64,000 bases of DNA from Cupriavidus gilardii (lineage in GTDB: Bacteria > Pseudomonadota > Gammaproteobacteria > Burkholderiales > Burkholderiaceae). Each line of letters opens with the position of its first letter. The first letter of the stretch is position 1. Both the position numbers and the translations under genes were made by a program. This document shows, piece by piece, positions 1 to 64,000 of this stretch. The stretch spans positions 62,001-126,000 of the forward strand of contig NZ_VZOV01000010.1 in the NCBI RefSeq assembly GCF_008801915.1, written 5' to 3'. The notes under the pieces were generated by a model. That model did not search any database. It saw nothing but the letters and a program-made list of their open reading frames with translations, and was not told the DNA's origin.

Positions 1-745
1 ACGGCCGGCACAGCCAGGCGACCGCGTCGGCCACTTCGTCCGGATCCACCAGCCGGCGCTGCGGGTTGCGGCCGGCCAGTTCCGCCCGCGCCTGCGCTTC
101 GGTGCGGCCCGTCTTGCCGACGATATTGGCGACCGCCTCGCGCACGATGTCGGTATCGGTATAGCCCGGGCACACCGCATTGACGGTGATGCCGCTGCGC
201 GCCAGCTCCAGCGCCAGCGCGCGCGTCAGGCCGAGCACGCCATGCTTGGCCGCGCAGTAGGCCGTCACATAGGCATAGCCGGTCAGCGCGGCGGTGCTCG
301 CGACATTGACCACGCGGCCCCAGCCCGCTTCGCGCATCGCCGGCAGCGCGGCCTGCGTGCACAGGAAGGTGCCGGTCAGATTCACGTCCAGCATGCGGCG
401 CCACAGCGCCAGGTCGGTCTTCGCGAACGGCGCGCTGTGCGCCTGGCCGGCGTTGTTGACCAGCACGGCGATCGGTCCCAGCGCCTGCGCCGCGGCGTCG
501 AACGCGCGCGCCACGCTGTCGGCGTCGCCGACATCCGCCTGCACTCGATGCAGCCGCGCACCGGGATGGTCCTGCCCGAGCCGCTCCACGGCGCGCGCCA
601 GTGCGTCGCCGTCGCGGCCCAGCAGCGTCACGCCGGCGCCCTCGGCCAGCAGGCGGCCGGCGATGGCGGCCCCAATGCCGCGCGCCCCGCCCGTGACCAG
701 CGCGTGGCGACCCTGCAGCGGCAACGACGAACGATCGGCGCTCAT
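1..745 (-). CDS. SDR-family oxidoreductase, 3' end cut by window start
   Basis: NAD(P)-dependent short-chain dehydrogenase/reductase; the C-terminus lies beyond the window edge. Translating the minus strand from the ATG at 745 gives an N-terminal cofactor-binding TGGARGIG motif, the NNAG motif and the catalytic YCAAK (YxxxK), all typical of classical SDRs. The ATG overlaps the stop of the upstream monooxygenase gene as ATGA, so the two are almost certainly translationally coupled. This coupling suggests a role in the same CoA-thioester aromatic pathway (anthranilate/salicylate-type), perhaps as a 3-hydroxyacyl-CoA dehydrogenase. The substrate cannot be read from the sequence. Confidence 0.85.
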
Positions 746-3111
746 CGTGCCCCCGCCAGCGCCGCGGCGCGCTCGAGGTTGGTCTCCAGCTGCCGCTTGC
801 CGGCCTGGTATTGCACCGGCCAGTCGACCGGCCGATAGCCCAGCTGCGCGGCCTGATGCAGCGTCCAGGCCGGATCGGCCAGATGCGGCCGCGCGATCGC
901 GCACAGGTCGGCGCGGCCCGCGGCGATGATGCTGTCGACGTGATCGGCTTCGGAAATCGCCCCGACGGCGATCGTCGGAATGCCCGCCTCGTTGCGGATG
1001 CGGTCGGCGAACGGCGTCTGGTACATGCGGCCATAGACCGGCGTTTGTTCGGGGCTGACCTGCCCCGACGAGCAGTCGATCAGGTCCGCGCCGGCCGCCT
1101 TGAAGGCGCGTGCGATCTCGACCGCGTCGTCGGGCGTGATGCCGCCCTCGACCCAGTCGTGCGCCGAAATGCGGACCGACATCGGCCGCTGCGACGGCCA
1201 TACCTCGCGCACCGCGGCGAACACCTCGAGGGGATAGCGCAGCCGGTTGGCCAGCGAGCCGCCGTACTCGTCATCACGGCGGTTGGTCAGCGGCGAAATG
1301 AACGACGACAACAGGTAGCCGTGCGCGCAATGCAGCTCCAGCCAATCGAAGCCGGCCTCGGCAGCGCGCCGCGCCGCGGCGGCGAAATCGTCGCGCACGC
1401 GATCCATGTCCTCGCGCGTCATCGCGCGCGGCACCTGCGAGATGCCGGGCAGATACGGCAGCGGCGAGGCCGAGATCAGCGGCCAGTTACCTTCGGGCAG
1501 CGGATGGTCCATCGCCTGCCAGCCCAGCTGCGTCGAGCCCTTGCGGCCGGCATGGCCGAGCTGCATGCCGATGCGCGCGCCGCTGGACAGCCCCGTGCCC
1601 GCATGGACGAAATCGACGATGCGGCGCCAGGCGTCGCGTTGCACGTCGTTCCACAAACCCGGGCATCCCGGCGTGATGCGCGCGTCCGGCGACACGCAGG
1701 TCATCTCGGCCATCACCAGGCCCGCGCCGCCCTGGGCACGCGCGCCCAGATGGACCAGATGGAAGTCGCCGGGCACGCCGTCGACGCAGCAGTACATCGC
1801 CATCGGCGACACCACCACGCGGTTCTTCAGCGTCAGGCCGCGCACGCGGTAAGGCGTGAACATCGGCGGCAAGGCGCCGTCGTGCGCGCGCAGGCTTTCC
1901 TCGGGCACGCCGGCCTGGCGCGCCAGCCAGCGCTCGTAATCCTCGACATAGGTACGATCGCGCAGCCGCAGGTTCTCGTGCGAGATCCGCTGCGAGCGCG
2001 TCAGCAGCGAATAGGCGAACTGCTCGGGCGCCAGCCGCGCGTAGCGCTCGACGTTCTCGAACCATTCGGTCGAATTGCGTGCGGCGTTCTGGATCTTCAG
2101 CACCTCGACGCTGCGGGTGGCCTCGTAGCGGCGCAGCGCCTCGTCGAGCGCGTCCGCACCGGGCTGCGCCAGGCCGCGCAGATTGGTGGCCAGATCGATC
2201 GCATCCTCGAGCGCCAGCTTGGTGCCCGAACCGATCGAAAAGTGCGCGGTGTGCGCGGCATCGCCCATCAGCACCACCGGCACGCGGCGGCCGCCGGCCA
2301 GCGTGTTCCAGTGGACCCAGGTGTTGCAGATCACGCGGTTGAAGCGGATCCAGTTGGCCGAGCCGCGCAGGTGGGTGGCGTTGCTGATCAGCGGGTGGCC
2401 ATCGAGGTATTTGGCGAACAGCCGCTCGCAGTAGGCGATGCCCTGCTGCTGGTCCATCTGCTCGATGCCGGCGGCACGCCAGACCGATTCCGGGGTCTCG
2501 ACGATGAAGGTCGAGGTGTCGTCGTCGAAGCGGTAGGCATGCGCCTGAAACCAGCCGTGCTCGGTCTGCTCGAAGGCGAAGGTGAAGGCGTCGAAGCGCT
2601 TTTTCGTGCCAAGCCAGACGAAACGGCACTGGCGCGTATCGATGTCCGGCGCGAAGGTCTGGGCGTATCGGGTGCGCACGCGGCTGTTGACGCCGTCCGA
2701 GGCGATCACCACGTCGGCGCCGTACTTCTCCGCCAGCGCCTGGTCGTCCTGCACGTCGGTCTCGAACACCAGCTCCACGCCGAGCGCCTCGCAGCGGGCC
2801 TGCAGGATGTTCAGCAGGCGCTTGCGGCCGATGCCGATGAAGCCATGCCCGCTCGAACGCATCGTGCGGCCGCGGAAGTGAATGTCGATGTCGTCCCAGT
2901 GATTGAACGCCGCGTCGATTTCGCGCGCGCTCTCGGGGTCGGCCTCGCGCAGGTTGTCCATGGTGGCATCCGAGAACACCACGCCCCAGCCGAAGGTGTC
3001 GTACGGCCGGTTGCGCTCGACCACGACCACCTCGTGGCGGGGGTCCTGCCGCTTCATCAGCAGGCCGAAATACAGGCCGGCCGGTCCGCCGCCAATACAC
3101 AGTATTCGCAT
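742..3111 (-). CDS. Bifunctional salicylyl-CoA 5-hydroxylase / NADH:flavin oxidoreductase
   Basis: 789-residue two-domain flavoenzyme. The N-terminal half (about 1-400) is a class A FAD monooxygenase with [10 protein letters not shown] at the N-terminus and the [19 protein letters not shown]/ribityl motif. The C-terminal half (about 417-789) is an Old-Yellow-Enzyme-type oxidoreductase beginning [15 protein letters not shown] and containing SPMAMY. This fusion is the architecture of salicylyl-CoA 5-hydroxylase and of 2-aminobenzoyl-CoA monooxygenase/reductase, which attack CoA-activated aromatic acids. The open frame extends upstream to 3879, but homology starts at [12 protein letters not shown] and a GGAGAC ribosome-binding site precedes the ATG at 3111. 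It is coupled to the downstream SDR by a 4-nt overlap. The exact substrate (salicylyl-CoA or 2-aminobenzoyl-CoA) is unresolved. Confidence 0.9.
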
Positions 3112-3185
3112 CTGTCGTCTCCTCGCGGCGTGGTGGCCGCTGCCGCCGCCGCGAATGCTCCGGCGCTGTGCCGTAATCAATACAG

Positions 3186-3216
3186 CCCTAAATATTTTAT
3201 ACCTAAAATAATAGGG
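3186..3216. promoter_or_regulatory. Imperfect dyad in the promoter region of the salicylyl-CoA hydroxylase operon
   Basis: An A/T-rich island in GC-rich DNA, about 75-105 bp upstream of the hydroxylase start. CCCTAAATATTTTA on the left mirrors TAAAATAATAGGG on the right across TACC, with one unpaired position. Its place before a catabolic operon suggests a promoter with an operator, for example for a MarR- or TetR-type regulator. No regulator gene is adjacent in this window, so the partner is unknown. Confidence 0.45.
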
Positions 3217-3223
3217 CGAGGCT

Positions 3224-3242
3224 GGCCGCTTGGCAAGCGGCC
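3224..3242. terminator. Hairpin downstream of prpE, possible terminator
   Basis: Perfect 8-bp inverted repeat GGCCGCTT / AAGCGGCC with a GGC loop, 40 bp after the prpE stop. It lacks a T-run on either strand, so intrinsic termination is uncertain; it could be a 3' mRNA-stabilising stem. Confidence 0.35.
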
Positions 3243-3281
3243 CCGCGGCGTGGCCACGGCGTGCCGCTCGCCGGCGGGCGA

Positions 3282-5174
3282 TCAGCCCTGCAGCGCCTCC
3301 CGGAACTGCGCCAGCGCCGACGGATCCTCGATGGTCGTCAGGTCGCCAGGATCGCGCCCTTCGGCCACCGCCTGGATCGCGCGGCGCAGCAGCTTGCCCG
3401 AGCGCGTCTTCGGCAGCGCGCCGACGAACACCACGCGGGCGGGCCGCGCCACCGCGCCGAGCTGGCGGTCCACCGTCTGCATGATCTCGCCTTCGAGCGC
3501 CATGCGGTCCTGCGGCGTGGCGGCTCGGCCCGGGTCGCGCAGGATGCAGACCGCCAGCGCGACCTGCCCTTTCAGCGAGTCGGCAACGCCGACCACCGCG
3601 ACCTCGGCCACCGCCGGATGCGAGGCGATGCTTTCCTCGATCTCGCGCGTGCCCAGACGGTGGCCGGCCACGTTCAGCACGTCGTCGGTGCGCCCCAGGA
3701 TGAACAGATAGCCGTCCTCGTCGCGCACGCCCCAGTCGAAGGTCGAATAGCGCTGCTTGTCCGGAAAGCCCGACCAGTAGGTCTTGACGAAGCGCTCGTC
3801 GTCGCCCCAGACGGTGCTCATGCAGCCCGGCGGCAGCGGCCCCTCGATCGCCACCACGCCCTTCTGCCCCGGCGCGCATTCGGCGCCGGTCTGCTCGTCG
3901 ACGATTCGCACGTCATAGCCGTACACCGGCAGCCCCGGCGAGCCCAGCTTCGAGGGCAACGCCTCGATGCCGTGCTGCAGCGCGATGATCGGCCAGCCGG
4001 TCTCGGTCTGCCAGTAGTTGTCGACCACCGGCTTGTTGATCGCCGACTGGATCCAGCTGGCGGTCGGCTCGTCCAGCGGCTCGCCGGCCAGGAACAGCAT
4101 GCGCAGGCTCGACAGGTCGTAGCGGGTCAGCCAGGACGGGTCCTGCTTCTTCAGCACGCGGATCGCGGTCGGCGCGCTGAACATCACGTTGACGCGGTAC
4201 TGCTCGACCAGCTGCCACAGGATGCCGGCATCGGGCCGCACCGGCGTGCCCTCGTACAGCAGCGTCGTCATGCCGGCCAGCAGCGGCCCGTAGACGATAT
4301 AGCTGTGGCCGACCACCCAGCCGATGTCCGAGGTGCAGAACATCGTGTCGCCGGGCTTGCCGCAGAAGATGGTCTCCATCGACGTGGCCAGCGCGACCGC
4401 GTAGCCGCCGGTGTCGCGCTGCACGCCCTTGGGCTTGCCGGTGGTGCCCGACGTGTAGAGGATGTAGGACGGCGCGCTTGATTCGAGCCATTCGCATGGC
4501 ACCTGCGTCGCGCCGACACGCTCGCGCCAGGCCAGGTAGTCCTCGTCGCGGCCCGGCGTCCGTTCCATCGGTGCAAGACCGCGGTCGACCAGCAGCACCT
4601 TGTCGGGCGGGTTCTGCGCCAGCCGCAGCGCCTCGTCGAGCAAGGGCTTGTAGGGCACGACCTTGCCCCCGCGCGAGCCGGCATCGGCGCTGACGACCAC
4701 GCGCGGCCGCGCATCGTCGATGCGGGCGGCCAGGCTGACCGAGGCAAAGCCGCCGAACACCACCGAATGCACCGCGCCGATGCGCGTGCAGGCCAGCATC
4801 GCGAACACCGCCTCGGGGATCATCGGCATGTAGATCAGCACGCGGTCGCCCTGGCGCACGCCCAGCGCCAGCAGCACGGCGGCCATCCGGTTGACCTCGG
4901 CATGCAGCTCGCGATAGCTGTAGCTGCGGCGCTGGTCGGTTTCGGTGGAGACATGGACCAGGGCCGGCTGCTCGGCCCGCTTGGCCAGGTGCCGGTCGAC
5001 CGCGTTATGGCAGAGATTGGTGCGGCCGCCGACGAACCAGCGCGCGAACGGCGGCCGGCTGTAGTCGAGGACCTGTTCGCAGGGGGTCTGCCAGTCGATG
5101 CGGCGGGCCTGCTCGGCCCAGAAGGCGTCGGGATCGACGAGGGAACGCGCGTGCAGGGCGCGGGTGGTGGCCAT
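3282..5174 (-). CDS. prpE: Propionate--CoA ligase (PrpE)
   Basis: 630-residue AMP-forming acyl-CoA synthetase of the acetyl/propionyl-CoA synthetase group; activates propionate (and probably acetate) to the CoA thioester in the cytoplasm. Visible motifs are the P-loop-like [15 protein letters not shown] with the PrpE-typical TGGYAVAL after it (about 236-258), the WQTETGWP adenylate motif, and the C-terminal RSGKLLRR with the catalytic, acetylation-prone lysine (about 594). The C-terminal GDLTTIEDP also matches PrpE. GGAGACAG precedes the ATG. Length is standard. No prpB/C genes are adjacent; it lies upstream of the aromatic-CoA operon on the same strand, separated by a 170-bp gap with its own dyad. 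Confidence 0.9.
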
Positions 5175-5303
5175 TGCTGTCTCCTCCGCTGGGGCGGCGG
5201 TTATCGTTGGACCATCAGTTTGCCACCACCGGCACCGGCTTCGCCATCCGCAATGTCCACAAGGTCACCCGGCCCGGCTGGCCGGACCGGTCGCGCCAAT
5301 CAG

Positions 5304-5333
5304 AAAGGGCACGCCCCTCGGCATGCCCTTTCA
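5304..5333 (-). terminator. Rho-independent terminator after mltD
   Basis: On the minus strand AAAGGGCATGCC and GGCGTGCCCTTT form a 12-bp stem (one G-T pair) around GAGG. The stem ends in T residues (TTTCT). It lies about 40 bp past the mltD stop and would separate mltD from prpE. Confidence 0.75.
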
Positions 5334-5369
5334 CGTGTCTGCTGCGGGTATCCGCTGCGGTGTTGGCCC

Positions 5370-7055
5370 TTAGCGCGCCTTGCCCTTGGCCTTCGCCTTC
5401 GGCGCCGCACTCGCCTTGGCGCTCGCCCGGCCGGAGGACGCCTTGGCGCCGGTTTTGGCCGTGGCCTTGACCGTGCTTCTCGCCGAGGCCCGCACGGCCT
5501 TGCCGTGCGGTTCGACCACCACGCGCTGGCGCGCGCTGACGGCACGGCCGCCCTTGCCCGATACGCGGATCACCCGCACCTCGTCGTCGCGCTCGACGAT
5601 CGCCCGTGCGCGCTTGACCGGCACGTTCAGCACCAGGCTCTGGCCGGCCACCAGCTTGGAGCCCGACAGCTTGTTCCACGCCCGGACCTGGCTGACCGAC
5701 ACGCCATAGCGGCGCGCCACCGAGGTCACCGTGTCGCGCTTGCCCGCGCGCACCACCAGCCGGCGCGCTTCGGGCAGGTCCGGCTCCATCGCCAGAATCG
5801 CGTTTTCCGCCAGCTTGGCGCTGATGTCCTCGGTGTGGCGGCCCGAACGCGGGATCATCACGGTCGAGCCCGGCTTGAGCCGCATGCCCTTCGGAATTCG
5901 ATTGATCTCGCGCAGCGTGTCCGGATCGACGTTCAGCCGCGCCGCCAGCGATTCGACGCGCTCGCGCCCGTCCACCGTCACCGCGGTCCAGCTCGACAGG
6001 CCGCCGCGATAGGTGTTCAGGTTGTACTGGAAGCGCTCGGCATTCTCGAACGGCAGCAGGATCTGCGGGTTCGACGCACCGAGGATCACCGGCTTGTTGA
6101 ACGACGGATTGAGCGCGCGGAATTCCTCCAGCGGCATGTTGGCCAGCTTGGCCGCCAGCGTCACGTCGATGTCGCGCGAGGTCGTCACCGTGACGAAATA
6201 CGGATGATCCGGGATTGGCGGCAGCGTGACGCCATAGGAGGCCGGATTGCTGACGATGTTCTTGACCGCCTGCAGCTTCGGCACGTAGTAGCGCGTCTCG
6301 TTGGGCATCGTCAGGCTGGCGTAGTCGGTCGGCAGCCCGCGCGCCTCGTTGCGCGCGATCGCACGCGACACCGCGCCCTCGCCCCAGTTGTACGCCGCCA
6401 GCGCCAGATGCCAGTCGCCGAACATGTCATGCAGCCGGCTCAGGTAATCCAGCGCCGCTTCGGTCGAGGCCAGCACATCGCGGCGCTCGTCGCGGAACAT
6501 GTTCTGCTTCAGGTTGTAGTGCTTGCCGGTGCTCGGAATGAACTGCCACATGCCGGCGGCCTTGGCGCTCGACACCGCCTCCGGATTGAACGCGCTCTCG
6601 ACGAAGGGCAGCAGCGCGAGCTCGGTCGGCATGTTGCGCCGTTCCAGCTCGGCGACGATGTGGTACAGGTACTTGCTGGACCGCGCGATCATCCGCTCCA
6701 TATAGTCGGGCCGCGCCGCATACCACTGCGTGCGGTCCTCGACCAGCGTGCCTTCCAGGTCCGGCATCGAAAAGCCACGACGGATGCGCACCCAGATGTC
6801 CTGCGACTGTCCCAGCGTCCAGTCGATCCTGTCTTCGTCGACATTGATCGGCGCGGTCTCGCGCGCGATGGTCGGCGGCAGGTGGATCGAGTTGAGCGGA
6901 TCGGTGGGGGGAAGGCCGGATTTGGGCTTGGTGGCGGAGGCCAGGGCGGTCGGCGAGCCGGCCGTGCCGGCTTCGTCAGGCGGGACGGGCGTGCTGGCAC
7001 AAGCCGCCAGCAGCGCCGCACAGGCTACGGCCGCCAGGTATCGACCAATTCTCAT
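5370..7055 (-). CDS. mltD: Membrane-bound lytic murein transglycosylase D
   Basis: 561-residue lipoprotein that cleaves peptidoglycan glycan strands to 1,6-anhydro products. Residues 1-20 are a lipoprotein signal ending in the lipobox LLAAC. The SLT catalytic domain covers about 110-230, with the catalytic Glu in [13 protein letters not shown] (about 152) and the [10 protein letters not shown] motif. Two LysM peptidoglycan-binding modules follow (about 345-395 and 430-478), then a basic Lys/Ala/Arg-rich tail. The ATG at 7055 is preferred over an in-frame TTG one codon earlier. It follows gloB on the same strand, as in many proteobacteria, with a 136-bp gap, and ends in a clear terminator. Confidence 0.93.
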
Positions 7056-7191
7056 CAAGTTCTCGGATCGTGACGCTAAAAATTGGCTGATGCTAAAGAC
7101 AAAGCGGCTCGTGCGTCAATCGGATTTTCCGCATTCCGCGGCCGTGGACGGCCGCGAGGAAGATCTGGCGGAGAGTCAAGGCGAGGGTGCG

Positions 7192-8001
7192 TCAGCGAAA
7201 GCCGTCCTTCCAGGCGCGCAGCGCGCCGAACGCCGCGGCATCGTCGCCCGCCTGCGCGCCCTGCACCCCCTGCGCGGCGAGCGCCCGGCGCACGGACGGC
7301 TCGCGCGAGCGCAGGAAGGGGTTGACCGCCCGCTCATGGCCGACGGTGGTCGGCACGGTGGGCTCGCCGGCGGCACGCAGCGCCTCGACACGCTCGTCCC
7401 AAGCGGCCAGCGCGGCGTTGTCCGGCTCGACCGCGCGGGCGAAGCGCACATTGCTGCGCGTATACTCGTGGGCACAATAGACGCGGGTCGCGTCGGGCAG
7501 TGCGGCCAGCTTGTCGAGCGAAGCCAGCATCTGCGCCGGCGTGCCCTCGAACAGCCGCCCGCAGCCGCTGGCGAACATCGTGTCGCCGCAGAACACCACG
7601 GGGCCGATGCCGGGCAGCTCGCCGGTGTAGGCGATGTGTCCGGCGGTGTGGCCGGGCACATCGAGCACCCGCAGCCGCAGCGCCGGCGCCTTCAGTTCGA
7701 CCTCGTCGCCCTCGCGCACCGCGCGGGTACGATGGCCGATGCGCTCGGCGGCCGGCCCGATCACGGGCATCGGCTCGCCGTCGGGTCCCGCCGGATAGGC
7801 GGCCAGCAGATCGGCCACGCCGCCCTGGTGATCGCCATGGTGGTGGGTGATTACAATGGCGCCCAGGACCAGCCCCGTCCGCGCCAGATAGGCGAGCACC
7901 GGCGCGGCGTCGCCCGGATCGACCACGGCGGCGGCATGACCGTCGTCGATCGCCCAGATATAGTTATCCTGGAAAGCGGGGATCGGCTCCACCCTCAACA
8001 T
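7192..8001 (-). CDS. gloB: Hydroxyacylglutathione hydrolase (glyoxalase II)
   Basis: 269-residue metallo-beta-lactamase-fold enzyme hydrolysing S-lactoylglutathione to lactate and glutathione, the second step of methylglyoxal detoxification. The dinuclear metal motif [10 protein letters not shown] is at about 52-61, and further ligands lie in DVPGHTAGH and FCGDTMF. The C-terminal helical glutathione-binding domain has the usual NPFLR segment. The start [16 protein letters not shown] is the family N-terminus; the longer open frame to 8118 is not used. Its start codon lies 10 nt from that of the divergent methyltransferase, so the two 5' leaders must lie within each other's coding regions. Confidence 0.93.
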
Positions 8002-8011
8002 GCGTGCTCCT

Positions 8012-8815
8012 ATGTCCAAGCGTCCGATTATAGATTGGGAAAACTGGCTGGCCTCCCCGCCCGGCCAGTACATGCTGCGCTGGGAGGAAGGCCAGTACGA
8101 CCGCACCGTGGCCGACATCTTCGGCTACCACGCGGTCCAGCTCGGCATGCCGGTGCTGGACACGCTGCGCGAGAACCGCATGCCGTTCGGCGCGCTGGCG
8201 CTGGACGCCCGCAGCGGCCCGCACGGTCCGCGCGCCGCGGAAACCGGCATCGCCCCTGGCCCGCAGCTGCTGTGCCGCTTCGACGAACTGCCCTTCGATA
8301 CGCAGAGCCTGGACCTGGTCACGCTGCCCCATGTGCTCGAATTCTCCGAGGATCCGCACGAGGTGCTGCGCGAGGTCTCGCGCGTGCTGATGCCCGAGGG
8401 GCGCGTGGTGGTGTCGTGCTTCAATCCGATGAGCCTGTGGGGCGCGCGCCAGGGCCTGAACCGGCTCGGCGCCGATCCCTTCCTGCCGACCGACGCCCAG
8501 TCGATCGGGTTCGTGCGCATCAAGGACTGGCTCAAGCTGCTCGGCTTCGATATCATCCGCGGCCGCTTCGGCTGTTATTGCCCGCCCTACCGCACCGACC
8601 GCTGGCTGCAGCGGGCCGCCTTCATGGAGAAGGCCGGCGATCGCTGGTGGCCAATCTTCGGCGCGGTCTATATGCTGTCGGCGGTCAAGCGCGTGCGCAA
8701 CATCCGCCTGGTCGGGCCGGCCTGGAAGACGCCCAAGGCCGCGCTGGCCCCGGTGGCGGCGCCGGTCGCCACGCCGAACGGCACGCACGGCAAGTCCCCC
8801 GACGAAGAGAAGTGA
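8012..8815 (+). CDS. Class I SAM-dependent methyltransferase (conserved next to rnhA)
   Basis: 267 residues; methyltransferase type 11 fold. The central stretch with [20 protein letters not shown] and the following [15 protein letters not shown] resembles post-motif II/III of SAM methyltransferases, but the N-terminal SAM-binding glycine motif is weak ([11 protein letters not shown]). Family members sit between gloB and rnhA in many betaproteobacteria and have no established substrate. An in-frame ATG at 8000 overlaps the gloB start. The ATG at 8012 (MSKRPIIDW) is chosen because conserved sequence begins there. No strong ribosome-binding site is visible before either. Confidence 0.8.
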
Positions 8816-8949
8816 GGGGCCCGCGCCCCGCCCTGCCGGATCACCCCATTTCCGGGCGCTGCGTGCTCGGACCGATTTCCAACCCCGTTCGCCCCGGCGG
8901 ACACCCGGCGCCGGCGGCCTCCCGCTGCACCGGTTCCCACCGTTCATCG

Positions 8950-9399
8950 ATGCAAGAAGTCACGATCTATTCCGATGGCGCCTGCAAAGGCAATCCCGGC
9001 CCCGGCGGCTGGGGTGCCGTGCTGGTCGCCAATGGCCACGTCAAGGAGCTGTTCGGCGGCGAGGCCAATACCACCAACAACCGGATGGAGCTGACCGCCG
9101 TCATCGAGGCGCTGCGCGCGCTGAAGCGGCCGTGCAAGGTGCAGGTCTGGACCGACTCCCAGTACGTGCAGAAAGGCATCTCCGAGTGGATCCGCGGCTG
9201 GAAGGCGCGCGGCTGGAAGACCGCGGAGAAGAAGCCCGTCAAGAACGCCGACCTGTGGCAGGCGCTCGACGCCGCCGCGGCCGAGCACGACATCTCGTGG
9301 CACTGGGTGCGCGGCCACAACGGCCACCCGGGCAACGAACGGGCCGATGCGCTGGCCAATCGCGGTGTCGCCTCGCTCACCGGCGCCCAGGTTGAGTAG
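8950..9399 (+). CDS. rnhA: Ribonuclease HI
   Basis: 149 residues, standard length. Degrades RNA in RNA-DNA hybrids such as R-loops and replication primers. Catalytic carboxylates are visible: Asp9 ([14 protein letters not shown]), Glu47 (NNRMELTA), Asp69 (VWTDSQYV) and Asp in NERADALAN; the catalytic-loop His is in WVRGHNGH. The same frame is open far upstream, but similarity starts at [10 protein letters not shown]. It ends 1 nt before the first possible dnaQ start, so rnhA and dnaQ are co-transcribed. Confidence 0.95.
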
Positions 9400-9409
9400 A
9401 ATGCCCGCC

Positions 9410-10135
9410 ATGCGACAAATCGTACTGGACACCGAAACCACGGGCCTGAACGCCGCCACCGGCGACCGGCTGATCGAAATCGGCTGCGTCGAACTGGTCA
9501 ACCGGCGGCTGACCGGACGCAACCTGCATTTCTATATCAACCCGGAGCGCGACATCGACGCCGGCGCGATCGCGGTGCACGGGCTGACGGTCGAATTCCT
9601 GGCGGACAAGCCCAAGTTCGCCGAGGTGGTCCACGAGATCCGCGATTTCGTGCAGGACGCCGAGCTGATCATCCACAACGCCGCATTCGACCTGGGCTTC
9701 CTCGACATGGAATTCCAGTTGCTGGGCCTGCCGCCCTTCCGCAAGCATGTCGCGAGCGTGATCGATACGCTGCTCGAAGCGCGCCAGATGTTCCCCGGCA
9801 AGCGCAACTCGCTCGATGCGCTGTGCGAACGGCTGGGCGTCAGCAACGCGCACCGGACGCTGCACGGCGCACTGCTGGACGCGGAGCTGCTGGCCGAGGT
9901 CTATCTGGCGATGACGCGCGGCCAGAACTCGCTGGTGATCGACATGATGGACGCCAGCGCGGGCGCCGGTCCGGCCGCCGTGGCCGCGACGGACTTGTCG
10001 GCGCTGCGCCTGCCGGTGCTGGAGCCGACCGAGGACGAGCTGGCGGCGCACGCCGCGGTGCTGAAGGAGCTGGACAAGGCCAGCGGCGGCAAGACGGTAT
10101 GGCAGGAGGCAGCCCCGCTCGAAGAGGCCGCCTGA
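9410..10135 (+). CDS. dnaQ: DNA polymerase III epsilon subunit (3'-5' proofreading exonuclease)
   Basis: 241 residues; DEDDh exonuclease of the replicative polymerase. Exo I is IVLDTETTG at the N-terminus (the two acidic residues), Exo II is in IIHNAAFDLGFLD, and Exo III is HRTLHGALLDAELLAEVY. The C-terminal tail with a linker would bind the polymerase alpha subunit. Two in-frame ATGs exist: 9401 (adds Met-Pro-Ala) and 9410. MRQIVLDTETTG is the common N-terminus, so 9410 is chosen, though the GAG at the end of rnhA is closer to 9401. Co-transcribed with rnhA. Confidence 0.93.
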   Translation: MRQIVLDTETTGLNAATGDRLIEIGCVELVNRRLTGRNLHFYINPERDIDAGAIAVHGLTVEFLADKPKFAEVVHEIRDFVQDAELIIHNAAFDLGFLDMEFQLLGLPPFRKHVASVIDTLLEARQMFPGKRNSLDALCERLGVSNAHRTLHGALLDAELLAEVYLAMTRGQNSLVIDMMDASAGAGPAAVAATDLSALRLPVLEPTEDELAAHAAVLKELDKASGGKTVWQEAAPLEEAA

Positions 10136-10188
10136 GGCCAGGCCGCCTCGCTGCGGCAAGCACTGGGTGAAAAATTTCGCCTAAGGGC

Positions 10189-10217
10189 TTTACAAGATAC
10201 AACGGCACTGACATAAT
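10189..10217 (+). promoter_or_regulatory. Sigma-70 promoter of tRNA-Val
   Basis: TTTACA (10189-10194), exactly 17 nt, then CATAAT (10212-10217), each 5/6 to consensus. Transcription would start about 10224, some 36 nt before the mature tRNA. Confidence 0.75.
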
Positions 10218-10259
10218 CTCGCTTTCTCTGCTGCACGGCAGTTTCAAGCGCAGCAGCAG

Positions 10260-10334
10260 GGGTGGTTAGCTCAGCGGTAGAGCACTGCCTTCACACGGCA
10301 GGGGTCACAGGTTCAATCCCTGTACCACCCACCA
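10260..10334 (+). tRNA. tRNA-Val (anticodon CAC)
   Basis: 75 nt with encoded CCA. Acceptor GGGTGGT pairs with ACCACCC. The D-arm is TAGCTCAGCGGTAGAGCA. Anticodon stem CTGCC/GGCAG encloses loop TTCACAC, giving anticodon CAC for GUG. The T-arm has the invariant GGTTCAATCC. It has its own promoter and terminator. Confidence 0.95.
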
Positions 10335-10354
10335 GATTCGCGGGACACCGCATG

Positions 10355-10394
10355 AAAAAGGCCCTCAGACGAACGTCGAGGGCCTTTTTCTTTT
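10355..10394 (+). terminator. Rho-independent terminator of tRNA-Val
   Basis: Stem AAAAAGGCCCTC / GAGGGCCTTTTT with an inner GAC/GTC helix, followed by a T-rich tract (TTTTTCTTTT). It begins 21 nt after the tRNA CCA. The A-tract makes it potentially bidirectional, so it may also serve the convergent DUF1801 gene. Confidence 0.85.
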
Positions 10395-10430
10395 CGTCTT
10401 GATTTGACCTTCATTTTGCCCTGACCCGCC

Positions 10431-10979
10431 TCAAGGCACCCATCCCGGCAATTCTGCCGCCTGCCGTATCCAGTCCCCCACCCGCTTCTCGTCGATCTCG
10501 TCGGTTTGGTAAATGTCGAGATACCGCGTATTCGGGTCCTTCGATTCCCCGGGCGGCTGCGGTCGCAGCGACGAGCCCTTGAAAAAGGCCACCTTCACGT
10601 ATCGCGTGAAGCAATGGAAGCTGAGAAACCAGCCCTGCCCCTCCACGCCATAGAACGGCGAATTCCATTTCACTGCCTTGCGCACGTCCGGCACGGTGCG
10701 CACGATCAGCGCGTCAAGCTTTTCGCCGACCTCACGCTTCCAGTCCGGCATGGCGGCGATGTAGGCCTGCACCGGGGCATCGCCGTCGCCCTTCGGGATC
10801 TGCGGATTGCCGCCCGACAGCAGGACCGGCTTGCCGTCGGCGGGCGGTTTATGGGCCGATTTATTGGCCGATTTCCGGGCCGATTTCCGGGCCGATTCTT
10901 CGGCCGGTTTTGCCGCCAATTTTCTTGCCGGCTTCGCCGCGGCTTTCACCGGTTTCGCAGGCGTGTTGTTTGTTGCCAT
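10431..10979 (-). CDS. DUF1801 domain protein with Lys/Ala-rich N-terminal tail
   Basis: 182 residues. The C-terminal portion (about 60-182) matches the DUF1801/YdhG-like fold (VKWNSPFYGVEGQGWFLSF and KVAFFKGSSL), cytoplasmic proteins of unknown function. The first 55 residues are low complexity: repeats of K-S-A-x-K and K-P-A-x-K encoded by near-identical GGCCGATTTxxx units at about 10850-10930. Such basic tails resemble histone-H1/AlgP-like DNA-binding tails, so nucleic-acid binding is possible but unproven. Start ATG at 10979 has GGGGGTGAAT upstream; the longer frame to 11081 lacks support. Confidence 0.75.
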   Translation of the reverse strand: MATNNTPAKPVKAAAKPARKLAAKPAEESARKSARKSANKSAHKPPADGKPVLLSGGNPQIPKGDGDAPVQAYIAAMPDWKREVGEKLDALIVRTVPDVRKAVKWNSPFYGVEGQGWFLSFHCFTRYVKVAFFKGSSLRPQPPGESKDPNTRYLDIYQTDEIDEKRVGDWIRQAAELPGWVP

Positions 10980-11235
10980 CGTATTCACCCCCAACGTCAC
11001 AAGTTGTGCCTGTCGAGGGCGGACCTCGAGGGTCCGCCACGGAACCGGACCGATGCTATGTCGAACGCCGGCCGTCAACAACCCGCCCGGGCCGTCTGAC
11101 GATTCGCGGGAAAGTGCAACACCCCACCAATCGGGAATAGCAGGCGCCGCGGCCAGCCTCTAGGATTGCCGCGCCCCGGTGCTATGCCAGGGCGCCATCC
11201 CGATAGAACAACAAAGACAACCCTTCGAGAAATCC

Positions 11236-11982
11236 ATGAACAAAACCCTGCTGATTGCTTCCATGGCACTGGCGCTCGCCGCCTGCGGCGGTGGCGGCGG
11301 CGACGACGACGGTCCCGCGCCGCAACCGGCCACCTCCGCTGCCGAAGGCCTGTACACGGGCAAGACCTCGGCAAATCAGGACATCGCCGGCCTGGTGCTC
11401 GACGACGGCACCTACTACGTGATCTACACCTCGTTGGCCCCCATCTCGCTGGGCGTGATCCAGGGCAAGCTCAATGCCACCAATGGCACCTTCTCGTCGA
11501 ACGACGGCAAGGACTTCAGCGTGACGTCGCGCGGCATCTTCGATGTGGCCATCAACGGGACCTACGCGACCAAAGGCAATCTGAACGGCACGGTGCGCTA
11601 TCCGGCAACGGGCCAGACGGCAACCTTCACCAGCACCTACGACAAGAACTACGAGCTGGCGCCGTCGCTCACCACGCTGGCCGGCACCTACAGCGGCACC
11701 TCGGTCATTCCCGAGGGCGGCGAATCGGCGACGATCACCGTCTCCACTTCGGGCGCGATCAGCGGCGCAGGCGCTTCCGGCTGCCGAATCGACGGCACGG
11801 CGAAGCCCCGCGCGCGCGGCAACGCCTACGACATCACCGTGACCTTCGGCCCGTCGCCCTGCGCGCGCGCGGGACAGAAGATGAGCGGGGTCGCGTATTA
11901 CAGCGCGGAAGATCGCAGCCTGATCGCCGCCGGCACGACCGCGGACCGGTCGGCGGGCGTGTTGTTTGTGGGCACGCGCTAA
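11236..11982 (+). CDS. Putative lipoprotein of unknown function
   Basis: 248 residues. Residues 1-17 form a lipoprotein signal with lipobox ALAAC, followed by a Gly5-Asp3 linker typical of surface or periplasmic lipoproteins in Burkholderiales. The mature part is Thr/Gly/Ser-rich with two repeated beta-rich halves (GLYTGKTSANQD and GTYSGTSVIPEGG), suggesting a beta-sandwich or barrel. Two cysteines (GCRIDG and SPCARAG) could form a disulphide. No enzyme motif is recognised. A possible alternative start lies upstream at 11179, but the signal peptide fixes the ATG at 11236. Confidence 0.75.
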   Translation: MNKTLLIASMALALAACGGGGGDDDGPAPQPATSAAEGLYTGKTSANQDIAGLVLDDGTYYVIYTSLAPISLGVIQGKLNATNGTFSSNDGKDFSVTSRGIFDVAINGTYATKGNLNGTVRYPATGQTATFTSTYDKNYELAPSLTTLAGTYSGTSVIPEGGESATITVSTSGAISGAGASGCRIDGTAKPRARGNAYDITVTFGPSPCARAGQKMSGVAYYSAEDRSLIAAGTTADRSAGVLFVGTR

Positions 11983-12035
11983 GGTGTAACGGCGCCACGT
12001 CGCCAGCGTCTTGGCGGCATGGCGCACCACAGCAG

Positions 12036-12060
12036 ATTGTCGTATCGGTGATACGACAAT
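12036..12060. terminator. 11-bp perfect inverted repeat between convergent genes
   Basis: ATTGTCGTATC and GATACGACAAT flank a GGT loop, 54 bp after the lipoprotein stop and 120 bp from the heptosyltransferase stop. Its position between convergent genes favours a transcription-termination stem. However, there is no U-tract, and the A/T-containing perfect dyad could equally be a protein-binding site. Confidence 0.45.
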
Positions 12061-12180
12061 TGATTTGGACGCGCTTCCTTGCTGTGATTCCTCGCGAGGA
12101 CTCCATCAGCACGGAGACTACGCGCAGGTGAGGACGCGTGGACCGACGCCACCGTCCTCTTGCGGGACACTTGTTTGGAA

Positions 12181-13176
12181 CTACGCCCCCGCAGCGGCCG
12201 GCGCGCCCAACCCGACCTTCCCCGTCACCTGATCAATCGCCCCAATCACCTCCGGCACATCCGGCACCACGCCTTCATTGCCAATTGATACCGCGCGGCC
12301 GGGTTCCGAAATACCGAAGTGCTCGCGCGAGGTCGCGGTGAACAGCATCACCGAGGGCTTGCCCAGCGCATGGGCGAGGTGGACGAAGCCGGTGTCGGTG
12401 CCGATCACCAGGTCCGCGGCGGCGACCCGCTGGGCGCATTCGGTGATCGTCATCTTGGGCAGCACCTCGGCGTCGGGAATGCCGCGGGCCAGCACTTCGG
12501 ATTGCTCCTTTTCCGCGGGCGAGCCCCAGGGCAGCTGCACGCGATAGCCGCGGGCGTTCAGCTCGCGGCCGACCGCGATCCAGCGCTCCGGCGGCCATTT
12601 CTTGATCTCGAGCGAGGTCGCGTGGAACAGCATCGCGCGCGGTACGCCATCGGTATTGAGCGGCGCGGCCGGGGCCGGGATGCGCAGCTCGTAGTGCTCT
12701 TTCGGGTCGAGTTCGTAGCCGAGGGCCTTGGCGGCGACCAGGCGCATCTTGTGGCGGGCGGTGGCGTCGCCATGCGGCGCGAAGATGTCGGTGTAGAACA
12801 TCTCGGCGCGCGCTTCGCCCAGATGCCTGGCGGCGTAGCCGAAGCGGCGGCGGGTGCGGGCCAGCCAGCCGACGATGGCGCTCTTGTAGACGCCGTGCAC
12901 GTCCAGCACCACGTCGTACTTCTCACGGCGCAGTTCGCGCACCGCGGCCAGGATCGCGCGCAGGTCCGTCCATTGCTTCGACTTCTTGTAGCCGCGCAGC
13001 GGGGGCGCGATCACGCGGTCGACGCCGACCGTCCAGCGCGGGATATCGGCGCACGAGGCATCGGCGACCCAGTCGATCTTGGCCTCGGGATAGGCGTGCC
13101 GCAGATCCCAGATCAGCGGCAGCGTGTGCGCCATATCGCCGAGGGAGGTGATCTTGATAACCAGGATGCGCTTCAT
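12181..13176 (-). CDS. waaC: ADP-heptose:LPS heptosyltransferase I
   Basis: 331-residue GT9 glycosyltransferase that adds the first heptose to Kdo2-lipid A at the inner membrane's cytoplasmic face. N-terminal MKRILVIKITSLGDMAHTLP carries the acceptor-side Asp of heptosyltransferases. The C-terminal nucleotide-sugar half has the GTDTGFVHLAHALGKPSV signature (about 265-282). Length is normal. It stands alone here, not beside other LPS-core genes, so it is probably monocistronic. Its stop faces the lipoprotein gene across a region holding a perfect dyad. Confidence 0.9.
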   Translation of the reverse strand: MKRILVIKITSLGDMAHTLPLIWDLRHAYPEAKIDWVADASCADIPRWTVGVDRVIAPPLRGYKKSKQWTDLRAILAAVRELRREKYDVVLDVHGVYKSAIVGWLARTRRRFGYAARHLGEARAEMFYTDIFAPHGDATARHKMRLVAAKALGYELDPKEHYELRIPAPAAPLNTDGVPRAMLFHATSLEIKKWPPERWIAVGRELNARGYRVQLPWGSPAEKEQSEVLARGIPDAEVLPKMTITECAQRVAAADLVIGTDTGFVHLAHALGKPSVMLFTATSREHFGISEPGRAVSIGNEGVVPDVPEVIGAIDQVTGKVGLGAPAAAGA

Positions 13177-13312
13177 GGGTGCAGGAGCGGGCCTTTGCCG
13201 CGGGGCTGGGTTTTTGCGAAGGCCGTAGTATGCACCAGAGGATGCGTGCTGGACGTTTCCGGAGGTAACGGGGAGTTTGCGGGCGGGTTGGCGGCGGTTG
13301 CCCTCTCCCCTG

Positions 13313-13340
13313 GCCCCTCTCCCGCGAGCGGGAGAGGGGC
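13313..13340. repeat. Extragenic palindrome, GCCCCTCTCCCGC type (copy 1)
   Basis: Perfect 13-bp arms GCCCCTCTCCCGC / GCGGGAGAGGGGC with a 2-nt GA centre, in the gap between glpV (stop side) and waaC. Related copies lie at 20685-20712 and 20795-20816, all extragenic. This fits a dispersed REP-like element. Confidence 0.7.
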
Positions 13341-13403
13341 GGACTTCAGTGGCCCAATCGAAGGCGTTCAGCAGATCAGACCAATCAGTCGACTACCAGG
13401 CCA

Positions 13404-15155
13404 TCACCGCACCTTGCCTTCCTTCCACGCCTGCAGCAGCTTCTCATAGGCGATGGTCTCGCCCTTCGGCTTCTCGTTGGCCAGCTTCTTCCACGGCGCG
13501 TGCTCGTCGGACAGCCACTTGGCCGCATCGCCCTTCGGGTTCAGCTTCGGCGCGCAGGTCGCCATGCCGGCGCGCTGCAGCCGCGCCATCACCTGGTCCA
13601 TCTCCTCGGCCAGGCTGTCCATCGCCGCCTGCGGGGATTTCTCGCCGGTCACGGCCGTGGCGACGTTCTTCCACCACAGCTGCGCGAGCTTCGGATAGTC
13701 GGGGACGTTGGTGCCGGTCGGCGTCCATGCCACGCGGGCCGGGCTGCGATAGAACTCGATCAGCCCGCCGTACTTGGCCGCGTTCTTGGTCAGGTACTCG
13801 TGGTTGATGTCGCTGTCGCGAATGAACGTCAGCCCGGTCAGCGACTTCTTCAGCGACACGGTCTTCGACGTGACGAACTGCGCGTACAGCCACGCGCCCG
13901 CCAGGCGGTTCGGATCGGTCTTCTTGAAGAACGTCCATGAGCCCACGTCCTGGTAGCCGTTCTGCATGCCCTGCTTCCAGTACGGGCCATACGGCGACGG
14001 CGCCATGCGCCACTTCGGCGAGCCGTCCGCGTTGACCACCGGCAGCCCCTTCTTGGTCATGTCGGCGGTGAACGCGGTGTACCAGAAGATCTGCTGCGCG
14101 ACCTGCCCTTGCGCCGGTACCGGGCCGGCCTCGGAGAAGGTCATGCCCATCGCCTGCGGCGGCGCGTACTTCTTCATCCAGTCGACGTACTTGGTCAGCG
14201 CGTAGACCGCGGCCGGGCTGTTGGTGGCGCCGCCGCGCGCAACCGACGCGCCGACCGGCGTGCACTTGTCCGTGGCCACGCGGATGCCCCACTCGTCGAC
14301 CGGCATGCCGTTGGGCAGCCCCTTGTCGGCGGTGCCGGCCATCGACAGCCAGGCATCGGTGAAGCGCCAGCCGAGCGACGGGTCCTTCTTGCCATAGTCC
14401 ATATGGCCGTAGACCTTCTTGCCGTCGATTTCCTTGACGTCGTTGGTGAAGAAGTTGGCGATGTCCTCGTAGGCGGACCAGTTGGTCGGCACGCCGAGGT
14501 CGTAGCCGTACTTGGCCTTGAATTTTTCCTGCAGGTCCTTGCGCGCGAACCAGTCGGCGCGGAACCAGTACAGGTTGGCAAACTGCTGGTCCGGCAGCTG
14601 ATACAGCTTGCCGTCCGGCGCGGTGGTGAACTTGGTGCCGATGAAGTCCTTGATGTCGAGATCGGGATTGGTAAATTCCTTGCCGGCGCCGTTCATGTAG
14701 TCGGTCAGCGGCAGGATCGCGCCATAGCGATAGTGCGTGCCGATCAGGTCCGAATCGGAGATCCAGCCGTCGTAGATCGACTTGCCCGACTGCATCGACG
14801 TCTGCAGCTTCTCGACCACGTCGCCTTCCTGGATCAGGTCGTGATTGACCTTGATGCCGGTGATCTCTTCGAACGCGCGCGCCAGCGTCTTGGCCTCGTA
14901 CTCGTGCGTGGTAATCGTCTCCGACACCACGTTGACCTGGGTCACGCCCTTGGCCTTGAGCTTGGCGGCCGCGTCGATGAACCACTTCATTTCGGCCAGC
15001 TGCTTGTCCTTCGATAGCGAGGACGGCTGGAACTCGCTGTCGATCCACTTCTTCGCCTCGGCTTCTCCCGCCCAGGCCGCATGGCCGCAGGCGAGCGCGG
15101 CGGCCACCGCCACCAGCTTCACCGCAAGCCTTGCCTGTCCCTTCAGCGCTGTCAT
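13404..15155 (-). CDS. glpV: Glycerol ABC transporter substrate-binding protein GlpV-like
   Basis: 583-residue periplasmic solute-binding protein. Residues 1-30 are a signal peptide cleaved after GHAAWA. The mature protein has the family-1 extracellular solute-binding fold, with conserved stretches such as TTHEYEAKTLARAFEEITGIKVN cut short at about residue 90 onward and YRSPARVAWTPTGTNVPDY late in the chain. It ends the glpSTPQUV operon, whose gene order equals that of the Rhizobium glycerol ABC system. The proximity of glpR, glpK and glpD makes glycerol the likely ligand. The ATG at 15155 has AGGAGAC at the right distance; the longer open frame is not used. Specificity is inferred from context. 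Confidence 0.88.
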   Translation of the reverse strand: MTALKGQARLAVKLVAVAAALACGHAAWAGEAEAKKWIDSEFQPSSLSKDKQLAEMKWFIDAAAKLKAKGVTQVNVVSETITTHEYEAKTLARAFEEITGIKVNHDLIQEGDVVEKLQTSMQSGKSIYDGWISDSDLIGTHYRYGAILPLTDYMNGAGKEFTNPDLDIKDFIGTKFTTAPDGKLYQLPDQQFANLYWFRADWFARKDLQEKFKAKYGYDLGVPTNWSAYEDIANFFTNDVKEIDGKKVYGHMDYGKKDPSLGWRFTDAWLSMAGTADKGLPNGMPVDEWGIRVATDKCTPVGASVARGGATNSPAAVYALTKYVDWMKKYAPPQAMGMTFSEAGPVPAQGQVAQQIFWYTAFTADMTKKGLPVVNADGSPKWRMAPSPYGPYWKQGMQNGYQDVGSWTFFKKTDPNRLAGAWLYAQFVTSKTVSLKKSLTGLTFIRDSDINHEYLTKNAAKYGGLIEFYRSPARVAWTPTGTNVPDYPKLAQLWWKNVATAVTGEKSPQAAMDSLAEEMDQVMARLQRAGMATCAPKLNPKGDAAKWLSDEHAPWKKLANEKPKGETIAYEKLLQAWKEGKVR

Positions 15156-15290
15156 CGATGTCTCCTGGAATAGTCCTTCCCGATAGCGTTGCGGGTCGCG
15201 GCCGGGGAAGGATTGAGCCGCGCTACCTGCGAATACCGACCAGACGCACCTCTGAACCACAGCGAACAACCCCGGGGATCGCCCTTGAAC

Positions 15291-15325
15291 TCACCCGGAA
15301 AATCACCCGGAAAATCACCCGGACA
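15291..15325. repeat. 12-bp tandem repeat between glpU and glpV
   Basis: Three head-to-tail copies of TCACCCGGAAAA (the third diverging as TCACCCGGACAT) directly downstream of the glpU stop at 15326, before glpV. They could act as an intercistronic mRNA element or simply be slipped-strand expansions. Confidence 0.6.
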
Positions 15326-15649
15326 TCACCCCTTGCGCATCACCAGCGCCAGCACCGCCATCGACACGACGAAGCTGATCCACACCGACGGCTCTTCCGG
15401 CAGCGAGAACCAGTTCATCATCGCCTCGCCCAGTCCGACCCACGCCAGGTTGATCCATGCCGCGCACATCAGGCCGATGAACAGCCGGTCGCCGCGCGTG
15501 GTGGCGATCGGCAGCCAGCCCTTGCGCAGGCGCGTCGGCGAGCGCAGCTCCCAGATCGTCATGCCGATCAGCATCAGCACCACGCAGACGAAGAACACCG
15601 CGACCGGCGTGGTCCACACCATCCAGCCGAACATGGCCGTCGTTTCCAT
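15326..15649 (-). CDS. glpU: DUF2160 small membrane protein, GlpU-like
   Basis: 107-residue inner-membrane protein with about three hydrophobic helices (about 8-25, 50-72 and 82-103); basic WELRSPTRLRKGW lies between helices 1 and 2. DUF2160 members are found inside GlpSTPQUV glycerol transporter operons between the second permease and the binding protein, exactly as here. Their role is not established but they probably assist the transporter. The ATG at 15649 is chosen because GGGGGTG precedes it; an in-frame GTG two codons earlier would overlap that site. Confidence 0.85.
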   Translation of the reverse strand: METTAMFGWMVWTTPVAVFFVCVVLMLIGMTIWELRSPTRLRKGWLPIATTRGDRLFIGLMCAAWINLAWVGLGEAMMNWFSLPEEPSVWISFVVSMAVLALVMRKG

Positions 15650-15661
15650 CGCCACCCCCGC

Positions 15662-16475
15662 TCAGACGCGGCCCATCGCGAAGCCCTTCGCGATGTAGTG
15701 CCGCACGAACCAGATCACGATGCCGCCGGGCACGATCGTCAGCACGCCCGCCGCGGCCAGCACGCCCCAGTCCATGCCGGATGCGGACACCGTGCGCGTC
15801 ATCGTCGCCACGATCGGCTTGGCGTCCACCGAGGTCAGCGTGCGCGCCAGCAGCAGCTCGACCCAGCTGAACATGAAGCAGAAGAACGCCGCGACGCCGA
15901 CGCCGGCCTTGATCAGCGGCAAGAAGATCGTCAGGAAGAAGCGCGGGAACGAATAGCCGTCGACATAGGCGGTCTCGTCGATCTCGCGCGGCACGCCCGA
16001 CATGAAGCCCTCCAGGATCCACACCGCCAGCGGCACGTTGAACACCAGGTGCGCGAGCGCGACGCCCAGGTGGGTGTCCATCAGCCCGACGCTGGTATAG
16101 AGCTGGAAGAACGGCAGCAGGAACACCGCCGGCGGCGTCATCCGGTTGGTCAGCAGCCAGAAGAACACATGCTTGTCGCCGATGAACTGGTAGCGCGAGA
16201 ACGCATACGCGGCCGGCAGCGCCACGGTGACCGAAATCACGGTGTTCAGCGCGACATAGATCAGCGAGTTGATATAACCGGAGTACCACGACGAATCGGT
16301 GAAGATCGTGCGGTAGTGCTCCAGCGTGAATTGCGCCGGCCACAGCGACAGCGTCGACAGGATCTCGTCGTTGGTCTTGAACGACATGTTGAGCATCCAG
16401 TAGATCGGCAGGATCGCAAAGACCAGATAGAGCAGCAGGAAGGCGGCGCGCCACCAGCCGCCGCGCGAGGCCGGA

Positions 16476-16483
<8 letters not shown>
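15662..16483 (-). CDS. glpQ: Glycerol ABC transporter permease GlpQ-like
   Basis: 273-residue inner-membrane permease of the MalG type (binding-protein-dependent transport). It has six hydrophobic segments, and the cytoplasmic EAA loop that docks the ATPase is visible as PREIDETAYVDGYSFPRFF (about 165-183). Start overlaps the 3' end of glpP by 8 nt, implying coupled translation. Partner of GlpP in the heterodimeric channel. Family assignment is firm; glycerol specificity rests on the operon context. Confidence 0.9.
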
Positions 16484-18487
<2,004 letters not shown>

Positions 18488-18491
18488 GGCC

Positions 18492-19685
18492 TCAATTCCC
18501 CTGCCGGTTGGCGGGCCGCAGATGCACACGGCGCGGCGCGCGAATGCAGCGGCCCTGTGCATCGAACAGATAGAGCTGGGACGGATCGAGCCGCAGCGTC
18601 ACCGTCTCGCCCAGCGCCAGTTCCAGCACGCCCGGCACCTGGGCGACCAGGTTGCCGACCGCGGTGTCGACGTGCACGAAGGTATCGGAGCCCGACAGCT
18701 CGGCCAGCGCCACCCGTCCCGGCAGCGGCACGCCCTCCCGCGCGCGCGGTACGCCGACCGCGAGCTCGTCGTGCCGGTCCGATACGCCATCGAGCCACAG
18801 GGTGCCGGCGCGCACGCCGACGGTGGCCGGGCCGGCATAGCCCTGCAGCGCATCGCGGGCACCAGCGATGGCGCTGCCGATCGCGCTGTCGATCGCGCTG
18901 TCGTCCGGACGCAGCGCCACCTCGATGCCGTCGGGCAGATGCACGGCGCCGTCGCGCCATTCGCCGGCGATCAGGTTCATCGGCGGATCGCTGAAGGCGC
19001 GCGCCACGCGCAGCGAGTCGGGGTAGTGGAAGACCTCGGCCGTCGGCCCGTACTGCAGCAGCTCGCCGGCATCGAGCACGGCGGTATGGCCGCCGAGCAG
19101 CAGCGCCTCGCCGGGCTCGGTGGTCGCGTAGATCACGGTGGCGTCGCCCTGCGCGAACAGCTGGGCCAGCTCGTCGCGCAGCTCCTCGCGCAGCTTGTAA
19201 TCGAGATTGACCAGCGGCTCGTCCAGCAGCATCAGCGGCGCGCCCTTGGCCAGCGCCCGCGCCAGCGCAACACGCTGCTGCTGGCCGCCCGACAGCTCGG
19301 CGGGATGGCGCTCCAGCAGATGGTCGATATGCAGGCGCGCGGCCAGCGCACGCACGTGCCGGTCGATTTCGTCGGCGCCGCGCAGCCGCAGCGGCGAGGC
19401 GATGTTGTCGAACACCGTCAGCGAGGGGTAGTTGATGAACTGCTGGTAGACCATCGACACGTTCCGCTGGCGTACCGGCATGCCGGTCACATCAGCGTCG
19501 TCGACCAGCACGCGGCCGGCACTGGGACGGTCGAGCCCGGCCATCACCCGCATCAGCGACGTCTTGCCGGCCTGGGTCGCGCCGAGCAGGATCGTCACCG
19601 CGCCCGGGACCGGGGCCAGCGACATCGGATAGAGATGGACCTGCGAACCTGCCTGCTGCGCGATGCCTTCCAGTCTGAGCTGCAT
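18492..19685 (-). CDS. glpS: Glycerol ABC transporter ATP-binding protein GlpS-like
   Basis: 397-residue ABC ATPase, first gene of glpSTPQUV. Walker A is the variant GATQAGKTSL, the signature is LSGGQQQRVALARAL, and Walker B is PLMLLDEPLVNLD. The expected H-loop histidine position reads IYATTEPGEAL, i.e. Thr/Glu instead of THD. So GlpS lacks the switch His while GlpT lacks the signature: complementary degeneracy. C-terminal beta-barrel (TOBE) domain follows. ATG at 19685 with GGAGACC upstream; its promoter faces glpR across a 207-bp gap. Confidence 0.88.
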   Translation of the reverse strand: MQLRLEGIAQQAGSQVHLYPMSLAPVPGAVTILLGATQAGKTSLMRVMAGLDRPSAGRVLVDDADVTGMPVRQRNVSMVYQQFINYPSLTVFDNIASPLRLRGADEIDRHVRALAARLHIDHLLERHPAELSGGQQQRVALARALAKGAPLMLLDEPLVNLDYKLREELRDELAQLFAQGDATVIYATTEPGEALLLGGHTAVLDAGELLQYGPTAEVFHYPDSLRVARAFSDPPMNLIAGEWRDGAVHLPDGIEVALRPDDSAIDSAIGSAIAGARDALQGYAGPATVGVRAGTLWLDGVSDRHDELAVGVPRAREGVPLPGRVALAELSGSDTFVHVDTAVGNLVAQVPGVLELALGETVTLRLDPSQLYLFDAQGRCIRAPRRVHLRPANRQGN

Positions 19686-19811
19686 CCGGTCTCCGTCAGG
19701 GTTCTGCTGCCCGGCGCACGGCATGGTTCGGCCCGAAGGAAGGTCGCGCGATCAGCGGACACGGAACGGGACGCAAAAGGGAACACCGGCGCGCATCGAT
19801 TGCTTGCCTGC

Positions 19812-19880
19812 TCGTTTTAGTAAAGAAGCGAACAAAAAACAATAGTGCAATGCGTCATTTGTTTTCGTTTTTGTTTGAAC
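19812..19880. promoter_or_regulatory. Divergent glpS / glpR promoter region with probable GlpR sites
   Basis: A strongly A/T-rich island between the divergent starts. It contains TCGTTTTAGTAAAGAAGCGA (19812-19829 region, inverted TCG..CGA ends), GCGAACAAAAAACAA (19828-19842) and the near-mirror TTTGTTTTCGTTTTTGTTTG (19859-19878). DeoR-type GlpR repressors bind such TTCG/CGAA-rich repeats. A role as the GlpR operator controlling both the transporter operon and glpR is inferred from position and composition. Confidence 0.6.
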
Positions 19881-19892
19881 TAGAATCCCGGC

Positions 19893-20660
19893 ATGACGCT
19901 CAATCCCCGCCAGACCGCTCTTCTGGAAGAAGTCCGCAGCCAGGGTTTCGCCTCGATCGAAGAGCTAGCACGCAAGTTCGGCGTGACCCTGCAAACGGTC
20001 CGGCGCGACGTCAACCTGCTGGCGGAGAACGGCATGCTGGCGCGCTTTCACGGCGGCGTGCGGATGGATGGCTCGACCACCGAGAACATCGCCTATCGCC
20101 AGCGCCAGTTGCTCAATGCCGAGGGCAAGGCGCGCATCGCGCGCGCGGTGGCCGCGGCGGTGCCCGAGGGCTGTTCGCTGATCCTGAACATCGGCACCAC
20201 GGTCGAGGAGATCGCCCGCGCGCTGGTCCATCATCGCGGCCTGCGCGTGATCACCAACAATCTGCACGTCGCCAATATCCTGGCCGATAACCAGGACTGC
20301 GAGGTAATCGTGGCCGGCGGCGTGCTGCGTTCGCGCGACCGCGGCATCATTGGCGAGGCCACGGTCGAGTTCATCGGCCAGTTCAAGGTCGATATCGGGC
20401 TGATCGGCATCTCGGGGATCGAGGCCGACGGCACGCTGCGCGATTACGATTTCCGCGAGGTCAAGGTGGCGCGCACGATCATCGAGCATTCGCGCGAGGT
20501 CTGGCTGGCCGCGGATGCGACCAAATTCAACCGGCAGGCGATGGTCGAGCTGGCGCACCTGTCGCAGATCGACCGGCTCTTCACCGACGAGCCGTTGCGG
20601 GCGCCGTTCGAGCAGATCGTCGCGGACAGCGGGGTGAAGTGTGTGGTGGCGGGGGAATAA
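19893..20660 (+). CDS. glpR: DeoR-family glycerol-3-phosphate regulon repressor
   Basis: 255 residues. The N-terminal DeoR winged HTH (about 1-57) contains IEELARKFGVTLQTVRRDVN. The C-terminal sugar-phosphate sensor domain has the DeoR-type LILNIGTTVEEIARAL phosphate-binding segment, the VAGGVLRSRDRGIIG motif and LAADATKFNRQAMV. It probably represses the divergent transporter operon and possibly glpK/glpD, with release by glycerol-3-phosphate (known of the family). Adjacent to all glycerol genes. Confidence 0.92.
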   Translation: MTLNPRQTALLEEVRSQGFASIEELARKFGVTLQTVRRDVNLLAENGMLARFHGGVRMDGSTTENIAYRQRQLLNAEGKARIARAVAAAVPEGCSLILNIGTTVEEIARALVHHRGLRVITNNLHVANILADNQDCEVIVAGGVLRSRDRGIIGEATVEFIGQFKVDIGLIGISGIEADGTLRDYDFREVKVARTIIEHSREVWLAADATKFNRQAMVELAHLSQIDRLFTDEPLRAPFEQIVADSGVKCVVAGE

Positions 20661-20684
20661 GGCGCGGCACTGCGCGCTCCCCTG

Positions 20685-20816
20685 CCCCTCTCCCGCCCGC
20701 GGGAGCGGGGGGACCGGCGCGCGCGTGCCGCCGGTATTCGCAGAGGCTGCCGCGGGGATGACGGAGAACGAACGCCGGCCCGTTCCGGCCGTGTTCTCCC
20801 CTCTGCATGCGGGAGA
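20685..20816. repeat. Extragenic palindromes, copies 2 and 3
   Basis: Between convergent glpR and purU. Copy 2: GCCCCTCTCCCGC (20685-20697) and GCGGGAGCGGGGG (20700-20712), two mismatches from perfect. Copy 3: TCTCCC (20795-20800) and GGGAGA (20811-20816), a degenerate half-length version. Both resemble the perfect copy at 13313-13340. Confidence 0.6.
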
Positions 20817-20853
20817 GGCAGGACAGAGGCAGGGGAACGGACAACAGCGCTCG

Positions 20854-21720
20854 TTACTTGAAAACGACCGTCTTGTGCCCGTTCAGCAGGATGCGATGTT
20901 CCGCATGCCACTTGACCGCGCGGGCCAGCGCGACGCATTCGACGTCGCGGCCGACCGCGGTCAGCTGGTCCGGGTCCATGCTGTGGTCCACGCGTTCGAT
21001 CTCCTGTTCGATGATCGGGCCTTCGTCGAGGTCGGCGGTCACATAGTGGGCCGTCGCGCCGATCAGCTTGACGCCGCGATCGTGCGCCTGGTAGTAGGGC
21101 TTGGCGCCCTTGAAGCTGGGCAGGAACGAATGGTGGATATTGATCGCGCGGCCCTCGAGCTTGCGGCACAGGTCGTTCGACAGCACCTGCATGTAGCGCG
21201 CCAGCACGACCAGGTCGATCTTCTGGTCCTGCACCACCTCGAACACCTTGGCCTCCTGCGCGGCCTTCTGCTCGGCCGACGCGTTCATCAGCGGCAGATG
21301 GAAGAACGGAATGTCGTAGGACGCGGCCAGCTGGTAGAAATCGCGGTGGTTCGACACGATGGCCGCGATCTCGACCGGCAGCTGCCCGCTCTTGGCGCGG
21401 AACAGCAGATCGTTCAGGCAATGGCCGATGCGCGACACCATGATCATCACGCGCGGCTTGATCGCGGCATCGAACAGCTCCCACTGCATCGAGAACTGCT
21501 CGCCGACCGGCGCAAACGTGCTCTTGAGCGCGCCGAGCTCCGGACCGCCCGGGGCCGCGGTGAAATGCACGCGCATGAAGAAGCGACCGGTGTACTCGTC
21601 ACCGTACTGGTCCGAATCGACGATATTGCAGCCGTGCTGGAACAGCAGTCCCGAAACGGCATGCACGATGCCCGGCTGATCGGGGCACGAAATGGTCAGA
21701 ATAAAGCCTGGATTGCTCAT
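20854..21720 (-). CDS. purU: Formyltetrahydrofolate deformylase
   Basis: 288 residues, normal length. Hydrolyses 10-formyl-THF to formate and THF, supplying formate for PurT and balancing one-carbon pools. N-terminal ACT domain (about 1-85, beginning FILTISCPDQPGIVHAVSG). The C-terminal formyltransferase-like domain has NIHHSFLPSFKGAKPY and ATAHYVTADLDEGPII with the catalytic Asn/His/Asp set. Sits between glpR (convergent) and the NUDIX gene (same strand, 84-bp gap); no link to glycerol metabolism is evident. Confidence 0.95.
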   Translation of the reverse strand: MSNPGFILTISCPDQPGIVHAVSGLLFQHGCNIVDSDQYGDEYTGRFFMRVHFTAAPGGPELGALKSTFAPVGEQFSMQWELFDAAIKPRVMIMVSRIGHCLNDLLFRAKSGQLPVEIAAIVSNHRDFYQLAASYDIPFFHLPLMNASAEQKAAQEAKVFEVVQDQKIDLVVLARYMQVLSNDLCRKLEGRAINIHHSFLPSFKGAKPYYQAHDRGVKLIGATAHYVTADLDEGPIIEQEIERVDHSMDPDQLTAVGRDVECVALARAVKWHAEHRILLNGHKTVVFK

Positions 21721-21804
21721 CGTTGGGGTTCTCTGGAGGGGGCGCGCCCGGCGAACCGGCCGCCTTGCCGCGCGCCGTACGGGGCCCGGTACAGCGCGGC
21801 TGCG

Positions 21805-22671
21805 CTAGTCGGCGAAGCCCGGTACCGGCGGCGCCCAACCGCGCCGGCGCAGCGCACAGAGCGTCACCAGCGTGGCATCGAGCGTCATCGCGCCATCCGC
21901 CATGATAGCAAGCGCGGCGTCCGGCCCCACCAGCCGGTGCTCGGCGACCTCGCCGTCGCGGTTGTGCGGCACGAAGTCGGCCGGCAGTTCCAGGTCGTAC
22001 AGATAGACCGTTTCCCACTGCACGCCCTCGTCGATTTCGCGCAGCACCTGCACCGTGCCGTGGGCCTGCGCCTGGGCCGCCAGCCACGGGGGAATGCCGG
22101 ACTCCTCGTCGCATTCGCGCACCAGCGTCGCCAGCGGATCGCTGCCATGCGGCATGCCGCCGGCGACCAGGTTGTCCCACATGCCGGGATCGACGGCCTT
22201 GCTGTCGCTTCGCCGCGCGATCCACAGCGTGCGCTCGCCGGCCACGATGCCGTTCATGTGCGAGGCGAAGGTCAACAGGCCGAGATAGCGCGCCGCGGCG
22301 CGTTCGATCACCGCCAGCGCCGGATGGTCCAGCGCCGGCGTGACGGCAAACGCTTCATCGCGCCAGCCGCGCAGCAGGCTGTGCGCGGCCAGCCGGCGGG
22401 CCAGCGTGGCAAGCGCCGCGGTACGCGCATCGAAACCATCGATCCGCGGCAGCAGGACGACCGCGTCGGCCGTTTCGGCGCCCAGCACCGCGAAGTCGAT
22501 GCCCTCGGCCCCTTCCAGCTCGCGCAGCGTCTGCGCATGCCGGCGCGGCAGCCAGCCGACCTGCAGGCCGTCGATGGTCAGGCGCAGATGCTGGGCGGGA
22601 TCGAAGCGCGAACGCGCGCTCAGGTTGGCGGCAATGCGTTGGGCAAGGTCGTGGGAACGGGACATCGACAT
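21805..22671 (-). CDS. DUF4743 / NUDIX hydrolase-like protein
   Basis: 288 residues. N-terminal DUF4743-type domain (about 15-125) followed by a NUDIX domain (about 125-280), the arrangement of thiamine-pyrophosphokinase-linked NUDIX proteins in yeast and proteobacteria. The NUDIX box is [20 protein letters not shown]: the RExxEE metal-binding core is intact, but the first Glu of the consensus is replaced by Ser. Possible substrates are damaged thiamine or nucleoside diphosphates. Two ATGs (22671 and 22665) are possible; neither has a clear ribosome-binding site. Divergent from glpK with a 89-bp gap. Confidence 0.8.
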
Positions 22672-22760
22672 GTTGGCGCCCGGCAGGGACGTTCTACTCG
22701 CGGCGCCGCTGTCAGCAAACACGGAACCACGGAATCATTGAAATCAGCAGGATGGCAGCC

Positions 22761-24344
22761 ATGACCGACAGCACGACGCCAGCGCGCGGCGAATACATCC
22801 TGGCGCTCGACCAGGGCACCAGCAGTTCGCGTGCGATCCTGTTCGATCATGCCGGCAATGTGGTGCGGATCGCCCAGCGCGAATTCCGGCAATATTACCC
22901 GCAGCCCGGCCATGTCGAGCACGACCCTTACGAGATCTGGCAATCGCAGCTGGCGGTCGCGCACGAGGTGCTGAACGGCGCCGGCGTGTCCGCGCGCCAG
23001 ATCCGCGCGATCGGCATCACCAACCAGCGCGAGACCGCGGTGCTGTGGGACCGCCGCACCGGCGAGCCGGTCGGCCGCGCACTGGTATGGCAGGACCGCC
23101 GTACCGCGCCGATGTGCGAGGCGCTGCAGCGCGACGGCCATGGCGAGCGCTTCCGCGCGAAGACCGGTCTGGTCATCGACGCCTATTTTTCCGGCACCAA
23201 GCTGCGCTGGATGCTCGACCACTACGACGGCGCGCGCGAACGCGCGGCGCGGGGCGAGCTGGCCTTCGGCACGGTGGACAGCTGGCTGATCTGGCAGCTG
23301 ACCGATGGCGCGCGCCATGTGACCGACGTCTCCAACGCGTCGCGCACGATGCTGTTCAACATCCATGAATTCCGCTGGGACGACGAGTTGCTGGCGCTGC
23401 TCGACATCCCACGCAGCCTGCTGCCCGAAGTCGTGCCGTCCAGCGGCGAGGCCGCCCGCACCGCGGCGCGCGTGTTCGGCGCCGAGCTGCCGATCGCCGG
23501 CATCGCCGGCGACCAGCAGGCGGCCACGTTCGGCCAGGCCTGCCTGTCGCCCGGCATGGCGAAGAACACCTACGGTACCGGCTGCTTCCTGCTGATGAAC
23601 ACCGGATCGGCGCCGGTGGTCTCGCAGAACCGGCTGCTGACGACGATCGGCTGGCAGCTCGGTCCGTCCGCCGGCGGCGGGCAAGGCTGCGCGCAAGCCA
23701 CCACCCAGTATTGCCTCGAAGGCGGCGTCTTCATGGGCGGCGCGACGATCCAGTGGCTGCGCGACGGCTTGCAGATCATCCAGAGCGCGCCCGAGGTGGA
23801 GCCGCTGGCGCGGCAATGCGACGACACCGGCGGCGTGGTGCTGGTCCCCGCCTTTGCCGGACTCGGCGCGCCGCACTGGGACGCGTTTGCGCGCGGCACG
23901 CTGATCGGCATCACGCGCGGCACGGGCCGCCCGCAGATCGCGCGCGCCGCGCTCGAGGCGATCGCGCTGCAGAGCGTCGACGTGCTCGACGCCATGCAGA
24001 AGGATGCCGGCATCGCGCTGGCCGAACTGCGCGTCGATGGCGGCGCCTCGCGCAGCGACCTGCTGATGCAGATGCAGGCCGATCTGCTCGGCACCGCGGT
24101 CGTGCGCCCGCGCGTCACCGAAACCACCGCGCTGGGCGCCGCCTATCTGGCGGGCCTGGCCAGCGGCTTCTGGCGCGACCAGCAGGAACTGGCCAGCCAG
24201 TGGCAGATCGAACAGCGTTTCGAGCCGCGGCTGTCCGCCGATGCGCGCGCCAGCCAGCTCGCGCGCTGGCATCGCGCGGTGGAGCGCGCGCGGGACTGGG
24301 CGCGCGATGATCCCGCATCCGCCACCGCCTCGGCGACCAGCTGA
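22761..24344 (+). CDS. glpK: Glycerol kinase
   Basis: 527-residue FGGY-family kinase that phosphorylates glycerol to glycerol-3-phosphate. Visible are [15 protein letters not shown] (phosphate-binding loop), [14 protein letters not shown], the [12 protein letters not shown] loop, [24 protein letters not shown] with the catalytic Asp, and the C-terminal [12 protein letters not shown]. About 25 residues longer than the typical enzyme, mainly at the C-terminus and a Gly-rich insertion at GPSAGGGQG. Start 22761 is preferred over 22752: AGGA lies at 22749-22752, the right distance only for 22761. Confidence 0.95.
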
Positions 24345-24460
24345 ACGCGTTCGCTCGCACCATCAGATAATCGCCTATCACCGACGATCCGACGATCGGC
24401 CGACGCGCGGCAGAACCGCCACCGCCACCCCCGATCCGATTCGCACCGCTCACCTTCGCC

Positions 24461-26071
24461 ATGCAGACACCCAACCCTACCCTGCCCCCGGATCGCGCGG
24501 CGCTGCTCGCCGCGCTGGAGCGCGAGCGCCGCTGGGACGTGATCGTGATCGGCGGCGGCGCCACCGGCCTCGGCACCGCGGTCGATGCCGCCTCGCGCGG
24601 CTACCGCACGCTGCTGCTGGAGGCCGCCGACTTCGCCAAGGGCACCTCGAGCAAGGCCACCAAGCTGGTACACGGCGGCGTGCGCTATCTGGCCCAGGGC
24701 AATATCGGCCTGGTGCGCGAGGCGCTGCAGGAGCGCGGCATGCTCGCGCGCAACGCGCCGCATCTGGTGTGGCCGCTGGGCTTCGTGGTCCCCGCCTACC
24801 AACTGTTCGACCAGCCGTTCTATGGCATCGGCCTGAAGGTCTACGACATGCTGGCCGGCAGCCGCAATCTGATGGACAGCCGCTGGCTGAACCACCAGCA
24901 GGCGCTGGCCGCGGCGCCGACACTGGCCGAGCATGTCGGCGGGCGGCCGCTGCGCGGTGCCAATCTGTATTTCGACGGCCAGTTCGACGATGCACGGCTG
25001 GCGATCGCACTGATGCGCACGCTGTTCGATCTGGGCGGCGTCGCGCTGAACTATGCCCGCGTGACCGGACTCGTGATGCAGGCTGGCGTGGTCGGCGGCG
25101 TCACGGTGCGCGACGCGCTCGGCGACGCCGAACTGACGCTGCATGCCGAATGCGTGATCAATGCCACCGGCGTCTGGGTCGATGCGGTGCGGCGCATGGA
25201 GGACGAGCGCGCGCAGATGATGGTCGCGCCCAGCCAGGGCGTACACCTGACGCTGCCGCGCAGCTTCCTGCCCGGCGATCGCGCGATCCTGGTGCCCAAG
25301 ACCGACGACGGCCGCGTGCTGTTCCTGGTGCCCTGGAACGGCCACACGATCGTCGGCACCACCGACACCCCGCGACGCGATCTGCCGCTGGAGCCGCGCG
25401 CCGAGGATGACGACGTCGACTTCATCCTCGAAACTGCCGCGCGCTACCTGTCGCGCGATCCCACTCGCGACGATGTCACCAGCGTCTGGGCCGGCTTGCG
25501 CCCGCTGGTCAAGGCGACCGGCGAAAGCTCGACCGCCTCGCTGTCGCGCGAACACACGATCGTGGTGTCGAAGGCAGGCCTGATCACCGTGACCGGCGGC
25601 AAATGGACCACCTATCGCAAGATGGCCGAGGACGTGATCGACACCGCGATTCGCCGCCAGATGCTGCGCGCCGCGCCCTGCGTGACCGCCGACCTGCCGC
25701 TGCATGGCGCCGGCGCGTGGGCCGGACAACAGGCCAACCTGAACGCGCCGGACCGCTACTATGGCGGCGATCTCGGGCTGCTGCGCAGCCTGCCCGGCGC
25801 CGACAACGTGCTCGCACCGGAATCGGGCCTGACCGAGGCGCACGTGCGCTTCGCCGCCCGCTATGAGCTGGCGCGCAAGGTCGAGGACGTGGTCGCGCGC
25901 CGCAATCGGCTGCTGTTCCTCGACGCCCGCGCGGCGGAGGCGGCGGCCCCGCGCGTGGCGGCGATCCTCGCCGAAGAACTGGGGCACGACACCGCCTGGC
26001 AGCAGGCGGAGGTCGACAGCGTGCGCAAGCTCGCGGCCAGCTATCGGCTCGATGCCGGCGGGCAACGTTGA
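24461..26071 (+). CDS. glpD: Aerobic glycerol-3-phosphate dehydrogenase
   Basis: 536-residue FAD enzyme that oxidises glycerol-3-phosphate to dihydroxyacetone phosphate and feeds electrons to quinone; peripheral inner-membrane protein. FAD-binding VIVIGGGATGLGTAVDAASRG is at about 26-46 (quoted range only), followed by KLVHGGVRYL and the substrate/FAD motif VTGGKWTTYRKMAED (about 377-391). Follows glpK by 116 bp on the same strand and completes the pathway begun by the transporter. Confidence 0.95.
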   Translation: MQTPNPTLPPDRAALLAALERERRWDVIVIGGGATGLGTAVDAASRGYRTLLLEAADFAKGTSSKATKLVHGGVRYLAQGNIGLVREALQERGMLARNAPHLVWPLGFVVPAYQLFDQPFYGIGLKVYDMLAGSRNLMDSRWLNHQQALAAAPTLAEHVGGRPLRGANLYFDGQFDDARLAIALMRTLFDLGGVALNYARVTGLVMQAGVVGGVTVRDALGDAELTLHAECVINATGVWVDAVRRMEDERAQMMVAPSQGVHLTLPRSFLPGDRAILVPKTDDGRVLFLVPWNGHTIVGTTDTPRRDLPLEPRAEDDDVDFILETAARYLSRDPTRDDVTSVWAGLRPLVKATGESSTASLSREHTIVVSKAGLITVTGGKWTTYRKMAEDVIDTAIRRQMLRAAPCVTADLPLHGAGAWAGQQANLNAPDRYYGGDLGLLRSLPGADNVLAPESGLTEAHVRFAARYELARKVEDVVARRNRLLFLDARAAEAAAPRVAAILAEELGHDTAWQQAEVDSVRKLAASYRLDAGGQR

Positions 26072-26133
26072 GCGTCACGCGCGACGAGCCTGCTCATCGA
26101 TTCCCTCGACCGCCCTCTGCCGAACGAACCGAT

Positions 26134-26526
26134 ATGGCCATCTCCCTGCCCTTTGTCCGCGCCGCCCGGCTTCCCGGCGCCGCGCTGCTCGCCGCCGCCT
26201 TCGCCGCGGCCGCCTTCGCCGCGCCGGCACGGGCCCGTCCCGGCATCGACGGCGTGCGCTTCGATGCGCCGGTCACCGTGCGCTACCGCTGCGATGACGG
26301 CAAGCAACTGACCGCGCGCTATTTCAACAGCGCCGACAACCAGATCGCGATCCTGCGGCTCGACGGCAAGCCGCTGCTGTTCGTCTCCGTCCTGAGCGCA
26401 TCGGGCGCACGCTATGCGCATGGCCAGCACGTCTGGTGGACCAAGGGCGACGAGGGCATGCTGCAGGACATCACGCAGGGCGAAAACGCGCCGCCGGTCT
26501 ACGCGAACTGCCGCGCCCGGCGATAG
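26134..26526 (+). CDS. MliC-family C-type lysozyme inhibitor
   Basis: 130 residues. A signal peptide (about 1-34, cleaved after APARA) directs it to the periplasm. No lipobox is present, unlike lipoprotein MliC, so it is probably soluble. The mature domain has VRYRCDDGKQLTARYFN, ALLVFVSVLSASGARYA-like core (LLFVSVLSASGARYA) and VWWTKGDEGMLQD, matching the MliC fold whose conserved Ser/Lys loop enters the lysozyme active site. One Cys near the start and one near the end (ANCRARR) can form the fold's disulphide. ATG at 26134 chosen for the signal peptide. Confidence 0.85.
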   Translation: MAISLPFVRAARLPGAALLAAAFAAAAFAAPARARPGIDGVRFDAPVTVRYRCDDGKQLTARYFNSADNQIAILRLDGKPLLFVSVLSASGARYAHGQHVWWTKGDEGMLQDITQGENAPPVYANCRARR

Positions 26527-26609
26527 CGGCGCGGCGCCAGACAGGCGGAGGGTGGGCGCGGCCATGGTGTCCGAGCGATAATGCGGGTCATCGAATCAGG
26601 GAGAACACC

Positions 26610-26993
26610 ATGGACGAGATAGACGATCTGTCCGATCTGCCGATGCCCCGCTTCATCTGGGGCTTCGCCATCGCCACCGGCAAGGGGGGCGAAGTGATGC
26701 ACGACGAATTCGAGTATCTGACCCATACCCGCAGCCCGCGCTTCACCTGCCGCGTGGTCGAGCTCGAGGACATGCCGACCGAGAGCGACGAGTCGGGCAT
26801 CGACGGCCGCATCGTCCATTACGACGACCCCGCGCGCCTGTTCTACATCACCGATGCAGGCATGGCGCTGGTCAATTTCGAGCTGTTCGACAAGCTGCCG
26901 GACCGCCAGAAGCTGAAGAAGGTCTGCGACGAGGCCATCCGCAACTGGATGATCCGGCGCGACTTCCTCGACAGCGAAGACGACGAGGATTGA
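26610..26993 (+). CDS. Conserved small acidic protein, unknown function
   Basis: 127 residues, very acidic at both ends (MDEIDDLSDLP and DFLDSEDDED). The middle is a compact alpha/beta sequence with aromatic residues (PRFIWGFAIATGKGG and RLFYITDAGMALVNFELF). No signal peptide or membrane helix, so cytoplasmic. A good ribosome-binding site (CAGGGAGAA) precedes the ATG; the longer frame from 26436 lies within the lysozyme-inhibitor gene. No function can be assigned. Confidence 0.75.
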   Translation: MDEIDDLSDLPMPRFIWGFAIATGKGGEVMHDEFEYLTHTRSPRFTCRVVELEDMPTESDESGIDGRIVHYDDPARLFYITDAGMALVNFELFDKLPDRQKLKKVCDEAIRNWMIRRDFLDSEDDED

Positions 26994-27030
26994 GCGCAAG
27001 CGCGCCGGCAACATGCGGAAAACAGGTGAA

Positions 27031-27073
27031 AAGCAGGCGGGAAGCAGGCGGGAAGCAGGCGGGAAGCGGGCGG
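27031..27073. repeat. 11-bp tandem repeat
   Basis: AAGCAGGCGGG three times exactly (27031-27063) followed by a fourth degenerate unit (AAGCGGGCGGA). It lies in the non-coding gap after the small acidic protein gene. Probably a slippage-expanded microsatellite. Confidence 0.7.
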
Positions 27074-27268
27074 AATGCGGGCCCAAATCAAGCGGAAATG
27101 GGCCCGTGCCTGCATTGATGCGGCGCATCGATCCCCGTCCGCGATACCGGCAGCCCCGCGGACACCCGGTCGGCCCAGTCCTACAAGCCTAGCAGAGCGG
27201 TCCCGACAGTAGGCCCCGCCCGCGCTCCCTATAGTGAAGCCATGGAGTTCACGACAAGGAGCGAAACC

Positions 27269-27343
27269 ATGCCTTATATCCTCGCCTGGTTGCTGGGTGT
27301 ACCGGCCTTCGTGCTGGTCCTGATCTGGCTGTTCGCGCACTGA
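27269..27343 (+). CDS. 24-residue small hydrophobic membrane peptide
   Basis: Encodes MPYILAWLLGVPAFVLVLIW plus LFAH, a single transmembrane helix with a short Met-Pro-Tyr head. AAGGAGC at 27256-27262 is placed 6 nt before this ATG. An in-frame ATG nine codons upstream (27242) would give 33 residues, but it contains that ribosome-binding site, so 27269 is favoured. A strong terminator follows at 27424. Own transcript likely (TATAGT at about 27230 is a candidate -10). Function unknown; small membrane peptides often modulate larger membrane complexes. Confidence 0.65.
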   Translation: MPYILAWLLGVPAFVLVLIWLFAH

Positions 27344-27423
27344 TCCCCCGACATGGCCGGCGGCTTCCGTGACGGTCTCGTCGACCATCTCGCCGCCGGC
27401 CACGCCCCATGTGGCAACGATCC

Positions 27424-27451
27424 AACGTCCGCCCGCAAGGCGGACGTTTTT
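27424..27451 (+). terminator. Rho-independent terminator after the small membrane peptide
   Basis: AACGTCCGCC / GGCGGACGTT, 10 bp perfect, CGCAA loop, followed directly by TTT. Separates the peptide gene from the cellulose operon, which therefore starts from its own promoter in 27452-27615. No consensus -35/-10 pair is clear there. Confidence 0.85.
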
Positions 27452-27615
27452 GTTGCCCCTTGCCATCCCGCCACAGCGGACCCGCGTCGACATTCGTGTA
27501 GACTCCGCCGGACAAGGCGCATCGTATTGCCACAGAGCGCCGCCCCCGCCGCTGCTATCGAGGGGAACCTGGCCAGACGGACGCACAACGGGCGTTCATC
27601 GTTTATTTGGCATTG

Positions 27616-29958
27616 ATGACGAGGATCGATTCGACTGTCGCCACGCCGCGCCGGCGTGGCGCCATGCTGACCACGGCATGGCTTCTGGCCGCGATGGCAT
27701 TGCCGCCGGCCCACTCCCAACCCGCCTCCCCCAATTCCGCAGTCGAAGGTCCGAGCAGCCAGGGCAGCGCCGCCTCCGGCGTCGGCGCCGCGCCCGCCGC
27801 CGCGTCCGCGCCGGCCGGCACGCCGACGCGCCGGCAGACGCTGACGGTCGCCGAGATGGGCGCCTACGGCCCGATCGCGCTGCGCGGACTGGACCCCGAA
27901 CGCGTGCTCAATGTCGGCATCCGTGCGGACGAGGTCGTCACCAGTGCCACGCTGCGGCTGCACTATACGTATTCGCCCTCGCTGATCTATCCGCTGTCGC
28001 ATCTGAAGATCAAGCTGAACGACGAGGTCGTCGCCACGCTGCCGCTGGAAGCGAATCGCGCGGGCCAGCAGGTCACACGCGACATTGCGCTGGAGCCGCG
28101 GCTGTTTACCGATTTCAATCGGCTGGCGATCGAATTCATCGGCCACTACACGGTGGACCACTGCGAGGACGCCGCGCATTCGGCGCTGTGGACCGATATC
28201 AGCGCCAACAGCGCGCTGACGCTGACCACCGCCGCGCTGCGGCTGCCGGACAATCTGGCGCTGCTGCCGCTGCCTTTTTTCGATCGCCGCGACAACCGGC
28301 GCGTCACGGTGCCGTTCGTACTGGCGGAGAACGCCGACATGGCGACGCTGCGCGCGGCCGGCGTGGTGGCATCGTGGCTGGGTGCGCTGGCGGACTATCG
28401 CGGCGCGCGCTTCCCGGTGGCGCGCAGCGCGCCGGCCGGCCAGCACGCGATCATGCTGACGCTGCCCGGCCCCGCCGCGGCCGCGCTGGGGCTGCGCGAG
28501 ATCGCCGGCCCGACGGTCACGGTGATGCCCAATCCGAACAGTCCCGACCACAAGCTGCTGGTCATCGCCGGCCGCAATGCCGAGGAACTGACGACCGCCG
28601 CCAATGCGCTGGTGCTCGGCAAGGCCGCGATGGCGGGCCGCCAGGCGTCGATCCAGACCGTCGACCTGGGGCCGCCGCGCGCGCCGTATGACGCGCCGAA
28701 CTGGGCGCCGGTCGATCGTCCGGTGCTGTTCCGCGAGCTGGTCACCGATCCGCAGCAGCTGCAGGTGTCGGGCAACGATCCGCAGGCGATCCGCGTCAAC
28801 CTGCGCGTGCCGGCCGACCTGTACGGCTGGAACCAGCGCAGCGTGCCGCTGAACCTCAAATACCGCTATACGGCGCCGTCGACGTACAACGACTCGGTGC
28901 TCAACGTCGATATCAACGAGCAGCTGGTGCGCTCGTATCGGCTGCGGCCGCTGTCGGGCAGCGACGACGAGAATCTGGTCAGTGTGCCGCTGCTGTCGGG
29001 CAGCGACGCGGTGGTCTCCAACGAGATCCGCGTGCCGGCCTTCCGCGTCGGCAGCGACAACCAGATGCAGTTCCGCTTTCACCTGGATTCGCAGAAGACC
29101 GGCCTGTGCGCCTCGACGCCGGCCAAGGTCGCGCGCGCAGCGATCGACCCCGACTCGAGCATCGACTTCAGCGGCTTCGCGCACTACGCCGCAATGCCGA
29201 ACCTCGCCTTCTTCGCCAACAGCGGCTATCCGTTCACGCGGCTGGCCGATCTGGCCGATACCGCGGTGGTGCTGCCCGACGCCCCGCGCGCGATCGACCA
29301 GGAGGCCCTGCTGACGCTGCTCGGCCATATGGGCCGCTGGACCGGACTGCCGGCGCTGCGCGTGTCGGTGGTGCCCGCGAAGGACGTCGAAGCGGTCGGC
29401 CAGCGCAATCTGCTGATCGTCGGCAACGGGAGCGCGGGCGAGCTGCTGGCGCGCTGGGGAAAGTCGCTGCCGCTGATGATCGCGCGCGGCAAGACCGAGA
29501 TGGCGCTGCGCGACCAGCGCGCCAGCGCATGGTCGAACTGGCTCAGCGACAGCGAACCCGAGGCGATGACGCCGGCCGGGCGCGCAATCCTGTCGGCCGA
29601 CGGTCCGCTGGCCGCGCTGGTCGGCTTCGAATCGCCTTTTCGCGAACGGCACAGCGTGATCGCGGTGACCGCGACCGAGGCCGACCGGCTCGGCGATGTG
29701 CTCGATGCCCTCGACGATCCGACCAAGGTCGCGCAGATTCGCGGCGACCTGACCGTGGTGCGTGCGAAGGAAGTCGAAGGCCTGCGGCTCGGCGAGCGCT
29801 ATTTCGTCGGCGATTTCCCCTGGTATGCGCGGGTCTGGGTGCGGGTGTCCTCGCACCCGGTCTTCCTCGGCATTGCCGGCATCCTGGCCGGCCTCGCGGT
29901 GGCGCTGAGCGCGTTCTGGGCGCTGTCCCGGCTGGCCGCGCGGCGCAACGGGGGCTGA
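27616..29958 (+). CDS. bcsB: Cellulose synthase periplasmic subunit BcsB
   Basis: 780 residues. N-terminal signal/anchor (about 1-37), Ala/Pro/Ser linker, then the BcsB carbohydrate-binding/flavodoxin-like repeats, with the family landmark YTVDHCEDAAHSALWTDISA (about 178-197). A C-terminal transmembrane helix (about 750-772, GIAGILAGLAVALSAFWAL) packs against BcsA. Guides the nascent glucan through the periplasm. Start: an open TTG lies upstream at 27607, but ATG at 27616 is the normal choice; the ribosome-binding site is weak. First gene of the operon, 1 nt before bcsZ. Confidence 0.92.
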   Translation: MTRIDSTVATPRRRGAMLTTAWLLAAMALPPAHSQPASPNSAVEGPSSQGSAASGVGAAPAAASAPAGTPTRRQTLTVAEMGAYGPIALRGLDPERVLNVGIRADEVVTSATLRLHYTYSPSLIYPLSHLKIKLNDEVVATLPLEANRAGQQVTRDIALEPRLFTDFNRLAIEFIGHYTVDHCEDAAHSALWTDISANSALTLTTAALRLPDNLALLPLPFFDRRDNRRVTVPFVLAENADMATLRAAGVVASWLGALADYRGARFPVARSAPAGQHAIMLTLPGPAAAALGLREIAGPTVTVMPNPNSPDHKLLVIAGRNAEELTTAANALVLGKAAMAGRQASIQTVDLGPPRAPYDAPNWAPVDRPVLFRELVTDPQQLQVSGNDPQAIRVNLRVPADLYGWNQRSVPLNLKYRYTAPSTYNDSVLNVDINEQLVRSYRLRPLSGSDDENLVSVPLLSGSDAVVSNEIRVPAFRVGSDNQMQFRFHLDSQKTGLCASTPAKVARAAIDPDSSIDFSGFAHYAAMPNLAFFANSGYPFTRLADLADTAVVLPDAPRAIDQEALLTLLGHMGRWTGLPALRVSVVPAKDVEAVGQRNLLIVGNGSAGELLARWGKSLPLMIARGKTEMALRDQRASAWSNWLSDSEPEAMTPAGRAILSADGPLAALVGFESPFRERHSVIAVTATEADRLGDVLDALDDPTKVAQIRGDLTVVRAKEVEGLRLGERYFVGDFPWYARVWVRVSSHPVFLGIAGILAGLAVALSAFWALSRLAARRNGG

Positions 29959-29959
29959 G

Positions 29960-31183
29960 ATGGCGAGGTTCGCGATGGCGGGGTTCGCGATGGCTGCGTG
30001 CCTGCGCGGCAACCTCCGCCGGCTCGCGGCGGCTTCGCGCGCGCTGCTCGGCGCGGCGCTGCTGACGGCGTCGCTCGGCTGTGCCGCGGCCTCCTGCCCC
30101 TGGCCCGCCTGGGACAGCTTCAAGCGCGACACGGTCAGCGCCGACGGCCGCGTGATCGACGCCAGCACGCCGCAGCAGACCACGGTGTCCGAGGGACAGG
30201 CCTATGCGCTGTTCTTCGCGCTGGTCGCCAACGACCGGCCAACGTTCGAGCGGCTGCTGGCCTGGACCGAGAACAACCTGGCCGAAGGCGACCTCGCTTC
30301 GCGCCTGCCTGCGTGGATCTGGGGCAAGCGCGAGGCGGCCGACGGCAAGCCGGAAAGCTGGGGCGTGCTCGACACCAACCCCGCCTCCGACGCCGATTTG
30401 TGGATCGCCTACGCGCTGCTCGAGGCCGGCCGGCTCTGGCAGGAGCGCCGCTACACCGCGCTCGGCACCGTGATCGCGCGCCAGGTGCTGCAGCGTGAAA
30501 GCGCGCTGCTGCCGGGGCTGGGCCGCACGCTGCTGCCCGGCCCGGTGGGCTTTCATCCTTCGCCGACGCTGTGGCGGCTCAATCCGAGCTATGTGCCGCC
30601 GCAGCTGATGCGCCGCTTCGCCGCGCTGTGGCCGCAACAGCCCGAATGGATCCAGCTGCTGTCGAGCTCCGCCCGGCTGCTGCTCGATACCGCGCCGCGC
30701 GGCTTTTCGCCGGACTGGGTCGAGTATCACGGCGGCGCCAAGCCGGGCTTCCGTCCGGACCAGCAGACGCAGGCGGAAGGCGCCTACAACGCGATCCGCG
30801 TCTATCTGTGGGCGGGCACGCTGTCGCCACAGGACCCGTTGCGCGGGCCGCTGCTGAAGGCCTATCGCCCGATGGCCGACTACACGATCGCGCACGGGCA
30901 TCCGCCCGAACGCGTCGATACCCGCTCCGGCACCGTCGGGCCGAATTCCGGCAATGCCGGTTTTTCCGCCGCCGTAGCGCCGTATCTGGCAGCGCTCGGC
31001 GAGACCGGCGCGGCGCAGCGCCAGGTCGAGCGGATGCGCAAGCTGGCCGCCGAGCAGCCGCTGGGCTACTACAGCCAGGTGCTGGCGCTGTTCGCGCTCG
31101 GCCATCTCGATGGCCTGTACCGTTTCGAAGCCGATGGCGCGCTGACGCCGGCCTGGACCGCGACATGTCCCGCTCGCCGCTGA
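29960..31183 (+). CDS. bcsZ: Periplasmic endo-1,4-beta-glucanase BcsZ (GH8)
   Basis: 407-residue glycoside hydrolase family 8. Signal peptide of about 45 residues (cleavage near GCAAAS). Catalytic acid Glu in TTVSEGQAYALFFALV and the catalytic-site Asp in NPASDADLWIAYALLEA are visible. Trims mis-assembled cellulose in the periplasm. Its ATG follows the bcsB stop by one base; its 3' end overlaps bcsC by 19 nt. The N-terminus holds three close ATGs, so the exact start (29960 or a later Met) is uncertain. Confidence 0.92.
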   Translation: MARFAMAGFAMAACLRGNLRRLAAASRALLGAALLTASLGCAAASCPWPAWDSFKRDTVSADGRVIDASTPQQTTVSEGQAYALFFALVANDRPTFERLLAWTENNLAEGDLASRLPAWIWGKREAADGKPESWGVLDTNPASDADLWIAYALLEAGRLWQERRYTALGTVIARQVLQRESALLPGLGRTLLPGPVGFHPSPTLWRLNPSYVPPQLMRRFAALWPQQPEWIQLLSSSARLLLDTAPRGFSPDWVEYHGGAKPGFRPDQQTQAEGAYNAIRVYLWAGTLSPQDPLRGPLLKAYRPMADYTIAHGHPPERVDTRSGTVGPNSGNAGFSAAVAPYLAALGETGAAQRQVERMRKLAAEQPLGYYSQVLALFALGHLDGLYRFEADGALTPAWTATCPARR

Positions 31184-34100
31184 TCTCCGCCGCCGCGGTA
31201 CTGATCGTTCCCGCGCTGCCGGCCACCGCGCAGACCGCCGCTGCGCCCGCCGTCGCCCCTTCCGCCAACGCGGAACTGGCGCGCCTGCTGTCGTCGGCGC
31301 GCATGTGGGAAGCCAAGAACCGCGCCGATCTGGCGCGCAACGCGCTCGACAAGATCCTGACGATCGAGCCGCAGCAGCCCGATGCGCTGCTGTTGCTGGC
31401 GCAGATCGAATTGCGTTCGAACCGCCCCGCCGAAGCCCAACGGATCCTGCAGCGTCTGCGGCAGCACCATCCGAAACACCCGGCCACCCGCGAGCTCGAG
31501 GACACTTACCGCATCGCCACGCAGGACAAGCGCGAAATGGCGACGGTGCGCATGCTTGCGCGCGGCGGCAACGAGAAGGAAGCGCTCGAACGTTTGCATA
31601 AGCTGTTTCCCGACGGGCCGCCGCAGGGCGAGCTGGGAATCGACTACTACCGCATCCTGGCCGGCACCGACGCGGGCCGTCCGCGCGCGATCGCGGAACT
31701 GCGCCGGCAATTGGCGCAGCGGCCCGACGATGCGCGCCTCGCGCTGGTGCTGGGCGACCTGCTGACCGATCGTCCCGCCACGCGCGCCGAAGGCCTCGGC
31801 CTGCTGTACCGGCTGAGCCAGCGCACCGACGCCGACCGCAAGACCGCGCTCGATATCTGGCGCCGCACGCTGTATCGCGTCAGCGACGATCCCGCCTACG
31901 CGGTCTGGTTCGAGCGCTATCTGCAGGAAGCGCCCGACGACGACATCGCGCGGCAGACGCTGGCCGAACTCGAGGCCAGGCGCGAGGCGCATCGGCGCAT
32001 GCTGGCCGATCCCGCCTACCAGGCGCGCCAGCGCGGACTGCGCCAACTCGAGCGCGGCAATCTCGCCGAAGCGCAGGCCGCCTTCGAGCAGGCGATGCGC
32101 ACACGCGGCAACGATGCCGAGGTGGTCGGTGGCCTCGGGCTGGTGCGGCTGCGCGAGGGCCGTCACGACGAAGCGCGCGCCCTGTTTTCCCGCGCGCTGC
32201 AGCTCGATCCCGAGCAGCGCAACAAGTGGCGCAGCCTGCTGGACACCGCCACCTTCTGGGGCACGATCGCCCGTGCGCGGCTGGCCGGCACGCAGGGCAA
32301 GCCCGGCGAAGCCGAGACACTGGCCCGACAGGCGCTGGCGCGCCAACCGGACAACGCCGATGCGCTGGTGATCCTCGCCGACGCGCTCGTTGCCCAGCAG
32401 CGCGAGGCCGAGGCCGAGACGCTGCTGCGCCAGCAGCTCGCCGGCCGCATGCCCGACCCCGGCGCGCTGCGCCGGCTGGTGACGCTGCTGCAGAACAACG
32501 GCCGCGGGGCCGAGATCGATCCGCTGCTGGCCGCCACCGAGGCGCGCCTGCAGACATCGCCGGCGAATGCGCAGACGCTGCGCCAACTGCGCGCCGAGCT
32601 GCTGACGCGGCAGGCCGACCAGCTGCTGGCCGAGCGCCGCGCGAGCCCGGCCATCGCCCGACTCGAGGAAGCGCTGCGGCTGACCCCCGACGCACCGTGG
32701 ACACGCTACACGCTGGCACGGGCCTATCGCGATCTCGGGCTGCCGGCCCTGGGCCGCGAGACCATGGACGAGGGCCTGCGCCTCGCGCCGAACGCCGACA
32801 TGCGCCATGCGAGCGCGTTGTACCTGAATTCCGTCGACGACCCGGATGCCGCGGCCGCGCTGCTCGCGCAGATTCCCGAAGCGGAGCGCACCGAAGGCAT
32901 GCGCGAGCTCGGCGGCAATCTGCACGCGCAGCAGTTGCTGCGACAGGGCCGCCTGGCGCTGGCCGCCGGCCGGCCCGACGAGGCCCGTGCGCTGCTGCGG
33001 CAGGCCGCGCAGGCGACGCAGGCGGATCCGCAGATGCTCGCCACCGTGGGCCGCGAGGCGATCGCCCTCGGCGAGTCCGACTATGGGCTCGGGCTGGTGC
33101 AGCAGTGGCTGGCCGCCCATCCCGACGCTCCGGCGATCGGCGTGCGGCTGCGCTACGGCGAACTGCTCGCCGCCGCCGGGCGCGACGAGGCGCTGCGTGC
33201 CTGGCTCGAAGACCTGCGGGATCGCGACATGCAAAGCCGCGGCCAACGCGGCGCGTTCGAGCCCGCGCAGCGTGCCGCGCTCGGCGACCAGGCGCTGCGT
33301 CTCGCGCTGCGCGATACCGACCGCCGTCTCGATGACGACGATGCTGCCGGGGCGCTGCGCGTGCTGGCGGCGGTACCGGCCGAGCAACAACAGGACCCGC
33401 GCTGGTCGCTGGCGCTCGCCGACGTGCGCGAGCGCCAGGGCGATCTCGACGGCGCCGCCGCTGCCGCGCGCACGGTGCTGGCGCGCAACCCGGACGATGC
33501 CGACGCGCGCCTGACGCTGGCGCGGCTGGCCGAACGCGGCGGACGCAATGACGAAGCGCTGCGCATCGTGCGCGAGGTGCTGGCCGGCACGGCCGAGGAC
33601 GATATCGATACGCGACTGTCGGCGGCGCGCCGTCTGACCGCGCTGCGCCGCGAAAGCGAAGCGGCCGCGGTGGTCGAACCCCTGCGCCAGCGCTATCCGC
33701 AGCGCGCGGATATCGTCGTGCAGCAGGGACGGATCGCGCAGTCCGGCGGCCGTTTCGACGACGCGGCTTCGCTGTACCGGCGGGCCCGCACGCTCGAGCA
33801 GGCCGACGCCACAGCGCCCATGGCCGGCGGCACCGCCGCGCAGCGCGCGCTGCAGGACCTCGATGCGCGCCGCGACGGACAGGTCGCGACCGCCACGCTG
33901 TTCTCGCGCAAGTCGGGCGACAGCGGCATTTCCGAGCTGAGCGCGACCGAAATCCCGCTGTACGTGCGGATTCCACATGGCTACACCGGCCACGCGTTCT
34001 TCCACGCCGACACCGTGCTGCTCGATGCCGGCACGCTGCGCATGGACGCCAGCGGCGCCGAAGAGTTTGGCCAGATCGCCGCGCGCGGCAGCACCGGCAT

Positions 34101-34995
34101 CGCACCGCGCGGGCAAAGCGACAAGGGCGTGGCGCTGGCCGCCGGCTATGCATACAACGGCGCCTACGACAGCTGGCGCGCCGACCTCGGCACGACGCCG
34201 CTCGGCTTCCTGCAGCAGTCCGTGGTCGGCGGCCTGCGCTATCGCGCCGAACTGAACCGCGCCGCGGCCACCATCGACGTGTCGCGCCGCGCGGTGACCA
34301 GCAGCCTGATTTCCTACGCGGGCGCGATCGATCCGGCCAGCGGCGAACGCTGGGGCGGCGTGGTGCGCAACGGCGTCACGCTCGGCTATTCGCACGACGT
34401 CGGCCGCGGCAGCGTGTTCGCCACCGTCGGCTCCGGCGTGCTGACCGGGCATAACGTCCGCACCAACCGCGAATTCACGGTGCGCGCCGGCTTCGACTGG
34501 CCGCTGCTGCAGGCGCGCCACCAGCGCGTGACCAGCGGCCTGGTGGTCAACTACTGGCGCTATCAGGAAAACCTGCGCTACTACACGTTCGGCCACGGCG
34601 GCTACTACAGCCCGCAGCGCTATCTGTCGCTGTCGGTACCGCTCGAATGGTCCGGGCGGCGCGGCGCCTGGTCGTGGCGGCTGGGCGGCTCGGCCGGCTG
34701 GTCGGATACCTACGAGAAGGACATGCCCTTCTATCCGACGCGGCCGGACCTGCAGGCGCTGTCAGGCAACCGGACGTTCGGCGGCGGTAATGGCGGCGGC
34801 TTCAGCTATACCGCGCTGGCCGCGGTCGAATACCGCTTCGCGCCGAAGTGGGTCGCCGGCATGGCGCTGCAGATCGACCGCTCGCGCGATTACGCGCCCA
34901 ATCGCGCGATCGCGTACCTGCGCTATCACTTCGAACCGCAACGCGGACCGGTGCCCTTCCCGCCCGAGCCGGTGCGGCCGTATTCCTCGTACTAG
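31165..34995 (+). CDS. bcsC: Cellulose export outer-membrane protein BcsC
   Basis: 1276 residues. Signal peptide (about 1-22, ending ATAQ), then a long TPR superhelix (about 30-900; many A-x-x-x-L-x-x-A helical repeats such as AQAAFEQAMRTRGNDAEVVG). The C-terminal BCSC_C outer-membrane beta-barrel spans about 930-1276 and ends in an aromatic residue (PYSSY). The TPR part would bind peptidoglycan and periplasmic partners. Similarity starts at MSRSPLISAAAVLIV; the open frame from 30571 is a bcsZ shadow. Long coding and GC-rich TPR repeats create large overlapping false frames on both strands. Confidence 0.92.
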   Translation: MSRSPLISAAAVLIVPALPATAQTAAAPAVAPSANAELARLLSSARMWEAKNRADLARNALDKILTIEPQQPDALLLLAQIELRSNRPAEAQRILQRLRQHHPKHPATRELEDTYRIATQDKREMATVRMLARGGNEKEALERLHKLFPDGPPQGELGIDYYRILAGTDAGRPRAIAELRRQLAQRPDDARLALVLGDLLTDRPATRAEGLGLLYRLSQRTDADRKTALDIWRRTLYRVSDDPAYAVWFERYLQEAPDDDIARQTLAELEARREAHRRMLADPAYQARQRGLRQLERGNLAEAQAAFEQAMRTRGNDAEVVGGLGLVRLREGRHDEARALFSRALQLDPEQRNKWRSLLDTATFWGTIARARLAGTQGKPGEAETLARQALARQPDNADALVILADALVAQQREAEAETLLRQQLAGRMPDPGALRRLVTLLQNNGRGAEIDPLLAATEARLQTSPANAQTLRQLRAELLTRQADQLLAERRASPAIARLEEALRLTPDAPWTRYTLARAYRDLGLPALGRETMDEGLRLAPNADMRHASALYLNSVDDPDAAAALLAQIPEAERTEGMRELGGNLHAQQLLRQGRLALAAGRPDEARALLRQAAQATQADPQMLATVGREAIALGESDYGLGLVQQWLAAHPDAPAIGVRLRYGELLAAAGRDEALRAWLEDLRDRDMQSRGQRGAFEPAQRAALGDQALRLALRDTDRRLDDDDAAGALRVLAAVPAEQQQDPRWSLALADVRERQGDLDGAAAAARTVLARNPDDADARLTLARLAERGGRNDEALRIVREVLAGTAEDDIDTRLSAARRLTALRRESEAAAVVEPLRQRYPQRADIVVQQGRIAQSGGRFDDAASLYRRARTLEQADATAPMAGGTAAQRALQDLDARRDGQVATATLFSRKSGDSGISELSATEIPLYVRIPHGYTGHAFFHADTVLLDAGTLRMDASGAEEFGQIAARGSTGIAPRGQSDKGVALAAGYAYNGAYDSWRADLGTTPLGFLQQSVVGGLRYRAELNRAAATIDVSRRAVTSSLISYAGAIDPASGERWGGVVRNGVTLGYSHDVGRGSVFATVGSGVLTGHNVRTNREFTVRAGFDWPLLQARHQRVTSGLVVNYWRYQENLRYYTFGHGGYYSPQRYLSLSVPLEWSGRRGAWSWRLGGSAGWSDTYEKDMPFYPTRPDLQALSGNRTFGGGNGGGFSYTALAAVEYRFAPKWVAGMALQIDRSRDYAPNRAIAYLRYHFEPQRGPVPFPPEPVRPYSSY

Positions 34996-35011
34996 ATCGG
35001 ATCGACGAACG

Positions 35012-36880
35012 ATGAGCCCATCGACGAGGCCCGCCGCCACTTCCCTGACCCCGGACTCGGCTGCATCGACCGCGCCCGCGCCGCCGCGCTCGGCGCTGTT
35101 CGCGCGGCTGCAGGCGCGGCCCGCGCTGGCGATCGACGGCCTGCCCGCCGAACTCGCGGCGCTGGCGCCGGGCCATGTGCATATCGTCTACGCCGCGCCG
35201 TCGCCGGCGCGCGATGCGCTGTTCTGGCAAACCGCCGCCACTGCGCTGCGCGGACCCGCCACGGTGCTGTCCGCCCGTCCCGCCGACGGCATTGCCCAGG
35301 CACTGCGCGAGCACGGGCTCGATATCGACGTCGCCGGCGCGCTGCATCATCGCGCCAATCTGTGCGGGCTGCGCGCAAGCGGGCGCGGCGCCGGCATCGA
35401 CACGCTGATCGATGCATTGCAGGCATTGGCCGACCAATGCGCGGCCCGCCACAGCGTGATGATGGTCGAGGGCGCCGAGGCCTGCTTTTCATGGAACGAC
35501 GGCGCCCGCCTGTCGCGCGAAGGCGCCAGGCTGGCCGCATGGTGCCAGCGCGAACGGCTGTCGCTGCTGCTGGTGCTGGCCCCGCCGACCGACGACATCG
35601 ACGATACCCGGCGGCCCGCCGATCTCGGCAGCCTGCACGCGCGCTTTGCCGGCGCCGCGCATCTGGCGCAGGTGCAGGGCCAATACACCTGGGAGGTCGC
35701 GTTCTGGCGCGAGCGCGAGGCGGTGCTCGCCGGCCGTTCGCTGCCGCTGCGCTTCGCGGCCGACGAGCATCGGCTGATGGTCAGCGGCGCCGGCGTGGAA
35801 GGCGAAGGCGGCGATGCGGCGGCGGCCGGCCTGCTGGCGCCGGACGAACACCGCGTGATCGTCTGCCGCGATGCGGTCGCGCACGAGCGCTGGGTGCCCG
35901 AGTCCTGGCAACTGGTCGACAGCAACGAGGCCGCGGTGGCGAGCGCCAGCGGCGCGGTGGCGGCGACCGTGCTGCTGCACTACCACGGCAACCGCGCCTT
36001 CGAGACGCTGGCCGAACAGGTGCACCGGCTGCGGCGCACGCGCGGCAGCGCGCTGAAGATCGTCGTGCGCGAGGACCAGGAGGCGATGCGGCAGCACTAC
36101 GAGCTGCTGCTGCTCAATCTCGGCGCGAACCTGGTGATCGCCCGCCGTACGCCGTTCGCGCGCGTCCAGGCGATGCTCGAAGGCGTGCAGGGCCAGGTGT
36201 TCTCGCGCCCGCTGCCGGCGGACTACCGCACCGCGCTCTCGGCGGTGCTGACCGGCTCGGCGAGCGGCTATGTGCCGCCGGCCGAGTTCATCGACACGGT
36301 GCGCGGCGCCGTCGAACAGGGGCGCACGATCCGGCTGCCGCATGTGCTGCTGCGCCTCACGCTGCTGCCGGAAGTCGCGCATATCGACGCGCTGCGCGCC
36401 TGCCGGATGAACCGCACCGGCGACATCTGCAGCGCGGACGCCGACAGCATCTATGTGTTCTTCTTCGCCTGCCGGCTCGACGACGCCGACGCAGTCTGCC
36501 GGCGCGTGTTCCAGCGGCCGCTGGAGGCGCTGTTCTCGGGCGAGCTGCGCTGCGGCGATGCGCCGACCATCGAGGCCGCGCTGAACGCATTCGCGCAGCA
36601 GGCGCAGGAGCGGGCACTGCCCGACTACAGTGGCTGGCTGCAGGCAAGGGAACAGGCGAGCGCGACGCCGGAGGAAGGCGCACCAGTGTCGACGATGCCG
36701 GTGAGCGAACCCCCGCGCGCCGCGGCCGGTACCTCGTCGGCCGAACGCGCCACGCCCGCGCTGCCGCTGCTGTCCCCGCTCGATGCACTGCGGCCGTCCG
36801 CATCGGCCCACGCCGCCTCGCATGCCAAACCCCGCACCGTGCCGACACCGGCCGCGGTGCCGCTCAAAGCCAGGGAATAG
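35012..36880 (+). CDS. bcsE: Cellulose biosynthesis c-di-GMP sensor BcsE
   Basis: 622 residues, cytoplasmic. The C-terminal degenerate GGDEF-like domain has the c-di-GMP I-site RxGD, seen as CRMNRTGDICSADADSIYV (about 465-483). An upstream REC-like/NTPase-like region precedes it (MMVEGAEACFSWNDGARLSREG region). In enterobacteria BcsE binds BcsF and c-di-GMP and is needed for maximal cellulose output. The extra C-terminal 90 residues are Pro/Ala/Ser-rich and probably disordered. It starts 16 nt after bcsC and is followed 7 nt later by bcsF. Confidence 0.88.
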   Translation: MSPSTRPAATSLTPDSAASTAPAPPRSALFARLQARPALAIDGLPAELAALAPGHVHIVYAAPSPARDALFWQTAATALRGPATVLSARPADGIAQALREHGLDIDVAGALHHRANLCGLRASGRGAGIDTLIDALQALADQCAARHSVMMVEGAEACFSWNDGARLSREGARLAAWCQRERLSLLLVLAPPTDDIDDTRRPADLGSLHARFAGAAHLAQVQGQYTWEVAFWREREAVLAGRSLPLRFAADEHRLMVSGAGVEGEGGDAAAAGLLAPDEHRVIVCRDAVAHERWVPESWQLVDSNEAAVASASGAVAATVLLHYHGNRAFETLAEQVHRLRRTRGSALKIVVREDQEAMRQHYELLLLNLGANLVIARRTPFARVQAMLEGVQGQVFSRPLPADYRTALSAVLTGSASGYVPPAEFIDTVRGAVEQGRTIRLPHVLLRLTLLPEVAHIDALRACRMNRTGDICSADADSIYVFFFACRLDDADAVCRRVFQRPLEALFSGELRCGDAPTIEAALNAFAQQAQERALPDYSGWLQAREQASATPEEGAPVSTMPVSEPPRAAAGTSSAERATPALPLLSPLDALRPSASAHAASHAKPRTVPTPAAVPLKARE

Positions 36881-36887
36881 CCTCGCC

Positions 36888-37091
36888 ATGCGCGTCTTCA
36901 TCGGATATTTCATCTGGGGCCTGATACTGGCCGCTCCGGTCGCCTGGCTGATCTGGAAGCTGGACCTGATGCGTGCGCTGCCGCGCTGGTTCCAGCCGCG
37001 CCAGCGCCGCGCGGTGCGGCTGCCGCCTCAACTCGAAGGCATCGTGATCCGCGGCAAGCGGTGGCAGGCGCCGAAGGACGGCACACGATGA
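36888..37091 (+). CDS. bcsF: BcsF-like small membrane protein
   Basis: 67 residues. One N-terminal transmembrane helix (about 5-24, GYFIWGLILAAPVAWLIWKL) followed by a basic cytoplasmic tail (PRWFQPRQRRAVRLPP). Same size, topology and position (directly after bcsE) as enterobacterial BcsF, which recruits BcsE to the membrane. Primary-sequence identity to BcsF is too low to judge by eye, so the name rests on architecture and context. Stop overlaps the bcsQ start as ATGA. Confidence 0.65.
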   Translation: MRVFIGYFIWGLILAAPVAWLIWKLDLMRALPRWFQPRQRRAVRLPPQLEGIVIRGKRWQAPKDGTR

Positions 37092-37948
37092 AGACGATCG
37101 CCATCGTCGCGCCGGTCGGCGGCGCGGGCCGCAGCACGGTGACCGCCGCGCTGGCCTCGCTGCTGGCCGGACGCGGGCATGCCGTGCTGGCGCTGGAATG
37201 CGATCCGCGCAATCTGCTGGGCCTGCATTTCGGCCTGCGCGAGCCCGTCGAACGGGGACTGGTCGACGCGGCCCTGCGGCCATCGGCGAGCGACTGGGCC
37301 GCGGCGGCGCTGCGCAGCGACGACGACGTGCTGCTGCTGCCGTGGGGTCAGGCCGATGGTGTGCATGGCGGCGCCGATCGCAATGACGGTGGCGCCAATG
37401 CCGACGCCGACGCCGATGCCAATGCCGACGCCAATGCCGAGGCCGCCGCCACGCGATGCCTGCTCGAGCGGCCGCACTGGCTGCGCACGCTGCTGGCGCA
37501 GGTCGACCTGCCAGACGACGGCATCGTGCTGGTCGATACGCCGGCCTGGCCGGCCCCGCATGCCGCGCAGGCCCTCGCGGCCGCCGATCTGGCACTGGTG
37601 CTGGCGCCGCCCGAGCCCGAAGTGTGCGCCACGCTCCCGCGCCTGCAGCACGCGCTGGAACGGATCGCCCTGCCCTATCGCGTGGTCGCAACGCGGGTCC
37701 AGCCGGCGCGCCAGCTGCATGGCGATGTGCTGGCGCTGCTGCGCACCCGGCTGCGCGAGCGGCTGCTGCCCTATCAGGTGCACCTGGATCACGGCCTGCC
37801 CGAAGCGCTCGCGCGCGGCGAGAATTTCTGCCGCGCGATGCCGCATTCGCAGGCCGCGCACGATCTGCAGGGCATCGCGGCCTGGCTGTCGCAGTGGGTC
37901 GCGGCATCGCTCGGCTCGGCCGCGGCCGATGCGGAGGCGCATCGATGA
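37088..37948 (+). CDS. bcsQ: Cellulose synthase MinD-like ATPase BcsQ
   Basis: 286-residue ParA/MinD-type ATPase involved in localising the secretion complex. The Walker A region reads PVGGAGRSTVTAAL: both signature lysines are replaced, a degeneracy also seen in BcsQ homologues such as the enterobacterial GGVGTTT version. VLVDTPAWPAP corresponds to Walker B. A hydrophilic Ala-Asn/Asp repeat (about residues 103-121) from a hexanucleotide array interrupts the fold and would be a surface loop. ATGA overlaps at both ends with bcsF and bcsA. Confidence 0.88.
   Translation: MKTIAIVAPVGGAGRSTVTAALASLLAGRGHAVLALECDPRNLLGLHFGLREPVERGLVDAALRPSASDWAAAALRSDDDVLLLPWGQADGVHGGADRNDGGANADADADANADANAEAAATRCLLERPHWLRTLLAQVDLPDDGIVLVDTPAWPAPHAAQALAAADLALVLAPPEPEVCATLPRLQHALERIALPYRVVATRVQPARQLHGDVLALLRTRLRERLLPYQVHLDHGLPEALARGENFCRAMPHSQAAHDLQGIAAWLSQWVAASLGSAAADAEAHR
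37394..37449 (+). repeat. Hexanucleotide repeat inside bcsQ encoding Ala-Asn/Asp
   Basis: Nine-fold GCC-NAY units (GCCAAT, GCCGAC, GCCGAT) in frame, giving (Ala-Asn/Asp) dipeptides. Repeat number changes here would keep the frame, producing length variants of the loop. Confidence 0.7.
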
Positions 37949-40512
37949 TTCTCGGCGTGCTGCTCGACCTGACCTTGCGGCTGCGTGCCGCCTTGGCGCA
38001 AGGCCTGGACCTTGGCGAGCAGCCGGCGCGCGGCGACTGGCTGGTGCGCCTGTTCTTCCGCCCGGCGCGGCCCGGCAAGCGCGACTGGCCGGCCGAGTTC
38101 GCCGCCTGGCTGTCGCGCCGCGGCGCCGAGCGTCTCGGCATCGATCCGCGGCATAGCCTGCCGCGCCGCGTATGGCGGCTCTTCGTACGGCCGCCCCGCC
38201 CGCGCCGGCGACTGGCAGCGCCGACGCGCCGGCGCAGCCTGCCGGAACAGCCGCCGCCGCAATCGGCGCTGCGCCGCTGGCTCGATCACCGGCTCGAGCC
38301 GGCCTACCGCTACGTCGCGCGCAAGCGGCGCCGGCTGGCGGCGCGGCTGCCGCGCGTCGACTGGATGCGCGCCAGCAGCGGCCTCGCACATGTGGCCGCG
38401 CTGGTGCATCGCGTGCGCGGCCTCGCGCCCACGCTGCTGGTACTGGCCGCGCTGACCGGACTGGTGTTGTGCACCACGCCGCTGCCGCTGGGCGGACAGC
38501 TGACGGTGTTCGCGCTGGTCTGGATCGCGGTAATGGTGCTGCGCAAGATTCCGGGGCGCTTCCCCACGCTGACGATGATGGCGCTGTCGCTGCTGATGAC
38601 GCTGCGCTATATCTGGTGGCGCGCCACCGAGACGCTGGACCTGGCCACGCCGATGGAGGTCACCATCGGCTATCTGCTGTTCGCCGCCGAGGCCTACACC
38701 TGGCTGGTGCTGATCCTCGGCTATGTGCAGACCGCCTGGCCGCTGTCGCGCCGGCCCAAGCCGATGCCGGCCGACCCCGCGCAATGGCCGACGGTCGACG
38801 TCTATATCCCGACCTACAACGAGCCGCTGTCGGTGGTGCAGCCGACCGTCTACGCCGCGCGCAGCCTCGACTGGCCCAGCGGCAAGCTGAACATCTACCT
38901 GCTCGACGACGGCCGCCGGCCGCAGATGCAGGCCTTCGCCGAGCAGGCCGGAATTCACTATCTGACCCGCGGCGACAATCGCCACGCCAAGGCCGGCAAC
39001 ATCAACCATGCGCTGTCGGTCACGCAGGGGGACTACATCGCGATCTTCGATTGCGACCACATTCCGACGCGCTCCTTCCTGCAGATGACGATGGGCGAGT
39101 TCATCGCCGATCCGCGCTGCGCGATGGTACAGACGCCCCACCACTTCTTCTCGCCCGATCCGTTCGAGCGCAACTTCGATACCTTCCGCCGCGTGCCCAA
39201 CGAGGGCAGCCTGTTCTACGGGCTGATCCAGGACGGCAACGACCTGTGGAACGCGGCGTTCTTCTGCGGATCGTGCGCGGTGATCAAGCGCGCGCCGCTG
39301 GCCGAAATCGGCGGCATCGCGGTCGAGACGGTGACCGAGGACGCGCACACGGCGCTCAAGCTGCACCGGCGCGGCTACAACACGGCGTACCTGCGCACGG
39401 TGCAGGCGGCGGGCCTGGCCACCGAAAGCCTGGCCAGCCATATCGGCCAGCGCATCCGCTGGGCGCGCGGCATGGCGCAGATCTTCCGCATCGACAACCC
39501 GCTGCTCGGCAAGGGGCTCAAGCTGTTCCAGCGGCTGTGCTATTCGAACGCGATGCTGCATTTCTTCTACGGCATCCCGCGGCTGATCTTCCTGACGATG
39601 CCGCTCGCCTATCTGGTGTTCGGCATGCACGTGATCAACACTTCCGCGGCGATGATCGCGGCCTACGTGCTGCCCTATCTGGTGATCGCCAACATCACGA
39701 ACTCGCGCATCCAGGGCAAGTATCGCCACTCGTTCTGGGCCGAGGTCTACGAGTCGGTGCTCGCGTGGTACATCGTGCTGCCGACCACGATGGCCTTCAT
39801 CAATCCGCGGCTGGGCAAGTTCAACGTGACGGCCAAGGGCGGGCGGATCGAGGACGACTATCTGGACTGGACGATCTCCAAGCCCTATCTGCTGCTGCTC
39901 GCACTGAACGTGATCGGCCTCGGCATGGGCGTGGGCCGGCTGCTGATGGGCACGACCACCGAACCGGGCACGGTGGTGATGAACATGGTCTGGGCCAGCG
40001 TCAACCTGCTGATGCTGGGCGCCGCGATCGGCGTCGCCAAGGAAGCGCGCCAGGTGCGCGTGTCGCACCGGATTCCGATGCGCGTGCCGGCCACGCTGCT
40101 GCTGCCGGATGGCACCACGCTGGCCTGCAAGACCGAGGACTATTCGCTCGGCGGCCTGGGGCTGCTGCTGCCGATCGACGTGGCACTGAACGAGGGCGAC
40201 CGCGTCGGCGTCTGCCTGTCGCGGGGCGCGCGCGAATATCACTTCGCCGCCACGGTGGCGCGCAACGTCAACCGCCACCTCGGCGTGCGGATGCAGGACC
40301 TGAGCCCGGAAGCCGAGACCCAGCTGATCCAGTGCACCTTCGGCCGTGCCGACGCGTGGATCGACTGGCTCGACGACCAGCCGCGCGATGCGCCGCTGCG
40401 CGGGCTCAAGGAGGTCATCGAGATGGGATATCAGGGCTTCCTGCGGCTGTACGACGCCGCGCTCGACATGCTCGAGGCCGCGCTGGCACGGCGGCGAACG
40501 CGCCAGTCATGA
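37945..40512 (+). CDS. bcsA: Cellulose synthase catalytic subunit BcsA (UDP-forming)
   Basis: 855-residue inner-membrane GT2 processive synthase making beta-1,4-glucan from UDP-glucose. Intact motifs: DDG (IYLLDDGRR), DxD (IFDCDHIPT), FFCGS, TED (ETVTEDAHT), QRIRW (GQRIRWARG). The cytoplasmic PilZ domain follows the last helices with RVSHR (RxxxR) and DYSLGG, so c-di-GMP control should be functional. The N-terminal 150 residues are Arg-rich and longer than in the core enzyme. Start ATG overlaps the bcsQ stop; the open frame from 37456 is a shadow of bcsQ. Confidence 0.95.
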   Translation: MILGVLLDLTLRLRAALAQGLDLGEQPARGDWLVRLFFRPARPGKRDWPAEFAAWLSRRGAERLGIDPRHSLPRRVWRLFVRPPRPRRRLAAPTRRRSLPEQPPPQSALRRWLDHRLEPAYRYVARKRRRLAARLPRVDWMRASSGLAHVAALVHRVRGLAPTLLVLAALTGLVLCTTPLPLGGQLTVFALVWIAVMVLRKIPGRFPTLTMMALSLLMTLRYIWWRATETLDLATPMEVTIGYLLFAAEAYTWLVLILGYVQTAWPLSRRPKPMPADPAQWPTVDVYIPTYNEPLSVVQPTVYAARSLDWPSGKLNIYLLDDGRRPQMQAFAEQAGIHYLTRGDNRHAKAGNINHALSVTQGDYIAIFDCDHIPTRSFLQMTMGEFIADPRCAMVQTPHHFFSPDPFERNFDTFRRVPNEGSLFYGLIQDGNDLWNAAFFCGSCAVIKRAPLAEIGGIAVETVTEDAHTALKLHRRGYNTAYLRTVQAAGLATESLASHIGQRIRWARGMAQIFRIDNPLLGKGLKLFQRLCYSNAMLHFFYGIPRLIFLTMPLAYLVFGMHVINTSAAMIAAYVLPYLVIANITNSRIQGKYRHSFWAEVYESVLAWYIVLPTTMAFINPRLGKFNVTAKGGRIEDDYLDWTISKPYLLLLALNVIGLGMGVGRLLMGTTTEPGTVVMNMVWASVNLLMLGAAIGVAKEARQVRVSHRIPMRVPATLLLPDGTTLACKTEDYSLGGLGLLLPIDVALNEGDRVGVCLSRGAREYHFAATVARNVNRHLGVRMQDLSPEAETQLIQCTFGRADAWIDWLDDQPRDAPLRGLKEVIEMGYQGFLRLYDAALDMLEAALARRRTRQS

Positions 40513-40566
40513 GCCGGCGGCCGCCTCGACAGACCACACGCCCGAACTGCACATCCTGCGATCCAT

Positions 40567-42168
40567 ATGGGACTCTGGAACCTCTACTTCGCCGCCAAGC
40601 TGTACCTGTTCGCGATCGGACAGGTGCAGCCGCGCTGGCTGCTCAACCTGCTGTTCGCGCTGTGGCTCGTGCTGCCGCTCGAACACCGCGGCCTGCGCGT
40701 GCTGCGCCAGGTGCTGGCGGTGGTGGTCGGCGTGGCGCTGCTGTACCACGAATCGAACCTGCCGCCGTTCGCGCGCGTGATGTCGCAGTTCTCGAACCTC
40801 AGCGCCTTCACGCCGGCCTATCTGCTCGAACTGCTGCAGCGCTTCGTCAGTCCGAACCTGGTGCTGGGCGCGATCGTCGTCACGCTGGGCTATCTGGTGA
40901 TCAACCGCTGGGTCCGCGTCACCACCTTCGTGCTGCTCGCGCTGATCGTGGTGCCGCTGTGGCAAGGCACCGGCACGGTGCCAACCGGGACGGCGGCAAC
41001 CGGCACCGGCGCGGCGCGCGGCCCGCAACGGCCGGCCCCGACCATGCGGATCGACAGCCCGGCCGAAGTGGGCGACAACGAGGCGCAGCTGAACGCCTTT
41101 CGCGCGCAGGAGGCCACGCGCCAGGTCGCGTTCACGCCGATCAGCGCCTCGCCCGACAGTCAGTTCGACATCATCGTGCTGCACGTCTGTTCGCTGTCCT
41201 GGGACGATCTCGATGTCGCCAAGGCGCGCAATCACCCGCTGCTGTCGCGCTTCGACTATCTGTTCACCGAGTTCAGCTCGGCGGCGAGCTACAGCGGTCC
41301 GGCCGCGATCCGGCTGCTGCGCGCGGCGTGCGGCCAGCAGCCGCACCAGGCGCTGTACTCCCCGGCGCAGGGGCAATGCCATCTGTTCGAGGCGCTGGCG
41401 CAGGCCGGCTTCGATACGCGCGTGCTGATGAACCACGATGGCCGCTTCGACAATTTCCGTGGCTTCGTCGACAAGGAAATCGGCATTCCGAACGTCACCC
41501 ATGTGCCGGTCGACGGCGTGCCGCCGGCAATGCGGGCCTTCGACAATTCGCCGATCCTCGGCGACTTCGCGGTACTGGAGAAGTGGTACAAGGCGCGGCT
41601 CGCGCAGAACGGCGGACCGCAGGCGCTGTACTACAACACGGTCACGCTGCACGACGGCAACCGCCTGCCGGATTCGAAGCTGACCAGCATCCAGTCGTAT
41701 CCGCTGCGGCTGACGCGGCTGCTCGACGATATCGACAAGCTGATCGCGATGATCGCGCAGTCTGGCCGCAAGGCGGTGGTGGTGTTCGTGCCCGAGCACG
41801 GCGCGGCGCTGCGTGGCGATGCCAACCAGATCGCCGGCATGCGGGAGATTCCCACGCCGCGGATCGTCCATGTGCCGGTGGGGGTCAAGCTGATCGGGTT
41901 GCAGGGTGCCGATGCAGGCGGCAACGACAAAGCCGCCACCGGCCCGGTGACGATTCACGCGCCGAGCAGCTATCTGGCGCTGTCGCAGCTGTTGTCGAAT
42001 CTGGTTGCGGACAGTCCGTTCCGGCAAGGCGCGCCCGCGCCGTCGCAGTATGCGGCGGACCTGCCGCAGACGCGGATGGTCGGCGAGAACGAGGCGACCG
42101 TGATGATGAAGCGCGGAACCGGCTACGTGGTACGCACGCCCGACGGCGTATGGGTGGACGGCAAATGA
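40567..42168 (+). CDS. bcsG: Cellulose phosphoethanolamine transferase BcsG
   Basis: 533 residues. Four N-terminal membrane helices (about 1-135), then a Ser/Thr/Gly/Pro linker, then a periplasmic alkaline-phosphatase-fold domain. The catalytic serine is in SAASYSGPAAIRLLRAACGQ and the zinc site includes HVCSLSWDD and the VPEHGAAL motif. Adds phosphoethanolamine from phospholipid to cellulose, so this organism probably makes pEtN-cellulose. Gap of 54 nt from bcsA; 3' end overlaps bcsR-like gene as ATGA. Confidence 0.92.
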   Translation: MGLWNLYFAAKLYLFAIGQVQPRWLLNLLFALWLVLPLEHRGLRVLRQVLAVVVGVALLYHESNLPPFARVMSQFSNLSAFTPAYLLELLQRFVSPNLVLGAIVVTLGYLVINRWVRVTTFVLLALIVVPLWQGTGTVPTGTAATGTGAARGPQRPAPTMRIDSPAEVGDNEAQLNAFRAQEATRQVAFTPISASPDSQFDIIVLHVCSLSWDDLDVAKARNHPLLSRFDYLFTEFSSAASYSGPAAIRLLRAACGQQPHQALYSPAQGQCHLFEALAQAGFDTRVLMNHDGRFDNFRGFVDKEIGIPNVTHVPVDGVPPAMRAFDNSPILGDFAVLEKWYKARLAQNGGPQALYYNTVTLHDGNRLPDSKLTSIQSYPLRLTRLLDDIDKLIAMIAQSGRKAVVVFVPEHGAALRGDANQIAGMREIPTPRIVHVPVGVKLIGLQGADAGGNDKAATGPVTIHAPSSYLALSQLLSNLVADSPFRQGAPAPSQYAADLPQTRMVGENEATVMMKRGTGYVVRTPDGVWVDGK

Positions 42169-42434
42169 CGGATGGCGAGCGCAAGCGCGGCGGACCGCGG
42201 CGCGGCCTGCGGGCGCGGCACACGCCGCGGCCCAACAACGATATCGAGGCGCTGGCGATGAAGGTGCCGGGCTTTGCCGCGCAACGCTATGTCGACGAGC
42301 AGGAAGCCCAGGCGGCCCGCGCCGCCGCGACGCGCTGGCCGCGGCTGGCGGGATGGCTGGGCTATGGGGAAAACGGCGAGCCGGAAGATCACGCCTTCGT
42401 CGATGCGCCGGCGCTCAGGCCGACGCCGCGTTGA
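42165..42434 (+). CDS. bcsR: BcsR-like small protein at the end of the cellulose operon
   Basis: 89 residues. After a basic N-terminal tail, the segment NNDIEALAMKVPGFAAQRYV leads into DEQEAQAARAAATRWPRLAG. This resembles BcsR (YhjR), whose hallmark is a short helix pair with D-I-x-x-L, a tyrosine and a closing A-x-x-R-W-P-L-L-A. In enterobacteria BcsR is encoded before bcsQ and stabilises the BcsRQ complex; here it is last. Overlaps bcsG by ATGA and converges with the TetR gene with a 20-bp overlap of the 3' ends. Identification from motif only. Confidence 0.6.
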   Translation: MTDGERKRGGPRRGLRARHTPRPNNDIEALAMKVPGFAAQRYVDEQEAQAARAAATRWPRLAGWLGYGENGEPEDHAFVDAPALRPTPR

Positions 42435-43188
42435 GGGCCTGCGGCTCGTTGTTCGGCTCGTTGTTCGGCTCGTTGTTCGGCTCGCTGTTCGGCTCGTTAT
42501 GCGGGTCGTTGTTCGGCTCGTCCGCCCCGGTTTCGACGGAAGCCGCCGAGACCAACGCCGAGGCATTGGACCCTGCCACCGCTGCCAGCAGCAGATTCGC
42601 CGCCGGCTCGAGGCGCTCGGCCTGATTGAACAATCGCACGGACACCAGGCTGTTCTGCAGCGCGGCGAACAACACCTGCGCCAGCGCCGCCGAGCTGATT
42701 GCCGGTTGCGCATCGGCCCCGTTCTGCTCGCGTGCGCGATCCAGCAGCGCCGTCAGCCAGCTTTCGTTGATCCGATGAAACTCCTGCAGCGCGCGATGCA
42801 CCACCGGGGGCAGGCACAGCGCCTCTGTCGACAGCATGCCCGCCAGGCATACCTGCTGCCCGCCACATTCGCGCCGCCACGATGCCAGATAGCGTTCGGC
42901 CTGCTGCAGCGGCGGCAGCGTCGGATCGATGTCGGCCAGATAGCGCGCGGCACGCTCGCTGTAGGCGTTCACCGCTTCGAGCGCCAGGTCTTCCTTGGTC
43001 GGGAAGTAGTAGTGGATGCTCGACGTCTTGACGCCGACACGCTCGGCCAGATCGCGATAGCTGAAGCCGTTGAAGCCCCGCTTGCGGATCAGGTCGAACG
43101 TATGTTCGAGCAGCCGGTCACGCACCGTCGAACTCGCGCCGGCCGGATGAGCCCGGCCGGCGGAGCGGGAAGTCGAAGCGTCTTTCAT
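42415..43188 (-). CDS. TetR/AcrR-family transcriptional regulator (NemR-like)
   Basis: 257 residues. N-terminal HTH (about 25-72) with FSYRDLAERVGVKTSSIHYYF followed by PTKEDLALEAV, close to the NemR/YcdC type. The ligand/dimer domain has ECGGQQVCLAGMLSTEALCL with three cysteines, the kind of segment that is redox- or electrophile-sensitive in NemR. The C-terminus ends in a low-complexity tail of Asn-Glu-Pro-Asn repeats (about 225-248). ATG at 43188 has GGAGGG upstream. It follows the YTDGAR-repeat gene by 47 nt on the same strand, suggesting one autoregulated operon. Confidence 0.85.
   Translation of the reverse strand: MKDASTSRSAGRAHPAGASSTVRDRLLEHTFDLIRKRGFNGFSYRDLAERVGVKTSSIHYYFPTKEDLALEAVNAYSERAARYLADIDPTLPPLQQAERYLASWRRECGGQQVCLAGMLSTEALCLPPVVHRALQEFHRINESWLTALLDRAREQNGADAQPAISSAALAQVLFAALQNSLVSVRLFNQAERLEPAANLLLAAVAGSNASALVSAASVETGADEPNNDPHNEPNSEPNNEPNNEPNNEPQALNAASA
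42442..42513. repeat. 12-bp tandem repeat in the 3' end of the TetR gene
   Basis: Six units of GGCTCGTTGTTC (three exact, three with 1-3 changes). In the TetR frame they encode Asn-Glu-Pro-Asn repeats. Unit length divisible by 3 keeps the frame on expansion or loss. Confidence 0.8.
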
Positions 43189-43235
43189 GACATGCCCTCC
43201 CCCGCTACCACGAGCGGCCGTTGCGGTATTGCCCT

Positions 43236-43865
43236 TCAAACGTTGGCACCTTCGGTGAAAACGTCGAACTGACCTTGACGCGCGCCTTCGGTGAAGACAT
43301 CGAAGCGGCCCTGGCGGGCGCCGTCGGTGTACGGGCTGCGCGACGGCTCGGCCGAGACGCCGGTGCGATCCAGGCCGGCGACGATGCGAGCGCCGTCCGT
43401 GTACGGGTCGAACTTGCCGCTGCGCGCGCCGTCGGTGAACTGATCGACGCTGCGGGCGCCGTCGGTGTACTGGTCGACGCTGCGGGCAGGGCTGGCCGAC
43501 ACGCCGGTGCGGTCCAGGCCGGCGAGCACACGTGCCCCATCGGTGTACGGATCGAACTTGCCGCTGCGGGCGCCGTCGGTGAACTGATCAACGCTGCGGG
43601 CGCCGTCGGTGTACTGGTCGACGCTGCGGGCGGGGCTAGCCGACACGCCGGTGCGATCCAGGCCGGCGACGATGCGCGCGCCATCGGTATAGGGATCGGC
43701 CTTGCCGCTGCGTGCACCGTCGACATAAGTGCTGCGCTCGCCGGCGCGGAATTCGTAGCCGTACTTGTCGGCGGGAACGGTGGCAGCCTGAGCGGTACCG
43801 GCGACGAAAGCGGCGGCAAGGGTGGCGGCGGTCAACAGGGACTTGGCGAAGGTACGGTTGGTCAT
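43236..43865 (-). CDS. Secreted YTDGAR-repeat protein, unknown function
   Basis: 209 residues. Signal peptide (about 1-28, cleaved after AGTAQA), so periplasmic or extracellular. The mature protein consists almost wholly of [YF]-[TV]-[DE]-G-A-[RN] hexapeptides: eleven copies, joined by RSVDQ, RSGKFDP and the longer link IVAGLDRTGVSASPA. A 48-residue unit is present twice in tandem. No cysteines and no enzyme motif; basic and acidic residues alternate, hinting at a ligand- or metal-binding or disordered coat protein. Strong ribosome-binding site (AAAGGAGC). Likely co-transcribed with the TetR gene. I do not recognise a characterised family. Confidence 0.8.
   Translation of the reverse strand: MTNRTFAKSLLTAATLAAAFVAGTAQAATVPADKYGYEFRAGERSTYVDGARSGKADPYTDGARIVAGLDRTGVSASPARSVDQYTDGARSVDQFTDGARSGKFDPYTDGARVLAGLDRTGVSASPARSVDQYTDGARSVDQFTDGARSGKFDPYTDGARIVAGLDRTGVSAEPSRSPYTDGARQGRFDVFTEGARQGQFDVFTEGANV
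43437..43724. repeat. 144-bp tandem duplication inside the YTDGAR gene
   Basis: Segment starting GAACTGATCGACGCTGCGGG (43437) recurs at 43581 with one change (GAACTGATCAACGCTGCGGG), an offset of exactly 144 bp. Each unit encodes three hexapeptides plus the GLDRTGVSASPA link. Confidence 0.85.
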
Positions 43866-43944
43866 GATCAGCTCCTTTCGGGGATCCGCGCCTGGCGGAT
43901 CGAATCGGTCAATGTGGAATCCGGCTGTCGAATCTACGAACCAC

Positions 43945-43958
43945 ATCTACTAGTAGAT
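43945..43958. promoter_or_regulatory. 14-bp perfect palindrome (operator 1)
   Basis: ATCTACTAGTAGAT, fully self-complementary, 80 bp before the repeat-protein start. Its ATCTAC/GTAGAT arms recur in the second dyad at 44064-44083. Likely TetR binding site, autoregulating the operon. Confidence 0.6.
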
Positions 43959-43973
43959 AGATAACCTGACTCG

Positions 43974-43996
43974 AAAAAAACCCGGATTCCCGGGGT
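43974..43996 (-). terminator. Leader terminator / attenuator upstream of the repeat-protein gene
   Basis: On the minus strand CCCGG-GAAT-CCGGG is followed by seven T. It lies about 65-85 nt downstream of the promoter at 44060-44088 and upstream of the gene, so it would either release a short RNA or attenuate the operon. Confidence 0.55.
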
Positions 43997-44059
43997 TGTT
44001 GCGTGGACTTGAGTGCCGCTTCACTTCTTCTTCGGTGCGGCGTCGCGTCCATGTGGTCT

Positions 44060-44088
44060 ACTTTATCTACTACTAGGTAGATAGTCAA
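44060..44088 (-). promoter_or_regulatory. Promoter with dyad (operator 2) filling the spacer
   Basis: Minus strand: TTGACT (44083-44088), 17-nt spacer, TAAAGT (44060-44065). The inverted repeat TATCTAC-N6-GTAGATA (44064-44083) fills the spacer, the classic layout for TetR-type repression by blocking RNA polymerase. Drives the repeat protein and TetR genes. Confidence 0.65.
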
Positions 44089-44284
44089 GGAGTTTTTTCG
44101 ATCGCTTCCGTCAGGGTCGCTGGCGCCCATAATGCTTCGATACTGGACCGCCCTTTGCGGGGCGCCGGAAAATGCACTTAACGCGGTCACTCCGAGTCGC
44201 CTCAAGTTGTATCGAGCGAGCGCATCGAGGCCGAAGCGGCCTCCGATCGGACCGCGCATTCCCTGCCTTCACGAGGAGACTTCC

Positions 44285-44686
44285 ATGCAGATCCAACGCG
44301 GCCGCCTGATCGACCATCTCCATCTGAAAGTCCGCGACCTCGCCGCCTCCCGCCGCTTCTACGGCGCGGTGCTGGGCGTGCTTGGCATCGCCATCACCGA
44401 CGGCGATGGCTATTTCTACGCCGACGAGCTGTGGGTCGACGAAGGCACGCCCGGCCAGATCACCCACGCCCACTTCGCCTTCCAGGCCAAGGACCGCGAC
44501 ACCGTCGAGGCCTTCTACAAGGCCGGCCTCGCCGCCGACGGCCGCGACAACGGCGGCCCTGGCGAGCGGACCTACCACCCCGGCTATTACGCGGCGTTCC
44601 TGCTGGACCCCGACGGGAACAACGTCGAGGCGGTCTACCACGGGCCACACCAGCGATCGTCGGAAGCGGTGGTGATCAGTTGGTGA
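44285..44686 (+). CDS. VOC-family protein (glyoxalase/bleomycin-resistance fold)
   Basis: 133 residues, one vicinal-oxygen-chelate domain with paired beta-alpha-beta modules. LIDHLHLKVRDLAASRRFYG begins it, with the first metal-ligand His, and LDPDGNNVEAVYH ends it with the ligand Glu. Could be a metal-dependent lyase, dioxygenase or a resistance protein. GAGGAGA precedes the ATG. Divergent from the TetR/repeat operon; in E. coli the related regulator NemR controls the glyoxalase gene gloA, which makes shared control plausible. Confidence 0.85.
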   Translation: MQIQRGRLIDHLHLKVRDLAASRRFYGAVLGVLGIAITDGDGYFYADELWVDEGTPGQITHAHFAFQAKDRDTVEAFYKAGLAADGRDNGGPGERTYHPGYYAAFLLDPDGNNVEAVYHGPHQRSSEAVVISW

Positions 44687-44768
44687 GCCGGTCGGCGGCC
44701 ATGAACGGGGTAGCGAGCCGCCATTTCACTCCGCCGACTTCACGAAACTGTGGCGGTGAGAGGGGACT

Positions 44769-44778
44769 CTGATATAAT
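44769..44778 (+). promoter_or_regulatory. Extended -10 promoter of tRNA-Ser
   Basis: TGATATAAT: TGN followed by a perfect TATAAT (44773-44778), 12 nt before the tRNA 5' end. No good -35 at 17 nt, fitting an extended -10 promoter. Confidence 0.7.
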
Positions 44779-44789
44779 CGCGGGCTTCC

Positions 44790-44880
44790 GGAGAGATGGA
44801 TGAGTGGTTTAAGTCGCACGCCTGGAAAGCGTGTATGGGTTAATAGCCCATCGGGGGTTCGAATCCCCCTCTCTCCGCCA
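44790..44880 (+). tRNA. tRNA-Ser (anticodon GGA)
   Basis: 91 nt including CCA, with a long variable arm. Acceptor GGAGAGA pairs with TCTCTCC. The anticodon stem CACGC/GCGTG encloses CTGGAAA, giving GGA. Variable arm TATGGGTTAATAGCCCAT region, T-arm GGGGGTTCGAATCCCCC. tRNA-Ser genes are common integration sites, and a lower-GC stretch follows. Confidence 0.95.
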
Positions 44881-45001
44881 CGAATTCAAGCGAATCAAGC
44901 ACTTGGCATAACGACGCCGCGATTATTACCGTCAGACACCATCGAATTCGGTGGGGAATCGGAACCAAATCGCAACATCGAAGCTACGAAAGTAAAACAC
45001 T

Positions 45002-45026
45002 ACGGCGCCCACTCGGGCGCCGTTTT
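45002..45026 (+). terminator. Rho-independent terminator of tRNA-Ser
   Basis: ACGGCGCCC / GGGCGCCGT, 9 bp perfect, ACTC loop, then TTT. It lies about 120 nt past the tRNA. Confidence 0.8.
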
Positions 45027-45336
45027 GCGTTGGCACGTCATCTACCGTAGCAGTTGGTGCCATCCGTCTCCATCGCACCGATTCATGGGGCTGGAACAGC
45101 CGGGGCAGCCAAGCGCCTCGGTGATGGCGCTTGGCCGGCAAAATCCCTCCGACGAAAAGCTGCAGCGATTTCCGGCGATGCATCGCGACGCGCAAGCCCG
45201 AATCGAGGAGCGGAAGCGCGGTGGACACCGGTGTCAGCCTTGGCCAAGGCCGCGGAGTTGCCGTGCCGACTCTGTAGCCAATATCAAAGAGCTTTAGGTT
45301 CTATGCCCAAGCCGTCCGCTTGTACAGCCACGACGC

Positions 45337-45465
45337 TTGCAGCCCCCTGATCACCAAGCTAGACTCATCGAATAGTCGGGAGCGCTGAGACATCGGTGCG
45401 TTGGACGATTGTTCCACTCGGCTTACCTCTTATCTGAGCGGACCGCAAATGCGGTCCGCTTTTTC
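45337..45465 (+). ncRNA. Candidate small RNA with promoter and terminator
   Basis: TTGCAG (45337-45342), 17 nt, TAGACT (45360-45365) resemble a sigma-70 promoter (4/6 each). The strong hairpin AGCGGACCGC-AAAT-GCGGTCCGCT with T5 ends the unit at 45465. The product from about 45372 would be some 94 nt and holds no good open frame. Only sequence-level evidence; an alternative is a leftover 3' end of a lost gene. Confidence 0.35.
45437..45465 (+). terminator. Strong hairpin terminator before the DUF3800 gene
   Basis: Ten-bp perfect stem AGCGGACCGC / GCGGTCCGCT with AAAT loop followed by TTTTT. It ends 16 nt before the DUF3800 start codon, so it cannot belong to that gene's own transcript end. 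Confidence 0.9.
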
Positions 45466-45480
45466 GTTAGTGGGTGCGCT

Positions 45481-46390
45481 GTGTATCTTCTCTACCTGGA
45501 TGAGTCGGGCCACGCCTACGATGCCAGGACGAAATTCTTCGTCCTGGCTGGGTTCTGCATCTTTGAGCGGCAGACCCACTGGCTTGAGTCTCACATCGAC
45601 CCGATCGCAGAGCGGTTTAGCACTACCGACCCGAGAGGCATCGAGTTTCATGGCGCCCCCATGCGCGCCGGAAAGGAGGAGTGGCAAGGTATCAAGCCCG
45701 CGGACAGAGTCCAGGCGGTCGTTGATATTCTTTCCTTGCTGGCTGACCGCCAACTGAAGCTCAAGGTCTTCGCTTCAGTGATCGAGGAAGAGCACGATGG
45801 CAGCCGACGAGATCGTGCAACGAAGCTTCGAAAACGTCGCGAGCGAATTTGATAAGTACTTGACGTCGCTGTATCTGGCAAAGAACTCCAACGCGCAGCG
45901 CGGACTTGTCATTGTCGACAAGACGAGCTACGAAGAACAGCTCCAGGCTCTGTCACGGGTTTTCAAACACGAAGGGCATACGAACGGCAAGCTGCAAAAC
46001 TTTGCCGAGGTGCCGCTTTTCCTCGATTCGAAGGCCTCTCGCCTCATCCAGATGGCGGATCTGATTGCGTACTGGATTTTTCGCTATTTTGAAAGCGGCG
46101 ACGACAGAGGCTACAGGCTCATAGAGCCCTACATCCACGGACGAAAAGGATGCAGAACTGGTCTGATCACTTCGCTATCCGCGGAGACCAACCAGCGGCT
46201 GGCGAGCATCCGCGCCCCCGAGTTCCCCTTCCCGGCTCCTACACGACGAGCGTCTGCCGCGAACCACCGTAAAGGTTCGACGGTAACGGGCCGAGCTTCC
46301 GGCTTGTCAGTACTCCGTCCCGCTACACCGCCGACACCGTGCCAGCCCACACCTTCCCTATCTCCCCCACCACCTCCGGCGGCGCCGTAA
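45481..46390 (+). pseudogene. DUF3800-family gene broken by a frameshift
   Basis: The first frame starts at GTG 45481 with VYLLYLDESG, the DUF3800 hallmark acidic motif, and reads to VFASVIEEEHDG, ending at 45852. The second frame (from about 45791) gives STMAADEIVQRSFENVASEF and later RLIQMADLIAYWIFRYFE, the conserved DUF3800 C-terminal half. The halves join if one G near 45788-45791 (GAGGAAGAGC) is removed. Therefore one base insertion has split the gene, or it is a sequencing error. DUF3800 proteins have an RNase H-like fold and often occur in mobile or defence contexts. Lower GC than neighbours; the 3' end overlaps the amidase by 68 bp, so the true stop may be lost. Confidence 0.8.
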
Positions 46391-47855
46391 CGATCGAGCG
46401 CAAGTCAGGCTCGGCCGGCTTGAGCCGGTCGAGATCCGGCTTCGGGCGCGACAAGCCGGGCATCGAAGCAAACGCCGATTCCATCGCCTGCGCGACGCCG
46501 AGCGTCAGCGCGTCGCCGCGGAAGGGGCCGGTAATCTGCAGGCCGAACGGCATGCCGGCCTCGTCGGTGCCGCACGGCAAGGCGATGCACGGATGGGTGG
46601 TCAGCGTCACGACATAGGTCAGCGCCAGCCAGCGGTAGTAGTTCTCCTGCTTCTGGCCGTCGACGACGTCCGCGTAGAGCTGGGTCCACGGGAATGGCGA
46701 GACCGGCGTGGTCGGCGACAGGATCACGTCGTAGTCGCGGAATGCCTGCTGGAAGCGCTGCAGGATGCGGGTCTGCTCGGCCTGCGCCCATGCGCTGTCG
46801 ACCAGCGACATGCGCGCGCCGATCTCGTAGTTGGCGCGCGTATTGGGACCGAGGCTGTCGGGATCCCGTTCGTAGGTGTCGCGCAGCGAGGCAACGAAGC
46901 TCTCGGCGCGCAGCACGTCGAAGCAGCGATGCACATCGCCCAGGTCGAACGCGACCTCGTCGCAGGACTTGAACAGGTGCCGCATCGCGGCGATCCGTGC
47001 ACGGAACACGCGGCGGATGTCGGGATCGACGGCGCAGCTGCCGAAGTCCTCGGTCCAGCCCACGCGCAGGCCCGACAGATCGATGCGCGGCGGCGTCAGG
47101 AACGCCAGCGGATCGACCGCATGGCTCAGTGGATCGCCTGCCGACTGGCCGGCCGATGCGGCAAGCTGCAGGCAGGCATCGGCGACCGTGCGGCCCATCG
47201 GGCCGACCACCGAGATCGGCGTCCATCCGAGCAGCTTGCGCGAGTTAGGCACCAGCCCCGGCGATGGGCGGAATCCCACCACGCCGCATTTGGCGGCGGG
47301 AATCCGCAGCGAGCCGCCGGTATCGGAGCCCGTGCAGACCGGCAGGAAATCGGCCGCGAGCGCGGCAGCGGAGCCGCCCGACGACCCGCCTGCATTGAGG
47401 TTCGGATTGAACGGATTGCCGGTGGCGCCCCAGACCGTGTTGCGCGAATTGGCGCCGGCGCCCATCTCCGGAATATTGGTCTTGCCGACCACCACGGCGC
47501 CGGCCGCGCGCAGCCGCGCGACCAGTGTGTTGTCCTGCGCGGGCACATTGCCGCGGTACAGCGGCGAGCCGTAGGTCGTCAGCAGGCCGGCGGTCGCTTC
47601 GAGGTCCTTGACGCCGAGCGGCAGGCCATGCAGCAGGCCCAGCGACTCGCCACGCATCACCGCCTGTTCGGCGGCCCTGGCCTCTTCGCGCGCGCGTTCG
47701 TAGCAGGTCGCGGTGATCGCGTTGATCAGCGGGTTGTAGCGCTCGATCCGCGCGATGCAGGCTTCGAGCAGTTCCACCGGCGAGAGCTGGCGGGCGCCGA
47801 TCAGGCGGCGCAGTTCGACGGCGGACAGCGAAGTCAGTGCGTTGTGGTCGGACAT
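46323..47855 (-). CDS. Amidase signature family hydrolase
   Basis: 510 residues with the Ser-cisSer-Lys triad: Lys in PLGVKDLEAT, cis-Ser in GSDTGGSLRIPAA and nucleophile Ser region NAGGSSGGSAAALAAD. Hydrolyses an amide or aryl-amide; the substrate is unknown. Cytoplasmic, no signal peptide. It is 6 nt downstream of the Bug-type binding protein gene, so the two are an operon for uptake and cleavage of an amide or carboxylate. Divergent LysR gene (49043) is its likely regulator. Its 3' end overlaps the DUF3800 remnant. Confidence 0.9.
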   Translation of the reverse strand: MSDHNALTSLSAVELRRLIGARQLSPVELLEACIARIERYNPLINAITATCYERAREEARAAEQAVMRGESLGLLHGLPLGVKDLEATAGLLTTYGSPLYRGNVPAQDNTLVARLRAAGAVVVGKTNIPEMGAGANSRNTVWGATGNPFNPNLNAGGSSGGSAAALAADFLPVCTGSDTGGSLRIPAAKCGVVGFRPSPGLVPNSRKLLGWTPISVVGPMGRTVADACLQLAASAGQSAGDPLSHAVDPLAFLTPPRIDLSGLRVGWTEDFGSCAVDPDIRRVFRARIAAMRHLFKSCDEVAFDLGDVHRCFDVLRAESFVASLRDTYERDPDSLGPNTRANYEIGARMSLVDSAWAQAEQTRILQRFQQAFRDYDVILSPTTPVSPFPWTQLYADVVDGQKQENYYRWLALTYVVTLTTHPCIALPCGTDEAGMPFGLQITGPFRGDALTLGVAQAMESAFASMPGLSRPKPDLDRLKPAEPDLRSIVTAPPEVVGEIGKVWAGTVSAV

Positions 47856-47861
47856 GGCGTA

Positions 47862-48854
47862 TCAGTCGAGCTTGATATTGGCGCGCTGCGCGATGGCCCG
47901 CATCTGCGGAATTTCCTTCTCGATCAGTGCGCTGACCTGCTTGCCCGATGCAAACGACGGCTCGATGCCGTTGTCGGCCAGCTTCTTGCGCGTATCGGGA
48001 TCGGCGATCGTATCGGCCAGCGCCTTCTCGAGCTTGGCATGCACGTCGGCCGGCAGGCCGCGCGGCGCGACCAGCGCGATCCACGTGCTGGCATCCATGC
48101 CGGGATAGCCGCCCTCCGCGACGGTCGGTACATTGGGCAGCAGCGACGAGCGCCTGGCCGTCGTCACCGCGATGGCCTTGACCTTGCCGGCGCGCACCTG
48201 CGGCAGCGCCGCGGCCACGGTGTCGATGCTGAACGGAATCTGGCCGCCGATCAGGTCGGTCATCGCAGGCGCGCTGCCCTTGTAGGGAACGTGCAGCAGC
48301 CTGGCGCCGGTCAGATTGAGCAATTGCTCGCCGGCGAAATGCGCGGTGGTGCCGGCGCCGAACGAACCGTACGAGTACTTGCCGGGATCGTTCTTCGCCG
48401 CGGCCACAAACTCCTTCAGGTTGTTCACCGGCACATCGCGATTGGCCAGCAGGATCAGGCCGGTCACGCCGATCAGGCCGATCGGCTCGAAGTTCTTCTG
48501 CGGGTCGTACGGCAGCTTCGGATAGACCGCGGGATTGACCGTGAACGTCGTGCCGGAACTGGCCAGCAGCGTGTAGCCGTCCGGCGCGGCCTTGGCGACG
48601 TAGCTGGCGCCGACGACGGTACCGGCGCCGGCCCGGTTCTCGACCACCACGGTCTTGCCGAGCCGCTCGCCGAGCTTCTGCGCGACGATGCGCCCCACCA
48701 CATCGGTGGCGCCGCCGGGTGGAAATGGCAGCACCAGCTGGATCGGCTTGGCGGGGAAGCTGTCCTGCGCAAAGGCCGCCGACGGCGCCATCGCAACGAG
48801 CGCCAGGCCGGTGGCGGCAAACAGTAAACGGACGGGTGAGGCGGAAGGACGCAT
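47862..48854 (-). CDS. Bug/TctC-family periplasmic solute-binding protein
   Basis: 330 residues. Signal peptide (about 1-30, ending SAAFAQ) then the tripartite tricarboxylate-transporter receptor fold: PIQLVLPFPPGGATDVVGRI and the LLHVPYKGSAPAMTDLIGGQ stretch (ligand loop) are characteristic. Such proteins are expanded in Burkholderiales and bind carboxylates or amides. No TctA/TctB membrane genes lie beside it, so it is an orphan receptor. Paired with the amidase; regulated probably by the divergent LysR. Confidence 0.9.
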   Translation of the reverse strand: MRPSASPVRLLFAATGLALVAMAPSAAFAQDSFPAKPIQLVLPFPPGGATDVVGRIVAQKLGERLGKTVVVENRAGAGTVVGASYVAKAAPDGYTLLASSGTTFTVNPAVYPKLPYDPQKNFEPIGLIGVTGLILLANRDVPVNNLKEFVAAAKNDPGKYSYGSFGAGTTAHFAGEQLLNLTGARLLHVPYKGSAPAMTDLIGGQIPFSIDTVAAALPQVRAGKVKAIAVTTARRSSLLPNVPTVAEGGYPGMDASTWIALVAPRGLPADVHAKLEKALADTIADPDTRKKLADNGIEPSFASGKQVSALIEKEIPQMRAIAQRANIKLD

Positions 48855-48961
48855 GGGATGCTCTCTCGTAAGAATCCAAGGCGATGCCGGTACAAGTGCA
48901 TCGGCTCGATGTCATCCTAATGTCAAACTTCGCATAGAATCGTCGCAATGTTTCGAACAAT

Positions 48962-48982
48962 CGATTGCCGAAAAGGCAATCG
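48962..48982. promoter_or_regulatory. LysR-type dyad, site 1 (upstream of the LysR gene)
   Basis: CGATTGCC-GAAAA-GGCAATCG, perfect 8-bp arms, between the Bug-type gene and the LysR gene. LysR regulators usually bind such interrupted dyads (T-N11-A type). An almost identical dyad occurs at 49961-49981. Confidence 0.7.
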
Positions 48983-49042
48983 TTCGTGCAATCCCGAGCG
49001 GGTTTTCCCGAGGTCGCCCGGCCACGTTCTCATCGATATCCC

Positions 49043-49963
49043 ATGTCCTATCGAGCCCTGCAGGAGACCGCGGTGCGCTACTTCCTCGAAGTGGTTCGCA
49101 CCGGATCGGTCAAGGATGCGGCGATCAAGCTGAACGTCGCGCCGTCGGCCGTCAGCCGGCAGATCGCCAAGCTGGAAAGCGAGCTCGACACGCTGCTGTT
49201 CGACCGGCGCCCGCGCGGCCTCGTGCCCAATGCGGCGGGCGAATTGCTGGCCGCGTTCGCCAAGCGTTCGCAGCAGGACATCGAACGCGTGGCCGGCGAT
49301 ATCCAGGCGCTGCGTGGGCTGCGTGTCGGACGCGTGCGGCTCGCGGCGGTCGAGGGCATCGCCCATGAATTCCTGCCGAACCTTGCCGCCAGCTTTCGCG
49401 AGACCCATGCGGGCATTCACTTCGAGCTCGAGGTCTGCCCGCAGGGCGAAATCGCACGGCGGATTCGCGACGGGGAAGCGGATATCGGCATTACGCTGGC
49501 GTGGCTGCCCGAGCCGGAGATCCACGTGGAGCTGCGGCACCCGGCACCGGTGCTGGCGGTGATGGCGCCGGACCATCCGCTCGCGCGCCATCGCCAACTG
49601 TCGCTGGCGCAGGTCGCGACCTACCCGCTGGCGCTACCGCCCAAGGACAGCTCGGTGCGGCAATTGCTCGACGCCGGCTGCAGCCGGCAGGGCCTGCGCT
49701 ACCAGACGGTGTTCTCGAGCAACCAGCTCGATTCGCTGGTCAGCTTCGCGGCGGCCGGCGGCGGCGCGATCTGCTTCTACGGCGAGGTGTCGATCCGCGG
49801 CAGGCTGAAGGCGGGCACCATCGCCGCGGTCCCGCTGCGCGATCGCGAGATGAACGAGCGGCAGATCGAGGTGCAGACGCTGGCCAACCGCAAGCTGCCG
49901 CCCGCGGCGCGCGCCTTCGTCGAGCATTTGCGGCAGGGCCTGATCGAGCTTCCGCAATCGTGA
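49043..49963 (+). CDS. LysR-family transcriptional regulator
   Basis: 306 residues. N-terminal winged HTH (about 1-65) with YFLEVVRTGSVKDAAIKLNV and APSAVSRQIAKLESEL. The effector domain (about 90-300) is the PBP2-like fold. Start MSYRALQE at 49043 is preferred; an upstream in-frame start (48965) sits inside the dyad. Divergent from the Bug/amidase operon and followed by the oxidoreductase gene. Paired dyads before itself and before that gene suggest it governs both sides. Confidence 0.9.
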   Translation: MSYRALQETAVRYFLEVVRTGSVKDAAIKLNVAPSAVSRQIAKLESELDTLLFDRRPRGLVPNAAGELLAAFAKRSQQDIERVAGDIQALRGLRVGRVRLAAVEGIAHEFLPNLAASFRETHAGIHFELEVCPQGEIARRIRDGEADIGITLAWLPEPEIHVELRHPAPVLAVMAPDHPLARHRQLSLAQVATYPLALPPKDSSVRQLLDAGCSRQGLRYQTVFSSNQLDSLVSFAAAGGGAICFYGEVSIRGRLKAGTIAAVPLRDREMNERQIEVQTLANRKLPPAARAFVEHLRQGLIELPQS

Positions 49964-49981
49964 TTGCCGAAAACGCAATCG
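49961..49981. promoter_or_regulatory. LysR-type dyad, site 2 (upstream of the oxidoreductase gene)
   Basis: TGATTGCC-GAAAA-CGCAATCG, overlapping the LysR stop codon and 105 bp before the oxidoreductase start. It differs from site 1 at two of 21 positions. A 12-bp palindrome CGCAATATTGCG lies at 49988-49999. Confidence 0.7.
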
Positions 49982-50085
49982 GCCATTCGCAATATTGCGT
50001 GCATCGCATGACCTTACCGAGGCGGGGGGCGGCGAAAATCCCGACTTGATCCACCCTTCCACGTTCCGCACGAGTTGCTGCCTTC

Positions 50086-51324
50086 ATGTCACAGGAAATC
50101 TTCGTTCTCGGCGCCGGCATGGTCGGTGTCAGCACCGCACTGGCCCTGCGCCATCGCGGGCACCAGGTCGTTCTTGTCGATCGCGCCGCGCCGGGCACCG
50201 AGACCTCCTATGGCAACGCGGGCTTCATCCAGCGCGAGGCGGTGCAGCCGTATGCGTTCCCGCGCGACTGGAAGACGATCGTTCGCGTGATCGCCCGCCA
50301 GGGCAACGACGTGCACTACCACCCCGGCGCGATGCTGCGCCTGCTGCCGGTGCTGGCCCGTTACTGGCGCGAATCGGCACCGGACCGCTACACCGGCACG
50401 ATCGCCGCCTATGCGGCGCTGGTCAGGCACTGCGTCAGCGAACACGAGAAGCTGATTGCGGCCGCCGGCGCGGAGGATCTCGTCAGCAAGGCGGGCTGGC
50501 TCGAGGCCTACCGCAGCCCGCACGCCTTCGATGACACGGTACGAACCGCGACGACGGTGGCGCGCGAGCACGGACTCGATTGCGCGGTCCTCGATGGTGC
50601 CGCGCTGCGGGCCGCCGAGCCCGCGCTGCATGGCGGCCTGGCGGGCGCGATCCATTGGCGCGACCCGTGGACCGTCAGCGATCCGGGCGAACTGGTGCAG
50701 CGCTATGCCGCGCTGTTCGAACGGCAGGGCGGCATCGTCCGCCGCGGCGACGCCACGACGCTGCAGCCCGATGGCAGCGGCTGGCGCGTGATGACCGAAG
50801 CCGGCCCGCTGTCGGCCGCTCACGCCGTCATTGCGTTGGGTCCGTGGGCGTCGAAGTTGACGCGGCCGCTCGGGTATCGCCTGCCGCTGTTCATCAAGCG
50901 GGGCTACCACCGCCACTACGCGAGCGAGCGCATGCCGTCGCTGCCGCTGCTCGATGCCGAACGCGGTTTCGTGCTGGCGCCGATGCGGCGCGGTCTTCGC
51001 GTGACCACGGGCGCCGAATTCGCTCACCACGATGCACCGCCGACGCCGGTGCAATTGGCGGCGGCCGAGCGCTACGCGCGCGAACTGGTCGATCTCGGCG
51101 CGCCCGTCGAAGCGCAGCCGTGGATGGGCGCGCGGCCCTGCGTCGCCGATATGCGGCCCGTGATAGGACGCGCGCCGCGCCACCGCGGGCTGTGGTTCCA
51201 TTTCGGCCATGCGCATCAGGGCTTCACGCTCGGCCCTGCCACCGCGCGGCTGCTTGCCGAACTGATCGACGGCGAGACACCGTACGTCGACCCGCGGCCC
51301 TACGATCCGGCGCGATTCGAATAG
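50086..51324 (+). CDS. FAD-dependent D-amino-acid dehydrogenase-like oxidoreductase
   Basis: 412 residues, DadA-like. N-terminal FAD-binding MVGVSTALALRHRGHQVVLV with the GxGxxG-type motif in LGAGMVGVS (about 8-16). A SYGNAGFIQ segment and C-terminal PWMGARPCVADMRPVIGRAP plus HFGHAHQGFTLGPATARLLA are typical of DadA and glycine-oxidase-type flavoproteins. Oxidises an amino acid or amine, passing electrons to quinone. The dyad upstream links it to the LysR gene. Substrate unknown; lies 122 bp after the LysR stop. Confidence 0.85.
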   Translation: MSQEIFVLGAGMVGVSTALALRHRGHQVVLVDRAAPGTETSYGNAGFIQREAVQPYAFPRDWKTIVRVIARQGNDVHYHPGAMLRLLPVLARYWRESAPDRYTGTIAAYAALVRHCVSEHEKLIAAAGAEDLVSKAGWLEAYRSPHAFDDTVRTATTVAREHGLDCAVLDGAALRAAEPALHGGLAGAIHWRDPWTVSDPGELVQRYAALFERQGGIVRRGDATTLQPDGSGWRVMTEAGPLSAAHAVIALGPWASKLTRPLGYRLPLFIKRGYHRHYASERMPSLPLLDAERGFVLAPMRRGLRVTTGAEFAHHDAPPTPVQLAAAERYARELVDLGAPVEAQPWMGARPCVADMRPVIGRAPRHRGLWFHFGHAHQGFTLGPATARLLAELIDGETPYVDPRPYDPARFE

Positions 51325-51483
51325 CGCCCAGGGAAGGCTGGAACAAGGTTCGAGCCACGCCTGCAAAGGCGAGATGTTGGGATGCCCGGGCCAGCCACCG
51401 GCGGGCCGATGTCATGCAAAATCCGATGGCAGCCACGGCGAGCGACGCGTCGGCGACGCTCGCCCCAACCTGTCGGAGGTCGC

Positions 51484-51972
51484 ATGCATCTCGAAGGCTC
51501 CTGCCACTGCGGCGCGGTCCGCTTCAGCGTGGAATCCCCCTGGCCCTACCCCTATCTGCATTGCTACTGCTCGATTTGCCGCAAGACCGCTGGCGCCGGC
51601 GGCTATGCGGCCAATATCGGCGCACTGGGCGACACCCTGCGCGTACGGGGCCGTCGGCACATCGGCATCTATCACGCCGTGATGCGCGAGCCCGGCAAGC
51701 GCGCCAGGCGTTCGCCGATGGAGCGTCATTTCTGCACGAAATGCGGCACGGCATTGTGGATACGCAGCCCCGACGAGCCCGAGCGGGTCTATCCCCATGC
51801 TGCCGCCATCGACACGCCGCTGCCGCGTCCGCCGGAAATTGTCGACGCGGAACTCGACTCCGCGGCGTCGTGGGTCGACGTCCCGAGCGGCAAGGGACAC
51901 GTGCACTGCGCGCAGTGGCCCGAGGAAACACTGGCGCAATGGCATCGGCGGCACGGCCTGGAGCAGCGCTGA
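51484..51972 (+). CDS. GFA (glutathione-dependent formaldehyde-activating) family protein
   Basis: 162 residues. Zinc-binding cysteines are visible: GSCHCGAVRF, HCYCSICRKT and CTKCGTALW, the CENP-V/GFA pattern. GFA proteins bind glutathione adducts; some are S-(hydroxymethyl)glutathione synthases, others unknown. GGAGGTCGC precedes the ATG at 51484. The longer open frame from 51382 has no added homology. Confidence 0.88.
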   Translation: MHLEGSCHCGAVRFSVESPWPYPYLHCYCSICRKTAGAGGYAANIGALGDTLRVRGRRHIGIYHAVMREPGKRARRSPMERHFCTKCGTALWIRSPDEPERVYPHAAAIDTPLPRPPEIVDAELDSAASWVDVPSGKGHVHCAQWPEETLAQWHRRHGLEQR

Positions 51973-52093
51973 GCGGGCCCGGGACCGGTCCGGGAGTGGG
52001 ATCCGCAGCGGGACGGCTTGCGCACCGCTGCTATTCTTGGCGCTCCGTCAATACCCGACACTATCCGGACACTATCCGACACCGCGCCATCCC

Positions 52094-52423
52094 ATGCACT
52101 GGATCTACCTGGCCATCGCCATCGTCGCCGAAGTCATCGCCACCACCGCACTGAAGGCCGCCGCCGGCTTTACCCGTCCGCTGCCCTCGCTGGTCGTCGT
52201 CACCGGCTATGCGATTGCCTTCTTCTGCCTGTCGCTGACGCTGCGCCACGTGCCCATCGGCATCGCCTATGCGATCTGGTCGGGCGTCGGCATCGTGCTG
52301 GTGTCGGTGGCGGCGTGGCTGCTGTTCGGCCAGCGGCTAGATCTGCCGGCCCTGCTCGGCATCGCGCTGATCATGGCCGGCGTGCTGGTGATCAACCTGT
52401 GGTCGAAGTCGGTCACGCATTGA
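52094..52423 (+). CDS. SMR-family multidrug efflux protein (EmrE-like)
   Basis: 109 residues, four transmembrane helices. Helix 1 carries the essential proton/drug-binding Glu in IVAEVIATTALK (about position 13), and helix 3 has the YAIWSGVGIVLVS signature. Antiports quaternary cations against protons as a dual-topology dimer. Length is typical. Single gene; no regulator beside it. Confidence 0.92.
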   Translation: MHWIYLAIAIVAEVIATTALKAAAGFTRPLPSLVVVTGYAIAFFCLSLTLRHVPIGIAYAIWSGVGIVLVSVAAWLLFGQRLDLPALLGIALIMAGVLVINLWSKSVTH

Positions 52424-52892
52424 ATCGGCGACGCCGCACCCTCCCCCTCCCGGCACCCTACCGACACCCTACCAACTGCAAACAAATGTAAGCGCCTTGA
52501 AAAGTGCACTGGAAGCTTCCACCATTTGTAAGAAATGCAGTACGCTAATAACAATCGATTAAGACATTACGCAATATCGATATAAACAAAACTAAAGTCA
52601 GCCAACTGGCAAACGGTAATTCGGCGACGCCGCGCATTCCATTGCGGCACACACTCGAATTCCGGCGCCAATATTGACCGAAGAATTCCGGGGGGCATCC
52701 GGGCACAGCCCATGCCAATTGATGGATATTCCATTGCCATGGAATATCCAGGGTCATTGTCGCGGTCTGTCGTCATCGCCGGTTCAGCCTACCCGATTTG
52801 CCGCGGTGTTTTGCCGCGGCCCTCTGTGGGATCGCCTGTAGCGTTCGCCAGCCCGGCGTGCGCTCGTTTTTTTCGCAGGACAGAACTGGCGT
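52424..52892. other. 469-bp AT-rich gap before the AraC gene
   Basis: Much lower GC than surrounding genes, especially 52480-52760. Holds a perfect 12-bp inverted repeat at 52722-52749 and A/T-rich tracts. The only open frames (52545-52776, minus) lack support. Likely the regulatory region of the AraC gene. Confidence 0.6.
52722..52749. promoter_or_regulatory. Perfect 12-bp inverted repeat upstream of the AraC gene
   Basis: TGGATATTCCAT and ATGGAATATCCA with a TGCC centre, 28 bp in total, 143 bp before the AraC start. Two-fold symmetry fits a dimeric repressor site, while AraC proteins normally bind direct repeats; so another regulator may bind here. Confidence 0.6.
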
Positions 52893-53858
52893 ATGGCTCA
52901 AACCCGCATTGGAACGGACGCGATCGTCGCGTCCAGCGTCGCGCAGGCGCAGGATTGGCTCGGCCGCCACTATCCCGGCATCACGATCGAGGCCGATGGC
53001 GGCGAGCCCAGGCTGGAAATCCAGATCGACTATCTCGACGGCATGGCCGTGCATACGCTGGCCACGGACACCCCGCTGTGCCTGCGGCTGCCTTGCCAGC
53101 ACGACGGCTATCTGCTGTACACGCAGGCCGATGGCCAGCTCTCCCTTGCCACCGAGCAGGACGGGCTGCGGCCCTTGCCGGCCGGCACCGCCGTTGCCGA
53201 CGCCAGGCGGGTCACTGCATGGGGCTTCGGCCCGGGCCGCTACGAAGCCATCCTGATCGATGCGGCCAGCGTGCACGGCCGGCTGTCGCAGTCGATCGAA
53301 CGGCCGGTGATGCACCGCGTCAAATTCGCCCCGCCGGAGGGTAGCGTGCCGTCCGGCGTGCGTTTCGCCGGTGAACTGGTGCGCGCGGCGGGGCGCTATT
53401 CGAAGGCGGACGGCGGCCCGCAGGCGATCGCCCCGGACATCGTGCAAAGCCTGCAGGACGCCGTGATCTTCGCCATGCTCAAGGAGATCCCGCACAACTA
53501 TTCGGTGTACCTGGCGCGCCGCCATGCCGGCCCGTCCCCGCGGCATGTGCGCCGGGCGATCGAGTACATCCACGCCAACGCCAGGGCGGCGCTCGGGCTG
53601 GCGGACATCGCGCTGGCGGCCCGCGTCAGCATCCGTACGCTGCAGGCCGGCTTTGCCAGGTTCAAGGGCTTCACGCCGATGGGCTATGTCAAGCGGGTGC
53701 GGCTGGAGGGTGTCCATGCGGACCTGCGTACCGCCGGCGCGGAACAGTCGATCGCCGACATCGCCCGGCGCTGGGGCTTCAGCCACCTGGGGCAATTCGC
53801 GCGGGATTACCGCATGGCCTTCGGCGAAACCCCTTCCCAGACACGCCGGGGCGATTGA
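52893..53858 (+). CDS. AraC-family transcriptional regulator
   Basis: 321 residues. C-terminal double-HTH (about 215-315): LGLADIALAARVSIRTLQAG forms the first HTH and SIADIARRWGFSHLGQFARDYR the second, with GFSHLGQFARDYRMAFGETP as the signature region. The N-terminal 200 residues are an AraC-binding-like cupin sensor. It precedes the adhesin gene on the same strand, separated by a terminator and about 290 bp, and is the obvious candidate activator of it. Confidence 0.9.
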   Translation: MAQTRIGTDAIVASSVAQAQDWLGRHYPGITIEADGGEPRLEIQIDYLDGMAVHTLATDTPLCLRLPCQHDGYLLYTQADGQLSLATEQDGLRPLPAGTAVADARRVTAWGFGPGRYEAILIDAASVHGRLSQSIERPVMHRVKFAPPEGSVPSGVRFAGELVRAAGRYSKADGGPQAIAPDIVQSLQDAVIFAMLKEIPHNYSVYLARRHAGPSPRHVRRAIEYIHANARAALGLADIALAARVSIRTLQAGFARFKGFTPMGYVKRVRLEGVHADLRTAGAEQSIADIARRWGFSHLGQFARDYRMAFGETPSQTRRGD

Positions 53859-53931
53859 CGGCACCGCCGGCGGAAATTGTCGGCAGCCAGATAAATATCG
53901 CTTAAACCAGATTTAATTGAATCGGGAATTT

Positions 53932-53967
53932 AATACCCCTGCGCCTACCGGCGTAGGGGTATTTTTT
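53932..53967 (+). terminator. Rho-independent terminator after the AraC gene
   Basis: AATACCCCTGCGCC paired with GGCGTAGGGGTATT (imperfect centre) followed by TTTT and TTCTCG. Ends the AraC transcript, so the adhesin gene has its own promoter in about 53970-54150. Confidence 0.85.
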
Positions 53968-54152
53968 CTCGTAAATACCCCGCCACGGTTAATGCCTCTT
54001 CCGCGCTTCATTATCAAAAAAACGCAGGCCATATCAATCGCACGCACTATATCGCTTGCCGTACAGACGAAGACATACCGCCACTTGGGAATCACTTATA
54101 CGCTCCACTTCCAATAGTGCGCAGTCGTTTCGATCGACCCAAGGAGACAGGC

Positions 54153-57100
54153 ATGGCTTCGTCAGCTGTTCTGCAAAACCACATCGATGTCGCGGTGCCC
54201 GCGGGGACCAGCACCGTCGCGGCACCGGAGGGCGCCGCCAATTTCCTGGTCGCCGGCAACAAGGACAACGTCGCCAACTATGCGCGCGAAGGCAACGACC
54301 TGCTGATCGAGTTCAAGGATGGGCAGACGTTGCGCATCCAGGGCTTCTTCGCCAATGGCGTCAACTTCAACAACCTGGTGTTCGTCGAGGGCGATTCGCG
54401 CTGGCTCGCCACCTTCGACCAGGCGCTGATGGCGAGCGGCGACAACGTCCTCGAATCGGCGGTGGTCTACGAGCCGATTGCGGACGGCAGCGCGGCGCTG
54501 CTCGGCATCCTGGGCCTGGCGGCCGGTGCCGGCGTCATCGCCGCAGCGGCCGGCGGCGGCGGTGGTGGTGGCGGCGGTGACAGTCGCGCGGCGCCCGCAA
54601 GGCCGACGGTCAGCCTGTTGGACGACCAGGCCCCGGGCACGGGAACGATCGCCAACGGCAGCGCCACCAACGACGCCACGCCGACGCTGCAGGGCACCGG
54701 CGCCGTACCGAACGGCCGCATCCAGATCTCGATCGACGGCCAGCCGCCGGTGACCGTCAATGCCGACGCCAGCGGCAACTGGACCTACACGCCGCCCGCG
54801 CTGCCCTCCGGCCAGCATCGGATCGTCGTCACGCAGAGCGGCAGCGATGGCAAGACCAGCGAGCCCACGGTGATCGACGTGGCGATCGACACCACGGCGC
54901 CCGCCACGCCGACGCTCAATCCCAGCAATGGCGCGACCCTGAGCGGTACCGCCGAGGCCGGCAGCACGGTCGGCATCGACCTGAACGGCGACGGCGCGCC
55001 CGATGCCACGGTCATCGCCGACGGCAACGGCAACTGGACCTATACCCCGACCTCGCCGCTGCCGGACGGCACCACCGTGACCGTGGTCGCGACCGACCCG
55101 GCAGGCAATACCAGCGAGCCGGCGACGACGACGGTCGACGGCCAGCCGCCGGCCACCCCGACCGTCAACCCGACCAACGGCACCACGCTGAGCGGTACCG
55201 CGGAAGCAGGCAGCACCGTCGGCATCGACCTGAACGGCGACGGCGCACCGGACGCCACCGTCACCGCCGACGGCGGCGGCAACTGGACATACACGCCGAC
55301 CTCGCCGCTGCCCGACGGCACCACGGTCACCGTCACCGCGACCGACCCCGCAGGCAATACCAGCGGCCCCGCGACGACGACCGTCGACGCGGCCGCGCCC
55401 GCCGCGCCGGCGATTTCCGGCGTCACCGACGACATGGACCCGGTCAGCGGCCCGCTGACCTCGGGCGGCAGCACCAACGACACCACGCCGACGATCGCCG
55501 GCACCGCGGAAGCGAACAGCACCGTGCAGATCTTCAACGGCACCACGCTGCTGGGCACCGTCGTCGCCGACGGCAGCGGCAACTGGACCTTCTCGCCGAC
55601 CACGCCGCTGGCCGACGGCACCTATTCGCTGACGGCGACGGCCACCGACGCGGTGGGCAATGTCAGCGGCCCCGGCACCGCCTTCGTCATCACCGTCGAT
55701 ACCGCCGCCCCTGCCGCCCCGGCCATCACCCAGGCCACCGGCACCACGCTGGCCGGCACGGCCGAAGCCGGCAGCATCATCGCGATCGATCTGAACGGCG
55801 ACGGCGCACCGGACGCCACCGTCACCGCCGACGGCGGCGGCAACTGGACCTACACGCCTGCCACGCCGCTGGCCGACGGCACCACGGTCAGCGTCACCGC
55901 GGCCGACGCCGCCGGCAACAGCAGCGGGCCGGTTACCGCGACCATCGATTCCATGGCGCCGACCGCGCCGGCCATCGCCGGCGTCACCGACGACATGGAC
56001 CCGGTCAGCGGCCCGGTGACCTCGGGGGGCAGCACCAACGACGCGACGCCGACGATCGCCGGTACCGCGGAAGCCAACAGCACCGTGCAGATCTTCAACG
56101 GCACCACGCTGCTGGGTACCGTCGTCGCCGACGGCAGCGGCAACTGGACCTTTACGCCAACCGCGCCGCTGGCCGACGGCAGCTATTCGCTGACGGCCAC
56201 CGCCACCGATGCCGCCGGCAACACCAGCCCGGCCAGTACTGCCTTCGACCTGACGATCGATACCGCGCCGCCGGCAGTCCCGGTCATCGTCCAGGCCAAC
56301 GGCAACACGATCGCGGGCACCGCGGACGCGAACAGCACGATCGCGATCGATACCAACGGTGACGGCACGCCGGACGCCACGGTCACCGCCGACGGCGCCG
56401 GCAACTGGACCTATACGCCGGCCACCCCGCTGGCCGACGGCGCGACGGTCACCGTCACCGCGACCGATCCCGCCGGCAATGCCAGCGCGCCGGCCACCGC
56501 TACGGTCGACGCCGCCGCTCCCGCCGCGCCGACGATCGCGCCGACCAACGGCACGGTGCTCCAGGGCACCGCCGAGGCCGACAGCACCGTCAATATCGAC
56601 ACCAACGGCGACGGCACCGCCGACACCACGGTGACCGCCGACGGCGCCGGCAATTGGACCTATACGCCGAGCACGCCGCTGCCCGACGGTACCGTCGTCG
56701 AGGTCACCGCGACCGATGCCGCCGGCAACGTCAGCCCGCCGGCCACTGCCACCGTCGATGCGGCCGCGCCGGCCGCACCCGTCATCACCACGGTGGTCGA
56801 TGACGTCGATCCGGTCTCCGCGCCGCTGACCTCCGGCGACAGCACCAACGACGCCACGCCGACGATCGCCGGCACCGCGGAAGCGAACAGCACCGTGCAG
56901 ATCTTCAACGGCACCACGCTGCTGGGGACGGCAACGGCCGATGGCAGCGGCAACTGGACCTTCTCGCCGACCACGCCGCTGGCCGACGGCAGCTACTCGC
57001 TGACCGCCGTTGCCACCGACGCCGCCGGCAACTCCGGCCCTGCCAGCGCCGCCTTCGGCTTCACCGTCGATACCGCCGCGCCCGCCGTGCCGGTCATCGC

Positions 57101-60100
57101 GCAGGCCAACGGCACCACGATCACGGGCACCGCCGAGGCGGACAGCATCATCGCCATCGATACCAATGGCGACGGCACCGCCGACGGTACCGTGACCGCC
57201 GATGGCGACGGCAACTGGAGCTTTACGCCGGCTGCACCGCTGGCCGACGGCACCGTGGTCAGCGTCACCGCGACCGACGCCGCCGGCAACGCGAGCGGCC
57301 CGGCCACCGCCGCGGTCGATGCGCTGCCGCCGGCCGCGCCGACGATCGCGCCCACCAACGGCACGGTGCTCACGGGTACGGCCGAAGCGAACAGCACGGT
57401 CAATATCGACACCAATGGCGACGGCACGCCGGACGCCACGGTCACCGCCGACGGCGCCGGCAACTGGACTCACACGCCTGCCACCCCGCTGCCCGACGGT
57501 ACCGTCGTCGCCGTCACCGCGACCGATGCCGCCGGCAATACCAGCGCACCGGCCACCGCAACGGTCGATGCGGCCGCTCCCGCCGTGCCGACGATCGCGC
57601 CGACCAACGGCACGGTGCTGGAAGGCACCGCCGAGGCCGACAGCATCGTCGGCATCGACACCGACGGCGACGGGACGCCCGATGCCACGGTGACCGCCGA
57701 CGGCGCCGGCAACTGGACCTACACGCCGGCCACGCCGCTGGCGGACGGCACGGTCGTCAGCGTCACGGCGACCGATGCCGCCGGCAACGTCAGCCCGCCG
57801 GCCACCGCGACGGTCGATGCAGCCGCGCCGGCCGCACCGGCCATCGCCACGGTCGTCGATGACGCCGATCCGGTGTCGGCGCCGCTGACCTCCGGCGACA
57901 GCACCAACGACACCACGCCGACGATTTCCGGCACCGCCGAGGCGAACAGCACGGTGCAGATCTTCAACGGCAGCACGTTGCTTGGCACGGCGAGCGCCGA
58001 TGGCAGCGGCAACTGGACCTTCTCGCCGACCACGCCGCTGGCCGACGGGCCCTACTCGCTGACCGTCACGGCGACCGACGCCGCCGGCAACACCAGTCCT
58101 GCCAGCGGCGCGTTCGACTTCACCGTCGACACGGCCCCGCCGAGCACGCCCGTCATCACCCAGGCCAATGGCGGCACGATTGCCGGCACCGCCGAAGCCA
58201 ACAGCACCGTCGCCATCGACACCAATGGCGACGGCACGCCGGATGTCACCGTGACGGCCGATGCCAGCGGCAACTGGACCCATGCGCCGACGACGCCGAT
58301 CGCCGACGGCACGACGATCAGCGTGACGGCAGCCGACGCCGCCGGCAACGTCAGCGCACCCGCCACGATCGCGATCGATTCCGTGGCACCGGCCGCGCCG
58401 ACGATCGCGCCGACCAACGGCACACTGCTGCAAGGCACGGCCGAGGCCAACAGCACGGTCAATATCGACACCGACGGCGACGGCACGCCGGACGCCACGG
58501 TGACCGCCGACGGCGCCGGCAACTGGACCTACACGCCGGCCACGCCGCTGGCCGATGGCACGGTCGTCAACGTCACGGCGACCGACGCCGCCGGCAACAT
58601 CAGCCCGCCGGCCAGCGCCACCGTCGACGCGGTGGCGCCGGGCACGCCGACGATCCAGCCGACCGATGGCACGCTGCTGCAGGGCACCGCGGACGCGAAC
58701 AGCACGGTCGATATCGACACCAATGGCGACGGCACGCCGGACGCCACGGTCACCGCCGACGGCACCGGCAACTGGACCTACACGCCGGCCACGCCGCTGG
58801 CCGATGGTACGGTCGTCAACGTCACCGCCCGCGACGCGGCCGGCAACGTCAGTGCACCGGCCACCGCCACCGTCGACGCGCTGCCGCCGGCCGCACCGAC
58901 CATCGAGCCGACCAACGGCACGGTGCTCGCGGGGACGGCCGAAGCCAATAGCACGGTCGAGATCGACACCAATGGCGACGGCACGCCGGACGCCACGGTC
59001 ACCGCCGACGGCGCCGGCAACTGGAGCCACACCCCCGCCACGCCGCTGCCGGACGGCACCGTCGTCAGCGTCACCGCGACCGATGCCACTGGCAATACCA
59101 GCGCGCCGGCCACGGCGACCGTCGATGCGCTGCCGCCGGCCGCGCCCGTCATTGCGCCCACCAACGGCACGGTGATCGCAGGCACCGCGGAAGCGAACAG
59201 CACGATCGAGATCGACACCAATGGCGATGGCACGCCCGAGGCGACCGTCACCGCCGACGGCGCCGGCAACTGGAGCTATACCCCGGCCACGCCGCTGCCC
59301 GATGGCACCGTGGTCAGCGCCACTGCCACCGATGCCGCGGGCAACACCGGTGCCCCGGGCAGCGCGACCGTCGACGCCGTGGTGCCGGCCGTCCCGGCGA
59401 TCGCCAGCGTCACCGACGACGTCGATCCGGTCAGCGGCGCGCTGACGTCGGGGGACACCACCAACGACGGCACGCCGACCATCGCAGGCACGGCCGAGGC
59501 GAACAGCACGGTGCGCATCTTCAACGGCACCATGCTGATCGGCACGACAACCGCCGACGGCACCGGCAACTGGTCGTTCACGCCGACCGCGCCGCTGGCC
59601 GACGGCGCGTACGCGCTGACCGTGACCGCGACCGATGCGGCCGGCAATGCCAGCCCCGCCAGCGCGGCCTTCAACCTGACCGTCGATACCGCGGCGCCCG
59701 CCGCCACGGTGGCGATCACCGGCGTCACCGACGACACCGGCACGGCGGGGGACTGGATCACCGGCGATACCACGCCGACATTCTCCGGCACGCTCAGCGC
59801 CCCGCTGGCCGCCGGCGACCGGGTCGAGGTCAGCTACGACGGGGGCAATACCTGGACGCAGGCGACCGTCAACGGCACCAGCTGGTCGTGGGCCGCGGCC
59901 AATCACCAGTTCGCCGACGGCAACCACTCGGTGACGGTGCGCGTGATCGACGCCGCCGGCAACCTCGGCACCACCGACACCCAGGCCTTCACGATCTCGA
60001 CGAACGTCGCGCCGGAAGTGTCGGCGCAGGAATCGGGCGGGCTGCTGGGCATCGTCGACGCCAACGTGCTGGGGCTGATCGACCTGAGTTCCCAGCAGGT

Positions 60101-61088
60101 GTTCGGCGCGAGCGACTACAACAACAACATCCAGCAGGTGGTGCTGCGCTACGGCGGCCTGCTCGGCCTGCCGCTGCAGCGCCTCGGATACAACGCCGAC
60201 CTTGCCGCGGAGCTGGGCATCAACGTGGTCCCGCTGCACGACCCGGGCATTCTCGGCGTGATCGCGGCATCGTCGACGCTGACGATCACGTCGGTCGGCG
60301 GCGGACCGATCGATACGCTGCGGCTCAACGAGCTGCTCGGCTCGGTGACGATCGAAGGCGGCCTGCTGGGCGTCAGCCTGGACGTGCTGTCGAACTTCAC
60401 GATCACCGCGACCGACACCACCGGGCTGACCGATACGGCCAACGCGACCCAGCTCGCCAGCGCCGAGGTACTCGCCGGCCTGCTGGGCTCGAGCCAGTCG
60501 AGCGCGATCATCGAAGGCACCGCCTCCGCGGACACCGTCGATGGCACCAGCGGCAGCGATCGCCTGTACGGCTACGCCGGCGACGACACGCTGAACGGCG
60601 GCGACGGCAACGACCTGCTGCGCGGCGGCGCGGGCAACGACACGCTCAACGGCGGCAACGGCAACGACCTGCTGATCGGCGGCGCCGGCAACGACACGAT
60701 GACGGGCGGCGCCGGCGGGGACGTGTTCCTGTACGAGGTCACCGCCAACGACGGCACCGGCGGCAACGGCAGCGACGTCATCACCGACTTCACGGTAGGG
60801 ACGGCGCCGGGACAGGCCGGCTCCGACGTGATCGACCTGTCGAGCCTGCTGGTCGGCTACACCGCGGACGGCGATGGCCCGGCGCACTACGTCAACGGCG
60901 CGGCGACCATCGACGCAGGCGACAACATCGGCGACTTCCTCAGCGTGACCAACGACGGCGCCAATACGGTCATCAGCATCGACCGCGACGGCGGCGGCAC
61001 CGCCTTCGGCTCCGAGACGCTGATCACGCTGAACAACGTCAACACCGATCTGGAGACGCTGCTGGCCAATCGTCAGGTTCTGGTCTGA
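54153..61088 (+). CDS. Giant Ig-repeat/RTX biofilm adhesin (BapA-like, type I secreted)
   Basis: 2311-residue extracellular adhesin. The N-terminus (about 1-130) is a BapA-prefix-like domain ending in a Gly-rich hinge; no Sec signal. Then about 20 Ig-like repeats in two types: thirteen short ones (about 83 residues, with DTNGDGTPD, a DxNxDGxxD calcium-type loop) and five long ones (about 103 residues, DPVSGPLTSG...QIFNGTTLLG), plus atypical first and last repeats. After about 1950 comes a non-repeat region, RTX nonapeptides (GDDTLNGGDGNDLLRGG) and the type I secretion C-terminal region. AAGGAGACAG precedes the ATG. The secretion genes follow downstream. Confidence 0.93.
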   Translation: MASSAVLQNHIDVAVPAGTSTVAAPEGAANFLVAGNKDNVANYAREGNDLLIEFKDGQTLRIQGFFANGVNFNNLVFVEGDSRWLATFDQALMASGDNVLESAVVYEPIADGSAALLGILGLAAGAGVIAAAAGGGGGGGGGDSRAAPARPTVSLLDDQAPGTGTIANGSATNDATPTLQGTGAVPNGRIQISIDGQPPVTVNADASGNWTYTPPALPSGQHRIVVTQSGSDGKTSEPTVIDVAIDTTAPATPTLNPSNGATLSGTAEAGSTVGIDLNGDGAPDATVIADGNGNWTYTPTSPLPDGTTVTVVATDPAGNTSEPATTTVDGQPPATPTVNPTNGTTLSGTAEAGSTVGIDLNGDGAPDATVTADGGGNWTYTPTSPLPDGTTVTVTATDPAGNTSGPATTTVDAAAPAAPAISGVTDDMDPVSGPLTSGGSTNDTTPTIAGTAEANSTVQIFNGTTLLGTVVADGSGNWTFSPTTPLADGTYSLTATATDAVGNVSGPGTAFVITVDTAAPAAPAITQATGTTLAGTAEAGSIIAIDLNGDGAPDATVTADGGGNWTYTPATPLADGTTVSVTAADAAGNSSGPVTATIDSMAPTAPAIAGVTDDMDPVSGPVTSGGSTNDATPTIAGTAEANSTVQIFNGTTLLGTVVADGSGNWTFTPTAPLADGSYSLTATATDAAGNTSPASTAFDLTIDTAPPAVPVIVQANGNTIAGTADANSTIAIDTNGDGTPDATVTADGAGNWTYTPATPLADGATVTVTATDPAGNASAPATATVDAAAPAAPTIAPTNGTVLQGTAEADSTVNIDTNGDGTADTTVTADGAGNWTYTPSTPLPDGTVVEVTATDAAGNVSPPATATVDAAAPAAPVITTVVDDVDPVSAPLTSGDSTNDATPTIAGTAEANSTVQIFNGTTLLGTATADGSGNWTFSPTTPLADGSYSLTAVATDAAGNSGPASAAFGFTVDTAAPAVPVIAQANGTTITGTAEADSIIAIDTNGDGTADGTVTADGDGNWSFTPAAPLADGTVVSVTATDAAGNASGPATAAVDALPPAAPTIAPTNGTVLTGTAEANSTVNIDTNGDGTPDATVTADGAGNWTHTPATPLPDGTVVAVTATDAAGNTSAPATATVDAAAPAVPTIAPTNGTVLEGTAEADSIVGIDTDGDGTPDATVTADGAGNWTYTPATPLADGTVVSVTATDAAGNVSPPATATVDAAAPAAPAIATVVDDADPVSAPLTSGDSTNDTTPTISGTAEANSTVQIFNGSTLLGTASADGSGNWTFSPTTPLADGPYSLTVTATDAAGNTSPASGAFDFTVDTAPPSTPVITQANGGTIAGTAEANSTVAIDTNGDGTPDVTVTADASGNWTHAPTTPIADGTTISVTAADAAGNVSAPATIAIDSVAPAAPTIAPTNGTLLQGTAEANSTVNIDTDGDGTPDATVTADGAGNWTYTPATPLADGTVVNVTATDAAGNISPPASATVDAVAPGTPTIQPTDGTLLQGTADANSTVDIDTNGDGTPDATVTADGTGNWTYTPATPLADGTVVNVTARDAAGNVSAPATATVDALPPAAPTIEPTNGTVLAGTAEANSTVEIDTNGDGTPDATVTADGAGNWSHTPATPLPDGTVVSVTATDATGNTSAPATATVDALPPAAPVIAPTNGTVIAGTAEANSTIEIDTNGDGTPEATVTADGAGNWSYTPATPLPDGTVVSATATDAAGNTGAPGSATVDAVVPAVPAIASVTDDVDPVSGALTSGDTTNDGTPTIAGTAEANSTVRIFNGTMLIGTTTADGTGNWSFTPTAPLADGAYALTVTATDAAGNASPASAAFNLTVDTAAPAATVAITGVTDDTGTAGDWITGDTTPTFSGTLSAPLAAGDRVEVSYDGGNTWTQATVNGTSWSWAAANHQFADGNHSVTVRVIDAAGNLGTTDTQAFTISTNVAPEVSAQESGGLLGIVDANVLGLIDLSSQQVFGASDYNNNIQQVVLRYGGLLGLPLQRLGYNADLAAELGINVVPLHDPGILGVIAASSTLTITSVGGGPIDTLRLNELLGSVTIEGGLLGVSLDVLSNFTITATDTTGLTDTANATQLASAEVLAGLLGSSQSSAIIEGTASADTVDGTSGSDRLYGYAGDDTLNGGDGNDLLRGGAGNDTLNGGNGNDLLIGGAGNDTMTGGAGGDVFLYEVTANDGTGGNGSDVITDFTVGTAPGQAGSDVIDLSSLLVGYTADGDGPAHYVNGAATIDAGDNIGDFLSVTNDGANTVISIDRDGGGTAFGSETLITLNNVNTDLETLLANRQVLV
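54897..59700 (+). repeat. Array of Ig-like repeats (about 250 and 310 bp units)
   Basis: Tandem near-identical units inside the adhesin. Types run, after the atypical first repeat: S S L S L S S L S S S L S S S S S L, where S is the short and L the long unit. Runs of S before successive L units are 2, 1, 2, 3 and 5. The high identity predicts recombination-driven length variation and assembly collapse. Confidence 0.85.
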
Positions 61089-61093
61089 GCGAG

Positions 61094-61125
61094 GCGGGCG
61101 GCGGTTCCCCCGTTCCGCCGCCCGC
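61094..61125 (+). terminator. Hairpin after the adhesin gene
   Basis: Perfect 11-bp GCGGGCGGCGG / CCGCCGCCCGC with a 10-nt loop, six bases after the adhesin stop. Only TT follows, so termination is probably partial, lowering secretion-gene expression relative to the adhesin. Confidence 0.6.
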
Positions 61126-61267
61126 TTCGCCAGACGCTTTCTCACCAGGTGCTCACCACGTCCCCACCCCGTTCTCGCGCCCTGTTCCACGTCGACGAGG
61201 AGACCCGCCCCCACCGCATCGATCCACCCTGCAATACCCCGTCGGCCGCGACGCTGCCTCGCGACCG

Positions 61268-62827
61268 ATGCGTGGCCACATGTCAAAAGCCTTCACCGCG
61301 GACCGTGGTGATTTCGTGAAACCGACATCGTTGAGATCCATCGTGGCCCTCCTTGCCAACGGAGCGCGGACCCGGCAGCGCCCGCTCCTTTCCCGGCTTC
61401 CCGCCGGGTACACGCTGCGAACCGCGCCCCCGCCGGCGACGCTGTCCGTGCTTGCCGCGCTGGCCGTGCTCGCGGTGCCCTGCGCCGGACCGGCATCGGC
61501 CGCGCCCTATACCGCTGCCGCTGCCGCCTCCGCTTCCGCCGCCACGGCCCCGGCGAGCCCGGACCGCATGCCAGGCCCCTCGACACCGCAACGCATTGCC
61601 CTCGACGGCCTGACACTGCGCAACGCGGTCGGCATCGCGATTGCGCGCCATCCCGACATCAGCCGTGCGAACGCGGTGGTCACGCAGAACCTGTCCGAAA
61701 TCTCGGTCGCCAAGGCCGCCTGGTATCCGAAGATCGAATACGGCGTGCAGCCCGGCTATGGCGGCAGCTTCGGCAGCGGCGGCAACGACCTGGGCTCGCG
61801 CGCCTCGGTCGGCGCGAGCCAGCTGCTCTACGACTTCGGCCGCACGCGCAGCAAGATCTCGGCCGCCGACGCCAACCTCGGCAAGAGCCAACATCAGCTC
61901 GCCGATACCGTCGAGACCGTGGCGGCCAATACCGCCGACACCTTCGTCGAACTGGCCGCCAGCCAGGCCGTAATCGCGGCCGCGCAGCGCCAGGTCGAAT
62001 CGATGAACGAGACGCGCGCGCGCATCGGCGAGCGCGTGCGGGCGGGGCTGTCGGTGTCGTCGGACCGGGACCTGGCGGAGGTGGCCACGCTGCGCGCCAG
62101 CGCCGAGGTGCTGAAGGCGCGCAACCGCTTCGACGTCGCCGCCACCAGGCTGGCCGAGCTGATCGGCGCGCGTCCGCGGCAGGTGGCCGACCTGGCCAAT
62201 ACCGGCGGCGTGATCGAGCGGATCACGCGCGATGGCGGCGGCGGACGCGACGACCAGATCGACGACACGCCGTCGGTGCTGGCCGCGCGCGCCGCGGTCG
62301 ATGCCGCGGCGGCCAACGTCGACCTGGCGAAGGCGGAGCGCTATCCGTCGGTCAGCGTCGGCGTCAGCCGGTCGCTGTCGACCGGACGCGCCAATGCCAA
62401 CGACGATACCTGGGTCGGCCTGTCGATCCGCGGCGACTTTTCGCTGGGCCGGCTCGCCCAGCACCGCATCGCCGCCGCGCAGGCGCAGGAGCGCGCCGCC
62501 GCCGATGCACTGGAGAACCAGCGGCTGCGCACGCGCACGGCGCTGTATGCAGCGCAGACCGAGGCGGAGGGCGCGGCCGCGCGGCTGGCCAGCTACCGCA
62601 ACGTGATCGAGCTGTCGCGCTCGTCGCGCAATCTGTACTGGCAGGAATACATGCTGAACAAGCGCTCGCTGACCGAGGTGATCACGCGCGACCGCGAGAT
62701 CTTCCTCGCCGAGGAAGAATGGATCAACGCCATGGCCGACGGCATCCGCGCCCGCATCAAGGCGTATGCCGCGGTCGGCAAGTTCGTGGAGCTGCTGCGG
62801 CAGCAGGAAGGCGCACGCGATGAATGA
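61268..62827 (+). CDS. TolC-family outer-membrane channel of the type I secretion system
   Basis: 519 residues. Signal region about residues 60-80 (TLSVLAALAVLAVPCAGPAS) with a long upstream extension, then the outer-membrane efflux protein fold of TolC: LRNAVGIAIARHPDISRAN, QLLYDFGRTRSKISAADAN and NLYWQEYMLNKRSLTEVITR, with two internally repeated halves. The exact start is uncertain (61268, 61280 or GTG near 61316). Ends 8 nt into the transporter gene. Exports the adhesin with it. Confidence 0.88.
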   Translation: MRGHMSKAFTADRGDFVKPTSLRSIVALLANGARTRQRPLLSRLPAGYTLRTAPPPATLSVLAALAVLAVPCAGPASAAPYTAAAAASASAATAPASPDRMPGPSTPQRIALDGLTLRNAVGIAIARHPDISRANAVVTQNLSEISVAKAAWYPKIEYGVQPGYGGSFGSGGNDLGSRASVGASQLLYDFGRTRSKISAADANLGKSQHQLADTVETVAANTADTFVELAASQAVIAAAQRQVESMNETRARIGERVRAGLSVSSDRDLAEVATLRASAEVLKARNRFDVAATRLAELIGARPRQVADLANTGGVIERITRDGGGGRDDQIDDTPSVLAARAAVDAAAANVDLAKAERYPSVSVGVSRSLSTGRANANDDTWVGLSIRGDFSLGRLAQHRIAAAQAQERAAADALENQRLRTRTALYAAQTEAEGAAARLASYRNVIELSRSSRNLYWQEYMLNKRSLTEVITRDREIFLAEEEWINAMADGIRARIKAYAAVGKFVELLRQQEGARDE

Positions 62828-64000
62828 CCCCACCCCGTTGAGCGCGCTGGCGCAGGCGGCGCAGACGTCCCCTTCGCCCCCTTCGCCCCCTTCGTCCCCG
62901 TCATCCCCCACATCCCCGCCATCCCCGACGCCATCGCCCCGGCAGGCCGACGCCGAGGCAGAGGCCTCGCTGCAACCGTGGATCGACGCGATGCTGCTCG
63001 CCGCGCGGCAACTGAACGCGCCGGCCTCGCCCGAGCAGCTGCGCAATGCCGCGGCGTGGGCCGCGCGCGGCCAACCGCAGCGCGAGGCCGCCGTCGTCGA
63101 GCTGGCCGCCTCGGCCGGCCTGTCGGCGCAATTCGTCGACCTGCCGCCGGCATCGCTGTCGCCGGTGATGCTGCCAGTGCTGGTGCCGCTGGGCCAGGGC
63201 ACCACCCCGACGGTCGGCATGGTGATCGCCGTGGTCAATGGCGTGGCCACCCTGCTGCTGCCGATGGACGGCAAACCGGTCGAGCGCAGCCTGACGCTGG
63301 ACGCGCTGGCCCGGGAAGCGAGCGGCCGCCCGCTGCTGGTGCAGGCGCGCGCCGCGCGCCGCGGCGACCGGCTCGACGCCTATCTGCGCGCGGCGCCGGA
63401 CTCGTGGCTGACCGGCATCTTCACCACGCACTGGCGCACGATGCTCGACCTCGGCCTGGGCTCGCTGTTCGGCAACCTGCTGGCGGTCGGCACCTCGCTG
63501 TTCGCGATGCAGGTGTGGGACCGCGTGGTGCCGGCGCGCTCGCTGCATACGCTGTGGGTGCTGGCCTCGGGCGTGGCGCTTGCGCTGGCGCTGGAGCTGC
63601 TGATCCGCACCGCGCGCGTCTCGATCACCGACCATTTCGGCAAGCGCGTCGACATCAAGCTGTCGGCGATGTTCTTCGCCCGCGTGCTCGATATCCGCAA
63701 CGATGCGCGGCCGCGCTCGCCCGGCACGCTGATCGCGCAGCTGCGCGACCTCGAACAGCTGCGCGAACTGCTGACCTCGAGCACGCTGGGCGTGCTGATC
63801 GACCTGCCCTTCGTCGCCGCCTTCCTGTTCATCATCTGGGTGCTGGGCGGCTGGCTGGTGGCGATCCCGCTGGCCGCGATTCCGCTGCTGATCCTGCCGG
63901 GGCTGCTGGCGCAGATTCCGCTGGCCCGGCTGTCGCGCGAAGGAATGGCGGAGGCCGCGCTGCGCAATGCAATCCTGATGGAGTCGATCTACCGGGCCGA
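62820..64000 (+). CDS. Type I secretion ABC transporter (permease/ATPase), cut by window end
   Basis: First 393 residues. A Ser/Pro tract follows the start (about 17-40). Next is a peptidase-C39-like domain (about 50-160) lacking the catalytic Cys, as in non-proteolytic (LapB/HlyB-like) exporters. Then comes the transmembrane domain with helices such as FGNLLAVGTSLFAMQVWDRV, STLGVLIDLPFVAAFLFIIW. The ATPase domain lies beyond the window. ATG at 62820 overlaps the TolC gene by 8 nt. Confidence 0.88.
   Translation, partial: MNDPTPLSALAQAAQTSPSPPSPPSSPSSPTSPPSPTPSPRQADAEAEASLQPWIDAMLLAARQLNAPASPEQLRNAAAWAARGQPQREAAVVELAASAGLSAQFVDLPPASLSPVMLPVLVPLGQGTTPTVGMVIAVVNGVATLLLPMDGKPVERSLTLDALAREASGRPLLVQARAARRGDRLDAYLRAAPDSWLTGIFTTHWRTMLDLGLGSLFGNLLAVGTSLFAMQVWDRVVPARSLHTLWVLASGVALALALELLIRTARVSITDHFGKRVDIKLSAMFFARVLDIRNDARPRSPGTLIAQLRDLEQLRELLTSSTLGVLIDLPFVAAFLFIIWVLGGWLVAIPLAAIPLLILPGLLAQIPLARLSREGMAEAALRNAILMESIYRA
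62868..62939 (+). repeat. Ser/Pro-coding simple repeat at the 5' end of the transporter gene
   Basis: Repeated TCCCCC/TCGCCC units encode a Ser-Pro-rich linker (SPSPPSPPSSPSSPTSPPSP). Length may vary by slippage. Confidence 0.65.

Follow-up and report, generated by a model that had tools for sequence, protein, structure and literature searches.

A TetR-family regulator, a CopQ-like repeat gene and a terminator at a near-fixed distance before an operator-like site in Cupriavidus

Organization of the locus

The window analyzed here is a 64,000-nt stretch of Cupriavidus gilardii contig NZ_VZOV01000010.1 (positions 62,001 to 126,000). On its minus strand, a promoter, an operator-like site (O1), a leader terminator and a second operator-like site (O2) precede a gene for a repeat protein, which is followed by tetR, encoding a TetR-family regulator. 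A VOC gene lies divergently. The features, in window positions, are as follows.

44285-44686, plus strand: VOC gene (Glyoxalase match, E 9.3e-12)
44083..44088, minus strand: -35 hexamer TTGACT (sequence)
44065..44082, minus strand: core of candidate operator O1, ATCTACCTAGTAGTAGAT, in the promoter spacer (pattern search, region comparison)
44060..44065, minus strand: -10 hexamer TAAAGT (sequence)
44049..44053, minus strand: CATGG where the transcript is predicted to begin; its A is 12 nt past O1
43974..44053, minus strand: predicted leader RNA, ~80 nt, with a 5'-terminal hairpin and the terminator (folding, clade-wise alignments)
43981..43994, minus strand: leader terminator hairpin CCCGGGAATCCGGG (sequence, folding)
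43974..43980, minus strand: U-tract (T7) of the terminator (sequence)
43963..43973, minus strand: 11-nt spacer from U-tract to O2, 9-11 nt in 80 regions (region comparison)
43945..43962, minus strand: core of candidate operator O2, ATCTATCTACTAGTAGAT (pattern search, region comparison)
43872..43877, minus strand: Shine-Dalgarno sequence AAGGAG of the repeat gene (sequence)
43236..43865, minus strand: coding sequence of the predicted secreted, CopQ-like protein of 209 aa with 11 hexapeptide repeats (sequence; homology to the protein encoded at the place of czcJ)
43785..43865, minus strand: likely signal peptide covering approximately residues 1-27 (sequence; AlphaFold model, helix at 4-25)
42415..43188, minus strand: coding sequence of the TetR-family repressor, 257 aa, with Cys114 (sequence; TetR_N match; orthologue alignment)
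42430..42537, minus strand: 12-nt tandem repeat coding the C-terminal (PNNE)n tail of TetR (sequence)

The two related dyads and the leader terminator that an earlier note had placed before the repeat gene were recovered, as O1 and O2 with the terminator between them. The 18-bp operator pattern, with up to 2 mismatches, matches the 5.79-Mb genome 6 times, and a reversed control pattern once. Four of the six matches are O1 and O2 here and their counterparts at another repeat-TetR locus of the genome; a fifth reads one of these four on the opposite strand, and the sixth lies where the tetR gene of that other locus begins. This exceeds chance. O1 and O2 are candidate TetR binding sites, and TetR may regulate its own operon. 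The TTG of the -35 hexamer is present in 81 of 81 regions. Of 81 distinct regions upstream of tetR in Cupriavidus loci, 37 have a third operator before tetR itself, suggesting that tetR often has its own promoter; none was found before the tetR of the window (best score 10 of 18).

The operon of TetR and repeat protein, with the repeated operators, that the earlier note had proposed is kept in relatives: tetR adjoins the repeat gene in all 30 loci from 30 Cupriavidus genomes. Two operator-like sites were found in 105 of 106 repeat gene-tetR pairs with at least 300 nt of upstream DNA, compared to 8 of 52 repeat genes without an adjacent tetR (three had one site and 41 had none; loci fetched twice count twice in these numbers). 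The VOC gene, which the same note had included in the unit, is not supported as part of it: it adjoins the pair in six genomes only, and O1, 202 bp before the VOC start, is the one site that the 18-bp pattern search found there. A literature search on the combination of TetR and glyoxalase returned nothing relevant.

The repeat protein and its TetR-family neighbor

A motif scan of the 209 residues found exactly 11 copies of [YF]x[DE]GA[RN], at residues 47, 59, 85, 95, 107, 133, 143, 155, 179, 191 and 203. The protein had been described as made almost entirely of these hexapeptides; the eleven copies are there, but the 48-aa units also contain a VAGLDRTGVSxxPxRS-type stretch. At the DNA level, the gene is a 144-nt direct repeat in three copies (100, 87 and 67%). 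The N-terminus is hydrophobic, ends in TAQA-A and is predicted to form a helix at residues 4-25, as expected of a signal sequence. An AlphaFold model built with 19 sequences (mean pLDDT 42.5, pTM 0.12) formed this N-terminal helix alone. We predict that the protein is exported and disordered. No Pfam or NCBIfam family scored above its cut-off, the highest Pfam score, 19.7 bits against a cut-off of 25, being judged due to chance, and no PDB entry matched at E up to 1.

Although the earlier note knew of no characterized family with this repeat, the protein is CopQ-like: the CopQ-like proteins of Cupriavidus likewise carry a signal sequence and several copies of D-x-[YF]-T-D-G-[AG]. In BLASTP it matches a pMOL30 protein, assigned to CzcJ from where its gene lies, with 51% identity over 55 aa (8e-13 for the pair), and its own genome holds 14 matches at 11 places, its own included. 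The family comprises CopQ, CzcJ, MmrQ, MmmQ, MmtQ and MmsQ, with metal induction reported for members in C. metallidurans CH34 (excerpts of PMC2864759), and also PrsQ1 and PrsQ2, from a 2019 paper as cited in PMC7380067. The protein studied here is larger than those described (209 aa and 11 hexapeptides, compared to 3-4 copies of the motif RDXXTDG), and its gene lies behind TetR rather than inside a metal-resistance locus. Its motif lacks the R before D, so that the eleven hexapeptides repeat a relaxed form of RDXXTDG. That R is likewise absent from the CH34 genes identified by position as mmsQ and mmsQ1. The same excerpts of PMC2864759 report metal induction of mmtQ and mmsQ in CH34, that of mmtQ by Cd, Hg and Pb as data not shown, and name no regulator for mmtQ, mmsQ and mmsQ1, which lie outside resistance loci. 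Our assignment of the CH34 mmtQ and mmsQ genes is positional, via interpolated gene numbers, and a literature search found Rmet_4187, 4188, 4908, 4909, 5594 and 5595 nowhere beyond PMC2864759.

The regulator contains a TetR_N domain (E 5.5e-12; 45.7 bits, curated cut-off 24). The C-terminal tail exceeds 25 residues in 5 of 73 aligned orthologues, and Cys114 is invariant in all 73. This cysteine aligns to the redox cysteine Cys106 of Escherichia coli NemR, another member of the TetR family. The description of the regulator as NemR-like thus holds for the cysteine position but not for orthology: identity to NemR is 22% in the alignment, pairwise BLASTP (E 7e-06) covers 67 residues of the DNA-binding domain alone, and the neighboring genes differ, with no nemA-like gene among the scored neighbors of tetR, whereas nemR of E. 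coli is followed by nemA and gloA. TetR probably senses its signal via Cys114. A response of the unit to electrophiles, redox stress or metals is suggested by the reported induction of mmtQ and by an ohr gene beside relatives of this TetR.

Spacing of the terminator and the second operator

In 80 of 81 distinct Cupriavidus regions, O1 is followed by a short terminator, with O2 beginning 9-11 nt past its U-tract; the exception, L101, lacks a U-tract. The distance from the end of the U-tract to O2 is 9, 10 or 11 nt in 7, 52 and 21 of the 80 regions (sd 0.57), compared to 74-111 nt (sd 7.7) from O1 to the U-tract and an sd of 13.9 (n=76) from O2 to the start codon. In all 59 distinct cases, the fold of the terminator stretch is better than its shuffled versions give on average, and six consecutive positions ahead of O2 carry T at 94-100%. 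Common descent, coupled with few chances for indels in a short spacer, may account for part of this constancy, which counts against a functional reading. Between pairs of regions, the spacer sequence differs at a fraction of about 0.55 of sites; roughly half of the pairs also disagree in counted spacer length, never by more than 2.

The same operator was found in another genus, g11, where it stands between tetR and an Ohr peroxiredoxin gene and lies 10 nt after a terminator in 24 of 25 loci. The g11 tetR start codon sits at the position matching the Cupriavidus CATGG. The g11 terminators are unrelated and mostly strong, with 22 distinct hairpin stretches among the 25 loci. The O1-O2 distance is about 650-720 bp in g11, compared to 99-147 nt across Cupriavidus and 120 bp in the window, indicating that the constraint is on terminator and O2, not on O1 and O2. 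Among seven tetR loci of further genera, only L155 has a U-tract, at 10 nt; none was recognized before the second site in the other six (L149-L151, L154 and L158 in g9; L153 in g6). An eighth locus, L152, was dropped because it has no such tetR. The gene behind the relative of this TetR is ohr in 25 of 25 g11 loci, and the one Ohr protein scored reached 177.2 bits against TIGR03561 (cut-off 88.85). This resembles OhrR/Ohr systems, in which, however, the regulator OhrR belongs to the MarR family rather than the TetR family.

A possible two-step control and its alternatives

We propose, at about even confidence, that leader, copQ-like gene and tetR form a stress-inducible operon on which its own TetR acts twice; TetR binding, termination at a roadblock, the inducer and a role of the protein in metal or envelope stress are what we infer. 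With no inducer, TetR on O1 would cover the spacer between -35 and -10 and block initiation. Polymerases that escape would transcribe the short structured leader and meet the short intrinsic terminator, where TetR on O2, ~10 bp past the U-tract, would halt the front of the polymerase with its active site within the U-tract. A polymerase held in this position could make the terminator highly efficient. The inducer is probably thiol-reactive and sensed through Cys114, either a soft metal (such as Cd, Hg or Pb) or an organic hydroperoxide or electrophile. It would free both O1 and O2, so that polymerase starts unhindered and continues past the terminator into the repeat gene and tetR, and newly made TetR would reset the switch. 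One difficulty for two-step control is that the mostly strong terminators of g11 leave polymerase passage unexplained even without TetR.

In terminators of eukaryotic Pol I, a T-rich element precedes a Reb1 site. They resemble our proposal in pairing a release element with a bound protein that acts as a block roughly one helical turn beyond it, but involve another polymerase and no control by an inducer. In roadblock repression by LacI, CcpA or CodY, a repressor bound downstream of the promoter halts elongating polymerase (excerpt of PMC4132739); O2, whose core is placed about 91-108 bp downstream of the predicted transcription start, is a candidate for such a site, but here an intrinsic terminator precedes the operator at a near-fixed distance. 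We found nothing on a repressor-gated terminator among the titles and abstract openings of the matches listed, 20 of 264 in one of the searches. Slightly short of even confidence, we suggest that this is a portable device, in which repressor bound at a TetR operator ~10 bp past an intrinsic terminator turns it from leaky to tight, used in several Burkholderiaceae gene orders and in Cupriavidus also splitting transcription between a structured leader RNA and a metal-induced protein mRNA.

Compatible with two-step control, though on the unlikely side, is the possibility that the leader is a TetR-controlled small RNA with a 5'-terminal hairpin and a U-rich 3' end, the mRNA being its read-through product. 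All 74 leaders tested have a 5' domain whose fold is better than its dinucleotide shuffles give on average (mean z -1.70; six of the 80 leaders, without the motif, were left out), and pairing of the 5' UGG with a conserved CCA has a probability >0.5 in 44 of 74 leaders, compared to 53 of 370 interior-shuffled controls. The 5' hairpin and terminator stem appear in 8 of 8 clade-wise alignments, with differing closing pairs, and the leader (43974-44053) matched no Rfam family at E up to 1. Against this, covariation is weak. When 33 diverse leaders were aligned with MAFFT, RNAalifold gave no pairs; covariation was then examined on a narrower alignment of 19 leaders, where 1 of 16 pairs changed on both sides, not exceeding shuffles (mean 1.6), and on clade-wise alignments, where 0-3 pairs per clade did so. 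The Rfam family RF02949, "Cupriavidus-1 RNA", matches the end of the tetR gene in L129 and is a different element; a literature search under that name found nothing. Open frames from CATGG vary widely, pass O2 in 31 of 81 regions and, by our estimate, are near the base-composition expectation, and we therefore claim no leader peptide.

Somewhat less probable still is plain repression from two operators, with O1 blocking initiation, O2 serving as a simple roadblock or read-through backup and the terminator-O2 distance having no function. LacI roadblocks need no terminator, and the removal of stalled polymerase is mainly due to Mfd (excerpt of PMC4132739); the six further-genera loci without a recognized U-tract also fit this reading. 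It leaves the spacing unaccounted for, both in the 80 Cupriavidus regions with a U-tract and in the 24 g11 loci, despite their unrelated hairpins. DNA looping between O1 and O2 is very unlikely: two similar sites 120 bp apart would allow it, but their distance varies within and between genera while that of terminator and O2 is nearly fixed. It is at least as improbable that the T-run is a DNA-shape element aiding TetR binding one helical turn away rather than part of a terminator; A/T-rich DNA also lies upstream of O1 at a similar distance, but there A and T alternate irregularly and no run is constant, and a hairpin-folding stretch precedes the T-run at O2. Equally doubtful is an electrophile unit of the NemR/GloA kind that includes the VOC gene, which the shared cysteine and the E. 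coli gene order favor but the low identity to NemR, the rarity of the VOC neighbor and the lack of a second site before it oppose.

Metal induction of CopQ-like genes has been reported since 2010 (excerpts of PMC2864759); what is new here is the control region, with two operators and a terminator near-fixed before O2. For CopQ-like genes outside resistance loci, the sequence supplies a candidate regulator, its sites and a likely sensing residue, which makes induction directly testable. If the two-step proposal is true, the geometry of terminator and operator would allow one repressor, acting at two copies of one site, to control both initiation and termination, and would represent a natural design for tight repression from simple parts.

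The repeat-tetR locus and its protein family

The repeat-tetR locus is real and conserved, and the family of its secreted repeat protein is already known. We found no earlier report of the regulator assignment or of the terminator-operator geometry in the open-access literature, searched mostly by titles and abstracts. In the window (62001-126000 of contig C10, in an assembly of 5.79 Mb), the minus strand carries, 5' to 3', a promoter with the putative TetR operator O1 in its spacer, a CATGG motif, a leader with a short terminator, the related dyad O2, a Shine-Dalgarno sequence, the repeat gene and tetR.

Features of the locus and its surroundings (window coordinates)
Minus strand: promoter TTGACT-17-TAAAGT, read from sequence
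43236-43865, minus strand: repeat gene
42415-43188, minus strand: tetR, 47 bp after the repeat gene
From 44285, opposite strand to the repeat gene and tetR: VOC gene (glyoxalase type)
44790-44877: tRNA gene directly past the VOC gene, overlapped by an sX4 sRNA match scoring under that family's cut-off
Past tetR, plus strand: genes including BcsG (cellulose synthesis)
37456-42434: genes for cellulose synthesis, namely BcsG, a PilZ-domain cellulose synthase and a weak match resembling BcsR

Within the genus, 59 of 60 genomes, including all 54 of good quality, encode a TetR of this kind (E <=1e-20); 58 of the 59 have at least two matches, and some carry a tandem repeat-tetR-repeat-tetR array. The repeat gene adjoins tetR in 30/30 loci examined, one per genome. 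Among the loci examined, the VOC gene adjoins the pair in six genomes (our own, G009, G011, G012, G048 and G051), so the three-gene order seems to characterize a single clade. At 42430-42537, a 12-nt tandem repeat encodes a (PNNE)n tail at the TetR C-terminus; among the 73 orthologues aligned, five have a tail longer than 25 residues, and each of the five has VOC as a neighbor. In another locus (L129, 5783-5859), the Rfam family RF02949 ("Cupriavidus-1 RNA") has a match that covers the very end of a tetR of this kind plus the hairpin behind it, and may be no more than the 3' end and terminator of the tetR gene itself.

The mature repeat protein has 182 residues (27 acidic, 23 basic) without Cys, His, Met or Trp, contains eleven [YF]x[DE]GA[RN] hexapeptides and is modeled as disordered. 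Its own genome contains 14 matches, spread over 11 places and counting the window copy. A scan of species genomes gave 168 stretches, and the labels among the best 80 of 168 (78 loci) are Cupriavidus, Ralstonia sp. 25mfcol4.1 and "Burkholderiaceae bacterium 16". Judged by this gene, the named species closest to the assembly are Cupriavidus cauae and C. gilardii. The genome paper of C. metallidurans CH34 describes CzcJ, MmrQ and CopQ as having a signal sequence and RDXXTDG three to four times, and the family as restricted to Cupriavidus and Ralstonia (PMC2864759). Elsewhere, 21 copQ homologues are counted in CH34 (PMC7563307), and deletion of the CopQ-like PrsQ1 and PrsQ2 from a silver-resistant mutant is reported to abolish resistance (PMC7380067). 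The repeat protein aligns with a pMOL30 protein sited between czcE and a porin, the expected place of czcJ, and the pMOL30 cop region encodes a small protein, probably CopQ, in which such a motif occurs four times. The repeat protein is therefore a larger member of the known CopQ-like family.

Operators and metal-induced genes

Among 114 repeat-tetR pairs (loci fetched twice included), 106 had at least 300 nt of upstream DNA; two sites scoring at least 15/18 precede 105 of these and a single site the other. Repeat matches without an adjacent tetR numbered 53, and the 52 with full upstream DNA had no site, one or two in 41, 3 and 8 cases. In the genome that holds the window, operators occur solely at the two loci carrying repeat-tetR pairs. 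Across the family, the exact 19-nt operator pattern was found in 140 of 398 genomes and 9 of 25 genera, and the reversed control pattern had no hit among the matches listed for the 398 genomes.

Repeat genes on the CH34 chromid include those at 770793, 1058938, 1570804 and 2348838. Operators (at most one mismatch) precede all but 1058938, near which the same search found none. The stretch common to 1570804 and 2348838 is 758 bp long and 99.2% identical, which fits mmsQ (Rmet_4908) and mmsQ1 (Rmet_5594), described as almost identical; with mmmQ and mmtQ, mmsQ is one of three further metal-induced genes reported (PMC2864759). Interpolation from the mmsQ/mmsQ1 positions (about 881 genes per Mb) places 770793 at about Rmet_4203 (mmtQ is 4187) and 1058938 at about 4457 (mmmQ is 4461). 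Judged by position, the genes bearing O1/O2 are probably mmtQ, mmsQ and mmsQ1. According to the same source, these three are unlinked to metal-resistance loci; for mmtQ it reports, as "data not shown", high induction by Cd, Hg and Pb, moderate induction by Zn, and none by Cu or Ni (PMC2864759). A tetR of this kind adjoins 770793 and 1570804; none was seen in the 7-kb stretch around 2348838, so regulation in trans is likely there. A repeat gene and operator also occur in seven more Cupriavidus loci (L159-L165) that have no close tetR of this type; two of these carry a distant TetR match (32-35%). These loci suggest a small regulon controlled in trans.

Cys114 of TetR is present in 73/73 aligned orthologues (Cys108 in 48%, Cys125 in 38%) and aligns with NemR Cys106. 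The region reads CMC in the second TetR of the same genome and CLC in aligned copies from three other genera of the family, g11, g9 and g6. The closest PDB relatives, 3on4 and 2g7s (E about 1e-20), are named just TetR-family regulators. Because Ohr genes neighbor tetR elsewhere and soft metals are reported to induce mmtQ, our best guess is a putative thiol-based sensor.

The terminator-operator unit and its origin

We compared 81 distinct O1-O2 regions; in 8, tetR is not adjacent. All but one (L101) have a U-tract, which starts 74 to 111 nt from O1 and ends 9, 10 or 11 nt before the O2 core in 7, 52 and 21 of 80 regions, across a spacer of variable sequence. By the count made, the O1 core lies 12 nt from the ATG of CATGG in 79/80; in the remaining one, L088, the pattern mis-hit, and the sequence itself also gives 12. 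GTG replaces this ATG in one region. The 23-nt terminator stretch folds at a mean of -6.53 kcal/mol, compared to -3.31 when shuffled, and better in 59/59 distinct sequences. Stems in the folded Cupriavidus regions are short, at 3-7 pairs.

A 5'-terminal leader hairpin is supported by folding and weakly by covariation. The 74 of 80 leaders with CCA followed by GC[AG] within 3 nt (six omitted) all fold better than their own shuffle mean (mean z -1.70; 53 below -1), and 5' UGG-CCA pairing has a mean probability of 0.57, compared to 0.17 with a shuffled interior. Across an alignment of 19 necator-type leaders, 90.8% of cells pair in the named structure versus 27-59% when it is slid, whereas both-sided changes occur in 1/16 pairs, not above shuffles (mean 1.6). 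An Rfam search of the leader matched no family.

The TetR of one g11 locus (L146) shows 90-95% identity to Burkholderia matches and about 77-78% to Paraburkholderia matches (plasmid records), which places g11 in Burkholderia or a near relative. In all 25 g11 loci sampled from the matches listed, each picked by exact operator match, tetR starts 12 nt past O1, where Cupriavidus has CATGG, and its transcript would lack a leader. One or two sites scoring at least 16 lie downstream of tetR, with a U-tract 10 nt before the last in 24/25 (in L156, the same rule gives 13). An Ohr-family gene lies downstream in 25/25, and a secreted alpha/beta hydrolase gene is present in 20/25, the other five being short stretches. 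The 25 loci are L146-L148, L156, L157 and L166-L185; in 19 of them, two operator-like sites separate tetR from ohr, in many cases with a terminator for each site. Of seven tetR loci in g9 and g6, L155 alone has a recognized U-tract ahead of the second site, at a distance of 10 nt; in the other six none was recognized. The hydrolase gene is present in four of the seven and an Ohr gene in one (L153). The unit thus recurs without being universal.

Of 81 distinct tetR upstream regions in Cupriavidus, 37 (for example, L113, L116 and L211) have a third site scoring at least 15 directly before tetR, compared to 0/81 shuffled regions; in 36 of the 37, an ATG lies 11 or 12 nt past this site. The window tetR upstream region has no such site (best score 10). 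Where present, the site and its ATG resemble the g11 promoter of tetR, leaderless and autoregulated. From these sequences, we infer that the ancestral order may have been O1-tetR-terminator-O2-target, and a Cupriavidus copQ-like gene would later have been placed under a copy of the ancestral promoter, terminator and O2.

A possible mechanism

TetR bound at O1 in the promoter spacer would give standard repression. By eye, the surroundings of O2 in Cupriavidus lack a good -10 or -35, so O2 is not an obvious second promoter. RNA polymerase occupies roughly 14-18 bp of DNA in front of its active site; with a protein on O2, it would therefore halt with the RNA 3' end in the U-tract, the release point of an intrinsic terminator. 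At LacI roadblocks in E. coli, stalled polymerase is reported to be removed largely by Mfd (PMC4132739). A terminator at the stall point could achieve such removal at once. Short stems, as in Cupriavidus, would be in keeping with leaky termination when TetR is absent; the longer g11 stems are harder to reconcile with this reading. We infer that termination in this unit would be conditional on TetR at O2.
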